Positions 1 through 64,000 of a DNA stretch of 64,000 nucleotides are shown here, piece after piece. Made by a program: the position numbers and the translations under genes. Every line of letters begins with the position of its first letter. The first letter of the stretch is position 1. This DNA comes from Lineus longissimus. Its lineage: Eukaryota > Nemertea > Pilidiophora > Heteronemertea > Lineidae. A model generated the notes under the pieces. It worked only from the letters and a program-made list of their open reading frames with translations, was not told the DNA's origin and did not search any database. The DNA lies in NCBI RefSeq assembly GCF_910592395.1, contig NC_088312.1, positions 7,378,001-7,442,000 on the forward strand, written 5' to 3'.

Positions 1-1508
1 CACGTTGCAAACATGGCAAATATCGGATGTAAACACCTGTGACGATTGCACGTTCTCGATGCATTGAGGACCGAGCATCGTGATCGCACTGAGACGGCGA
101 AATCGTGATGTCGTGTAGTGGAGTTCGCGTAAAAACCTGTCTTCGGTTTCGTTTAACGTATAATTGAAGGTTAATCGGTGATCGCCGAAAGTTGGTTTGC
201 TTGTAAGAAATTAAAAGAGGGAAAAAGCCTCTTACCCGTAGCATCAATCATATTTTTGACGAGAAATATCAACATCGCAATGAAACACCCCGGGCTAAAG
301 CTGGTCAGAGAGCTTAGCTCGAGAGTTTTAATAAAGTCAAATGTAGTACTACACCGCTGTCTGGATATCAATGTCATTATCAAAAGCAGCAGCAACCCTG
401 CAGGGCACTAGTAGAACCGACCGAGAAAGGATTTATGTTTGATTGTTTCCGTCGGAAGATGTCTTCGTATCTTTCGTGAGAAAGGTCAGCCGCTGGCGGT
501 TTAGCCTTTGCGAATATCTTATACAACTTATTGAACAATTGACCGATGTTGCTACAGAGTGCCGCAACATCTCTCTTGCATTACATTTTTAGAGAGTGGC
601 TCGTAACTGGCAAATTATTGCCATACACAGGCCACCTTCGAGAGCTAAAACTTGGAACACGAGTAAGGTGCATGAAACAGAGAAAGGTCGTCGATTTTTT
701 TATATATATGAAAATAAGAAATTATTTATTGATTTATAACTGGTGAGGCATGATAACAATCAGATTTGTGTAATTCAGTAATATAACAGACAACTCATAT
801 GAATTTCTTCCCCTACTTTAAATGTATTGTTTTTAAAGAGACATCCGCTATGGAAAATGACGGGAATGATATAAAAGCCTGGTTAACGTCAGAGTCTAAA
901 CTATATCAACTTTATCTATATCAAGGTTTTATCAGACCCTGACCCATAATGATTTTGCCTCTGAATAGTAAACCCATTAAAAGTTTGTTGAAAATTGTTT
1001 TTGCAGACCGAAACACACCTAGGGAACATACATGTAGGACCCGGAACATGTAGAACCCGCGGAAATATAGGCCCCAGGGAACATATACATGTAGCAACGA
1101 CTTTATATCGGGGGCCATTTACCACATTTTTATCGGTGAACCTCGAACCCGAGGAACATGGAACACGGGGACTGTAGATCCGCACCTGACCGCAGCATTG
1201 CCTTGAGTAATTGTCTGTGGTGGTGGTTGGCAATGTTAAACAATGAAGCGATGCGACACTCTTGCCTTCAGCATGTTCTGATAGAGAATGACCATGTTAT
1301 GCCCTCTTGAGGGTACATGAAAAGCCATGACAGAGCATGTGTTTCTCGATTATCACATTGAAGTGTCAGGTGCCGCTATGAGAACTATAACTTTATCTGA
1401 GATACCAGACATGACGGGATGTACATGTAAATTGCTTCGAATGAGTCGCGCAGATGGTATTAAAACTCCTCTCCAACGGCTGCGTCAGTCACACCCAAAC
1501 CGGAAAAT
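1..1508. other. Gene-free flank
   Basis: No reading frame here has protein-like character or splice sites that join it to another exon. The stretch 1013-1105 repeats short GGAACAT / ACATGTAG words several times and looks like decayed simple sequence. Nothing else stands out. Confidence 0.5.
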
Positions 1509-1688
1509 CTTAGAAATAAAGGTTTTCGAGCTGTTGAAAAACTTGTAATGGTTTTTCGGGTAACACAAATATACACCTTTTCAGCGAAATTATAAAACCT
1601 TTTGAGTTTTTCAAAATCACAAAACCTTTCATTTTTACCGTGAAACCTACAGAAGTTTTCAAAAGCTCTAGAACCTTTTATTTCTAAG
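1509..1688. mobile_element. MITE-like element, family A, copy 1
   Basis: A 180-bp stretch is bounded by inverted repeats of about 34 bp. The left end begins CTTAGAAATAAAGG and the right end finishes CCTTTTATTTCTAAG, with most of the 34 positions pairing. A second copy with the same ends lies at 17190-17399. It has no coding capacity. The size and the inverted ends suit a miniature inverted-repeat DNA element. I could not define a target-site duplication with confidence. Confidence 0.6.
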
Positions 1689-2470
1689 AGTGGATAATCA
1701 CCAATAGCAAATATGGAAATTGGTTTGTACAAACTGCCTTATGTTCTCTCAACGAGGCTGAAAGCGACACCATACCATGCCATCGCATCTACATTTGATT
1801 TGCGCAACTTCTCTTTGTTCTATAATGCGCAAAATCAACATCTTTGAGAAATGCACTCAACACAGCATTCGAAATAAAATTTTGTCAATATGATTCAACA
1901 ACATATTTCCCGCAAGTTAATTATACCCTCATGTCAGTTATCTTATTGGCTTTGTCGATTCCTTCAGTGCCACACTTTTTTCCATAAATGAGTTATTGGA
2001 ATACATGAATATTTCATTTGCTGTGTTATCAGAATTTGATTTTCATGACGGCAACTGAAGCGGGCTTTGTCTTCAAGTCTTGTTCAATAAGCTCAACAAT
2101 CTGTCATCAAACGTCCCCTCAAGGGCATTAATTGTTTTGCCTGCAGCTCACTAAAAGACGGAGGTATCTGAACCAACTGAGGATAATGCACATGTTGGGC
2201 ACTTCAGGTGAAAATAGCTCTGCACGCTAAAAAATGAATGGGAAAAGTAATCCGTATTCTGTGCTTCAAACCAAGACCCGTTCTTGGTCATGTTTTGTCC
2301 GATTCTGGCAAAGTATTAGATACCTCGGACGTTTCATGCGGTTTAACTGGTGCATCTTCTGTGTAAAATTATTTCAAGATTATATTTTTCCATGTGTAGC
2401 GCAGTAAATGTTGCTTACATATTTTTAGTCACCGACTGACCACATCAACACAGCATAAGATGGCTGGCGC
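1689..2470. other. Gene-free stretch
   Basis: AT-rich sequence between a MITE-like element and a foldback. I see no supported gene, RNA or repeat in it. Confidence 0.5.
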
Positions 2471-2698
2471 GTACACAGTGTGGTGATTCAACTGACACAG
2501 AACACGGATTGTCAGTCGTCCCGTTGGTTTCGCTTCAGCTGAACACAATGGAATACGGATAACTGTACTAGGGACAACAGGTTGATCGTACGCCCCTTTG
2601 CCCAAGTAGACGTATCCAAATTCCATTGTGTTCCGCAGAGAAGTGGAATCAACCGGATGACAATGCGTGTTCTGTCAGTTGAATCAACACACTGGTAC
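2471..2698. repeat. Foldback (long hairpin), about 228 bp
   Basis: Two arms of about 85-90 bp are inverted copies of each other around a loop of about 45 bp. The outer part is the best paired (GTGATTCAACTGACA against TGTCAGTTGAATCAAC), and the inner part again pairs around GAACACAATGGAAT. Mismatches and small indels separate these blocks. The shape is that of a foldback or MITE remnant. A hairpin RNA is an alternative, but nothing in the sequence favours it. Confidence 0.65.
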
Positions 2699-5649
2699 AA
2701 GTCATCACCAACGGAGTAAGCTTGCTCGAACACTTGTTGATACTTGTACCTCGCTGCTGCGCCAATAATGTATGTAGGAGTTCTACATAATGCCTTTATA
2801 ATGTCACTGAAGCAGCACTGATGGAACGTCTTTCTAAAGCACGTATGGGGTTATTCAAAATGTGTCTGTGATTATACATGTAAAGGCTTTATAATGTTAC
2901 CAAAGGCCACCAATACAACCACTTATCCATCGCCAATCACCTTACCAGTGTATGAAATGACTCTATCAGTAATCCCCTTCGAGAGGAGTACGCCGTTGTT
3001 AATTCCTTAAAAGCAACGTAGGAAAATCATTACTTCAGTTGAGAGGACGTTTGTTCATAAGAAGATCAACAATTCATTGCATGGCAAAGCTGGGCTGCTC
3101 ATTTGACTCGTCTTACTCCGCAGTGATATTTGTTAACCAAAGAGATCCTGTCGTGGCACAAAATCTATACTGGCTGAAAGTAGTAAACTTTCTAAACTGG
3201 TGATTACCTCACATGCAGTTCATTGTCTATTACGTTATTGTGACAGCATCGGAGCGCCATACTGCAATGTATCGCCTATCTAAAAGACGGAAGGGTCTGC
3301 TTTTTTATTGGACTATACGTCAATGGTTAATACCATGACGCCAAGTACAAACGACGTCTTTTGTAGAGTTCATATTGCAATCATCTCAGAAAATGATATG
3401 ACTTCGTAAATTGAGTATTTTCTTCGCTAAAAAATGGAATGAAATTGAAAAGATTCCGAGGTGGAGGATGAAAGTGACGGCGGCGTGTTATTCTTTTGAA
3501 AGATCGCAAAGATTGACACAAGAAAGTGTAACCATGTGAACAGTGTTCGACGGGTTTAAATGAAAAACATGAAATAAATAACGATTCCCGGGTCTTCGGT
3601 AAGGAATGAAAACCAATAGGATTGAACAGTTTCTCTACAAACGCATTTTACCTTCAGTCGATGAATCGGCACGCAGTGTAGGTTTCCTTTAGGATTAGGA
3701 TTTTTCGTCATCTTTGCTGCCTAATCAATCAAGGTACAGGAGCTATCAGCCCGAGCAGGCAGAGACACTCCATGATGAATCTCTTCCTACATGTACATCA
3801 GGATGATCTGCCACTGATGAATGCGATCAATTACATCTTTGAAATATGGAATATGGGTATCATTGGCTCAGAGGATGAAAGTTGATGCCACTACAATGGA
3901 AATCCGATGGTTTTCGATTTCAATTAATTCATTGATGAGTGGCAGTCTCAGTCTCCTTGCTATAATTTTACAACGCTAAAAGTAATCCAGAATTAGAACT
4001 CATATAAGTAGGAAATATCGTCTGATATAACTAAGTATCATATTTGTTATTGTAACCACATTTTTCTTAAACTCATCAAGTACCATGCTAAATATATTTT
4101 TCTGGGCAATGTCAGAAGAATTCATCTTCCGATCATGGTGAAAACGAATAAGAAAATTGGATTAAAAAACCAATTAATCATGATGGCGTCTGTCGGAAAT
4201 GAGTTCCATTAAAATTACAAATCTCATCCTGCAGGAGGGGACACCGCAGGCTGCATTAACTGCCATGCCATCACGGACAGGCACCCAAGCATTCTTTTCT
4301 ACAATCATTTGCTAATCAATAAAGAGTCCAAGTCTTCTGGTGTGTTATTGATGAGTTGCAATTAAATTCTGGGTACAGACGGTTTTCCTTCTATCGAGTA
4401 ATTGACAGGTTGGCTAGAAGTAATGCATCTGCTGTTGTCAAACCACTTCAGGTCACCAGATACCATTGGGGTCACATTGATTCTGACAAGACGACCATTG
4501 ACAATGTTACTGCACCAGTACTCAAGTTGTTCAGGAAACCAGATTTTTAGACAGATATCTGACTAATCAAAGGTTTGCCCCATCTTTGCCACGATATGCC
4601 CCATATTTGTCATCACTCGCCTGGACAGAGATGTCTTACTCTTATGAGACGCGCTAGCTCCTAGGGTTGCTTTTAGTTTGCGACTGCATGTGAACTGTAA
4701 TCATAAAATATCGCCGGGTGCCTGCGCGCCTTTTGACATAGAAAACGCCATTCCCGACAACACTAATCAGAGACATCAAGAAAGCTTACAAAATCGGTAA
4801 CAAACAAGTAGATAAGCAGCTGGATCCTAGGAACAAATGTATTGTTCTGGAGAAGATTGATGGTAATGATAGATACCCAGAGTCTTCTTGCTTCCACGAC
4901 AAGTAAATCGAGATAGGAAGACTCTGATATGTCTTTGCAGCCAAAGCTGGATCCGCAGCTAAATTGAGTTATCGCCTTCTCCATCTCCATTCGACGCGTT
5001 TCTAAATCTAATCTTAATTAACTTTCACTTCTATTTGTAGTCTCCCACATCTCTATTAAAACTTCCATTGGTCGTTTTTGCCCTGGTCGCTGTTGGCATA
5101 GCTCGATAATCAATATTAATCTGCTAAAAATGCATCAAGACTAACTCGAGATTGATCAATAATCTATAATGCCAGAAGAAGGTCAACGCTATGTAATGTT
5201 AGCGTCCTCAGAATAAGAAGCTGCAATTTCAGTTGTATGGATGGGACAAAATTTGTTCTAGATTGTATTCTATCGCATGTATGCCTTGCGGCAATCGCGA
5301 CAGACTTATCCTAGGCAAATCAACCAATCACGGGTCGCTCAGTTGCGGTTGGAGCACGATCGATGTAAGCATGGTCATCGTGGTCGTCATAAAGTTACTT
5401 GCTTTGGATAAAGCCAGAAAGACAGCTTTTACTCGGATTGCTGTAGATGGACTCTGAACAGCTCTCATTAAAGTCCTATACAGTTTTAATGTAAAAGACA
5501 ACAGCAATATGGAATTATGGCGATCACCGAAAATTAACCTGTCAAATAAAACAATTTCATTTAAGTTTCAGAGAAAAGACAACAAAGGACAAAAACATAT
5601 CAAGGTTGAATCAAGAAACGAAAAGAAGAGTATTAATAATAAAACTTAC
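2699..5649. other. Gene-free stretch downstream of the GPCR exon
   Basis: If the receptor gene at 5650-5989 continues, its next exons should lie here or beyond the window's left edge. I looked for a TM3/DRY-type exon on the minus strand and found none. No other gene, RNA or clear repeat is visible. Confidence 0.4.
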
Positions 5650-5989
5650 CTAAAATAATGGTGAGAACATCTGAAATCGCCAGACTGAAGAGATAGTAAT
5701 TTGTCGCCGTGTGCATGTAGTTATTTCTCGTAATCACTATACACGTGCACGTGTTGCCCACTAACCCGGCCACGAAGATCAAACAGTACACTATGGTCAA
5801 TATGATAGTTGTGGACAGTTTGTTTCTCCTGGGCCCAAGTAAGCCTCGGAGGATCTCATCATCTGTCAAATTCGTTGTGCCATTTTCCATGTCGGGCGGG
5901 ACAAGGCTCGAATTTGTTGTTGAGGTCAGGTTATTCCCAATGTAGGCGATAAGCCCCGTCGCCAGTGTTGCGTTCGTGTAATACGACAT
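5650..5989 (-). CDS. Neuropeptide GPCR, first coding exon (partial)
   Basis: This exon encodes residues 1-113 of a rhodopsin-family receptor. The N-terminus is extracellular and has five N-glycosylation sequons (N6, N20, N26, N36, N40). TM1 (about 60-84) ends with the GN pair, N79 being the conserved TM1 asparagine. A short loop leads to TM2 with NYYLFSLAISDV, D107 being the conserved TM2 sodium-site aspartate. The frame runs on to ILG and then meets a splice donor, AG|GTAAGT, at 5649-5648, leaving phase 1. The spacing and the ISDVLTIILG ending resemble neuromedin U, pyrokinin and related peptide receptors; the exact ligand class is an inference. The remaining exons were not found between here and position 1, so the gene is partial in this window. 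The start is the first ATG of the open frame. Confidence 0.8.
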
Positions 5990-7288
5990 GGTTTAAGACA
6001 CCGCAGGGGTGGAGCACGACTTCGATCTTAATTCCAAGTAAATTCTTCTCGAAATTTAATCCTCAAGGAAGTTGAAAACACGGAGAAAATGTCAAAACAC
6101 ACAAAGAAATACAGTAGAGCACAATAGAAATCGACACTTAAAAAGTAAACAGGAATTTCTTTCTTTTCTGTTTCTTTCAGAAATACCTTTACTCCAAACA
6201 AATCAAACGTTTGCAAAATGGCACAAGGTGCGCGGGTTCTCTGAGACGCAAAGCGCAGCAACTGGTAACAAGCGCGGGCGGGCAATAACACCAGCGCCAT
6301 CAATGCTGTGGGAATCGATGAAACTACTTCATCGATGTCGTTCAAGCGATCAGTTCTCGATATAGCTCACTGCGCCACACACAGTAACTCGGTGGAAATC
6401 GACAGAAATAATTCATCGATATTTAAATGCATTTCGATGTGCATTAGGACAGATAGAACACATGTTCATTCTGTGGTCTTATCTGTTAGGGTTTCTTGTG
6501 AAATGACTGGCTGAGCGCAAATTGAGTTGATCATTTCTGAGTCGGTTAATCAGATTAACAAGATAGAGGCAGAGATTTATCAATCAAATGGGAAATCGAT
6601 GAGAAAGCGCGGAATACGATTGATACATGTAATTAAGATATTTATTGATCAGCGCATCTTCTGGCATATTTGTTTGGTTTGGTTTAATGTTGCTCTAATG
6701 GGTTATTAACCCATGATGCTGCTGCTCTAATAAGTTGTTAACCAATGATTCTGCTCTAATACGTGTTAACCCTGCCCAATGACGTATCTCCGTCTTTGAT
6801 GCCACCGGCATGGTGGCACCATATCAAGACTTGACTGAATATTCATAGGGCGCGTATCTTGGTTGCTCCATCATCGACAGCATTAAGTGGTGGCATCGGC
6901 GGCCAATAAATCACGATGGTCCCCGGCCGCCACATTGGATGATGGATTTGTCAACTGAATTGATTGATGCATTACTCGAATGATGAATTTTCATAATCCT
7001 AGATTTACGTATCGCTACAAATATACAAGAGGAATCTGCTTACTTTAATACGTTTTTGGTATCAATTAGTCACAATCCTACACCGATATTAACTGGTCTT
7101 AAATCCTAAATCAGGAATCATCTACACATCCACACAATAATAACTAGGTCACGCACCTTGATTATGATGTACCAGTATTGGCTGACAGATCTTTTGGGTA
7201 CCTACACAGGTGCACCGAGTTTGGGCTAGAGCGTACACATGCGTAAAATCGGAAAGTTGTGCGGCGTAGAAAGGTACATGAACGTCCT
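5990..7288. other. Upstream region of the GPCR exon; short repeats
   Basis: No gene is visible. Around 6685-6775 a unit of about 30 bp resembling GCTCTAATGGGTTATTAACC occurs three times with divergence. CATCGATG words pair up around 6315-6420. The receptor's promoter may lie here, but I see no clear TATA box. Confidence 0.4.
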
Positions 7289-7532
7289 GTTACAGTGTCC
7301 AGAAACATTGTATAATTATATATTTGGACTTAATAGTGCTAGGCCTTTTAACATACATTTTGGGATCAGACAGGTGGTTTAATATTTAATTGCGATATTT
7401 AATCGGCTGATGGTTTTATCCCACTATCAGAACCAACATCCCGTATCCAACGCGCGGCGTTACATGGTAGCAGCGCGTAGTTACATGGCAGAAGAGCGCG
7501 CGGCGTTACATGGTAGCAGAGCGGAGTAACAG
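7289..7532. mobile_element. Internally deleted inverted-repeat element, family B
   Basis: Positions 7289-7405 match the reverse complement of about 42530-42650, and 7407-7532 match the reverse complement of about 42001-42110. The two blocks abut here, so this copy has lost the middle present at 42.1-42.5 kb. Its right part carries the family's terminal words (CGCGCGGCGTTACATGG, ACATGGTAGCAGAGCG), repeated more than once. It is non-coding and looks like a non-autonomous DNA element. Confidence 0.7.
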
Positions 7533-8148
7533 TCCCATGAACGGTCCCTCAAGTGCCCCCTTCCTCCCAATTCTACCACCTTGCCTTCTAGTTCTTGCAA
7601 ATGTTTTGCTCCGAAACTGTTGTCTTCCAATCTGAATTCGCTAAATTACATACAGATCATCTCTTCTAGTGAAAAAAAATCATTTCTATTTACTGATTTC
7701 ACTTTAACTCCACTTATCTAGCCTACCCGTACCACACAGAAGAGACAGAACCCATTCGTCAATTTCATTAATTTGCACTGTGACAGACTTGACACTTTTG
7801 GGGGGTTCCCAAAGGAACACGAAGACAGATCGATTGACGATATTGAAGATTAATGAGTTGATACTAATTCCAGACTTGTTATTGGTGTTATTATTGACGG
7901 AACCAAAAAACACTATATCACACCAACGAGTTAAATCCAGTCAAATGCATTTAGTTTGCGGCTATACCATCTCAACTCCAGCCTCAAATGATGTATATGT
8001 CATCAAATGTCGAGCATACAAACCTCTAAGACCCGTCGATACGGGCAAGGGCGTAAATGCAAGTCATATCCGCAAAAAGGGTGTCAGAAGAACTTTAATG
8101 CTGACTTCAGTGACTAAGCGTTCAACAGTGAGAACGCAGAATCCTTTA
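7533..8148. other. Gene-free stretch
   Basis: A long plus-strand frame crosses 7780-8307, but it has no recognisable domain and its distal part lies in a hairpin. I do not call it a gene. Confidence 0.4.
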
Positions 8149-8279
8149 GGGAATTTTCGCTTAGTCCCCGAAACGCTAACGCGAAGGTCTAAACTCATTG
8201 TCCAACACCTTGCTCGTGGTGTCGAACAATATGACATAGGTGTTTGCGTTGGAGTTTCGGGGGCTGTGCGAAAACTCCC
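8149..8279. repeat. Hairpin, about 131 bp
   Basis: The left arm GGGAATTTTCGCTTAGTCCC (continuing CGAAACGC) pairs with the right arm, whose reverse complement starts GGGAGTTTTCGCACAGCCCC. About 30 of 36 positions match. The inner part also contains a short pair around CAACACCTTG / GTGGTGTCG. It is probably a small foldback element. Confidence 0.5.
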
Positions 8280-10538
8280 TTACGGCACCTGGAAAGAAAT
8301 AAACTGAAGAGGCGAGAGCCTTCAGAGGATCTACGCTCCAAACAGATTTAGAACGATTTGAAAAGCGTACAACAGTACACCTCACCTATTCGCCCTTAAC
8401 CTTACTGAAGTGTTGACAGACCACGGCTAGCACCTCCTTCAATGGTCATTTGTCTTGTATTCTACATCAGAATGGACAAGGTAACGTCCCTCGGACATCC
8501 CAATTCGGGATATTTGATTAAACCTCTCCATTCGCTGCTGCTTTTGCTCAAGAGCATTGGTTTAATCGTGTCAACCATGACAGTGACACTATAGCGGTAT
8601 GATCATGGTATTTATCACTCAGCTTGATTGGTGTCTTGTGATAATGCTGTTCTTTACAACGATTCTTACCAGGTTGAGGTAGGATCGAAAAAATATCAAT
8701 CCTCTTTCTACACCAACAAAAATATCACCTGTGAAGGTGTTCAGCTTATGAATTACATACACCTCTCATGCTCTTTATATCGTTTTCCGTAGATGTTTAC
8801 CATGTTGGAGGAAACGGGTTTCTTTTTTTATTGTTTCACTGAAAGGTACGCAGTAGTATCAAAAGTGTTTCGTTCGAACAACACTTTTCTGTCCTTGGGA
8901 TGTTTTGTAGGATGCACAACGTTTACGTGCCGGTTTATATCGAAAACCAGGGAAACACAGCGCGCGTCATGTGGTCGGATTTTAAGCACGCAACTTTCAT
9001 CCGAAGATAATCCTGACGATAATTTTGTAGCCTCCTCATCAAATTCTTTCTGTTATCACATTAATTTCATCGCTGAAGTATGTACAAAAAAGGACACTTT
9101 CTTATATATGTAATATTCTGGCGTACTCTCGAAAGGACTCGTCGTTGACAGCATACTAAACCCTAGTGGGAACATGACAGGTCTTAAAAGCAGACCATGG
9201 AATTTGCTAGTACGAGCACAATTGTATTTGTAAGCAGAACATGCATTTAGTTTTTTGGCAAGTGATGCTTCTTTGGCCAACAAATTTGCTGTCAGATCAT
9301 CAACTAAATAAATCCATCGCCCCAGAGTTTGGGAGAAACTTTTAGATGATAAGGCTATTTCAAGCTTCTTTCTGACTCTCACGTCATTCAAGAAAGGGAA
9401 AAAAATATGTTTCTCAACTGGGTTCCCGCTATGACCTTTCTCCTTTTATGCTGGTTTAGTACCCCAAGTGAGCCATCCTTGAATATACTCACCCGTGGAG
9501 ATCCATTTCCTTTCAAGACATTTCTACTTGACAACTAAAGAACTTGTTCCTGCTTCATACATCTATCAAGTGTTCCAGTACATGTAAGTGGTAGCCTAAA
9601 CATATATCTGTCTCAGTCACTTCAAGGTCATGTTAGATTTTAAACATATGAGAGGGAACATACATGTAAGGTTTATCTCAGATACATTTTTATACACCAT
9701 AATTAGTATCTACTCGGTTGTGCGCAAAATCTATAAGTGAAAGTTCGCATAGTCAGCAGCATAAACGAAGTATGCTGACTTGACTCCAAGATAATCGACT
9801 CTAACGTTAGTGCAAATCCGCCATTGCTGACATCATTGGTTCCACAAACGTTATCTTTATGAAAGTTCTATCCTGAGCTAGCCTGTTCATGCAGACGTTC
9901 GTGATGTACTTCTAGAGCAAGTTCACCAATGCTATAAGAACTAGGAGCGACAAATCACCTGGTTTATTTCAGTAAAAAGTCCAGATCTCTCACACAGCAC
10001 GGTGAAAGGTTACCACGGATTTCCAAGGAAGCAATTTGACAGTAACGTTTTTCTGCCCGAGCAATTGTTGCTGGCGTTGATAAGGCTAGCTTCAATCATC
10101 GGCCAGTTAGGGATGCATTGGGACGATTTACGTCACGTTTATAACAAAGCAATAACACCGTTTCCTCAGGCAGCTGAATAAAACGGTTGATGCTGTGACG
10201 ACTTTTGTTCTGTCTTGACCTGATTCTGACTTAACCCAGGCGGCAGTCGAGGTTTCGAGCGAAATAAATGAAATGACACAATTTCTGTGGATCATGATAT
10301 AGGTGATCTTCCTTCAGTAGCTTTGCCCTTGCAGACCAATCAAGGAACCACCAGGAATCATGGTGAGATGGTCTATTTGGTCTATATATGGTAGCAGAGC
10401 GTAGTTACATGGTATTCGCGTAAGGACTGTGCGGCTTTGTCATTTTTCTACCGTTATTTGCACTTTTGAAAGTACTCCTGTCAAATTATGTAACCCAGTG
10501 TCTTAAATATATTTCAGCTCTCTCCGTTAACCTAAATA
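8280..10538. other. Gene-free stretch with a family B end fragment
   Basis: No supported gene. A 25-bp fragment, ATGGTAGCAGAGCGTAGTTA followed by CATGG, at about 10389 matches the terminal words of family B. Immediately before the 10539 element, 10466-10535 encodes a hydrophobic segment (KYISALSVNLNTL) that could be a TM3 remnant of the GPCR fragment described at 11194. Confidence 0.4.
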
Positions 10539-11181
10539 CGCTCTGCATACCATGTAACTACGTTCTGCTACCATGTAACGCCGCGCGCTCTGGATACGGG
10601 ATGTTGGTTTTAATAACGTGGAATGGTCTGATGACACGTTTGACTCCCGATATGTAACATATGTACCATGAACGGCTTTTTTCCCTTCGACCGACCTAGG
10701 CAATGGACACATGCCATGGGACGCGACTGATTTCTAAAGGTAACTGGATTCCTGCGAATTCCGAGCAGCGCTTCTGAGCAATGAATTCTTATGAACCGGT
10801 CATGTGTGTGCCCGTCCCTGGTATGACTCCATGGCAAAGGTAGGTCATCTCCCGTCTCTTCTTCTAACGTGTCCTAGGCCTAATTCGGAACTCTTCACTC
10901 TATCCATCTTATCCTATTGTTGTAAATTACCTAATGAAAAGTATGAAATCGATATTAAGTTGTTGAGTTGGTTCTTTCGGATCTCTCTGTAGACGACCGG
11001 CAGTCACTATTCTTATAAACAGCCAGGTCAAGATTTACAGCCTCTGGAGGGGCAAACCAAACGTTAAACTGGCCATGGGTATCGGCTGATGGTTTCATCC
11101 CACTTTATTCGAACCAACATCCCGTATCCAACGCGCGGCGCTACATGGTAGCAGGGAGCGTAGTTACATGGTAGCAGAGCG
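10539..11181. mobile_element. Family B element with about 80-bp terminal inverted repeats
   Basis: The left end (CGCTCTGCATACCATGTAAC ...) and the reverse complement of the right end (CGCTCTGCTACCATGTAACT ...) match for about 80 bp, through GGATACGGGATGTTGGTT. Within each end the word CTCTGCTACCATGTAAC is itself repeated. The interior, about 480 bp, is non-coding. Much of it, including the run around TTACCTAATGAAAAGTATGA, recurs inverted at 42.1-42.4 kb. I see no clear target-site duplication. It sits directly against a broken GPCR fragment starting at 11194 and may have split that gene. Confidence 0.75.
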
Positions 11182-11193
11182 GCGTTATACATG

Positions 11194-11641
11194 TATATCA
11201 CGTATCTTCTAAATCACTCTCTCGTCGTGGCCAAAACCCGCTGCTTCTGGTTAATTGGGTTTTGTTTCGGATTAAGCACCCTAGTCGGGATAGGACCATT
11301 TCTCTCTTTTTTTGCACGTATCGATTCAATTCTATCGTATACTGCACAAGGTTAGACGACAAAGCAAACCCTCCTGTGACAATGTGTTATATTTTTGTTG
11401 TGTTTTTCTGATACCATTAGTTCTCATTCTATACTTTTACTTTCGAATCTACCTTGAAGTAAAGAAGATGAACCGGCGAATTAGCCCTTTTACCTTCCCA
11501 CCTGGCTCACCAGTGAACACTAACAAAGTTCTACGATCCGCAATCATGTTGACCGTAGTTGAGATCTTTTGCTTTGTGCCAAACATTGTTGCGTTCGCAG
11601 GAACATTCACATGGACCATACGTACTGCCTATAGCCAATAG
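11194..11641 (+). pseudogene. Broken rhodopsin-family GPCR fragment (TM4-TM6)
   Basis: Two overlapping frames together look like the middle of a GPCR. The first, 11194-11355, reads a post-TM3 loop and TM4 (YITYLLNHSLVVAKTR, then a segment starting at the TM4 tryptophan, CFWLIGFCFGLS) and ends at a TAG. The second, about 11294-11641, is one frame over. It reads TM5 (FLIPLVLILYFYFRIYLEV), a basic third loop, and TM6 with an FCFVPN core in place of the usual CWxP, then stops before TM7. A frame change between TM4 and TM5, the missing TM7 and the element immediately upstream make a decayed copy likely. An unrecognised intron could explain the frame change instead. It is on the opposite strand from the receptor exon at 5.65 kb, so the two are separate genes. 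Confidence 0.55.
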
Positions 11642-11699
11642 CCCTGTCGGTGAATAGGCGTACTAGGTATAAGATGGTCCTCAATGTGCAAGGCATGCG

Positions 11700-12689
11700 C
11701 TACAACCTTGTAAAGGGTGCGAGCCCGTGACCTCGATAACTGACTTTTGGCCCAGTCTTCTCAACACAGTTTACTTTATGCACATGAAGAACCTTGCAGG
11801 GATTTTTTACGACCAGTTTCATCTTCATTTTCATGATCCAAATCAAGGCATTCTCAGCGTAGAGCAACTCTGGTCGGAACCTCATCTCCCGGGTAACTTT
11901 CCTTGCTACCGGTGCCGTGATATTAAAGACAAAGGCATCATGTGCTCCTGTGTACTGATTAAACTCACCACAAAGGTCTTTGACGATACAAGACCTGAGG
12001 TGCGTCTCTCGTCTTGTCAGAGCGTAAACGATCCGACCACGTCCGAGCCGTTCCCCTTTAACATTTTCAAACCCGTATCCAAGGTACACATCGTTGTTAG
12101 CAACCACAACAAGATGTCGATGCAAATTAGCTTGATTGATGTAACGAAATATGTCACTGTAAAGTACATCCGTTCTGTTTACCAATGCGTGAAATTTTAG
12201 TTTTTTTCTCTCACATCCTTTGATAGAGCTTTTGATTATTTTTTCCGCAGTTTTCGTGTGAATCAGGTGAACTCTAGTGATATTGGGGTTCCCCAAATTC
12301 CTTCGCACGGTTTTCAAGATGTCCTTCTCACGATACTTTAGAGCCAAATAACGTTCGTAGCTCTTCCTGTCCACCACTGGTGCTCCAAGAGACAATCTTC
12401 TGAAGTAGGTCACAAAATGCAATCCAAGTTTCCGTCCCTTTGCGTCAGGAGCACAACGTGTTGATGGAGATGGACTGGTTCTGTAGAATTTGGTTGGTGT
12501 TGTTGCACGGTTTACCGTCATTCTGGTATTATCCTCAGGAAGGATCATGACAACAAACAAGGTCACAATATAAGACGCTGCTGCCCAGGCCATGATCTTT
12601 GGTATTGCCTTCATTTTCATTGCCAAGTAGAAAGATAGAAATCGTATGCTCCACAAAATATATTCCGAGTTGTGTTCTACCAAATACAT
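11700..12689 (-). CDS. Type II membrane glycosyltransferase-like protein
   Basis: An intronless 329-codon gene. A signal anchor at about residues 31-50 (AWAAASYIVTLFVVMIL) gives a type II topology, with the catalytic part in the Golgi or ER lumen. In the lumenal part I see VVVANNDVYLG (195-204), ALTRRE (223-228), YTGAHDAFVF (246-255) and NPCKVLHVHKV (296-306). Their order and spacing match a loosely described family of nucleotide-sugar-dependent transferases in which ANSDI, ALTRWE and QDAWIF-like motifs recur. NND would be the metal-binding, DxD-like site. The donor and acceptor sugars cannot be inferred. The start could be residue 24 (ATG at 12620), which gives the short cytoplasmic tail typical of such enzymes. 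The frame is intact to TAG, with no sign of decay. Confidence 0.7.
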   Translation of the reverse strand: MYLVEHNSEYILWSIRFLSFYLAMKMKAIPKIMAWAAASYIVTLFVVMILPEDNTRMTVNRATTPTKFYRTSPSPSTRCAPDAKGRKLGLHFVTYFRRLSLGAPVVDRKSYERYLALKYREKDILKTVRRNLGNPNITRVHLIHTKTAEKIIKSSIKGCERKKLKFHALVNRTDVLYSDIFRYINQANLHRHLVVVANNDVYLGYGFENVKGERLGRGRIVYALTRRETHLRSCIVKDLCGEFNQYTGAHDAFVFNITAPVARKVTREMRFRPELLYAENALIWIMKMKMKLVVKNPCKVLHVHKVNCVEKTGPKVSYRGHGLAPFTRL

Positions 12690-13510
12690 TATGAGTATGA
12701 ATAATACTTTCCCCGAGGGACCTATCTAAATCTTAAATTCCTTTGAAAGCCTCATAATTAGAGTATAGAACATCGGCTCAGCTATGAAATACCAAGATAG
12801 ATGAAATGATATAAGTGGTAATATTGAACTATTCATACCAATGAAGAACGATAGACGGTATTATATGAAACTACAATGGCACACACCTTAATCCAGTTAT
12901 CTTCAAGTGAAGGAGTCGTTATATGAGAGAGCACGTCTTTATCTTTGGTTTAGTTCTCGGCAACGGCTCCAAGTGAAAAAGCCATGGGGACCTGCAACCA
13001 TTTCATCGATCTGGGTGAAGAGAGACAGCTTACCTTGCAGTGACATCTTTCCTTTCCTTCGCAAAGTGAGCAGACGTCTGGTCGACCAGTATCACGCACA
13101 AGTGCACTGTTGGCAACGGGTGTATTAGGGTTTTCTAACGATGTGTTCAAAAACGATACGGCCGGGGAATAGTGGCGCGGACTGTCAGCTAATGGTCAAT
13201 TATGTGCATGGTTCGAACCCAGTCAAACTTGCCTTGTGCATGAATGGGTACCGCTCATATGCTCATTTTCCCGTTCTGATTGAGCAGCTCTTCGGAGTAT
13301 ACGGACAGACTGCAGTCAAAGTGTGAAGTCGGATGATAACCTCTACTGTAGTTGATATCAGATGAGAAACCCCAACCTTCATTTTTTTCATTTTTATATA
13401 GATGACCTTTTTAATTTCGGAGAAAGTGTTGCTGATAATGAGCAGTCCTCCTAAAGTTGATAACGATGAAGTGTAACTGCTGTGTCTAGTCATTAGAAGT
13501 GTTGCTTAAT
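12690..13510. other. Gene-free stretch
   Basis: No gene supported. A GGTTCGAACCC word at about 13211 resembles a tRNA B box, but no tRNA cloverleaf can be built around it. Confidence 0.4.
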
Positions 13511-13543
13511 GCAAGAACTATTAAAGAATTTAATAATTCTTGC
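13511..13543. repeat. 33-bp palindrome, family P, copy 1
   Basis: It reads GCAAGAACTATTAAAG, one central base, then the near-perfect reverse complement ending AATTCTTGC. Related palindromes occur at 28698, 30942 and 33075. Confidence 0.5.
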
Positions 13544-15516
13544 TTTGAGGCACTTAACACGCAGAAGCTTTCGATCTGACCGTTGCAACTGGTCGATACG
13601 ACGCTGCTGAGGAAGGAAATAAAAACCTAAAACGTAGGATGCACAAATATTTTGAGGTTCTTTTTCAACGAAGATGAAAAATAGCACAATAGTTTGCAAG
13701 ATAATAGAAACGAATGAGGTGTAATAAAATACAAATTTTGAAGAGCTATTGAGTAATGAAGATACGATTCAAAATAATATGCCGAAAGCATAATAAAGTA
13801 CATATAGCAGAGGTTTTGTTGTAAGTCGGACAAACTACATCATGCAATATCTCGGACTAAGATATTCGTTATATCAAGTATAATCAATACTTGGTTTTAT
13901 TAAAAGCCACTGCTTAAAACACGGCGATGGTTTGAAAAAAGCTAGCGTTATCATCTTTATATGATAAATGATGAACATGAATCTGAACAAACATAGTTTT
14001 ACCAAACTAAGGACACACGCCCCATAGATTCATATTTTTGTGCTTTTCTTATTTCTTTGCCCTTTGCCTTGAAAAAGATACAGCAGATTATTACAATTTG
14101 GTTATGACGAAGTTTTTTATGAAAATCACAGGACTTGATGGGCTATGCATTCTAAATTCAACTCATTTTCTAATTAACTAATCAACAACATCTAATATAA
14201 GGGAAAGCTTGCCAACGAGCGACTGCGACTAAAAAAACGTATTCCGACCAGTGCAGCGAACATTAGGTAAATCGCATCGGGTCTGTCAATTTTACCTCCT
14301 TTTGCGCACTGGACACACTGTTGTTGGCAAAGACTATGGCTACATTTACAGTATCAGTCACACTTACGATCGGCAAGTATCCCTCACCAACGTTACCAAC
14401 ATTCTGTCTAACAACCACTAACGAAATAAATATCTAGATCTTTACATTTTCCCTCCGATTTGAAAAGTATGATGATTCGTGACTCGTGCAATTATCCACC
14501 GTTACAGAATTTAGAAAATAAAAACAAACTTGTTGAGAAATCTGACAGAATGGTTGCATTCCAGACCAAAGACGACACAGTTACTTTAGTCCCGAATACC
14601 TGCCTCTACGTGCACCTCTATGATATCAATAATTGTTAATGACTCTTCTTTATCTATTCTTCGTAATATGATCCTATTCGGTTAATGCTGATTTTATGAA
14701 TGGAGTCGAGAAACTACGAACACATCTCCGATGAGAACGCCCTATCGTGCATGGCAGGACCTAATACACTGTTAAGTTGTCCACCAGTTCAGTTGGCTTG
14801 CCTCTCCTAGATGGCAACACTTTTTGCAATATCACGACGTTTGCTCTATTGAGATTTTACAATCTGGTAATGGAATGAATTTCATGAAGGGCAACTTACG
14901 GTCCCGGTTTCTAAAAGAGAAGTATGGCTAACGGGATCGAATGGATCAAGCCTCACCAGAAAAAAGCTTCATGTCCGGTGTAACGTTTTTGAGTGTTTCC
15001 GTTTCTGATCGTCTGCAACGAGTACGAACCCTTATTCATATATTTATACTGCCGATATTCCCTTCACCTAACTGGCCAATTCTGGCTAATAGATAACTGG
15101 CCACTACATACCCTAATATGCAAATAACAAGGTTAACACTTTCACTGGTGTATTATTTTTTTACCCTTAAATTATTTCCACTGATGAATTCATTTTACAC
15201 TAGTTTCCTCTGATAAATGCTATTTACCCTAATTTCGGCATTGAGATTCACAATATTATATATATTCAAGGCAGTGTGCTTTAAATTAATTTCAACAACA
15301 TGTTTATGAATGAACAACTCGTTTTCTAAAGGAAACATAAATAGAGGGTATATGATATATACAATACGATAGAAAGTTGACAAAATAAAGTTTGTTATCC
15401 AGAGATGTGCGTACATGTTATATCCAAAACGCAAAATATGGTAAAAAACGTAAAACATAGTAACACAGGCATTCTACACAAATTCCATTTATAAAATCTC
15501 CATTGCAATCCATTGA
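13544..15516. other. Gene-free AT-rich stretch
   Basis: No protein-like frame, RNA gene or long repeat is visible. Minus-strand frames here are short and have AT-driven composition. Confidence 0.45.
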
Positions 15517-15577
15517 TGACGTCACGACAGGTGATGACGTCACGACAATAAAAAGCTTGCATCCCATTCAGTATAAA
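15517..15577 (+). promoter_or_regulatory. Twin CRE plus TATA box, promoter-like
   Basis: Two full cAMP-response elements, TGACGTCA, lie at 15517-15524 and 15535-15542 inside an 18-bp direct repeat. A TATAAA box follows at 15572-15577, about 30 bp past the second site. This is a classical CREB/ATF-responsive promoter layout, predicting a start near 15600 on the plus strand. The downstream transcript is unclear: the frame at 15646-15894 lacks an ATG and is not convincing as protein. Confidence 0.45.
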
Positions 15578-15649
15578 GACACGGTCTTGTCGGGAATGAC
15601 CAGCTCCACTCTGGGGTTAACACATCCAAATTATACTTATCCATCTTGA

Positions 15650-16050
15650 AAAATCGACATTCCAGTCTCCTCAGCTCTCGTTATGTCAAGTCCGGTGTTT
15701 CCTTCCACCCAAATTACCACAAAATGATACCAGATTATATTGATGACCTTCACCTTCATATTTACCGGAATCCTTGGTGGCTGTTCGAAATTGACGGGCA
15801 AAGGAGTGCCTTTAATCTTTATAGAAACCTTTCGCTTCTCAATTTCGACCAGCCTCGATGGATTACCGGGAGTCTATTGACTATTTATTTCTGACAGTCC
15901 GTATAACTGGTACAAATTTAAAATAACCACACACATTCCAGCCTTCTCAGCTCTCATGCCCAATCTGATTTTCCCTTTTACCCACGTTACCGTAAAATGG
16001 TACCAGTATATGAATGGCCTTCACCTTCAATATTTAAACTTGCCTTCCAA
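15650..16050. repeat. Diverged tandem duplication
   Basis: About 115 bp starting CATTCCAGTCTCCTCAGCTC at 15658 recur from about 15935 (CATTCCAGCCTTCTCAGCTC), with a shared tail around CTTCACCTTCA. The copies are perhaps 75% alike and about 275 bp apart. It lies just downstream of the CRE/TATA cluster. Confidence 0.5.
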
Positions 16051-16166
16051 GACGAAAATGGCTGCTTGAACGAATCCAACGAATGTCGTGAAGTGGTGTG
16101 TTTCTGTACAATCCCCTATGAATGGTGTACGAGATGTAGCACCCAAAAGGTTAGGAATGGAAGCGT

Positions 16167-16853
16167 CTATATCCACGGCGGGCCCTGCTCACATATCGTC
16201 TGCAACACTACTACGCCAATCCAGAACGAGGCTGCCACGATGCTGATCAGACAAGATTTCTTGCTTTTGCTGCTGGGACTTCCGCCTCCACCGCCACTTC
16301 CGCTACTACTTCCGGCACTTTGTTGTTGTTTCTTTTTTTCTTTCCTGTAACGGAAATGTAAGAACGTAAAGTTCCAGCAGCCAAGAAAGATTCCGGCGGG
16401 TCTGCTGCTATCACGGTCAATCGATTGGGCACCGCAATTAGAGGAAATTTTGCTACATGTATTTGGTTTCAGTGATTCCGAAGAAAATATCCTTTTACAT
16501 TGGGTATTCGAGAATGTTACAATTTGGCAGGTTCGCAAACCTTACAAATGACGAAGTACGAAGCATCATGGTCTTTGGTGTCATCAAGTAGCGGTTACAC
16601 TATTTACAGGACTGAAAACGAACCTACATATGACGACGTAAAGCAGTTCCAGTGGGCCCCTTCTTAATGTAACATTGAAGAAAAAGCAGCTTTTGCTTTG
16701 TACTAACCTTCTCTCTTTTTCGATAGATTCAATTTTGTGCTTTTCTATGCTAGAACTGCTTGGTTTCCTATGTGATGGAGGTCTGTATCCCCCCGACCCT
16801 GGGTAGCCGCCGCCTCCTTGGCCTGCGCCCGCAATAACACCGGGGACACTCAT
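16167..16853 (-). CDS. Small Gly/Ser-rich C-terminally anchored membrane protein (2 exons)
   Basis: I join 16853-16708 to 16344-16167 (minus strand). The donor AAG|GTTAGT at 16707 and the acceptor TTACAG| at 16345 agree in phase 2 and give 107 residues. The order is a Gly/Pro-rich N-terminus (GAGQGGGGYPGSGGYRPP), a basic and acidic helix (IEKHKIESIEKERRKEKKK), a Ser/Gly linker, and a hydrophobic C-terminal segment (CLISIVAASFWIGVVVLQTI) with an eight-residue tail. That predicts a tail-anchored protein facing the cytosol. The ATG lies directly after an acceptor-like CTTCTTCTTTCAG, so a 5' untranslated exon is expected upstream; a possible acceptor also exists near 17058. I do not recognise the family. 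Confidence 0.6.
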
Positions 16854-17189
16854 CTGAAAGAAGAAGAGGGATTGGTAAATATGAGAAGATATGAAGAGCC
16901 GATTTCTAATTGTATTGTGTATGTTATATGTATATTGCTTGACCAACAGATTTAAACGATTATTTGATTGCTTTCCTTCCTTGCAACTGATGTTGCCAGC
17001 CAAGGCTGATAATAGCTGTTCCTCCGTCTCTGTGAACGTCTCCCTGCAACAGAAACAAAACGTCCCATTGTTCATCTTTTGAGGTATCATACAGCATGCA
17101 ATTCAAACTTGATGATAGAAATATCCGTGATTGTTCAGTCGAATGAGTTAGTAATGTCCTATGGTCCATCGTCTCATGACAAAGTATAC

Positions 17190-17399
17190 CTAGAAATAAA
17201 GGTTTTAAAGACATGTTTTTGGCCAATACAATATCCACCCCCTCATCATTTACTTGTTAAGCACAAATGAAAACCCCTCAGCGGTGGTGAGATTCCAAAA
17301 AATACAACATATAGGTCTATATGTGTTTTTCATTTCGCTCAAAAACATCGAAAACACGCTCAAACGTTCTTCAAAAGCTCAAATACCTTTATTTCTAAG
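17190..17399. mobile_element. MITE-like element, family A, copy 2
   Basis: It starts CTAGAAATAAAGGTTTT and ends TACCTTTATTTCTAAG, the same inverted ends as 1509-1688. The right-end block (TTCAAAAGCTC ... TTTATTTCTAAGAGTG) is shared with copy 1 over about 35 bp; the middle has diverged. It is non-coding. Confidence 0.55.
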
Positions 17400-20300
17400 A
17401 GTGCACACAGTTGAGTCAGCTCACATTGCCAAATTACTTTTCTTGTCATTGCGGAGGAAAGCCCTTTTTTATTTCAACAATGACCCTGGTTGTATCCTGG
17501 TGTTTAGACGTCAATTCTACAGAAGGTTGATGGCATTTGATTCCCTTCCTAGGCACCTCAAAGGTGCGAAGACGGCTGTCACTGATCTTGTGGTCATCAC
17601 CAAAGGAAGTCGAGGTGACAAGGACCAGCCCACGTAACATCAGGATAAGAGACATTGTACCTTCACAAAGGCGCTAAGGACATCTCGGTTATTAATATCT
17701 CCCGGACCTCAGTGGTCATCTGAGGTTTCTGCTTGGATTGGTGAAGTTAATGCCAGTGTTCTAAAAACAGTCACGTCTGTCGACGACAAATTTTTGAAAG
17801 GCGTAAGCTCTAGGTCTGTCATGTCAGATACCGATGATAAAACAGAATTAATTGACCAACGAGAAGTAGAATTATTTTCTGACATCTGTGGGGTTTTGAA
17901 TGTCCGACTGCACTTTTGAACTGCTAACTTGTCAGTACTAGCCCTATGTTGCCGGTGAGTTCTCTCAATGAATCCCTCGCGCGCAGTGACTTAGGTGTCA
18001 TTTTATTGTAACCGAAAAGGGTCCTCAAGGTCCCACTGCTTATTTGTTTATCTTCGGCAGTCAACGGAAGAACGGAGTCGTACATAGGAGTATTCCTATA
18101 CGACTTGACATTTCATAACCACGTCGATTTCTCAGTCCAGTACCATTCGTTCCGCCCAGTCGATTCCTGTAATAGCTATGCAAGAAGTCCATCAAACCAC
18201 GAACAGTAACAGTCGTGTTTTCCCTGGAGGCTGCAAACAACGGCAATGATAATGATAACAACCATGTAGTTCAACATGGCTAATAAACGGGAAGGCTATA
18301 AAAGTTGAGGCGACCTTTGCGGAAATGAAACGAAATGAAAACAAAATGGCTGCTGTTATTGAATGACGGTGACCTCTTTGAAATAACATTGATATCATAC
18401 GCAATATCCTGCCTGAACCAAAGGAACTGGCGTCAATTTTCTGGTTATCAATAGGGTATCGAGGTATTGGTTATTGATGAGACAGTCGGGAGATCTGCTC
18501 AGGGATACTACGGGAAAGCTGGATTGAAGGGAAAACAGGGTAGCTATAGCGCCCACAGGTCATGCTGATCTTCCCGACGCTGGGTGATCGGTCGCCTGGT
18601 CTATCCTCCCAGCTCTTGTTGAGGGACGACTTTGACACCAAGCGCTACCACACGCAAGTACTGTGCTTGATATAGGTTGATCTCCTTCTTTGGGGCACAA
18701 GACTGAATAATGTGTTTCGTATATAGACAGCCAATCATCATGATGTACAACCCCCCCCCCCCCCCAAAAAAAAAACATCTGTTTTTCAGCACCAATTGTT
18801 TGTGCGTCCGAAGATTGTTCCTTGTTTCACAACTGGTCCACACACACGAAATCCAAGAGGGTCGTGGTTGGTGTGAGGTGATAGGGATCACCCTGCACTA
18901 ACATGCCTTTCTAGTCGCTACAATAAACAGCCCGCATTTTTAGTCCCAACCACAGTTTTGCATTAACAAACATGTTTACCGGACCAAACTTTTGATGCTT
19001 CAGCTTCCTGACTTAATCTCTTCGAGAGAAAAAAACGTACCGTACGGACAACGATAAATACCACAATTATCGGTCTCAGCTGCTGCTCAATCAAAGCTGG
19101 AATGAATGGGAAAGGTCTCCTGTGATTCGTGTGTTTTTCCTCTTCGCACGATGTCGCGCTGTGAGACTGATAAGATCTGCTGGAAGAACAGCTACAGGCA
19201 GCTGTTCACCAATAACTGACAATGTAAGGAGTGCCTGATGACAATGCATTGCACTTTTGGGCGATATTACGGCTGGTAAGTGTATTGCGGAGACGAAATG
19301 GGGAGAAGCTTAGAGTAACCAGCCTTGGTTGATTACTCTAGGGAGAAGCAATGAACTGAACGCGCGAGAACGGTTTAACGAAAATAGCAAACTATAGGAA
19401 TGGAACAAGGCTGGAACATGATGGATGGTGACTAGAGGCATAACAGTTATGCATTCCTTGTTTCCACCCTTTTCAGCAAATATTAAGGTCTCCAAAATCT
19501 AGTTAGAAATACCGGTCTTCAGCAATCTCGATATCAACTGAAGAAATGCCGTCTACATGTACAGCTCAAGGAAAATCCTAGCCAAATCTTATTAGAATCT
19601 TAAACAAGAATTTGGACGAGAGATTCGTCATTTGTAGTAACATTTTTAACAGTGATACTGAGAAATAAATTCTTAGCGATAGTAAAACATTTGATAGTTG
19701 AACTTCTTTATCTCTTATTTCAGAGTACATCCACCCTTGCTGTTCTCTAAGAAACTTCCTATACATTGCATTGTCGAGTGTCTACATCTAATCTTGCCTT
19801 TCCAGCTTCCGACTGGTTGAATCTACATGTAAGTTGGTTATCTCTGTTGATTCAATAGAACAATCACTTGACAAAATCAGCTCACAGAATCTACGCTAGC
19901 AGCTCTGACTTGAAGACGCTGACAACATATTTCCATTAGATTCAAACGCTTAATCCGTTGAACTGCATTAGACCAGTTGTTTGTTTTGCTGTTATGCGTG
20001 ATAGCAATGAGTGACTGAGTACAGGGTATGTACATGTCAGTAAAAATGAAGACGACTTTGTCTGTTCTCTTTTAGCAGTTCGTTAACTGCTTTGTGCTCC
20101 ATCCTCTGAAAAGCTGGAGCTCCCCAAATGTGCTTTTTGCAATGTCTTTCCGATGGATTATGTCACAGATGACCTGCCTGACAATCGCCTTTACCGTATC
20201 AACGGATATCAAAGTTCGCCAGTAATACCAATGTCATATGTTGGTGAAATAGCCCTTGCAACCCTGAGTGTCTTAACGATGCACGTAATCACCTCGAGGA

Positions 20301-22740
20301 GATGTTATTATGTTTAAGGTCCATTCGTACCATCCAGCAATTGGTTTGCCGGAGTCCCAGGTCATGTGCCCTCAGACTCAGCCGCCGAGTCCATAAAGCC
20401 ACGACGGTTATTGATTGTTTCGCCGTCTCCATAGCAACATTTGGATAAACAATTAAGCGAAAGTACTAATTTGTAATTTGTAGTCGGAAAAATTTGTCAC
20501 GTATCCGAGTAAAAGGAACGGACCCTGGGCCGAAAGCACTTACTGGGTGGTTGGTGTCTGGACTGTGTTAGTATGGCGTTGATTGGGGGCAAGGGTAACG
20601 GGCATTGACGGTAAAAATGCGCCGGAGGACTGCCAGATGTGTCATTGCTAGTGATCTCATATGTGGCCTTTAGATATGTGTTTTCACTGAAACATGATTT
20701 TTATCCTTTGGAAGATCTAGTTTAATGGTTTCACTGAATATATATATCCGCTTTTTGACTTATTGATGATATCATATCAGGCAATCTTGCTATGTAATTC
20801 GCCTTCTACTACAACAGTCCAAAGAGGCTGCGTTGAATTTGTAATTCGATCGGATCGAATTACTCGTAATTTTTGAGGTGTATGCACACCGCTGGGTATA
20901 CATGTACCGACGATGCCTTAGAACTATTCAACAAATACCTGAAATATCGAATCGGGTATCATGCGTCGAATGCCAATCTCATTTCTATTAATGAGTTTCA
21001 GGCCGGTTGTAAACAATACTGCCAGCAATCAGCCACTAAGCCGGCGAAAAGCCATGAATTGCCAACCGATCGCTGGAGGAAACCCCACGTCCTGATTGCC
21101 TGGCGCAAAGTTATAGTTAATAATCAATAAACATTAAAACTTTGAGACATATCAGTCCGTTCTGTATGATTTCTACGGTGGGTGGAATGTCAGGAAGCCT
21201 TATAGCATGCGGTACGTGGTTTGTGGTGGTGATACAATGTATGATGGACCTGAATCGTAGGCAAAGCTTTTGTTTTATACCTCATATTGTGAAATCATAT
21301 AATTGAATACATGTACATGTAGCTTTTTGAAACAGTTATCAAAGGCTCAAAGATGTTAGCTTGAAGTTCCACTTAGGTTATGACCAGCAGAATCGCCAAA
21401 TCTGTCACCAGTCGCACTATGTTCTTCTTCTTCTTTTGCGTTCGGACCTCTCTCTGTCTGTGTGTACGGACCCGACTTTTTTTCAAAATTGTCTATTCCA
21501 TCCCGACTTCGGTGGCTGGATTTGATTTTGAAGGCCCTCTTCTTCCAGATGTCGTGCCATCCAAGGCTAACGAGTGACATCTGCACAAGTTGGTTGTTCG
21601 GAGTAATCCTTCTCCTAGACTGTTTGCCGGTCAAGGCCAATGAGGCCAGTCTCCCCCAACCCACACCATTGAATAAGGTTTACATTAAAGCTAATGGCTA
21701 GCATGTTGGAGCCACAAAGCCATTTGTTCCGATCCATGGTCCATCGAATAACCATTCCAAACCAACTCGCCATCAAAAGCTTGAATACTAGATGCCTTCA
21801 CCTCTTGGCATTTTTAAGCCGAGTCAGTTCGATCAGGCCAATCTCCTCTTGATGTAAATACCATTGTATCCTGACTAAGATGACTCTCATTTCCTGCTGA
21901 ATCGGCCAATAACACCCGGTGAGATTGCGTCTTGAATTCTGCATGAAGCCATTAAGAACATCGTAAATGGCGTAGACAGCGTAAAGGCCGGCATGCGACT
22001 CTCAAATTCTCCTCTCAGACAGATGTCTGAGCTGGAATCCGAATCTAGACTTTTCTATAGCCGCCTTCTCGAAATAAATATTCCATAGGATATTATCGGA
22101 ATTACGACGTGCATGCACTTCAATTTGATGGAGTAGACTTTTGTCATGCTGAATCCACACAGCTACATCAAACACTGCGAGATATACATGTATAGAGATC
22201 CTTCCGAAGTCACACTTTCAATTGACAAATGCTTCAGAAGTTGTTCATTATGTCATGGAATGTCTTCACTCTTTTCCCAATGAAAGTCCCGTTCTTAAGA
22301 TATAAGCCCTATGGCATTCTCTGCGCGGGTTAGCAAACGACCCTAGCCCCAAACTGACAAGTAAGCCATCTGTAACAACCAACCAGCGTGATCTAACTCC
22401 AAACACCCGAATATCATCTCAGAGAACGAGCCATATTTCATCATCTTATTTTCATGGCTTGTCCACGGAAAATGTACGACCCAGAACATTCATAGCCCAC
22501 AGAGCAACACTAACAAATGATTTAGCATGCTCAGAACCCGGGGGAGGCAAATGTATCATAGTTGTTAACATTGAGCCGGGTTAGGCGCTAACCAGCTATG
22601 ATTTATTTGAGGGCGATTGGCTTGGCGTAATCTGAAGGTTAGGATGATGGATTAGAATGGGCTCGTAATGACATGAATAACTGTCTTTAGCGCAAGGTGG
22701 GAGAGAGCCTGGGCTGGACGCCACGCGTAAGCACCCCCGG
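17400..22740. other. Gene-free stretch
   Basis: No supported gene. Visible features are a C15A10 homopolymer junction at 18751-18775 and a 23-bp palindrome, GTAATTCGAT-CGG-ATCGAATTAC, at 20841-20863. Frames such as 20873-21130 and 21380-21577 have no recognisable content. Confidence 0.45.
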
Positions 22741-25700
22741 GAAATTTCATAAATGTGTATACTGGCACTGCAGGAGCCGAGACATCACCTTGACACACCT
22801 GCCACACCAAGAGCCATAACTACCCAGCCATTTGTCATGCACGGCTGCTCCAATCACCAAGAGTGGTATCGGTTTACAGCCGGGCCCCGAATATCACGTA
22901 CGTTGCACTCCAACCTTATTGACGCCGCTGGTTCTGCTAGCGTTATGGTACGGTATTTTGAACTGTCATAACCTCAATTAAATGAGTGATAAAAATATGT
23001 CTGCATTATAGTCGGATGTTGGAGAGGGATCGATAGACGGTAATTTGATGTTGATGGCGGATTAAAGATGGACTGATTAGATTATTGTTACTGACGTATA
23101 AAGGACCTACCCGATGATGATACTGAATGCGATTTTATTCAACGTCATTTAGAATATGGTGTTGTTATGTCAAAGAAAGTCTATAACTGCACGCAAATAA
23201 GCTTCCTCCTGATGTGTACCAAGTTCTAAATGGGTATTTTTCCCCCAAAAAGACAGTGATAAGACGAGAATGGTCTTTAACTTAATGAAGGGCAAACACA
23301 GTATACGCGCCCTCACGCCAAACCCACATCTTGCTAGTGTGGTCGTAAGTTCGAACACCGTTGCATTCTTAAAGTGTCGGTGCACAATAACTGATTTGAA
23401 GCTGAACTAATCAATAAACGTAACCAGCCACAGTTGACTACAGGAAACCCAGCTTCAACCAGGTAATGTTATGCCCAGACACTAATCCGCCAGCGGACTA
23501 ATCAGGCACAGTAATACGTCCTCTGTATGTGCCGTCACGATAGTCACCAAAGCACTTGGAAAAGGAGGGGAAGACGGATTTAAGGTAGTTCGTTGGTCTA
23601 CAGGTTGCCTTGGATACTGATCTTCCTAATTAGGCCAGATCATCCGAAAACAAGTCCAAAACCTCTCACGAAGGCAAGCATTGTTGAGAGATAGTACGAC
23701 GGGTGCGGCCATCTTAACACTGTTTTTCAAGATGTGCCTGGGCTAACATGTTTTGAAGCAATGTGAGATCGTTCAGGATTGCAGTGATATAAGCCACATG
23801 ACAAACGGCGATATCAATTTGGAAATGATTGAGCAAAGTATTTTTCTGGCGAATTTCACCTAAAGGAATTTCGGTCGGAAGTAAAATGATACTGTGTTTT
23901 ATACCATGTTGTCCACCATAATGCACTGTCACGTTGCAGCACGACAGCGCATAAATCATGGTCGCCATGTACACGGATTACCTGTTATAAGATCGCATAT
24001 GGTAACATATGGTGTGCGGAGATAGAAGATATGGCATAGAGAGTGATTGATGGAGGCCAGTTTTAGTGATTAGAAAGATATCGTGAACAAAATACACGTA
24101 GAAATATTTCTATTATTAGAATCTTGTCATTATAATGTGATGTCAAGGTGAAAGTTCGTACGTTGACAAAAGTCTGGTTACTCTTAGCAAAGATTGAGCC
24201 TATATTGAGGAATGGCAGCAGAAATAGGAAGCAACGTCAACCACGCAGACGTTCTCTCAAAATGCTGTCTGGGACCATTGTCTAGCTACGGGCGACTTTT
24301 AGATCGAGCCCCACCTCCTTCAGTTATATACCATTCAAGACATCCTCTCCATAACCAGGGCTCCCACCCAGCGATAAATACGCATTTTGTGATACCATTC
24401 TGGTGATCGATCTGTAACCAGCATCGCTTTGGAAACCATAGGAAAGAAACGGAAATGCTGTGGATTGCGCGGTGATTTGCTTATTGGGGATCTCACGTCA
24501 GTTAGACTGTCGATTTAGTTGGTAAACGACGGAACTTTCTGTACTCTTCATATCTGGGCTCATGGGATGAAACCTCCATATTCGTGACGCTGAGAAATGT
24601 GAGTCACGTTACTTATGTATTCCTAAATGTGACGAATCACCTTGGTATCATTCGCGCGTGTTGCGCAGTATAGCTCACTCAGGTAGATAGATATCAGTGT
24701 GGCCAACTGACGGCCAAATTTCTGATTGCCGTTGATTCCAAGAGTTTAGGTGACAGCCTTAACACCATCTCGTAAGCTTGCACTCTGGTTTTAGAAACTA
24801 CACTCCAGAACTGTATGTACTAGATTTATCACAATGGTTCTGAATAACTGAACATCGAATCAGAGTCTCAAGATTGTGAAGTAGAATAAGCCAGTAACAG
24901 CGCGAAAGAAAATGTGTTTTTCATGCAGATATGGCAAAAAGTGGTGTCCTGCCCCCGCCCCCTCCCATATTGAACAATCAATCACTTACCAAGCTTTATA
25001 CTGTGCTTTATAATGCACTTTGATCTAATTATAGTGGATATCTTGCGTGACTGAAGAGGAGTGCTGGACACTGCAGCTTCATGTTCGGCAATCGCAGCCA
25101 TTTTTTTATATGATGAGTTATCTTCATCGATGAGGCTTTTGACAGCCAGTTGCCTTCACAGCATTATAGGAGCTACAAGAATGCATGTGTAGTCAACGAG
25201 GTAGCTAAATTGTAACAAAGACAAACTTATTAGTAGGTTTTTTCACGTGGTTCTGGATATTAGTACGCAATCCAGGGGTGGGTGGAAGCAAAAACCATTG
25301 GAGCAGGAAGGTCGGGCAATGTGGTTACTAATGGTAGATTGTCACGTGCCATAGTTTAACCTGGTGATCGAGCCATGCTTTTATCATTTCTAAGCGGTCA
25401 ACATACCCAAAAGGTAGCTAAAGTTCATACGCCTCGAGCGACGGTGCGACGAGACTCAAGAATGCCGTTGATGTCACTTAACAGCAAGACTCGACAGTGA
25501 GGTATTACAAGAAAGATCCGTCCTAACCTTTGATATTTGTACTTGTAGATCATGTTTAAACACGGAACATCTGAGGAGATCTTTCTTGTATTTCCACCAA
25601 ACTGCCTCTCGCAATACAGCGATAAGGAAGAAGGTTCGACTGGTTGTCAACATAAGCTGGTCTTCAAAGCTTCCCAAGTCCTTTGACTTCGTTTTAAAGA

Positions 25701-28697
25701 TATTCCTGGACCGAAATCTCTGACATACTCATTTAAAAAAAGTCAAAGCCTTAGGAAATAGAGGTTTTAAACACCGGGTGCTTCAACGTGGCCGATAGCT
25801 CTCGCGTAAGATCCTCTCAAAAGTCTTCACCTGCGTTCCTTCGTGATACTCCTCTTGCATTCACGTTTCACTTCTAAAAGCTCCTCAAAGATAAATATTA
25901 GGTAAGTTAGCCACACAGCGCATACATAATGTATCCTTTGAAGGATGATCCGCACAAATGACTCACAAAAAAAGTAGCTGGATCAGCGATCTATATATTT
26001 CTCAGTCAACAACGAACAAGAACACCCATCAAAGATTGAACTACATGCATAGAAAGACAAAACGACATTTTTCCAATTTTCTTAAATATACATGTATCAT
26101 CAGTCAGCTGTCTCAGATACTAAATTAAAACCACAAAAGGCATTGCGGCCTTACATTCAGCTCACACCATTAGCTAATATCCTAATATCCTAATTCATCT
26201 TCTATTCGAGTAAACAACGGTTCCTACTCTTGTTTCCCCTTCTCCTGGGAATCACGGGACAGGAATGAACAATTTATTGATCAGGCAAAGTGAAATATCG
26301 TATTCCTGGCTGCAACATCGAGACGACTTGATTTTATCGGATCGGTAAAAGCGGCGTGTAGTACAGAGTGACCCAAAAATCCCAACCCATACACGGTATT
26401 AACATTCATAAATACTGTGGTTTCAGCTGCGGATTTGGTACAAACAGTCTTTCAAAAAAATATTTTGAAAGATTCTGGAGATGTAGATTGTTGGCATTGG
26501 GGTGTAAGGTAAAGCGATAATGAGTGGGTGAGGCCGCCGGGGGAAGAGAATGAGAATGAATTGACGTGTTCTGCGTTCTGCGTATTTTGGTTACAAACAA
26601 GAGGCCTTCCGGGATGGAAATCCTCGGATGCGTCATATGACATTTATAAAACAATCCACCAGTTAAGAGGATCTGGGCTGATATTGTCAGCGATGTGAAT
26701 ATTGTGTTACCTTTACAATCGATCACTTACCAAACGAAACGGAGTAGGTTACCTCATCAATATGGATGGTTGGGCGCTGGGCGCTGAAGCCAGAAACCTA
26801 CAGCAACGAAACCAAAGCAATAACATGTGATCGCCAGTTTACGACAATTTAACCAAGCGTTAGATTCTAAGGTTAGATCCAGGGGTTGGATTTGAAATGG
26901 AATTCTACTTGCTTCTAGACATCTATGGTGCTCCCTGTGGCCCGTCTGCCGCCCCAGCTCGTAGCTCAAATTACAAGCCGACAGAACGGGGGAATAGATT
27001 GATTTTGAAAATCGAGTTGCTACCCTTGTGATCCCGCGCTGCAATGGTTGACCAGTATAAGGTTTCGCTACTGCCCCAGATCATAAATAGCCGTAATTAC
27101 AGCCTAATATCAGCCAAAGACCGATGTGACTGACCTTATAACGAGAACGTACAAATCGTAAATCCTTGTATAACGATTATACAGATATTGCAAGAGACAT
27201 ATCGATTAGCTTTCCTTTACTTGCTATTTCCATTCCAGTGATACGTGTCGGTGTCACGATAAGAATACATAATATCTGCTATATACCAGGTACGACTGGC
27301 GTGTAGATGGGTGAAGGGTACAGGTGGTGAAATCTAAAGAAAGTCAGACGTATACACCAGTTACTACTTCTCTATTGGCTGCGCAGAAGAAAGCTTATGA
27401 CTTTTAGGTATAACTTAGAGATAAAATATGAGATGTACGCCGGTAGCGACACAAGACAAAGGTATTTTGTAGTACAATAAATTTGGATTTGATTGATTGA
27501 TATTTGCATTGGAATCCTGTTGCTGTAATCTGCATTAAAGCGACCTGATCTGCAGGAATCGAAATAAAACGAGTTTGATAATCGGTGGGGATGTGATGTG
27601 GCAGCGTCTAACATATACATATGAGCAAGTATGGATAATCTATACTTGATATGAGGAATATTGAACAAATATGAATGGTCTGTAAATCAGTACACACACC
27701 TTTCTGTCATTCCATCACTAGTCGACAGTGGTTAACTTGACTTGTTAAAGAACCGAAAAAAGTAAGAATAAAATAATTGGATTTTCTTTTCGTGCATAAA
27801 CAATTCCATCATTTTCCTGCATAATCCCTGTTATAAATACCTTTGGGAGGGCATAAAATGACTGATGTTTCTATTAATTATTCAACATCAAGTGAAAGGC
27901 GAGGAGAAGATGTATTGCTCGCAGTCAAGGAAATACATGAATACCTGCATGTTTAGAAAAATTATGAGGCGGAAAAAACCGTTGAGATGTCAGTATGTGT
28001 GTTGTGTTTAACCCAATGCAATCACTTGGTTATGAGGCTATAATATGCAACAGGTTTGTATGTATTGTGTGCGTGGATGGGGAAAACATAAGACATCGCT
28101 ATACATTGTTAGATACTGCACGGATTTCAAAATCAGTGTCAATATTGAACGGTGAACATCTGTCGCAACTGGCATAAAAGATAAATTCTCATCAAAGCAA
28201 ATCTGAAATCTTAATCCTGATAACTCCGTTTTATTTGGTAATATAATGCAATAGCAATACGATTTCAATGCCAAGACAGCTTTGAAGCTCACACGTCCAT
28301 TCACACACAGGTCGGAGCACATGATACGATGCAGCAGATATTCCTTAACCAGGAGCATTATTTACTGTTAAAATTTAAACTTCTGACTCGGTGTACATGT
28401 AATGCTAGAAATGTACGCAATATAAATCTAAATTAACAGGACAAAGGTCCGTAGAATTGACACTGAACATATAAAAATTCCACGCTATATCAATTTAAGG
28501 TATTTAAGCGGCGGGAATCCGGTTATAGGAAAGTTATCCGCCCCTGGTAAAACATTGGTGTATCGGTAAATTCGTATAATTTCCGCATATACCTTGGGAC
28601 ATGAATATTAATAAGATATTCATAAAGAATAACAAGTTTATATTTTTTACCTTTTTCAACGCTTTGTTACGTATATACTAATCAATATTTAATAATA
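22741..28697. other. Gene-free stretch
   Basis: No protein-like frame with splice support and no RNA gene recognised. A small hairpin around 26448-26470 (CTTTCAAAA / TTTTGAAAG) is the only structure I noted. Confidence 0.45.
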
Positions 28698-28730
28698 GCA
28701 AGAATTCATAAAGTCTTTATAAATTCTTGA
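28698..28730. repeat. 33-bp palindrome, family P, copy 2
   Basis: Arms GCAAGAATTCATAAAG and CTTTATAAATTCTTGA are inverted copies around one T. Same family as the palindromes at 13511, 30942 and 33075. Confidence 0.5.
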
Positions 28731-29108
28731 AAATAGTCATCAATTTGTAGCCTTCCCTTTGGCTATTAACAAGTTAGATGAGAGGACTACATTTGATATA
28801 TAACTCCAAATACGATTTTTGTGCCTTTGACGGAATGTGGGTTGGTAAGACAGATGTAATTACTAAAGACAACTGCATAGTCACGAGTCGGTTATCAGTA
28901 TAATTAACCGATGCAAATGTCAAGTCAACACCCGCAGGTGATTTGTTTGTTTTTGAAGCCATGGACATATCTATAAACTGTTGATGACATTTTACCTGAT
29001 AACCAAAGATTCGTGTTGAGGCGCGAATGTATGTTAAAAGTGGCTTGCGTTCCTTTGAGATTGGGGTATACGAGAAGGTTATGGATTTCTTCATGGAATA
29101 TACGCTCA

Positions 29109-30543
29109 GAGACAAGACCACTAATGAATATTCATAGGTTGGAGGGTCGAGGCCTATCAATTAGACGAGTGCATGTTTTTTACTCTCAAGTACATATTTG
29201 GAGAGGTATTGAAAAAATATTTGCTGTGGCAAGTCTACAGATATAAAGAAATTATTTGATGAAAAAATTAATTTCGAATTTTGCTAATTGGGTAATAGGG
29301 GGCGTGTTTTGAGTTTTTTCTGCCAGTTGGCTGAAAACAGTGGAAATATCAAAGTCTGTCTAATTTGTCGATTATAAAAAAATTTCCGTGGTCAATCACC
29401 AATTTCCATCGCACCAGTTACTCGCAAGACTAACCCGTATATCATATCCGAATTTCAGTTTCACTACTTGACGCGTTCTTTGATGCGTCGCGGTCAAACA
29501 TTGACAATTTAACTGCTAAAAGGCTTAAAAAATCAATTGTGGTCTTGTCTCTATTTACACTACATTTTGGGTCAATATAGTGAAAAATTTGAATGTGCTC
29601 AAATCACTCTAATTCATTTAGAATATTGTATTGCTGATGATTTAAGGTCAAAACAAGCTAAAATAATGAGAAAAAAACTTAATTTGACCCAAATAAGAGT
29701 CAACCTAACCCCGGTCTAAGTTCGGTTTCATTTTTACAAGTCTTGTTGTGTTGCCATTCATTTTGTAATTTCTTTGAAACTACTTAGATCTTGATTCTGA
29801 AAGTTGTGCCCTAAGCAGCAAAGATATTCCTAAATCACATCCTAAATTTTCAGCTCCATAGCTTGCATATTCTGGCCAGGGCAGGTCTTTGAATTTGGTG
29901 CTGTTGGCTGCAAAAGGATGACTTTTTGTCGATTTTGTCCTCTTTCGTCGCTTTGGCACAGTTGTACCACTCTTTGAAATGTCTCTCATTTCTCCAAAAA
30001 TGTCCAGATATGACTTTCCTTTGTTGGAGAGTTGTGGGATGTCATCTACATTAGTTTGAAAAAAATCTCAAAATGTTAACCCCTGAAATGTACCTTCATT
30101 GAGACAAGACCACTAATGAATATTCATAGGTTGGAGGGTCGAGGCCTATCAATTAGACGAGTGCATGTTTTTTACTCTCAAGTACATATTTGGAGAGGTA
30201 TTGAAAAAATATTTGCTGTGGCAAGTCTACAGATATAAAGAAATTATTTGATGAAAAAATTAATTTCGAATTTTGCTAATTGGGTAATAGGGGGCGTGTT
30301 TTGAGTTTTTTCTGCCAGTTGGCTGAAAACAGTGGAAATATCAAAGTCTGTCTAATTTGTCGATTATAAAAAAATTTCCGTGGTCAATCACCAATTTCCA
30401 TCGCACCAGTTACTCGCAAGACTAACCCGTATATCATATCCGAATTTCAGTTTCACTACTTGACGCGTTCTTTGATGCGTCGCGGTCAAACATTGACAAT
30501 TTAACTGCTAAAAGGCTTAAAAAATCAATTGTGGTCTTGTCTC
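29109..30543. mobile_element. Composite element: two identical 443-bp repeats, 4-bp TSD
   Basis: Bases 29109-29551 and 30101-30543 are direct repeats that I could align end to end at a fixed offset of 992 without finding a difference. Each repeat begins GAGACAAGACCAC and ends with its reverse complement GTGGTCTTGTCTC. The outer flanks carry CTCA on both sides (29105-29108, 30544-30547), while the inner flanks do not match. So the whole 1,435 bp appears to have inserted as one unit. It could be a short non-autonomous LTR-type element with unusual termini, or two MITEs that moved together with the DNA between them. No reverse transcriptase, tRNA-primer site or polypurine tract is evident. Identical repeats imply a young insertion. 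Confidence 0.75.
29780..30067 (-). pseudogene. Captured coding fragment inside the composite element
   Basis: Between the two repeats, the minus strand has 95 open codons with convincing protein character: a Lys/Arg cluster (VPKRRKRTKSTK) followed by FKDLPWPEYASYGAENLGCD. No family is recognised. A pyrimidine tract followed by AATGTAG lies just inside the 5' side, so the fragment may be an exon with its splice acceptor, ending at a TAG at 29780. It has no good start codon of its own. A captured host exon or a remnant of the element's own gene are both possible. Confidence 0.35.
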
Positions 30544-32193
30544 CTCAAGGTATAGAGCAGAATCACAGCTTCGATAAAAATATCAACTTCGATAAAAACT
30601 CCAAAGCCTACTCTAGATCATCTTGGCACCAGGGGTTTTCAATGTACTCCGCCTCTCGATATTTCTTTGTTGGGGTAAAAAAGCCTGGTTTCAGGATGAC
30701 TCTAGATACGACAAAGGCTGATGAGACTGGTTCGAGAAAAGTGTCTTGTTCATACAGAGTTAAGCTTCAGAGTTAAGTATACGCCCATGAAATTTGCTCA
30801 AACGTAAATGTCAATGTCATCAGTAGCGAAATGTCATTGGAGACTACCACCAATGACATAGCAGCAGTGCCACGTATCAAAGTGGTCTAAAAGTAAGTGT
30901 TATCGAATTCGTAAAGTACATGTACATGATTTTATATACAAAGAATTGGTAAAGACTAGTCTTTATTAATTCTGGCATATACAGTTCTTTATGCATGTAT
31001 ACATATACATGTACTGCAGATATTTCACACAACGCCATTATCGTTTGACTTAAGGTGAATTTTCTGACTTGCGTTGCTAAGGTCGCCGTGATGACTGGAG
31101 TACCCAGCGCCATCTTGGCTGCTGATGACAGGATTTTATCTCGATGAGCTCTTTGATGGCACAGACGACCTGGGAGTGACTAGCTAATGGAATCGAACAT
31201 TAGTTTGACCTGGCATCGCCCTGTACATTGCTGTCGAATACTAAGGCTTGTATCAATCACGTTTACTGGTCGAGCCAAGATATTCAGTAAGGATCCGTCT
31301 TAATATGAACTTGCATTCTGGTTGTGAATTTGAAATCATTATTACACAATCGCATCTCTTTCAGTGCAATACAGCAATGATAAGGACGATTTAGTTATGT
31401 CTCTCCATGAGCCCTAACAACTACAAGTATGGTCATTGTGCTCAGCTAGACCTCTTGTTTAACGAACCAGAAGAAGACTATACAGTCAATTAGTTTGGTA
31501 TTTACATCTTCACGACCCACGAGAGTGAAGTTTTCTGGAATTTTGTGGTGGAGTGGTCATAAAGACCCCTTTAAAACGTGTGTCAGTGCCCAACCAATAG
31601 TATTCTGAGAGGCTAGAATGGTATATGGTGAGGAGTTGAGCAGTGATAAAAAAATACACAGTGAACAACTAATGTAGAGATGCCATCTCTCAAACTTGGG
31701 CCGAGGAACCATACGGCGGCCAAGAAAACCTCCTAAGAAGATCATCTAAGGGCCTCTCTCTGTTGTTGTGAGCACCAACACAGCGTCCAACACAGCGTAT
31801 ATCGCAGTGTAAAATGCTTAAGTGGAATCAGGCATTCATTTATACATGTACTCTGAACTGCTCTCCGAGAACTGGTGAACCTGAACCCAACAAATAGCAT
31901 TGTAATTGGTGAAAGAGGGTTACTATTGACCGATTCGATAACTTCCCCCCGATGCCAGAAGGTGAAAGCGATGATTAGCACGCCTAGTCAATGGTGAAAG
32001 TGCTTGTTTGCCGGTTGATGTGTGTATTTACCTAATAACAACACGGGCCATCAGTGATTGCCGATGATTGTTATAAGTGTAAAGACTAATCGATACTATG
32101 GAGATCTGACGATGGTCGTGAAACAGGTCCACAAAGGACAAGCCTCATATCAATGGGGCTGTGTCGTGAGCAATACGGACGATACTAAATGTC
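30544..32193. other. Gene-free stretch with palindrome P copy 3
   Basis: At 30942-30973, AGAATTGGTAAAGAC and GTCTTTATTAATTCT form a palindrome of the P family. No gene or other repeat is supported. Confidence 0.45.
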
Positions 32194-32615
32194 CATGCTG
32201 TGATTCAAATTTTCCATGGTCACAGGGTCATTAAAAATTGTTCTGAATGCCCACGCTGTGATTCAATTTGTCCATTGGTTACCAAATGGTAATATGGTCC
32301 CACCGTCATTAAATAATATACTGAATGTTCATGCTGCGATCCCATTGTCCATTGATTACCAAATAGTAATCTGGTCACACCATCATCAAATAATGTACTA
32401 AATGTTCATGCTGTGATTTAACTTGTGCATTGGTTACCAAATGGTAAAATGGTCACCGTCATTAAGCAAACGCACATGCTGTGATTCAACTTCTCCACTG
32501 GAAACCATATGGTAATATGGCTACACCGTCCTTAAATAATGTGCTAAAGCCCATGCTGTGATTCAACTTGTCCATCAGAATGGTAACCAAATGGTAAAAT
32601 AGTCACACAATCATA
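32194..32615. repeat. Minisatellite, about 77-bp unit, 5-6 copies
   Basis: Units start with CATGCTGTGATTCAA or variants at 32194, 32252, 32330, 32407, 32475 and 32552. Each full unit also holds TTGGTTACCAAATGGTAATA and a CACCGTCATTAAATAAT-like tail. Copies are diverged with small indels (spacings 58-78). The TTACCAAATGGTAA part is a near palindrome. Confidence 0.75.
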
Positions 32616-32799
32616 AAATAGGCTGCAGCATATCTCTGATTATTTCCCATGACGAGGCGGTTAATAATGGAGTCTATGCATGTGGTTAGACTTGAGTTTT
32701 TAGTAAGTAAGGAATGGTATAATCAAAGCCCCAGTACAATTGTAGTCTCTTTGTGCAATAATGTGTACTGTCAGTTGTTTTCTATACTTTATTAAGGAC

Positions 32800-32987
32800 T
32801 ATACATGCTTCCCGAAATTGGTGGCTTGCATTGGAACTAACTTTTTCCCCCTTGTCCGTCATTAAAGGCATTCAAGTGTATTGGTCAACCATGACTATCT
32901 CCTTTGTCCCTCCACCATAAGGCCTGGTTTCCCCTTATGACATCACTATTACGGACACTCAGCGCCCCATTTCTAGAAAAATGTATA
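32800..32987. mobile_element. Dispersed repeat, family C, copy 1 (188 bp)
   Basis: It begins TATACATGCTTCCCGAAATT and ends near ATGTATA. A copy more than 90% alike by eye is at 50896-51087, between the sulfatase and sulfotransferase genes. No coding sequence; the only inverted ends are the short TATAC / GTATA. It could be a MITE or a SINE-like unit. Confidence 0.65.
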
Positions 32988-33074
32988 GTTGAACTTTTTT
33001 ACATTATACATTTCCACTGTCTTTTCCGCCCCTATTGTCTGCTTCTGATGGTCTGAATCCAGGCTGAATCAGTA

Positions 33075-33107
33075 GCAAGAATTGATGAAGTCTTTATCAA
33101 TTCTTGA
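33075..33107. repeat. 33-bp palindrome, family P, copy 4
   Basis: GCAAGAATTGATGAAG and CTTTATCAATTCTTGA pair around one T. Its sequence is closest to copy 2 at 28698. Confidence 0.5.
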
Positions 33108-36100
33108 TAATAAATATAATTTCGGCATCAACGCCAATTGATGTGCCCGACACGTATTTACTGACTTGTATCGAAGAACCACCCGCTCATAGCGGGTCTA
33201 AGGATTGTCCTCACTAATGGCATCTTCAATTATGTATCCAAAAAGATGACACAAGGGCAATCGATCAGAAAGAAATTGAGTCAATGTACTATTACATGTA
33301 ATACATATTCTGTTCGCATTGGTTTGCTTGGCTGTACTAACCCCTAAAAGTAAGAGTGATAGCGAGATGGTGCAATCGCTAAAAGACTCAAGGCACGGTT
33401 GTGACAAATTCGGCTTGACGGTCGCTTGGTTACTTGACGTCATTGCGGGAAGTGGCTTTTCATGTATGAGGGACCATCTGATCATGGTCACTTATCACAT
33501 CAATATCGCTGAACAAAACAATACGCAACGGGACACAAGGTGATGCAGTTCTGTTGTTCCTACAGCAGAGCAGAGAAGAAGGGTAAAAAACAAAAAGATC
33601 TAAAGGAAAGAAGAGAAGAGAAGAAAAGTACATGTATAAAACAAAGTATTGGCTTGGAAAAATGATGAAGAAAAGGAAAGAAGAGTAATTGAGAAGAGTA
33701 ATCAGTTTCATACAACAAATATTATGAAAGACAGATTAGCAAGGATGTTGGGGGACTGGTCTTCCTTCTATTGATCGTTCCAAAACAGTCCTCTCTCCAT
33801 GGATCTATATGCCTCTGACGTATCAGTTCCATGACACAAACATCGTTGTTTTCAGCTTAGACCAAGGTCATTTTGTGCCAGAAAAGGTGCTGCAAACACC
33901 TTTGATAACTGCTCTCCCAAATGTAATGTCATCACATTAGGCCATTTCTAAAGAGATCTGCAGCACAAACATCATCAAAGAAATCCCTGAGACACAGAGG
34001 TGTCTATTCATGCAGAGATGGAGATTATTGGAGGAAAGCTTGTTCTTTGGTGATGATAGATAATAGATGATACAAGCCCTTCGGCGGAATAAATTCACTT
34101 GGTGTGGATGTTCTATAACATGGCTGAGGTTGTGGCCATGACAACCCTCGCATTTATTCATGACCACCTGCTTTCTTTTGCCAGGAATAATCCAAGATGT
34201 GTGTGAGGTATTGAGTGATGTGTGACTTCTATTAGAACCACCGGATCGGAATATTCTAAGATTTATATACCCACTGGGCTACAAGTGTTACCTATCGTGA
34301 TATTAAGATGGCAAGACTTTTGGTTAGCTTGTTTGATTTGGCTGAAAGCAGTGTAAAATTGCCGACAGGCATGGGGCGAATTGTCTCGCTCTCTTGGTGA
34401 TGAGTGATTGGTGGTCTCAGAACACCTTCCAAGAGCCAAATTTGATATCAAATAGATATTAGAAAATTCACTGTATATTAAAAGCACACACCCAATATCC
34501 TGCCCATGTAGCGATAAAGGATTCAACGGTAACTCGAGCACATTGTCACACATGTTACAGGAGACGAATCGGCGAACGGGCGTGGGTGTCTTTCGTGCTG
34601 ACAATTTCGATTAAGGCATGTTACAAATTGATTTAACGGTTCTATTTATAGTAATAATTGGTTACATGAGACGTGCTTCAAGTTGTTTTCAGTCACCTTT
34701 AAAGGTAATGAAAGTATCATGACAATGGTTAACAATGGTTGACTGATTCATAAGACAGCACGACACTGACACATTTTCTATATTATTGGCAACGCCAGAA
34801 ATAATCGTGAATCCATTACAGAAATATGCCTCCCTATTATTCCCTCGTTGTCACGAAAATAGTCATCTCCACGTGTTGAGTTGCAGCAAAACAGTTTGTA
34901 GACTATCGGTATTAGCTGCAAGTGGGAAGATCACTAAAACCCGCTATACAAGGCCCTTCCATTTGAGTTGTACCCAATTCCTCTTCACCCCGCCGAATGA
35001 AATTAAAGTTGCCCTTCTGCACTGGTTTAATTACCAATCATGCAAAAGACAATTGCTAGGTTGCAAGGCCGGGCTGTACGAGTTTTTCATCAGCGCGCTG
35101 ATTGAGTTAGGCTGATGGGCTAAATGTCATTTGATGTATTGCCTCTCGCTAGACGTCTTGGTTCTATCTGTTATGCAGGATATGGAGGGTCGCCAGCGGT
35201 GGCTGGTTGCTCTTTCACCGTTGCAGACATAATGCCGCCGCTTAACAGGGACATTTCCATTAAGATGCCCCGCCGGCACGATGAGGGAAATTGCCTTTAT
35301 TGCATTATAGAATACGATATCAGAGAATTGGTCTCCTCCCATATAATATATTAGGTCAAATGTACATGTAGAGCTGTATGACGTGGCCTACTTATCGCCT
35401 TTGTAACCTTTCCTTAAAATTATTCGTTATGGCGACTGAAACGACACGTGATGCAAGGTGAAAGATTTGTGGCGAGTGGGATTAAAATGGGTTAAATTCC
35501 TGTCTCCATGGCTTCCAGCTTGTCAATGGAGTTGGTAATAACCATAAGCGATAGCGTGCACATAAAGCTTCTTCTCGAATAACTCCATTCTACTGCTTTG
35601 AAGGTTCATGAAAGGTTTCTTGCAGCCGTATCGTGAAGAGAGGAAACCAGAACGAAGATAGTGTGCCATTGCCTACAGCTACAAAGTGGTATTAGTAGAA
35701 TTTCAAAGATGGAAGCAGTACCGTACGGCACTTCTGATTTTAGTTGTAATTGTAATTGTAATTCTTACCCATCAACTATATTCTTCACATTTGAAATCAA
35801 GAAGGAACTAACTTTTGACACCTTCACAAAATTGACGAGTTATTAAAAAAATGTTTTGAAAGCAACGATACAGAAGCGATGATAAAACTTGCTATTCGTT
35901 CACATTTGAATTTGATGCCAAGACTGAAGAAGTAGCTTTGGACAGCCTCGAATACTTTAAGAATCGCCGAGAAACATTTCAAACGATAACAGAAACTTTA
36001 CCTGCCTCGAAGATCCAGTAATAGATATATTGCATGGCTGACGAAATCAACAGCTTCGTTGCTCGTTATATTGAAAATGTTATCTGTTAATTAGCTAAAA

Positions 36101-36421
36101 GTAAAATTACCTCTGTATAATTCCGACCAAGCTATGCGATGCCGTCACCTTTAGACTACACGAGATAACAAGACGGTATACATGTACCCATCCATCATGT
36201 CCATTACAGGATTCTGTCTGTGATTGCTGATGGAGAGTCGGCACAATTGGAGGAGAAAAACATCTCAATAGGAAGGTCGGATAGAAGGCAGGTAGACTCA
36301 ATTAAGTGGTCACTAGGAGGGGAGGTGAATTAGGGCCTACCATTAGACACGCAGCATCCACTTGATGCCTAGCCCGATAAATGCCAACCTGGTGCGATAG
36401 AGTATAATTAGGGAATGAGAG
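33108..36421. other. Gene-free stretch
   Basis: No supported gene. A purine-rich run (AAGAAAAG words) fills about 33570-33690. Frames at 33319, 34786 and 35124 have no recognisable protein features. Confidence 0.45.
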
Positions 36422-36430
36422 GTCAAGACG

Positions 36431-37053
36431 GGTAACCGGAAAAACGCCGACCGACCGACCAACCGACTGACCGACCGACCTTCCGACCTACCAACCCAAG
36501 GAGTTTCGTAGTTGAGTCACAGGTCTCATAAGTCAATGTGATATATCCAATCCACGATAGCAGGTCATGTGAAATGAAATTGTAAACAAGCGCACGTGCG
36601 CTGGTCAAATGACAACAAATGCATGTTGCGCGTTGCAGTTCATGCATTGCATCGGTCGAGACACTCGAGTAGAAAAACTACAGTGCATAGATTAGGCCCA
36701 AATCATGTTTTTATATCCACCGACCATGTAGACAAAGCATATCTTTAGAGTATCGTTGTCAGTTCCTTACTGCGTGAACTCGTTTTCCCGGTATAATTGA
36801 CTGGAGATGCTGCTGTCAGACACGTCGGACTCCATCACGTCCATTGCGCTGGGCACTACACAGATACATGTGCTATAGAGAAGCGAAAGGGATACTGCAC
36901 TATGACGGTAGGTTGGCAGGTCAGTCGGTCGGTCGGTCGGCGTTTTTCCGGTTACCGGGCTATGAGGCGCGAATGGGATGCCGTAAGTGAGGTTGTCAGA
37001 GTCGGCGAGTAGGTCGGTCGGTCGGTCGGTCGGTCGGCGTTTTTCCGGTTACC
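36431..37053. mobile_element. Inverted-repeat element with 9-bp TSD and CGGT microsatellite ends
   Basis: The left end GGTAACCGGAAAAACGCCGA, followed by CCGA units, is the reverse complement of the right end (GGTCGG units then CGTTTTTCCGGTTACC). GTCAAGACG lies directly outside both ends (36422-36430 and 37054-37062), a perfect 9-bp duplication. A second copy of the right end stops at 36956, so that end has been duplicated about 97 bp inside. The 623-bp interior is non-coding. A 9-bp duplication is typical of Mutator-like elements, but there are no other family markers. Confidence 0.8.
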
Positions 37054-37062
37054 GTCAAGACG

Positions 37063-38324
37063 GATGTGTTTGAGAGAGTTGGAAAGTCGAGGAAAGGTAA
37101 TTTATCATTGATGCACGACATGCAGTGTAAGGAGCTGATGATGTCGTGTTGATATTGGGAAGCGGGGAATAAGCTTTCATTTGTATATTTTGGCAGTTTT
37201 GGGTAGACAACCTTTAGGTAACCGATCTTGTGAAATGGCTCAATGGTTACATTCAATTATGAACTAAAATTGCATGCACTGCATGAGAAATAAGATTCAA
37301 TCTCCAATATTTTTTACTTCGTCACTAGAGCTAGCCAAAATAAGCATTCTGTGCTACGACTGGATCTTTCCAAACTCTGGTGGCATACTGAACTACATGT
37401 ATATAACATCTTTCTTTTTCATTTTCATTTTCTTTTGCGTCAAGGAATGAGCTGGGAAAGAAGTCAAGAACGCGTTTCACTATCGATTTTAAACCTGATT
37501 CCGCTACAGGTAATCTTACACAGCAATGCACTTAGATTGACAGGAAGCCGATGCTTCGAATAGAAAAAAGACACTACCGGAGATTTACAAGGTTTATTCA
37601 AGACTACGAGAGTCTTTTTCAGTATTGAAACAGGGTGGTTTCTGCGTCAGTTGCTCGCCAGTGCAGCACTTAGAAAGAAATTCAACTAAACCTCGAAACT
37701 ACCCTTGCAAATTAGAGCATAGCCAATGACAAGGTGCAGCACACGCTGGGAATTTACTCAATTCAGCCTATCAGACAACAGAAATTACGTCCTGGATCCG
37801 AGTTCACTAGGTTGACTCAAAGCCAAGCTTCCAACGATGAAGTACATGTACGTATAAAACGTATCTACATGTAGGGTTTCTTTGTACTATTGTGCGATAT
37901 GAATGCTCTTTACTGAACCACCTGTTCTACAGATTCCTTTAAATATTGATGTTCCTCGCCCCGAGAGAGCTGATTTTATTGCTTTGGTCACACGCGATGT
38001 GCCGCTCCTGCCAATGCGCAAGGAATGTTGCTCATCGCTTTCGGCAAAACATTTCATGGGAATTTTTTTCATATTTCTACCTTGATCTCTGAGCAGAGGA
38101 TCGAAGAAAATCTATTCACGTGGTGTGTGCTAAAGAAAGTGGTAAGAAATGAATACGGAATGCCCGAGGATACCAGGCTCTAATCTAATCTATTAATAAT
38201 TTGAAAAGCCATTTCATATCTAGCTTAAATTAACATATACGGAAAATAAAGAACAAATTGACTCTTTGGGGCCAAAATATCAAAATATTATTTTCCCACG
38301 CATAACACTGAACTACATTGCAAG
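37063..38324. other. Gene-free stretch
   Basis: Nothing supported by splice sites or domain character. The frame at 37903-38085 begins plausibly but matches nothing I know. Confidence 0.4.
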
Positions 38325-38500
38325 CTTCACAGAACACTAGTAGAAAACGTAGGGGAAAATATTCACAGAACAGTAGTAGAAAACGTAGGGAAAATATTCA
38401 CAGAACATCAGTAGAAAACGTAGCCGGGGAAAAAGATTCACAGAACGACGGATGTGGTCATGATAATCCGCGACAGAACATTAGTAGAAAACGTTGGGAA
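38325..38500. repeat. Minisatellite, about 37-bp unit, four copies
   Basis: The unit CACAGAACAxTAGTAGAAAA + CGTAGGGAAAATATT repeats three times from about 38328, with a fourth, diverged copy near 38473 (CGACAGAACATTAGTAGAAA). The frame through it reads repeated SRKRR / NxSRKR peptides, which I regard as a by-product of the repeat. Confidence 0.65.
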
Positions 38501-41500
38501 AGTAGAGAATGCATCCCATTGTGCATTCCATCAGTTAAATTGTAATGAAGGTTGTTTCTTTATATACGGTGTGCGGATAACATGACTGGATACCGTATCC
38601 AGAACAAAATCGATGATGCGCCTTTGGTTGGCGACCCTGGTAAGCCAGCTGCCGCGCATCTGTACATCATGTGATGCATGTATTTGCCCACAATAGAAAA
38701 ACCCCAATCATGCCAAAACAATCAATTCACGGATCCTATTTGTGTTTGTACAGGCGTGATTTGATGTACATTTATATTGGAATTGTAATGACAAACTCAC
38801 GAAACCATCGTAACAATCAAACAGTTTCATAAAAAAACACATACGAATAATAACGAATGATATAAAACCGTGTATTATGCTGTTTAGAAATATCTTGGGG
38901 CCAATGTCGTCAGCTACCGTTACGTCAACTACTACATTGAATATGTATGTGATTTCGTTATCATTAGCACGTTCCTTGCTCACGATTCTGTGCCATTACA
39001 TGTAACTGGTATTTTCACCTCCCCGTGTCAACAACATGAATTAGGTGACCGGACTTTGACCAGCAGACTTGTCTGAAGTCATGCAAGTATTGCAATTACA
39101 TGTATGCAGAAACGTATGATGGTCCAGATATGAGGGGAAATGAGTTAATTCCTCTGTACGTTAGCACTCTGCGTATGTTATGACTGGACTATAACAGTAC
39201 AGGGTTTTTGTTTCATCCTCTTTGTACATCTAGTGTAAATGTACAACCAATGTTGTGCATTTAAAGATTTTCGACCCATCAAGCATCGTCATCACCATAC
39301 CGGTATCGTTCAACGGACAAAAATATGCCGCCATGCAAAATATCTGTTAACGCTTTTGTTTAGATGTGCTGAAGAAAATCCAGCATAATCTCATCCAAGC
39401 AAGTGTTTAAATGTTTATTTTAGATGATTCTTGTCGACGTCTACTCCCTCCTGAAACCATGAGAGTCATCCAGTTTTCTCATGTACATGTAATAGAAAGG
39501 CATTACCATCCATCTCCATTGAGGAGACAGTTTCCCTCCAGCGACGGGCGGGTCTTGCTTGATGAAGGGAGGTAATAACCGCCGCTGGTTTATTGCTGTG
39601 TTTCCCATCATGGCTCTCATCATCCGGGGTTGCGGCGTGCTCGCAATTCACAAGCAGGTGGGGGGGGGGGGAGGCGGAATTACCCCTGAAGCCCTGTCCC
39701 TAATTATAGATCAAGGACAGCTTGGAGTTAAGTGTCATCAGCTGTTTATACCAACAGATGAATCTAGAATCCAGATGATTTCTATTATTTTCCCAGAATA
39801 CGAAGTTGAGGATCAGCTTAAGTTCTGGTCTTCCCAGAGCACGAATTCAGGCACAAATAGATTGAGGTCTGATTGGATTCCTTGTTCTTTTTTTGTATGA
39901 TGCAGCTTGATTCCCGCTTTGGTTGCTGGATGTCCTTCCTTTGGATATCCATATCGAGTAACAGAACAAGTCCGTGTACTGGTATTTTTGCAATCAATGT
40001 GTGTTTAAGTGAAGAATTGAAAAACTGACTATTCAATCAACTTTTATAAGTGATGAGAATAAGAAAAAGAAGATGTTCTAGCGTTAGAAAAGTCTTTTTC
40101 CCATCCAAACGTTTACCTTCACGTATTGATCTGCTAATATGGCGGGGTAAATCAGAAATTATGTGTATTTTTACCGTTGTAGCTTCAATATGTCTCCACT
40201 GGTTCGTATTGAACTCTGACGAATGCCTGCAAGATCGACCAAAGCAAAATGCAAGTCACTATTGCCGAGAAGAGGTAGAGGTGTTGAAGCTGATTAATTT
40301 ATTTATCAGGTAAATAGCCAGCTTAAGGATTCCAAGAGGTGATAAAGCGTGTAACATATATGTGTGAAAACATTAGTTACAGCATAGCAACTGTTGAAGA
40401 ACATTACGATTATGATCGACTATACATGTAATCTCTAGAATGCTTCGAGCGCATCAACATCAGAATCATCAATAACGATCCCGTAAATAGCGATGGATGA
40501 AACAATCTGCTACATTCAAGTCATAATTTGCAAAGACTTTACAATATGCCAGAAAAGAAACAATAGCGTGCATCCAATCATTCTGAACCAACAGAAGTAG
40601 ACCGTCCGTAACCTCCCCACATACCAGAATATGGTGTAACGGAGTCCAGGTCGGCGTTTATAGTGGATGCAAAACTTGAGGGTCAAGATGGCATCCAGTA
40701 TACTTGTGACAAGCGCTTTTAAGGCGTATAGTGACGCTAGCACACAACGCTGCGACTTGAATATTCCCTTGAACGAAACTTTGTGCAATGATTGACTGGA
40801 AAAAATGTCCTGTAGCATCAAAAGGCGGAGCATCATAATCATTAGAAAGACAAGAACAAGTAGCTAAATTCGACTCTTGCGCCATTATGATGCCCCATCC
40901 GATGCGTATTGTCCATTGGAAACCTGGCCGAATTGGTTGCAGGCCACCACCCATCAAAGCGTTCTTCCAGAACTCGAACACAATGCAACTATATATTGAC
41001 AAACATTCAATACGAGAAAAGAGCATCAACAACCAAAAATTAGCACGATGTTTAGAAATAATATGACGTACCTTTCAAATTGATATGGTCCTGTTGCGAT
41101 TTAGGATTATCCGAACTAGAGAATTCCCTATCACGTATTGAATAGATAACTATAGCCAATAACGTATCGACATGGAGTTATGCCTGCAATTCCCTCAGCA
41201 ATGCAGCACGCAGATCCAGTAGTCACCAGCAGTTACCAGTTTCCTACTGGCAGTGCCGCTGTGCGGTGGGGAGAAGGATCAATATGCATTTTTCATCAAC
41301 ATCACTGAGGTGACGACCATCGCTTTCACTTTCTGTTGCAAGGTGAGTTTTTGCTAATCATCTCCAGATTTTTTTCTAGCGTCTTACATGCATGTCTTTG
41401 TAGGACTCTTCTGCCTTCAGAACTGTTATCACTTGCAGAACGCAAGCGACTCCGTGACGTACATGCGAATGAACTGCGCTAAAGCACTACATGTAGATAC

Positions 41501-42000
41501 AGTATATACATGAACTAAGATACTAGATGCAGTACATCAACAATCTGACCACAGCGCTTGTGGTAAGGGAACGTTCTCCAATGATTCATGATAACCCAAT
41601 AGCATTCCGCGAAGATGACGTCACAGCAGCTGCTGCCCTCTATTGCCCCATCGCTGAATTACAGGCAATGTCGGACAAACATGCGGTTTCGTAATGGATT
41701 CAGGCTTTCTAACTAGGGTAGTTAGATCCAATCTGGCACATGTCCGAGTGTTGGAAATACTACATAATTGTTCTGAATATTTCTCTCTCTGACTCTATGG
41801 TATCATTCATGCTAAAAACAATGCAGGGTCAAAGATAATTGACTTTGAAATAAGCTCAAATGCGTAGAAATAAGTGTCGATGTCCGACTGTCACGTGACT
41901 AAAACGTCATCAATATCTTATGCAAACGACCTTGTGAGCTATAAATAGTAACTTCGCGGGATGCTATTGTGAATTTACGTTGGTACACGTATAGCGCCAC
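38501..42000. other. Gene-free stretch
   Basis: No supported gene. It includes a G12 tract at 39660-39671. Minus-strand frames at 40516-41032 are hydrophobic but lack any GPCR or transporter pattern on inspection. Confidence 0.4.
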
Positions 42001-42652
42001 GCGCTCTGCTACCATGTAACGTCGCACGCTCTGCTACCATGTGATGTCGCGCGGTGGATACGAGATGTTGGTTCTAATAAAGTGGGATAAAACCATCAGC
42101 CGATACCCAGTTTAACGTTAGGTTTGCCCCTCCAGAGGCTGTAAATATTGACCTGGCAGTTTATAAGATTAGTGACTGCCGGTCGTCAATAGAAAGATCC
42201 GAAAGAACCAACTCAACAACTTAATATCGATTTCATACTTTTCATTAGGTAATTTACAACTATAGGATAAGATTGATAGAGTGAAGACTTCCGAATAAGG
42301 CCTAGGAGAAGATATAAAAACGCTGCTGCTGCTGCTGCCTAGGTCGGTTGAAGGGAAAAAAGCCGCGATCCCTAGTTCATGGTCCATATGTTACATATCG
42401 GGAGTCAAACGTGTCATCAGACCAATATGAAATGATCAACCAGATAGTGCCAACGCAATATGTTAAAAGCATTGAACGATACACTCGTGATAAACGCATG
42501 TTGTTATTACCTGGATCACTATTGGCTAACCTTGATAGATATCAATTGGCTATCGCAATTAAATATCAAACCACCTGTCTGATCCAAAAATGTATGTTAA
42601 AAGGCCTAGCACCACATATATAATTAGACAGTGTTTCTGGACACTGTAACAT
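42001..42652. mobile_element. Family B element, inverted and longer copy
   Basis: 42001-42430 is the reverse complement of most of 10.6-11.18 kb, including the GCGCTCTGCTACCATGTAAC terminal words, the SCCAGAGGCTGTAAATATTG-type segment and the CCTAGGTCGG segment. It lacks about 150 bp present near 10.72-10.86 kb and has a short (GCT)n run instead. From 42430 to 42652 it continues into sequence found at 7289-7405 but not in the 10.5-kb copy. It therefore links the two other copies into one family. Confidence 0.7.
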
Positions 42653-44101
42653 GTGCTTGGATAGAAAAGGCAGTGAATGGGAGTGGATATTGAAGGAATT
42701 ATTCTTAGGATAGCCATATCTGTCCATTTAATCAGCTATCAATATATCTTGATTGAACTTGGCAACTCCCTTGTTAAACTCATGAAACATTGGTAACAGA
42801 ATTCCATGTATTATTGTGTTATCATAATAATACCTCCACACTATGAAGATATCTGGATAAAAAGAAGAAGCCATTAAGATGTTTACATGAACCTTCTAAG
42901 TTCTGATTCAGTTAGCAGCGGGTTACTTAGTCCAAATGCACAATTAACGAAATCGAAATAAGGTACAAAATAGTTCACACAGTGTTTTGAAATGATGTAG
43001 GCGTATTATATTGAACATACTATTCCTTGACACCCCAGGCCAGATAAGATATACAAAGAAAACGTGACAATACAACTGACCCTATTAGAAAAATATCAGG
43101 CTGAGCGTTTAGACAAACATTTACTGCTATGGGCCATCACAGAGTAAACTGTTTAAAGTTCAACCACTGCTAATTTTATATCTTCAAACTGTAGTGAGAA
43201 GGAGGAAACAACCCTTAGCTGATGCAGATTGTGAGATACCACATGGTCGATTTTTGTCTTCGTCAATCGAATGGCTGAAGCTCATCACCCCTTGGCTACT
43301 CAGGTATTTTTCATGCAGATTTGGCCCCTTTCGAACAAAGATTCGTGGTCTGTCCCCTTCCCCAATTGCCTAATCTCCGCCCCCCCCCCCCCCGACCGAT
43401 CAGTTAGATAAGGCCCTGCTACTTCTGCGTTGGAGGCTGGGGACCTTTTGTACGGACCTACCACAGTCGACACACCCGACGCAGTGGACCGGCCTCATCC
43501 CTCATCACCAATAAGGATGACGCATAGATAACCACAGCCATGCCATCTTTGTGGGATAAAACCTGAGTTATCTTCAACAAATAACCACAAGTTCTATTGA
43601 TTCCTCGCCGCTGACAGAATCGATGGACCTCAAACTGTGCGGACATCACCCATATTAAACCAAGAGCGAAAGGTGGATTGCGTGCAGTTCAGTTTGGATG
43701 CGGACTCTAAAGGACCTCTCCAGGTTTATGACAACATGTGACGTTCCATGCAATTAAAACTTCTCGGATTATCACAGCAGCCACATTGATTTCGTGCACT
43801 GCCGAGGCTGAATATTCGGATCTGTTAAGTAAATGTCATCCGGATTTCGGCTGAATGTTGCAACAAACGATACAGATATCGGACCAAACGGAGATATTAG
43901 GTATGTATTATTGACTTTTTTATAATTTCAGTTGTCCTTTACAGGTAGTAAAAGCAAAAATGTTCTTGTTTTATTGAAAGTGTTGAGGCTGAACCAATGT
44001 ACTGTTAGAAGGAAGAAGGAATCTATCCGGCCTCGACTTAATTAAAAAATTCTTTTATCTAATAAAAAGAAAGTACATGTAAGCCTCTGTAAGAGAATTG
44101 C
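42653..44101. other. Gene-free stretch
   Basis: It contains a C14 tract at 43380-43393. No gene, RNA or long repeat is visible. Confidence 0.45.
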
Positions 44102-44428
44102 GTGGATAAGTATAAAACTGAAAGCTTTTTAGGCCCAGAGAAGATTGACTGCACTAATGGGTTTCTATATTTGCCAAGAAGAACCGAATGGTGGATTGAG
44201 AAGTGCTGTCGTGAAACCATAGATATGTTTGTTTGTATAGGTGAAAGTTCCCAAACAGTCGACTTGAACAATATGTTTGCTCCGATTTCCAATTTAGGGC
44301 TTTGGGCGATTTTATATGAGACATGGTTTAGCTTTATAAATAATTTAAATTCACCTCCAAGGATCTTTGAAATAGTGTATGAAATTACTAGTGATGTTGA
44401 CAGCAATCCAAAAATGCGTCTTGGTTAA
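44102..44428 (+). other. Protein-like orphan frame, no ATG
   Basis: This 108-codon frame starts only with GTG and ends TAA. Its composition is protein-like rather than random: FLGPEKIDCTNGFLYLPRR, CCRETIDMFVCIGESSQ and IFEIVYEITSDVDSN. No stop interrupts it. An acceptor-like CTCTGTAAG lies just before it. It could be an exon, a decayed gene fragment or chance. I recognise no family and would not treat it as a gene without transcript evidence. Confidence 0.2.
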
Positions 44429-44766
44429 CTTCTTGAAGACAAAATTTCTGCAACATGTCAAATATTGATTCAGTTCAAATCTCCCAACTTCGAGCATTCA
44501 CCACATTTATTAAGACACACTCCTCTTAGTAATTCCAGCAAAAAAGTGTACTGGTGAATTTGGCGACAGATAATTTCGAAGGTTTTATGACAGAAACTGG
44601 GAAGGCTGCCTCTCTCATTTACTTTCACTGGCCATGGCTTGCCTGTATAAACATCACCATTTTTAGACTCAAACCTGAACTAAATTCTTTTCAGAGTGTC
44701 TCTTTCATGAATTGTTAGCAATGCCCCTGAGCTGATTTGTCCTGAGAGTAACATTAGAAATACACC

Positions 44767-45613
44767 ATGTCTAGCCCGAGGCCGGACCTGACTGCAGCCT
44801 GCGTGAAGAATGTCCGCCGCCAGAAGGAACTAGAGGTGCAGGTGGCCGAGCTAGACAAGGAGCGGGAAAGGAATGTCCGGCGGATGCACCTCAGGGAGCT
44901 GGAGCTCATGCATGAACAGGAGAAGTACGTAGACACTGCAAAGTTCTTGGAGTACTACGACCCCAAGATGCAGGCGCAGGACTTGGCAAGGTACGTTCAC
45001 CACTTCCGGCGCGCATTTCTTCATTGTTCCCAGTCCAAGTCACATCCCAAGTTGTTCATTGTGCAAATTCTGTATCTGCGTTTCTCCCCACACGACGGCC
45101 TCCAACTGAATAAATGGCAGAACACTGAACTGTCATTTTGATTTTTAGATGACCTTGCAGTTGAGTTGACCTTTGTGGCATTAACCTTGACCTTTGTGAT
45201 AAAAAAGAGATACACTCGCCCCAACGTGCATGCATTATTGACTGCGTGAGGGGTTCAGTTTATTTCCGATGCCGACAGAAAATTCCTTTATTTGTAGGTA
45301 TGTCAATGATAAAGATGAGCAGGTCAGGGAACAAAAGAAACTAAAATTCGACAAGTACTCATCGCTCTCCCCTAAACCCGTGGATAGGATACCTGTACCC
45401 AAGAGTGTATACCATGATGAGAAGGGAGTAACGTACGTTTGTAAAGATGACACGACAGTGGTCAAGGCTAGGCGGATGATAGGGAACAGTGCGACCATGG
45501 ATGATGTAGGATACGTTACTAGTGGCAATCACTACAAATATAAAAGACTGTTGGAAAAAATGCGGATGGTTAGTTTAAAGGAGGATGACAATGACGAAAA
45601 ACTTTCAAAATGA
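44767..45613 (+). CDS. Charged coiled-coil protein (2 exons), unknown family
   Basis: Exon 1 is 44767-44990 and exon 2 is 45298-45613. The donor AAG|GTACGT and the acceptor TTATTTGTAG| join in phase 2 and give 179 residues ending in TGA. Residues about 15-60 (from VKNVRRQKELEVQVAELDKE) form a highly charged helix typical of a coiled coil. The second half is basic, with SLSPKPVDRIPVPKSVYH, then YVCKDDTTVVKARRMIG and a Lys/Asp-rich tail. There is no signal peptide or membrane segment, so it should be cytosolic, perhaps cytoskeletal or ciliary; that is a guess from composition. Codon use is richer in G+C in exon 1 than in the flanks, as expected for a real exon. Confidence 0.65.
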
Positions 45614-46373
45614 TGTCCTCGGTTTTAACCTTAGAACAATGCCGGGTTAACTTCATGTTAAAAGATGAGTTTATAAAGGTGGCTACTCAGAATGACAACA
45701 TCAGAATTTTCGTTGTATCTATTTTGTTTCGATTTTTGCCAGCGTATATTGTACATGTAATTCTTACATGTAATTGCGATTATCTTTCAATTAGTGATAT
45801 AAAAATTCGTGTCTATAAGTTCTTTAAAATCAGAATGCATTGTTGACATTAGTCAAAGTGCATATACATAGACTTGTAGGGAAGGAGCGGTGCAAGATGA
45901 AGATTGGCATTTGGTCTATCAGGAGCTTTTCGATGACGGCATATCTATACATTTAAATACCAAGTAAACAAATATCAAATTCCATCATATTCAATATTAG
46001 GGCCAACAAACCATTTAGCGTGAACGGAAAGTCAACTTGCATAGAGGGCATGTTTGCCTCGTTCAACGATAAATGGAATTTTTTCATCCATTTGTAGTGC
46101 TCACCGACAACGGATTTTTATTTCAGCATAGCCTTCTATGGTAATCACTGAACTGAAATATTTAGGATGAATAAATATCTCTATCGATAATTTGACTAAT
46201 CTAGTTGACTTTAATGATAAAGGAATCGTGATGTACAAAACAGGTAGCCGTTGGGGATAAATGCCAAGTGATCTATCTTCTCTGAATTAGCCTTACCGGT
46301 ATCAAGCTGTCAACGGTGCAGGTGTTCATACCTAGTTGTCATCAACTATACTCTTTAGTCAAGAAACCAAAGA
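45614..46373. other. 3' flank of the coiled-coil gene and upstream of the mucin-like gene
   Basis: An AATAAA near 46168 could be a late poly(A) signal. A CTATACTCTTTAG acceptor-like site just before 46374 suggests that the next gene has an upstream untranslated exon. Confidence 0.35.
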
Positions 46374-48171
46374 ATGCCTATATCGAGCGGCGCAGGAGGA
46401 ACGCCCAACAGCTATTTCCATGACCCGGCTATTAACCAAAACGTGAGAACGGGGACCTACCCTGGGAAGCCGCTGCATGTTGGAGAACAGCAAGTGGTTC
46501 GCCAGCAGCCTCAGGTGGTCGTTGTCCGGCAGAAACCTCATGGTCATGGGAGACATCATTACGCCAGAACACAGCCCAAGCGGTCGGGCTGCTTTAGTGA
46601 CCAAGTCTGGGGGCGTGGACATCCGGTAAGGGCAACTTTTCATTGATTCGTCTACATATTCCTCTCCTTTTGTTCTCGAGAGAGTAATATTATGCACTTA
46701 ATCGAGCTGTTTTGATCTCCTTAGCTCTCGCCTACTTGGACATTTCGCAAGGGATTTGCTCCACGTCTTTATGTTAGATGAGTGATGAGAGGTACGTGAT
46801 TGTACATGTATACTCATCGGGTAAGGCGCATAGTCAACTTCCCTTTGTCAAGTCATTCGATATTTTGACTCAAACAAATTACCTGGACTTTGCCTTTTCT
46901 TTAATGAAAGACCTGTCGTATACACTTGGAAACCACTCTGCCTCGAATTCCATGACTGTCGGCGAGTCCTTTTCTAATACCCAACGTCAACAGGTTGGAA
47001 GTTATTGTATTTCGATATCGCATGTGTAAAATTTTGTAATGTTGCCATTTTCAGGGTTATGCCTCTGGAATGAGCGGCTCCGGGTTCTCTGGTCATGGAT
47101 GTGGAGTTTGCCTTCTCGGTCTTCTTGCCTTGGCCGCACTAGCCGCAGTGGCTGCAGCACTCTATTATGGAATAACGGGTACATATTACACTCGGCTTTG
47201 TGCCGGTGTGACAGCGGATATAGTCCCCCTGGAGTCATAGTCCGGTAGCATTGTATTTGATCAATTAAGCAGCATGATCTATTGTACCGCTAACCCTAAC
47301 CAAAACATTCAGCAATGCGGGCTATTGTTACACGGACTATCAGCCCTTGGACTACTATCCCTTGCACACCTGTCTTGGTCCTGGTGATTGAACAGTTCAA
47401 GGCGAAATTGAGAAACCGTACTGGGAACCCGATTTAAAAAAATCATCTGTCGTATTCAGGACCACCAGCATAGAGGTGCGTTCAGTGTTTCTTAAGGGAG
47501 AAGGATCGTTTCAAGAAAGGCCAACGCATGTTCGATTTGAAAGATTGATATTTCAGCTCGTCATCATGTAAAAAGTGAACTTTGACGATTTCGAAGTTCG
47601 TCTGTGCCCTCACCGCCTTTTACACGTCTGTGCGGTACAGTGACGGTAGGCCGTGGGTATGAAATTCTTTTTCTTTTTTTCAGCTGCCATCGGTATGCAA
47701 ATGAACGTGAGAAGTTTCTGGGACACTGCTGGTAATCTCCCCCAAGATCGCTTCTTCTACGTCGACGGCTGGAACCAACCCTGTGTTCCTCGGACGGGGA
47801 GCACTGCTGGCGTAGTAGTTCGAACGCAGCCGCCGACAACGACCACCCCAACGACGACAACGACGACAACGACGCCTACACCGACAACCTCGGTCAACCC
47901 TCTCTCTTCAGTATCTACGGGTTCATCTACAAGCTCAACCACGCCCACGCCCACAACCACAACCACAACCACAACTACAACCACAACCACAACCACCACG
48001 ACTACACCTCCCCCAGGGACTTCGCCAGGGATATTTTGCGACGAAACTACGTACAAATTTGCGGAAAGGACAACGACGACTCCATCTGGTGCGACATCAT
48101 CGACACAACATCGGCGACTCGATATCATCCTTGTCGCATCGTTCTGCTGTATAGTGGCCGTGTTAGCGTGA
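46374..48171 (+). CDS. Mucin-like membrane protein (3 exons)
   Basis: Exons 46374-46625, 47055-47178 and 47684-48171 join in frame: CCG|GTAAGG to TTTTCAG|GGT in phase 0, and ACGG|GTACAT to TTTTTTTCAG|CT in phase 1. They give 287 residues. The N-terminus is cytosolic in character, rich in Gln, Val and His (VVRQQPQVVVVRQKPHGHGR). A Gly/Cys/Ala membrane segment follows (VCLLGLLALAALAAVAAALY, about 100-120). Outside lie a short domain with one Cys (SFWDTAGNLPQDRFFYVDGW), two Thr-rich runs coded by ACN triplets (a dense O-glycan stalk), and a short Cys-containing part. The chain ends in a hydrophobic tail (IILVASFCCIVAVLA) with nothing after it, which could be a second membrane span or a GPI-type signal. 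If exon 2 is read through, a TAG at 47237 gives a short isoform. The family is unknown. Confidence 0.65.
47834..48005 (+). repeat. ACN (Thr) coding microsatellite
   Basis: Imperfect ACN and CAACCA repeats inside exon 3 code almost only Thr and Pro. The opposite strand reads as poly-Val, an artefact. Length variation between individuals is likely. Confidence 0.75.
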
Positions 48172-48487
48172 GGAAGTTTGATGTGATCATGTTTTGCCCT
48201 GCGAAATAGTAGTGCCCCGAAGAACATATTTTGACTGTCGGTATGGACTGGCTTAAATTTCCGCCCCAGAATGGACAGGTGTTGTGTAGCTATAATACGA
48301 ACGAAACGCGCCTCTTCCACTCAGATCCTTTTGTCCTGCGAACACGTCGCCAAAGGAAAATTTGTCAAATCCAGTTCTTTTTTTAATCACCCAGCTGGAC
48401 AACATAATCTACGGAAGAAGGCTCCCATGCCGCTGTAAAGCTTTGCACGGTTATCGCCCGTGTTCATTGGCCTAGTCAGATCATTAT

Positions 48488-48650
48488 GACGACCGATATC
48501 CAACTTTCCGAATCGGTAGATGGCCGATATCGGACTTCTCGAATCGGGAGAGTGGCCAATATCTAACTTGCCGAATAGGTAGATGGCGACGGCCGATATC
48601 GGACTTGTAGAATAAGTAGACGGCCGATATCTGACTGGTGGAATAGGGAT
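48488..48650. repeat. Minisatellite, about 40-bp unit, four copies
   Basis: The unit GATGGCCGATATCGGACTT + CTCGAATCGG recurs with changes from about 48490 to 48650. It falls in the presumed 3' UTR of the mucin-like gene. Confidence 0.65.
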
Positions 48651-48653
48651 TTA

Positions 48654-48659
48654 AATAAA
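48654..48659 (+). terminator. Candidate poly(A) signal, mucin-like gene
   Basis: AATAAA, about 480 bp after the TGA of the mucin-like gene and the first such hexamer in that direction that I noticed. Confidence 0.35.
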
Positions 48660-48704
48660 ATTGGTACATGTACAAATACATTTTATCGAAGAAAAAAATG
48701 TATC

Positions 48705-48710
48705 TTTATT
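48705..48710 (-). terminator. Candidate poly(A) signal, sulfatase gene
   Basis: TTTATT on plus is AATAAA on minus, about 300 bp after the sulfatase stop. It lies only 50 bp from the facing signal of the mucin-like gene, so the two convergent transcripts would end almost together. Confidence 0.4.
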
Positions 48711-49008
48711 ATTATTGATAGTGGTAGCGTAACACAATTGTCCAGGTTGTCAGAAAGCATGGTGGCTCATAACGCCTTGTCGACATGTTGCTGGTACAAG
48801 TGGTCATTACTCGAAAACATGAAATAACACGTCAATGTGATGTTGTGAGGTAACACTGCTTTCTAACAACCACACAGTCATCGAGTTCGTGTTGTCCCGG
48901 CGGACCAAGCACAATAGCTATAGATCCCTATAGGTTCGTGGACTAGGAATCCATTTAAGTCGACAAGGAATGAACTGTCATCCGTATTCCTTTGTCTCTG
49001 CCTCCAAC

Positions 49009-50721
49009 CTAACACCATCCCGGATATAAAACATTATTTTTGATAAACGGTTTCATTTCCTTCATATAATTGCGCTCAGACTGAGGTGGCACGCGACGCT
49101 GTCTTTCCGAATCTAGTTTGCCAGTCAGAAGTTTGACCACCTCTGGCATGACATTGGCAAGGTCATGACTTTCTGATTCGTCTTCTCTTACATTAAACAA
49201 CATCGCACTGGTCAGGTTAACTTCGCAATGTGTCGCGGAGAAAGAAAGGTCCGGGGAGTAGATACAACTGCCGGCGCCTTTCCCGACTCTTCGTTCCCAA
49301 ACGTTCCCGATCGGATCACCAAGTATAAGTTTGTAATCACCAACACGAATGGCAGAGCCACGCGGATCTATACTGTACACAATCTCGTCTCGGCGAGATC
49401 TCAATGAAGTTCCTCCTGTCTTGATGGTTTCCCATTGGTCAATTCCGTCGTATGATGGTGCAATATCGTGTTTCCATGGTGATCCGACCGCTGTTAACAA
49501 GGTTGGAAACCAATCCGTAGCGTGGAATAGTCCATCAAATGATCTTCCGGGATTTTGAATCATTGCACCATGCACCATTGCGGCAACTCGTGCGCCACCT
49601 TCCCACAGAGTGAATTTGCCACCTCTCAGGGGTTGATTGTTGCCGCCATTTGCCACTGCACCACCGTTATCCGACGTGTATATTATTAACGAGTTATCGT
49701 AAATGCCTCCTTCTTTTAACAAGCGAACAATCTTACCGATGGCAACATCCATGGCGTAAAGGGTGTGCGTGGTGACTTTACGGACGTTTTCATTGATATT
49801 CTTTGGTGTGAAAACGCGATAATCCTTTGGCGTTTCCTGTGTCGGGCCGTGAATTGCTTGGAATGCTAGGTACATGTAAAGTGGTTTCGGACTCTTCTCT
49901 TCAACGTGGGCATTGATGATCCCAAGAGCTCTTTCGGCGAAAAGATCTGTTGAATAGGTTTTGTTTTTATCGAAGAAGGGTTCATCATTTTCCCATAACT
50001 CATAAAAACCTCTTTCCAAGTGTGTGTAATAATCTTCCGTTGCAAAGCGATACCCAAAGAATGAATCGAACCCTCGATGAGTTGCAGTGTAGTTCCAGTT
50101 ACAGTGTCCAAGATGCCACTTTCCTACCGCATGAGTTGCGTAGCCCAAATCTCGTAACTTCTCGGAGATGAGCGGCACATTCAACGGGATGTGTTTTGAT
50201 TGGTGTTCTTCGATCACGCGATGCTGTAGGCCCAGTCGATGAGAATAGTACCCAGTCAAAAATGCAGCACGAGACGGACTACACGTCGGATACGTGTAAT
50301 AATGATTCAATTTCACACCATCCTTTGCGAGTTTGTCGAGATTTGGTGTTTTCATATCCGGGTTCCTCCATCCTACGTCATTCCAGCCAATGTCGTCACC
50401 GACAATGAAGAAGATGTGAGGTTTCGCGGGAGCTTGTGCCAGCTGCTTCGTAGCTTCCGTGAAGTTTGCCAACCCCGGTGTGTCTCTCCTGGTGGAATAG
50501 ATAGTGCTGGTTATGACTAAGAGTACGACGGCGGCAAGAACAGTCACTGCTAAGAACACCCGGCGCTTCCGTCTGCTGTGTTTGGTGATCTGTTTATCCA
50601 CGTGGATCGATGTCCTATTGCCATTCGGCAGTGTCTTATTGTAGCTCCTGACGAATAGTTCTGTGTCGCCGTCTTCGTCGTCCGAGAGGAAGGGCTTGTC
50701 GGATCTGACTTCGATGTCCAT
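49009..50721 (-). CDS. ARSB-like: Arylsulfatase B-like sulfatase, membrane anchored
   Basis: A 570-residue sulfatase in one coding exon. It hydrolyses sulfate esters; the family context is N-acetylgalactosamine-4-sulfate of chondroitin or dermatan sulfate. Catalytic features are present: D109-D110 for the metal, C147-S-P-S-R151 (sulfatase signature 1, the Cys that becomes formylglycine), GKWHLG with K201 and H203 (signature 2), H291, D351-N352 and K369. Unlike lysosomal ARSB, which has a cleaved signal peptide, it has a cytosolic acidic N-terminus (FLSDDEDGDTELF) and a signal anchor at about 54-75 preceded by RRKRR. It is therefore predicted to be a type II membrane enzyme of the Golgi or cell surface. 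The ATG lies just inside an acceptor, ATCAACAG|GTAACG, so a 5' UTR intron is expected. The gene is divergent from the sulfotransferase at 51577. Confidence 0.9.
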   Translation of the reverse strand: MDIEVRSDKPFLSDDEDGDTELFVRSYNKTLPNGNRTSIHVDKQITKHSRRKRRVFLAVTVLAAVVLLVITSTIYSTRRDTPGLANFTEATKQLAQAPAKPHIFFIVGDDIGWNDVGWRNPDMKTPNLDKLAKDGVKLNHYYTYPTCSPSRAAFLTGYYSHRLGLQHRVIEEHQSKHIPLNVPLISEKLRDLGYATHAVGKWHLGHCNWNYTATHRGFDSFFGYRFATEDYYTHLERGFYELWENDEPFFDKNKTYSTDLFAERALGIINAHVEEKSPKPLYMYLAFQAIHGPTQETPKDYRVFTPKNINENVRKVTTHTLYAMDVAIGKIVRLLKEGGIYDNSLIIYTSDNGGAVANGGNNQPLRGGKFTLWEGGARVAAMVHGAMIQNPGRSFDGLFHATDWFPTLLTAVGSPWKHDIAPSYDGIDQWETIKTGGTSLRSRRDEIVYSIDPRGSAIRVGDYKLILGDPIGNVWERRVGKGAGSCIYSPDLSFSATHCEVNLTSAMLFNVREDESESHDLANVMPEVVKLLTGKLDSERQRRVPPQSERNYMKEMKPFIKNNVLYPGWC

Positions 50722-51576
50722 CGTTACCTGTTGATCAAAAAAGATGTATCATTTGCTTACTCAAGAAACTAAAAATTTGACCTAGACTGTACACTCCTGA
50801 ATGACGACAAGACAAAAATGGGCATTACTTTTTCAAGAGGTGTGGAATTTGTGTCCGTTAGGTATAATCGTATGATTCGTGCTCATTGCGCAGGGTATAC
50901 ATGCTTCCCGAAATTGGTGGCTTGCATTGGAACTAACTTTTTCCCCCTTGTCCGTCATTAAAGGCCGGCATTCAAGTGTGTTGGTCAACCATGACTATCT
51001 CCTTTGTCCCACCACCATAAGTCCTAGTTTCCCCTTATGACATCACTATTTCGGACACACAACGCCCCATTTCTGGAAAGGTGTATACGCGGTCTTTAAT
51101 TACCTCTTTATATGGCTTGATACAGAAAAGTAGAAAACCCGATTGAAGTGTGGAGTTTTCGACACGGCGCTTTGGAAATATCGACAGGTTCAGACAAGGT
51201 TTAGACTTAACGTTTTGAATTTATGCTGGAACGACTAAGCCGTAAATATTAAAAAGGTTCCTGTAATTTGATACCTACCAACTCTGATCAGATCCCAGTC
51301 GTTCGCATTGGTCATTATTGACCAATCTCATACCCATCGCGGCTTGGTCTGTCCCTCACCCTTTTATGACAGTGTGAATAGGATGACGAAATAGGTTGCC
51401 TGGGGATTCTAAACCTCAAGGAACCATTCCACGCCAGTGCATTGTATTCCCTTTCTTGTTGACACTACTAAGTGTATTCATGCACGTTTATAAGAAGTAC
51501 TACACCCGCGCCCTCATTCAGCCCCACACTATTCAATATACATAGATGATTATATACAGCGACAAGTAAATACCAC
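50722..51576. promoter_or_regulatory. Divergent interval between sulfatase and sulfotransferase
   Basis: This 855-bp gap separates two divergent start codons. It must hold the sulfatase's 5' UTR intron start and at least one promoter. A family C repeat occupies 50896-51087. TTTATAAG at about 51486 is a weak TATA candidate for the plus-strand gene. A shared promoter is possible but not shown. Confidence 0.4.
50896..51087. mobile_element. Dispersed repeat, family C, copy 2 (192 bp)
   Basis: Nearly the same as 32800-32987, with small indels (for example CCGG added after AAAGG). It lies inside the divergent gene interval, so it may have brought or displaced regulatory sequence there. Confidence 0.65.
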
Positions 51577-54500
51577 ATGAATACTCCATGGCGTAAGACA
51601 AGAACAATTCTTCACGTAAGGCTTCCCACTTCTGTTCAGTTCACACAAGGAAATAATAACATGGTGGACTCTAAAATTCGTAGTTTAGCCAACATTCAAA
51701 ATCTACATGCCAAAATGGGAACGTCGTTTAACAGTCGATTAATAATTTTAATATTCGGTGGATTTTCTGTTGCAATCTTTTTACTTTTCTCCCTGCCGGC
51801 GGATTTGTTTCTTGAACATGAGGCGATTAAAAAGACCCCAGAAAAGAAACAGGATCAATTTGTGAAGCCTTGGCCAGAGCTGCCAACATTTCCTCTTTCG
51901 GACCTAGCTCTGTCGGAATCACAATCGGGGAGAGTACAGCGGGGTCCATCATATACGGGCCTGAAGAGTCGCCTCATTCTGTCCAAGGATGCTGTCAAAC
52001 CAGTGGCATTCAGCAGGGGGAGTTTCGTTTTAGATAAGGCGTTTGTGGTTAAGGAACTTCAGAACTACTCGGCACCGACTACAGAGGAATTGAGTTTCGT
52101 CCTGCAGAAGGAGAAGGGTTTTGATATGAAGGTACACATGGTACAATAGAACCTCCCCGCCTTGGGGACATCTCTGCCAGGCGGACACATCTGCATTACG
52201 GACATGTCCTGTTGTTGTGGCCTCCAACATGGCTGATTGTAAAAACACTCTATTGGATGGCGATAATGCGGAAATGTCCCTATTAATGACACCTCTCTAG
52301 TACGGACACCAATGCGCAACCCTGTCTAAAGTTTTAAAAGCTATACAAGTATTTGAAGGTTACTTAAGAATGCATAGGCATGAGTGCAATGACATACATA
52401 TACATGTAAACATGACATATACAACGATAAAATGCTTCTTTTTCAGCCTCCTGACCACTTCTTGACAGCCTGGAAGAATCCCTGTTGGAAGGGAGACAAC
52501 ATGGTCGGTGGGACGTATTTGAAGTGCCTTCCCTACTTCTACATCCTGGGCTTCCCTAAGTGTGCCACCACGGACCTCTGGCAGAAGATGAAGCTCCACC
52601 CAGCGATAGAAGAAAATGTCCCCAAGGAAACACATTGGTGGAGCAGGCTTCGATATAATGGACCAAGTTAGTAACTAAAGTATCTTCCCGCTGCGTAACT
52701 TTTCTCCTCCGCGCCTCCTTTTCCATACATGCACACTTCCTCTTACTCAACCTGCACAAATCAACTCATCGTCGACTTGCGTGTTTGTGCTATCCCGCCT
52801 TACACTTGAATAGGTCATTAGAGAGATAAAGTTACATATGTATACGTATCGCGTTATGGGACCAATGACTACACGATGCGAAAACATAATAACCAGTTAC
52901 AATTGAAGAAGGCGTCATTTTTATAGGAATTGGAGGCAATATACAGTCCGTTGTGTTCAGAGCTCGTCCCCGCGATAGTCCAGCTACTGCTTTCTGGCCG
53001 TCCACCATGGTGGATCATTTGTTTCGTGGTCGAATTATTACTACATGTTTATATCAAAAAGATAGATAACATTCGCAGATTGCATTGAGCCTGAGTAAAA
53101 CTTTGACAAACGAGGTAAACCTCTTTGTGTATTTGTTTCAGATATGACTATGAGTCAGTACTACGCCGGGGAACTGTTTGGCAAACACATGATGCAGAAC
53201 GTGAACAAGTCTTCAAAATCTTGGGTCCTTGGTAAGTAACCCAAGTCGATGGTCCATCAGTCACACTATTTTAATCAACTGTTTAATTATTGTATCTCCT
53301 TGGCTTTGCCGTCCAATTATATATATAATATGAAGTATCTTCCTTTCCTTTCCTGCCAGCTGATGGATCGCCATCCTACGTGTACGAAGGTCACAATGAA
53401 ATACGCTACAATATGATAAACGGGGCAGACGGTTACATGCACCTTGACCCACCTGCACCCAGGGTCCTCGTCGGTCATCTGATCAAACAATACACTCCCA
53501 AGGCAAAGTTTGTGCTTATGCTGCGTAACCCAACGGACAGGTAAGAATTTTAAAAATTGTTGGAAGTATGACTATTTCCAAAACATCGCCTGATCTTTGT
53601 CGCCAAACTGAGCTAAAACTGAAATCATGACCAGCGTGTATTCCAGCAGACGGGTATACGACATCGGGAAGCAAAGGCGCAAGACATTCGCTTTGGCCAA
53701 CTAATAACTTTTTAGACAATGCCACCATTTAAATATTCAAAAAAAGTTGTTGGTAATCATATGATTTTTGAGCTGAGGGTACATGCAGTTTATTTGGACT
53801 GCACTAATTACCCTTAGCTAAAAACTCAGTTGGTTCTCCCCAGTGTAATGGATATTCAAATTCAATTCAATACAAATGTTCAAATTTAGGCCCATTTTTC
53901 CTCTCGAAATCTAGGTGGTGATGACCTATTTTTTCTCTCTATTTCTGGCTGCTCAGACCGAGAAGAAAAACATATTAAAGCAACTGTAGTTCGATTTGTG
54001 TCCACAAGAAAACGCAATAAATATCGAATGGTGATGCTCACCTCGGTTTCACCTGTTTGCATGCTCAGCTGAACTTTGGTAATATTGATTTTAAAGGTGT
54101 GCATGTCTTTTTCCAGGATATTCTCGCACCACGTGTATTTCGGCACCAAAGGATACAAGCGTGACTTCGCCTTCCGGCGCTCTCCCAGAAAGCTTCATTA
54201 CCTTGCGCTGCGAATGATCAACCTGTATAAGCAATGCTTCTCGGAGAAGCCCATGAGACAGTGTATGTACGACCCCGTCCTCTACAGGGAATGCGAGGAG
54301 AGCAAGGTCCGGCTCGACAGGAGCATGTATTCATTCTTCATAAGCGACTGGCTCAAGATATTCCCCCGAGAACAGTTCTTCATCATCACGCTTGATGAAT
54401 ATTCAGACGATAACAAAAGATGGACGATTTTAAAGGAATTGTTCAAATTTTTAGAATTACGTAAGTGAGGAGAATATTCGGTCTTTAGCCAGAAAGAAAC

Positions 54501-55195
54501 CATCACTAAAAGCGACACTGCAGCATTACATACATGTAGAGCTAGGCCATCACCAAAAAAACACGGCCGCATAAACTCCAATACATGTACATGTATTGAG
54601 TTAGGAAATTACCAAAGGTGACACGGCCGCATAAACTACATTGTACATGTATTGAGTTAGGCCATCACTAAAAGTGATACAGCCGCATAACCTACATGCA
54701 TAGAGTTAGGCTATCACTGAAAGTTACACGGCCGCATCACTTATGTACAGTACATGTTCTTGAATAGAGTGAGGCTGACACCAAAATATGCACGGCCGCA
54801 ATACCAAATTTTTCGTCGTAACCATGGGAATAAGTTCGTGGTGCTCAATGGCGTGATGCTTTCCTCTGCACGAATATTGCCAATATTATTGTCGGAGGTA
54901 AGTGCTGTATATATACATGTACTATTTGTTACGTCTTTCTCAACCCTCTAAGTCTCCTTATCTTGTAGCTCCCGTGGAGGACAACCTTATGAAGAAGATG
55001 GTAACACAAAAACGAGCAGTTGCAGAAAACAAAGACCCAGCTATCAAACGCATGCTGAAGGAAACGAGATCTTTACTCAATGACTTTTTCCGACCATTCA
55101 ACGAAGCGTTGGTAGATTTACTTGGGGATGAAAAGTTCCTTTTTGAAGGCACTGAGACGAAAACGAGTACGAGAAAGAATGGTAAAAGCCCATGA
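51577..55195 (+). CDS. CHST15-like: CHST15-like carbohydrate sulfotransferase (6 exons)
   Basis: Exons 51577-52131, 52447-52666, 53142-53231, 53360-53540, 54117-54460 and 54969-55195 all have GT-AG borders and matching phases (0,1,1,2,1). They give 538 residues, close to vertebrate CHST15 (about 560). It should be a type II Golgi enzyme, with a membrane span at about 53-72 (LIILIFGGFSVAIFLLF), then a stem and the catalytic domain. The 5'-phosphosulfate loop is GFPKCATTDLW (220-230), followed by KETHWWSR. The 3'-phosphate loop is LRNPTDR (about 343-349). The GFPKCxTTDL / KExHWW pattern is that of the N-acetylgalactosamine 4-sulfate 6-O-sulfotransferase family. Exact acceptor specificity is inferred. 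The start may instead be ATG 51661 or the methionine at residue 47, which would shorten the cytosolic tail. The gene is divergent from the sulfatase. Confidence 0.9.
54539..54805. repeat. Intronic minisatellite, about 57-bp unit, five copies
   Basis: Units start GAGTTAGGCCATCACxxAAA and include CACGGCCGCATAA and TACATGTA, at about 54539, 54598, 54654, 54703 and 54767. It lies in intron 5 of the sulfotransferase gene. Copies differ by several bases and small indels. Confidence 0.7.
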
Positions 55196-56004
55196 TGGAA
55201 TCGTGCAAGACAGTATGGACGATATCACAAGCAATATGCGGTGCTTCATGTAGTTACACCAGTAGTTTATGCAGGTCATCGAAACCACTTCAGTGGAAGA
55301 AAAAAACTAAATGTATTTGCTCAAACTGCTGGCTGCAACTTTTCTCCCACATCGGGACTGATTGCCATTTCGTTCAATGGCCAATTCGCCTTTAGCTGTT
55401 TCGCTTAAGAGTTGCCAATTCGCCTTGTGTCAATTCACCTGAATGTAATATTCGCTTTACCTCTTCAATTTTATTCAAAGTGAACAAATCCAATATACGT
55501 AGTTCTCATTGAAATATTGAAATAATGATGGTGCCCATGTGACCATTTTATACACGGACTTGGTTTGCCTGTCATTTGTGACTTAATCTTCGTTCACTGA
55601 ATCTTGACTTGGCTGGACAATTTCGGCTTTTATTTCACTGAATATCGACTTCTGTTTTGTCACTAGATGCTTCATTATTTTGATTGTCTCAGTCTTGTTT
55701 TCCACATTATATAATTGTGTTTACACATCTGTGGTCTATCTTTGCTTACCAAGAAAACTTTTTTTAAAGTATTTTGCTCAAGTCAAATACAAATGTACAT
55801 GTATAATTGCCTTTTCGCAGTGATTAAGTTATACTTCTCTTCCTTTAAATTTGTACTATAATTTGTAATCTGCACACTTTTCGATTTTGAAAAATACTGG
55901 ATCAAATTATTATTTGGGGAGTTGTTGTGCTTATTATCAAACACCAATGCTTCAGAATATACTTTCGTTTGTGTTCAGGACTTGTATTCATCATCTGTTC
56001 GTCA
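55196..56004. other. 3' flank of the sulfotransferase gene
   Basis: Presumed 3' UTR and spacer, rich in T. CAATTCGCC words recur at 55380-55450. No clear AATAAA was seen and no gene is supported. Confidence 0.4.
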
Positions 56005-56710
56005 CATTACCAGCTATTGCGGGCCTAGCCAATTAAGCCAATTAGTGCACCTGCTAAATTGGTCCTGGCAAGCCTAATGGAAAATGCATAGGAAATATCA
56101 ATAAAGTTGGCTTTTTGGGCGGGGTGTAAAAATAATCCCAACTCCCGACTTCTGACATAATTCTATATATGTCTAGGTATTTACTGGCAAAATTTGGAGT
56201 GATTTGGATGGAAATTCGATGTGTCCATCTATAGGTTGAAAATTTTGGTAAATCTGTAATGCTTCACTCGTAGCCCGTAGTGTTAATTCCTGAGAAAGTG
56301 GGTTTTGGGGGCTTTTCTAGCTGCGCTAGCTCCGAAACTATACATTTGATACAAACTCCCGACTTCAGACGTGGTTGATATAACTCTTAGGATTATATTC
56401 CCAAGATTTCAGCTTTATTGGAGAAAAATTCATAGTGTCCATAGGGGGGTTGAAAATTGGAGGATTTTCAATTTTTTTCCTAACAAATATGCGAAAAATA
56501 TTACTTTCCACCTAGAATTAATCAAAATTTCGCAAACTATCATAAAGTACTTCCTTGCAACAATCATTTGTGAAGCTTTCAAAACTTTTGGCTGATTTAT
56601 TTGACCCTAAATCAGCAAAAACCAAACATTTTAGTGTTTGTATGCACCAATGCACAGGAGGCTAATTGCCAGATTAATTCACACCTTTCCAATCTCAAAC
56701 AATATAGACC

Positions 56711-57431
56711 GAGAGCCAGCTCAGTTTCAATTACACTATTGAGAACGAAAGGTTTGATGTTCTTATTACATTGAGAGTGTTTGGTGATGGTATAAAAACG
56801 ATTTCTTGCATGTCACATTCCTGGTCTGAAGGTTGTGTAAACCCTTTAATACCCCCCAAAAAGCATGTTCAATTACACTTTGGAGAACAAAACCTGAAAT
56901 GTCTTTTTAAACATCTACTTTGACCACTTAATGATAAAATGTCACACAAGAAAAAAAAATCACGGGCGATGGGTACCCAAGAAGGCCCTCAATAAGGGCC
57001 CAAAAGGGTATCAATTACACTTTTGAGAACAAGTCTGCAACTCACACCAATTAATCCCACTTTATCACTGATTACAAAAATGTAACACAAGAAAATAAAT
57101 GTACTGGCAGTTTTAGACAAGAAGGGTCCTTAAGGGACAAAAAGGGTCACAATTACAGTTTTAAGAACACATCTGAAATTTACACCAATGAATCCCATGA
57201 TAACACTGATGATAAATATGTAACCCAAGAAAAGATAAACCTTGGCATTTTTTATCAAGAAGGACCGCGGTAAGGGTAAAAAAAGGGTATCAACTACACT
57301 TGGAGGAACAATGCTGAAATTCAGAATAATGAATCACACGTGTCCCCTGATCATAAAAATCTAGCACAAGAAAAGGAATTTCCTGGCATATCTGAACAAG
57401 AGGGGTTCTTAATGGTCAAAGGGGTCACTGT
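56711..57431. repeat. Left TIR arm, five units of about 141 bp
   Basis: The word AATTACACT, followed by GAGAACAA, recurs at 56729, 56871, 57013, 57151 and 57292, giving spacings of 142, 142, 138 and 141. Each unit also contains TGATAAAATGTAACACAAGA and an AAGAAGGxCCTxAAGGG palindrome-like segment. The arm is therefore a small tandem array that is itself one half of an inverted repeat. Confidence 0.8.
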
Positions 57432-57885
57432 AAAATACGAAGCTCGCTTCTTTTAATGCCTAGTACCATTCATGATAAAATGATAAGTTTTCATTTTCAT
57501 TTTCTGTAAACATTTTTAGTTATTTTGTGAGTCACCAACCAGTTTTAATGGAATAGCAACAGGACCTACAGATGCCTATAATAGTAATAGGCCTACTGTC
57601 CTACTGTCCTATCTCTTAGTCCTACTTCTGATCATAAGATCAGACGTGTCAGGCCGTATCACAAGGGACGTGTCCACATCAATGCAGTGGTGAAATGCTA
57701 CTGGGATGGTGTTCAAGTCAATATTTAATTTCCTTGGCATGAGGTAAATCGGAATCTGATGGAAAGTGTCGTGATCAGTTACGTAACGATGTATTTTTCG
57801 CAACACTGATTGAAAGCTGAGATAAATACAAGGTAAGGATTAGTTAAATCGAATTGATGAACCAACAGCAACAGTTGTAGAAAAG

Positions 57886-60654
57886 ATGCCGGTGATTGGT
57901 AGAGAAAGGAAGCGCCGCAGATTAGATGTTCCAAGTACTGCCCTACCTCCATACAGGAAAAAACCACGAATGGACAACTTTGCCTATGAAAAGAAAGATT
58001 TCAGGGAACTTCCAGATGTGTCCAAGGAGTCAAGAAAGCTTGACTTCTTATGGATGGCAGCCCATGCATTTGAAATAGAGAACGTCCCAATGTGGATAGG
58101 TTTCAATGCTCGGTATTACGTCGACCATCTCCCAAAGCAGGTTGTTCTGTACATGCCAAATATCGATCGCTCACCGACGAATGATGATATTGTAGTGGAA
58201 ACGCTGTCCCTTACCCAAAAGTGTGCTCAGGAGTGCGAACAACCATACGGCGTTGTTTCCTACGATCTTGATGTTGCTAAAAGGGCTACAAAGATCAAAG
58301 TCACTGAACAGCCACGATTTGATGACGTCTTCGTAATGTTCGGAGCATTCCATTTACAGATGTGCCTCTTCCGCGCAATCGGCAAGATCATCAAGGAATC
58401 AGGAATGCCAGAGATGTTAGTTGAAGCCAACGTTCTCGCCCCAGGGTCTTTGAATGGTTTCATTGACTGCACCAACTTTGCCCGCTGTAAGCGACTCCAC
58501 CCAATGCTGTCCCTGGCATTTCAAATTCTGCACTTCCGCAAATTCTGCAGCACTCACCAGTTGGACAGCGTCAGGGAAGCGATACATTTGGCAACTCTGG
58601 ATGACAAAGGTTCCCTAGAACAGCTATCTGAGTCGACCATCTTCATCAAACTATTCGACGACTACTATCACTTCATTGGAGAAAACCTAGAAGGCAAACA
58701 TGGCCTCACAGCAAGGTTTTGCATGCAGTACGTTCAGATGATAGACCTCTACCACATCATCGACCGAGCTGTTAGGGAGTCAAATGTCGACCTATACATT
58801 TGGGCCCTAACCCCAACAACCGACATATTCTTTGGTGCCAATCGATCAAACTACGCCAGATGGATGTCAAAGCATCAACTTGATTTGATGAACATCGACA
58901 TAACTCATCCCGGCCTGAAGGAGATGCTCGCTAACGGACTCTTCAGCATACGCCGCTCAAACAATCAGTTCAGCAGGGTACCAGTGGATCTGACTTTAGA
59001 GCAGACTGTCAATGCTGACGCTGCATCAAGAATGACAGGCTACACAGATGCCACGAACAACTACCATGCAAGACTCAGATGGAGTGTCACAAAAAGTGCC
59101 AGAGCAGCTCTGATAAGTGCGATGCTCGAGATGACCGGAATGAGGAAAACCAATGATGCAGCAGCTGAACTGTCTCCCAGCCGCATTTCCCGTGACAACC
59201 AAGATCTGCAGAAGCTCATAGCCACCATCGAAGCCTCAGCAAATCCATTCACCATAGAGTCTGAGTATCTCATCAACATTCAAACAGGGAAAGGTGCGAC
59301 GAAGGTGATTAGCGAGTCCTTGTTGAGCGTTGAAGAAAAAGGAAAAGAGAAGCACAATGCATTTGTCTTGGAATGTGTAGGAGATCCGGAACGTTTTGAG
59401 AAAGCAATTCCACGTAACAAACTTAAAACTTTTGCAGACCAGGGGGCAAAGAACAAGAGCAGCAACAACCCGATTCTGAAAGAACTTGGATGCACTCGAG
59501 ATCTCTTTGGTCGTATTGCGATTATTGCTGTGAAGAAAAAGGTTGACCTAGAGTACCTGATGACATTCCCCTTAACGCCCGTACCTCTGACTATGTGTAG
59601 GACTGATGGAACAGTTGTCACCATGGCCCACGGAGTCAAGAGTAGCCTTTTCACCACCCTGGAGGAAAAAGTTGCTGATCATGGCAGTCCACCGGATGTA
59701 AAGACAACAGTCATTGATGGCAACTTTCTCTTTCACTGCCTTCCACCGAATCTACCACCAACGTACGGTGGCCTCGCTAGGGCTATCCTCCACTTAGTGT
59801 TATCGCATCGATCGGAGAGGGTTGATATCGTCTTCGATACATATGAAGAACCCTCCATCAAGGGAGGTGAACGAGTCAGACGCGGAGCAGTAGATGCCGT
59901 CTACACCATCAGTGGATCAGGACAGCTCCGTCCACGTGACATCGAAAAGGCTCTCCGATCCTCATCATTCAAGCAACAACTGCCACGGTTTCTGTTAAAA
60001 GCCTGGGCCGAAGAGTGGCATGCCGCCATTCTCGATGGCAGGGAACTCTATGTCGGGGTCGATTCGGAGTGCGTTCGATTTAGAGGGGTCAATGGGAAGG
60101 TAATAGCCGAGTCCATTCCACACTTGTCATGTAACCACCCAGAAGCGGACACAAGAATATGCTTGCACATGGCCGATGCTAACTCATCATTGCGAGAAGG
60201 AGACTTGGTAGTGAGAGCGACGGACACCGACATTCTGGTAATTCTTCTCCATCAATGCCACAAGATGTCCATGGGTGTGTGGATGGATGTTGGTTCATCG
60301 GGTCGTGGGACGAGGCGCTTTGTGAACATCACCTCCATTGCAACGCAAGTTGGCTCCAAGGTTTGCAAGGCTCTACCAGGATTCCACTCGTACACAGGCT
60401 GCAATTACACTGCGGCTTTCATCAGGAAGGGAAAAAAGCGTCCACTTGCCATTGCTGAAAAAGATGATAGATTCTTGGAAGCATTCGCAGCGTTAGCCAC
60501 AGGGCCAGTCAACGATGCCACATGCAAGGTCATTGAGGAATACACTGCCATGATGTATGGAGCAAGAAACAAGAAAATATCTCTAAACCAGCATAGACAC
60601 ACGATATTTGAGAAGGCCTTTGGACCAAAGAAAGGAAAGAATCTGTTTGCCTGA
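57886..60654 (+). CDS. Transposon-encoded protein with FEN1/XPG-like (PIN) C-terminal pattern
   Basis: One 922-codon exon between the long inverted repeats. A basic N-terminus (RERKRRRLD) suggests nuclear entry. The first half carries motifs I associate with a multicopy, uncharacterised invertebrate protein family: VMFGAFHLQM (150-159), SNYARWMSKH (321-330) and DLTLEQTVNADAA (368-380). The second half shows the acidic-motif order of FEN1/XPG nucleases: D611 in VIDGN, D651 with K659 in VFDTYEEPSIKGG, E753 and D755 in HPEADTR, D780 and D782 in RATDTDILVIL, then GCNYTAAF with N840, where the family usually has Asp. That Asp-to-Asn change could weaken metal binding. No familiar DDE motif set is evident. 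It probably serves mobilisation of this element; the function is inferred. Confidence 0.75.
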   Translation: MPVIGRERKRRRLDVPSTALPPYRKKPRMDNFAYEKKDFRELPDVSKESRKLDFLWMAAHAFEIENVPMWIGFNARYYVDHLPKQVVLYMPNIDRSPTNDDIVVETLSLTQKCAQECEQPYGVVSYDLDVAKRATKIKVTEQPRFDDVFVMFGAFHLQMCLFRAIGKIIKESGMPEMLVEANVLAPGSLNGFIDCTNFARCKRLHPMLSLAFQILHFRKFCSTHQLDSVREAIHLATLDDKGSLEQLSESTIFIKLFDDYYHFIGENLEGKHGLTARFCMQYVQMIDLYHIIDRAVRESNVDLYIWALTPTTDIFFGANRSNYARWMSKHQLDLMNIDITHPGLKEMLANGLFSIRRSNNQFSRVPVDLTLEQTVNADAASRMTGYTDATNNYHARLRWSVTKSARAALISAMLEMTGMRKTNDAAAELSPSRISRDNQDLQKLIATIEASANPFTIESEYLINIQTGKGATKVISESLLSVEEKGKEKHNAFVLECVGDPERFEKAIPRNKLKTFADQGAKNKSSNNPILKELGCTRDLFGRIAIIAVKKKVDLEYLMTFPLTPVPLTMCRTDGTVVTMAHGVKSSLFTTLEEKVADHGSPPDVKTTVIDGNFLFHCLPPNLPPTYGGLARAILHLVLSHRSERVDIVFDTYEEPSIKGGERVRRGAVDAVYTISGSGQLRPRDIEKALRSSSFKQQLPRFLLKAWAEEWHAAILDGRELYVGVDSECVRFRGVNGKVIAESIPHLSCNHPEADTRICLHMADANSSLREGDLVVRATDTDILVILLHQCHKMSMGVWMDVGSSGRGTRRFVNITSIATQVGSKVCKALPGFHSYTGCNYTAAFIRKGKKRPLAIAEKDDRFLEAFAALATGPVNDATCKVIEEYTAMMYGARNKKISLNQHRHTIFEKAFGPKKGKNLFA

Positions 60655-60997
60655 CTGAAGGGGTTAGATGCAAGTTGCATTCCACCGTGCGAGAATGTTG
60701 TCAGGCAGAAAATCTACAGGAGCAACTATGATCTGGCATGCAGCCTGTGACAACTTGGTGCCAGACGAACCCAATCAAGGATGGGGGGGAGTGGACCCCG
60801 ATGATGAGAGCTCCTACAAGATCGTGTGGTTCACATGCCAGCAGATGCCCGATAGTGCTTTACCAGATGAGACGGAGGCGGACAACAGTGATGAGGAGGG
60901 AGACATGCTGCCTGAGCACTATGACTTTGACGTGGATGATGACGATGACTCAGACAGTGAGGTTGTCCAGCAAACTGATGACGTCGACTCGGACTAG
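60655..60997 (+). pseudogene. Split C-terminal continuation of the transposon protein
   Basis: After the TGA at 60652 the same frame continues with family-like sequence (DASCIPPCENVVRQKIYRSN) to about 60729. One frame over, MIWHAACDNLVPDEPNQGWG and an acidic tail (EADNSDEEGD ... DVDDDDDSDSE) run to the stop at 60997. Together these look like the normal C-terminus of the family, separated by one stop and one frame change. A separate small ORF starting at ATG 60668 is an alternative, but its first 20 codons lie out of the homologous frame. Confidence 0.5.
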
Positions 60998-61185
60998 ATT
61001 ACTAAACTTAGTAACAATTAACCGAGTTTCAACCCTCATCACATAGATACGATAACGATCATATAAATATCATTATGATATCGAGCAAGATATAAACTTA
61101 TAAATGAGTACCATGAATGACAAAATGGATAAGAAGGATATCATTTTATTTGTAAGTGAATCAAGAAATATAAGACTTTGACGTT

Positions 61186-61214
61186 GGGGAGGGGGGAGGG
61201 GGAGGGGGAGGGGC
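61186..61214 (+). repeat. G-rich tract (possible G-quadruplex)
   Basis: Four or more runs of four to six G separated by single A, within the element's 3' region. It could form a quadruplex. Confidence 0.5.
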
Positions 61215-61802
61215 ATGGTAGCAGCATGTTCTTTTTAATATCTGTACTACTTTGTAGCCATTTTTAGTTGAGTTCAAACTAGTGTTTGTGAAAACAATGT
61301 ACGGTAAAGTTTGAGTGTTCATTATTCGTTTTCATGAAAATATTCAAATGTATTTTGTAGGTTCATTTACATGTAGATTGGTCTATTTGCTTGAATAATT
61401 GTTCATGATAAAACACCGTTGTGTATTGCTTTTAAAAGCTTTTTAAACCAGTTTATTCTTTCTGATACTTTTCATCTGTAGACAATCATGAATCTGATGG
61501 TAGTACTGTTTTTACATCCCTTATCTGCCTTGTATTGTAGTAACCTCTTCATCATTTCAGGAAAGCTTACATGTAATAAAAGTCATTAAAATTTGTTATA
61601 CACACCCAATTATCTTCACTTGGTCTTTTTGCATATGTAAAAAGTAAAGTAACCAGCTAATATCTGGTATCATTCAGACCCTTCTAGCAGGGAGAAGGCA
61701 CTTCTTGATTCCCAGTTGACTTTTACCACCCCGTAAATGGTCCTCATTATGATACTCACCTTATCAGGAACATTAATCCTTGGTTATTTTGGAAGGTGTA
61801 AG

Positions 61803-62530
61803 CGAGACCCTTGTTGACCATTAAGAACCCTTCTTGTTCAGATATGCCAGGAAATTTCTTTTCTTGTGCTAGATTTTTATGATCAGGGGACACGTGTGAT
61901 TCATTATTCTGAATTTCAGCGTTGTTCCTCCAAGTGTAATTGATACCCTTTTTTTACCCTTACCGCGGTCCTTCTTGATAAAAAATGCCAAGGTTTATCT
62001 TTTCTTGGGTTACATATTTATCATCAGTGTAATCATGGGATTCATTGGTGTAAATTTCAGATGTGTTCTTAAAACTGTAATTGTGACCCTTTTTGTCCCT
62101 TAAGGACCCTTCTTGTCTAAAACTGCCAGTACATTTATTTTCTTGTGTTACATTTTTGTAATCAGTGATAAAGTGGGAATAATTTGTGTGAGTTGCAGAC
62201 TTGTTCTCAAAAGTGTAATTGATACCCTTTTGGGCCCTTATTGAGGGCCTTCTTGGGTACCCATCGCCCGTGATCTTTTTTTCTTGTGTGACATTTTATC
62301 ATTCAGTGGTCAAAGTAGATGTTTAAAAAGACATTTCAGGTTTTGTTCTCCAAAGTGTAATTGAACATGCTTTTTGGGGGGGGGGGGGTATTAAAGGGTT
62401 TACACAACCTTCAGACCAGGAATGTGACATGCAAGAAATCGTTTTTATACCATCACCAAACACTCTCAATGTAATAAGAACATCAAACCTTTCGTTCTCA
62501 ATAGTGTAATTGAAACTGAGCTGGCTCTCT
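61803..62530. repeat. Right TIR arm, five units of about 141 bp (inverted)
   Basis: The reverse complement of 56711-57431. The stretch from GTAATTGAAACTGAGC back to the G13 tract at 62376-62388 matches the left arm at essentially every base I checked over about 110 bp. Confidence 0.8.
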
Positions 62531-62600
62531 AACTAATAGGAATGATGGAGTCTCCCTCTATTCAAAACAGAGTGTGCTAGGCCCGCAATAGCTGGTAATG

Positions 62601-63227
62601 ACCTGATTTTTTTAAAACACGAGGCAATAAAAATGTATTTTAACTTTAATATTAAAGTTGTTTTCACTGAAGTATTATTCTCATGAAAACGGTCGATCGA
62701 ACTGCAACATTTACAATGTAGGGCTGCGGTAGTCCTCAAATGAGGTCAGACTGTGTAGCCAATGGTTGGTAGAGCTGCAGTAGTCTTCAAAAGTCGATGT
62801 GATGATGTAGCCTCAACTTATTTACTTAAGCCGCAGGCAAAAGACGGTAAGTAAGCTATTTTAAAACTTTTTGTTTACGCCCTCATCATTCTGACGAGCC
62901 AAATTCGACTTGTGCCACTAAGTACCTACGACTGGTCGAGCTACGATACATGTGGTCAATGTCTCAAATCGAAGACAAACTTATTTAATTCGTACGGGAT
63001 TTCGCTATAATCGTGTTGACTACCTTTGCAGTTGTTCAGCAGTGATGACAGCGAATTGTGTTATCGTCCATCACCCCAGAATGCCAGCGATATCGCATAC
63101 GGATAGTCTTCAATGAACGTTGGTCGCGGTTGTGATCGGGCCGGAATGGCTACATGCCGGCGCGCCATCTGCCGTCGCCTCCTAATACTTGTTGGCGCGA
63201 ATTGTGGTAGTGTTAGATTTGGTCAAT
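62601..63227. other. Gene-free stretch right of the transposon
   Basis: GTAGTCxTCAAA and TGTAGCC words repeat near 62730-62810. No gene is supported. Confidence 0.4.
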
Positions 63228-63276
63228 ATGTGTAGCGGCAGTCGAGGTGGGAAAATGAGCACGCCTCTCATCCAAG
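63228..63276 (+). CDS. Possible first coding exon (16 codons)
   Basis: ATG followed by CSGSRGGKMSTPLIQ runs into a donor, CAAG|GTAACC, at 63277, leaving phase 1. The local GC content is higher than in the flanks, as in a 5' exon. No downstream exon is visible before the window ends, so this is only a candidate. Confidence 0.2.
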
Positions 63277-64000
63277 GTAACCGTCGCCCCGAAAAAACGG
63301 GAGATGAGTGCTCCGCCAAAGCACACTCGACAAAAAGTATATCCCATTCTGAATTTCAGGGAAAAACTCCGAACCTATGACCGAGTGAGGTAGACTGATG
63401 CGTCGGACACTGGTAGTCCAGGATGAGTAGGCCTATCATGATCCTGGTACTACAAAGGATTCTTCTATATATGTTATGTGCTTTGAATCGGCCTACAAAA
63501 AATGAATGAAACAGGAGGGACATCTAAAACGTTTTAATGACATGCATGTATCGGCGTTGTGCGTCGGCAATCACGTTTTTATGTGAATTTACACAATCAT
63601 GTTTTTATGTGATATAAGCAATCAGGATAAAAGTGGGACAAAGGAACAATCATGTTTTTTCGTGTTCGCCCCCAACTGTATTAGAGTTGTTATGTGTTTT
63701 GACATTGGTAGTGGGTTGAAATTTTTGGATCGTGGGTCTTTAGTCTGATGATCAAAGGAAGGGTCATCTGCAGCAAATTCTTTAGAGGAAGATTGAGACA
63801 TTGTTTGTCTCAGCTCTCCCTTTTTGACAAAAAAAGATCTATATATTAACAATTAAAGGATATATATTTTGTATCATAAGCTGCACCACCGGAAAATCAC
63901 GTTTCTCATTGACTGGACCTGAATCACACACACTGTGTCAATTGGGCGGCTCCGCTCCGAATTAGGTCATCGACATTCTATTCAAATGATTGACTCACCT
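63277..64000. other. Window edge, nothing supported
   Basis: No gene or repeat. The sequence ends TGACTCACCT, which on the minus strand reads AG|GTGAGTCA, a donor-like site that may belong to a gene beyond the edge. Confidence 0.3.

Follow-up and report, generated by a model that had tools for sequence, protein, structure and literature searches.

AcademX elements carry an XPG-like nuclease. Within the portions of the literature available to us, Academ is grouped with the DDD/E transposase superfamilies (PMC9587614) and described as a DDE/D, bivalve-rich superfamily whose curated bivalve consensus elements average 5,565 bp (PMC10294476). Target duplications of 3 or 4 bp are given for AcademX and of 9 or 10 bp for AcademH, lengths that the authors link to the encoded nuclease or helicase (PMC10045372). 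A literature search combining Academ and XPG returned nothing relevant among the matches listed.

The locus analyzed here lies in a 64,000-bp stretch of the Lineus longissimus genome, hereafter the window (positions 7378001-7442000 of contig 5; the genome searched comprises 391 Mb in 30 contigs). It holds two nested mobile elements, a 762-bp MITE split by a damaged inner transposon. The inner element, 5,831 bp at 56705..62535 as delimited by its ends, its 3-bp duplication and the ends of its siblings, is very likely a defective, internally deleted AcademX-type Academ DNA transposon that jumped into the MITE and belongs to a family probably moved by DDE cut-and-paste, with end-trimming by a nuclease. 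Apparently, it represents an already known kind of jumping gene. Features are on the + strand of the window unless stated otherwise.

The boundaries were established from copies of the MITE that lack the insert. When the initial 1,001 bp of the locus were compared with the genome at the DNA level (40 scored matches among 220 first-look candidates), the search found the window and at least 39 other places at 99% identity, over the first 700 bp only. Seven of these 39 were excised as loci (L002-L008), and all are 762 bp long with the 25-bp ends on both sides. All seven run continuously across the position where the arm starts in the window; six read CTCAAACAATAGGAATG, and L004 is one base off. 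In the window, the junctions read ...CTCAAACAATA, followed by the 5,831 bp of inserted DNA and then ATAGGAATG.... The left part of the MITE (56005..56704, with its 25-bp terminal inverted repeat at 56005-56029) ends in ATA, the first of the two target-duplication copies that flank the inner element. The right part (62536..62600, with its 25-bp repeat at 62576-62600) begins with the second ATA (62536-62538). When the flanks are joined with a single ATA, 758 of 762 bases are identical to L002. This agreement, together with the uninterrupted state of L002-L008, identifies the 25-bp ends as those of the MITE and 56705-62535 as a separate insertion with a 3-bp duplication, ATA.

The earlier note had recognized transposon DNA here, with 25-bp inverted outer ends and long inverted arms, and these observations were borne out: the outer ends match exactly and the arms are near-identical. 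It had also read the locus as one 6.6-kb element; this is ruled out by the MITE copies without insert, since the separate 762-bp repeat accounts for both 25-bp ends and for the adjoining 700 bp on the left, and the boundaries accordingly move inward to 56705-62535. Its further proposal, a single 6.6-kb transposon bounded by the 25-bp ends and moved by a structure-specific nuclease without a DDE transposase, is now very improbable. The ORF does sit between these ends and its nuclease domain is real, but the ends are those of a MITE known without the insert, the inner element is delimited by different ends and a separate duplication, and relatives possess conserved D, D and E residues in an RNase H-like arrangement (see below).

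The inner element is bounded by a left terminal inverted repeat of 722 bp (56705..57426) and a right one of 730 bp (61806..62535, - strand), which are ∼98% alike (709 of 722 aligned bases); subrepeats in the arms are spaced 138-142 bp apart. Its ends, TAGACC... and ...AACTA, are shared by three close siblings in which both ends were seen (L049, L050 and L053); L051 shows the left end alone, and no end was found in L052 by the search words used. Two more distant relatives, L058 (7,354 bp) and L054 (6,852 bp), have inverted arms of 705 and 468 bp that are 94-95% alike and ends that begin TAG or TAA. Copies of the family range from 4.6 to 7.4 kb.

All six elements with both ends read carry an exact 3-bp duplication: ATA in the window, CTA in L049, TTA in L050, TGA in L053, ATA in L058 and TTA in L054, the ends of the last two being set by the analyst so that they begin with TA, a placement that is slightly arbitrary. 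None of the six shows a 4-bp duplication; an early reading of AATA in the window was replaced by 3 bp after the sibling ends were read. The count covers elements with both ends read; L055 and L056 fall outside it, as do L057 and L060, whose fetched stretches hold no long inverted arms, and L059, which is cut by its stretch. At L053, right ends occur at both 7397 and 8815, 1.4 kb apart with the same outer flank, as if after a local duplication.

The siblings were located by comparing the ORF, as protein, with the whole genome, which gave at least 53 matches (312 candidates, 49 scored). Besides the window, at least seven pieces have 95% identity or more. C15 has one (residues 681-922), C8 and C14 have two each (1-166 and 782-922), and C3 has two (1-160 and 782-922) that lie ∼12.5 kb apart. 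The stretches around these pieces were fetched as L049-L053, and their main collinear pieces are identical to the window element at ∼97-99% of bases. They are internally deleted in differing ways, with one deletion common to L049 and L050, and among the matches listed none was a full-length copy of the close family. The distant relative L058 (1841-9194 of its locus, on C12) has 29% identity to the ORF, an ATA duplication and an open frame of 1,589 codons. Near its score, among the matches listed, are four places on C3 and C12, each with a 1,596-codon open frame. Because these four have near-equal scores and equally long open frames, the L058-type subfamily may be recent.

The 922-codon ORF that the earlier note had described was found at 57886..60654, and comparison with its relatives identifies it as a remnant of a ∼1,550-codon transposase-nuclease gene. 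A protein search yielded 114 homologues (7,987 candidates scored), of which those of ∼1,500-1,600 residues typically start 440-600 residues before the ORF, and most extend ∼100 residues past its end. The part missing upstream is kept in L049-L051: at the junction 57855..57856 (unstranded), L049 carries 2,071 bp extra that code for the N-terminal part, and in L051 this part reads AFDNYDELTQTLSGTDTLHDTMG and shares a single reading frame with the beginning of the window ORF. The natural start is therefore probably not the ATG at 57886.

Downstream, the ORF closes at a TGA (60652..60654) where all four siblings compared (L049, L050, L052 and L053) have a sense codon. An 8-bp deletion relative to the same four at ∼60726..60727 (unstranded) shifts the frame of the C-terminal tail, and the rest of this acidic tail was located in another frame at 60728..60997 by tblastn with P0001, P0002, P0003 and others. 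Compared with homologues and siblings, the window ORF is thus an incomplete gene, cut at both ends. Because the first DDE aspartate is lost, the last nuclease aspartate is changed and the frame is broken, the window copy should be mobile only with protein from a relative. The openness of the 922-codon frame could instead be taken to mean that a host gene has been domesticated from a transposon and that this is no longer a mobile copy. This reading was rejected, and its probability is negligible, on the truncation at both ends, the copy-specific changes at catalytic positions and the close siblings at other places; moreover, the frame sits in a MITE between terminal repeats that are 98% alike.

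The earlier note had seen no DDE signature and suggested that a nuclease replaces the DDE transposase, a view contradicted by a DUF6589 match and by conserved D, D and E residues in a fuller relative. In the ORF, Pfam DUF6589 matches residues 134-373 just under the threshold (E 3.2e-6; 26.6 bits, cut-off 27). Among seven scanned relatives the match is weak in six (E 0.071 in P0114), absent in P0043 and over the cut-off in none. A literature search on DUF6589 found no paper. The DUF6589 region (58264..59001) extends from D127 (58264-58266) to E372 (58999-59001), the proposed second and third DDE residues. D127 is conserved in 62 of 62 homologues and E372 in 75 of 76 with a residue at that position.

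An AlphaFold model was made of P0008, a relative of 1,190 residues in which the AFDN motif is kept (61 rows, mean pLDDT 85.6). The first domain comprises a strand at 114-120 (bearing D119), strands at 137-144 and 248-256, a helix at 263-279, a strand at 285-289 followed by D290, a helix at 291-303, a strand at 311-315 and further helices, among them 531-548 (bearing E536). We take this order to match an RNase H-like DDE transposase that carries an insertion. In alignment A2 (60 rows besides P0008), D119 is present in 47 of 52 rows (Asn in five), D122 in 52 of 52, D290 in 60 of 60 and E536 in 59 of 60. As D119 is replaced by Asn in five rows, D122 may be the catalytic residue in its place. The open frames of L058 and L057 (1,627 codons) keep D119, D122, D290 and E536 as well as the nuclease acids (eight columns). 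The window copy is gapped at alignment positions 119 and 122, and its first aspartate is lost. The order of predicted secondary structure and the conserved residues fit an RNase H-like DDE-type domain in the fuller relatives. The hit lists of the fold searches were taken up by the nuclease domain and so say nothing for or against this fold; no RNase H or transposase chain was prominent in them, and a few chains of integrases, reverse transcriptases or Argonaute proteins appeared at E ∼0.7-4.

A second AlphaFold model covers the whole ORF (77 rows, mean pLDDT 86.7). As the earlier note had anticipated, its C-terminal part is predicted to adopt a FEN1/EXO1/XPG-like nuclease fold, and the domain was placed at residues 584-894 (59635..60567) from the model, VIA-align matches and conserved acids. 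Multiple sequence alignment (76 of the 114 homologues) confirmed that the acids of the motifs D611, D651/K659, E753-x-D755 and D780-x-D782 are invariant or nearly so; these ordered acids presumably correspond to those of FEN1. The GCN motif at 838-840 stands only in part. It is present, but its last residue is a change specific to this copy: codon 840 (60403..60405) encodes Asn where 69 of 70 homologues and all four siblings have Asp.

Fold comparisons extend the resemblance to XRN enzymes. Foldseek E-values for the nuclease were weak, with no match at E ≤0.001 for the window model and one, XRN2, for P0008; with the window model, XRN2 ranks level with FEN1 and EXO1. In a viral fold library, the named top matches were mostly XRN-type exonucleases of large viruses, and Wsv139-like nimavirus proteins appeared at E 5e-3 and 5e-2. 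Sequence searches did not recover these relationships: neither the ORF nor the A1 profile matched a PDB sequence up to E 10, and Pfam XPG_I was found at four places in the genome, none of them at these elements, and was not listed for the window ORF or the seven relatives. The window family shares the predicted fold and the ordered acidic residues with FEN1/EXO1/XPG (and XRN) nucleases. It differs from them in its low identity (∼8-16% in fold alignments), in being missed by sequence searches and in the fusion of the nuclease to a transposase.

These features very probably place the family in Academ, a relation that the earlier note had wanted tested first and that fits by the 3-bp duplications, the DDE-type domain and the nuclease, the comparison being one with descriptions. 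According to the available portions of the sources, AcademX resembles the window family in its nuclease and in a duplication range of 3 or 4 bp that includes the 3 bp seen here, and Academ as a whole does so in its DDD/E transposase and, for the bivalve consensus sequences, in similar length. AcademH also belongs to Academ but is reported with a helicase and duplications of 9 or 10 bp, whereas 3 bp are found here; the Pfam families listed for the ORF and for seven relatives, five of which exceed 1,500 residues, include no helicase. The family combines the 3-bp duplication, a conserved triad and the nuclease, and AcademX membership is a good fit as judged from published descriptions. The window copy, by contrast, is broken and lacks the first DDE aspartate. 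The claim of a nuclease-only transposon gives way to a known kind of element, in which the transposase is fused to a nuclease.

From this anatomy, we infer the chemistry, the role of each domain and the binding of the subrepeats. The fuller relatives encode one protein of ∼1,550 residues, with an N-terminal part, a putative RNase H-like DDE domain bearing a large helical insertion (the DUF6589 region) and a C-terminal nuclease. The DDE domain would bind the long arms with their subrepeats and most likely perform cut-and-paste transposition, inserting the ends at target cuts staggered by 3 bp. The fused FEN1-like nuclease probably processes a flap or hairpin-like end, by trimming or cutting it, during excision or the joining step. 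Alternatively, the nuclease could be the family's main cutter, cleaving the first or the second strand at the element's ends, and the DDE domain would only join strands. The nuclease acids are indeed conserved at least as well as the DDE residues, but conservation by itself is silent on their job, and DDE enzymes in other superfamilies cut without a nuclease partner, which counts against this division of labor. The lengths of AcademX and AcademH duplications are linked to the nuclease and helicase by the authors, in the part of the source available (PMC10045372), which speaks for a cutting role; as a whole, this alternative is considered unlikely. The models and intact-looking relatives such as L058 supply residues with which the part of the FEN1-like domain in Academ transposition can be probed.

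The MITE is a separate and abundant family. Its 19-bp end word, with at most one mismatch, occurs genome-wide at 238 sites (123 forward and 115 reverse), and a reversed-pattern control gave no site in either orientation. Further copies with the 25-bp ends, for which the earlier note had suggested a search, thus exist in number, but they belong to the 762-bp MITE. Both ends were read in 37 MITE copies (26 + 10 + L016; fetched loci L002-L028 and L061-L080), including L011 and L012, which have one common pair of flanks. The same base lies directly outside both ends in 33 of these 37, and likewise in the window copy. Exceptions occur in four of the 37: L027 matches over CA, L069/L070 over GTA and L075/L076 over CT, and at L017 the bases flanking the MITE copy disagree. 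A binomial test on an initial set of 36 copies, 32 of them matching, gives p = 3e-13 against an assumed 30%.

Read from the flanks of inserted copies, a 1-bp duplication with a stagger of ∼1 base by the MITE's unseen transposase can be suggested tentatively. To our knowledge, a 1-bp target duplication is unusual, and this integration geometry fits no eukaryotic superfamily known to us; a literature search for 1-bp duplications found no paper with the phrases tried. If the duplication holds, the transposase is worth finding. Among the MITE end sites listed, no coding or autonomous partner was found, and facing pairs more than 762 bp apart were, by eye, the window (6.6 kb) and two others of 2.2 kb and 1.6 kb. 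Upstream of the nested elements, a short ORF at 54103-54468 resembles what we take to be part of a sulfotransferase.
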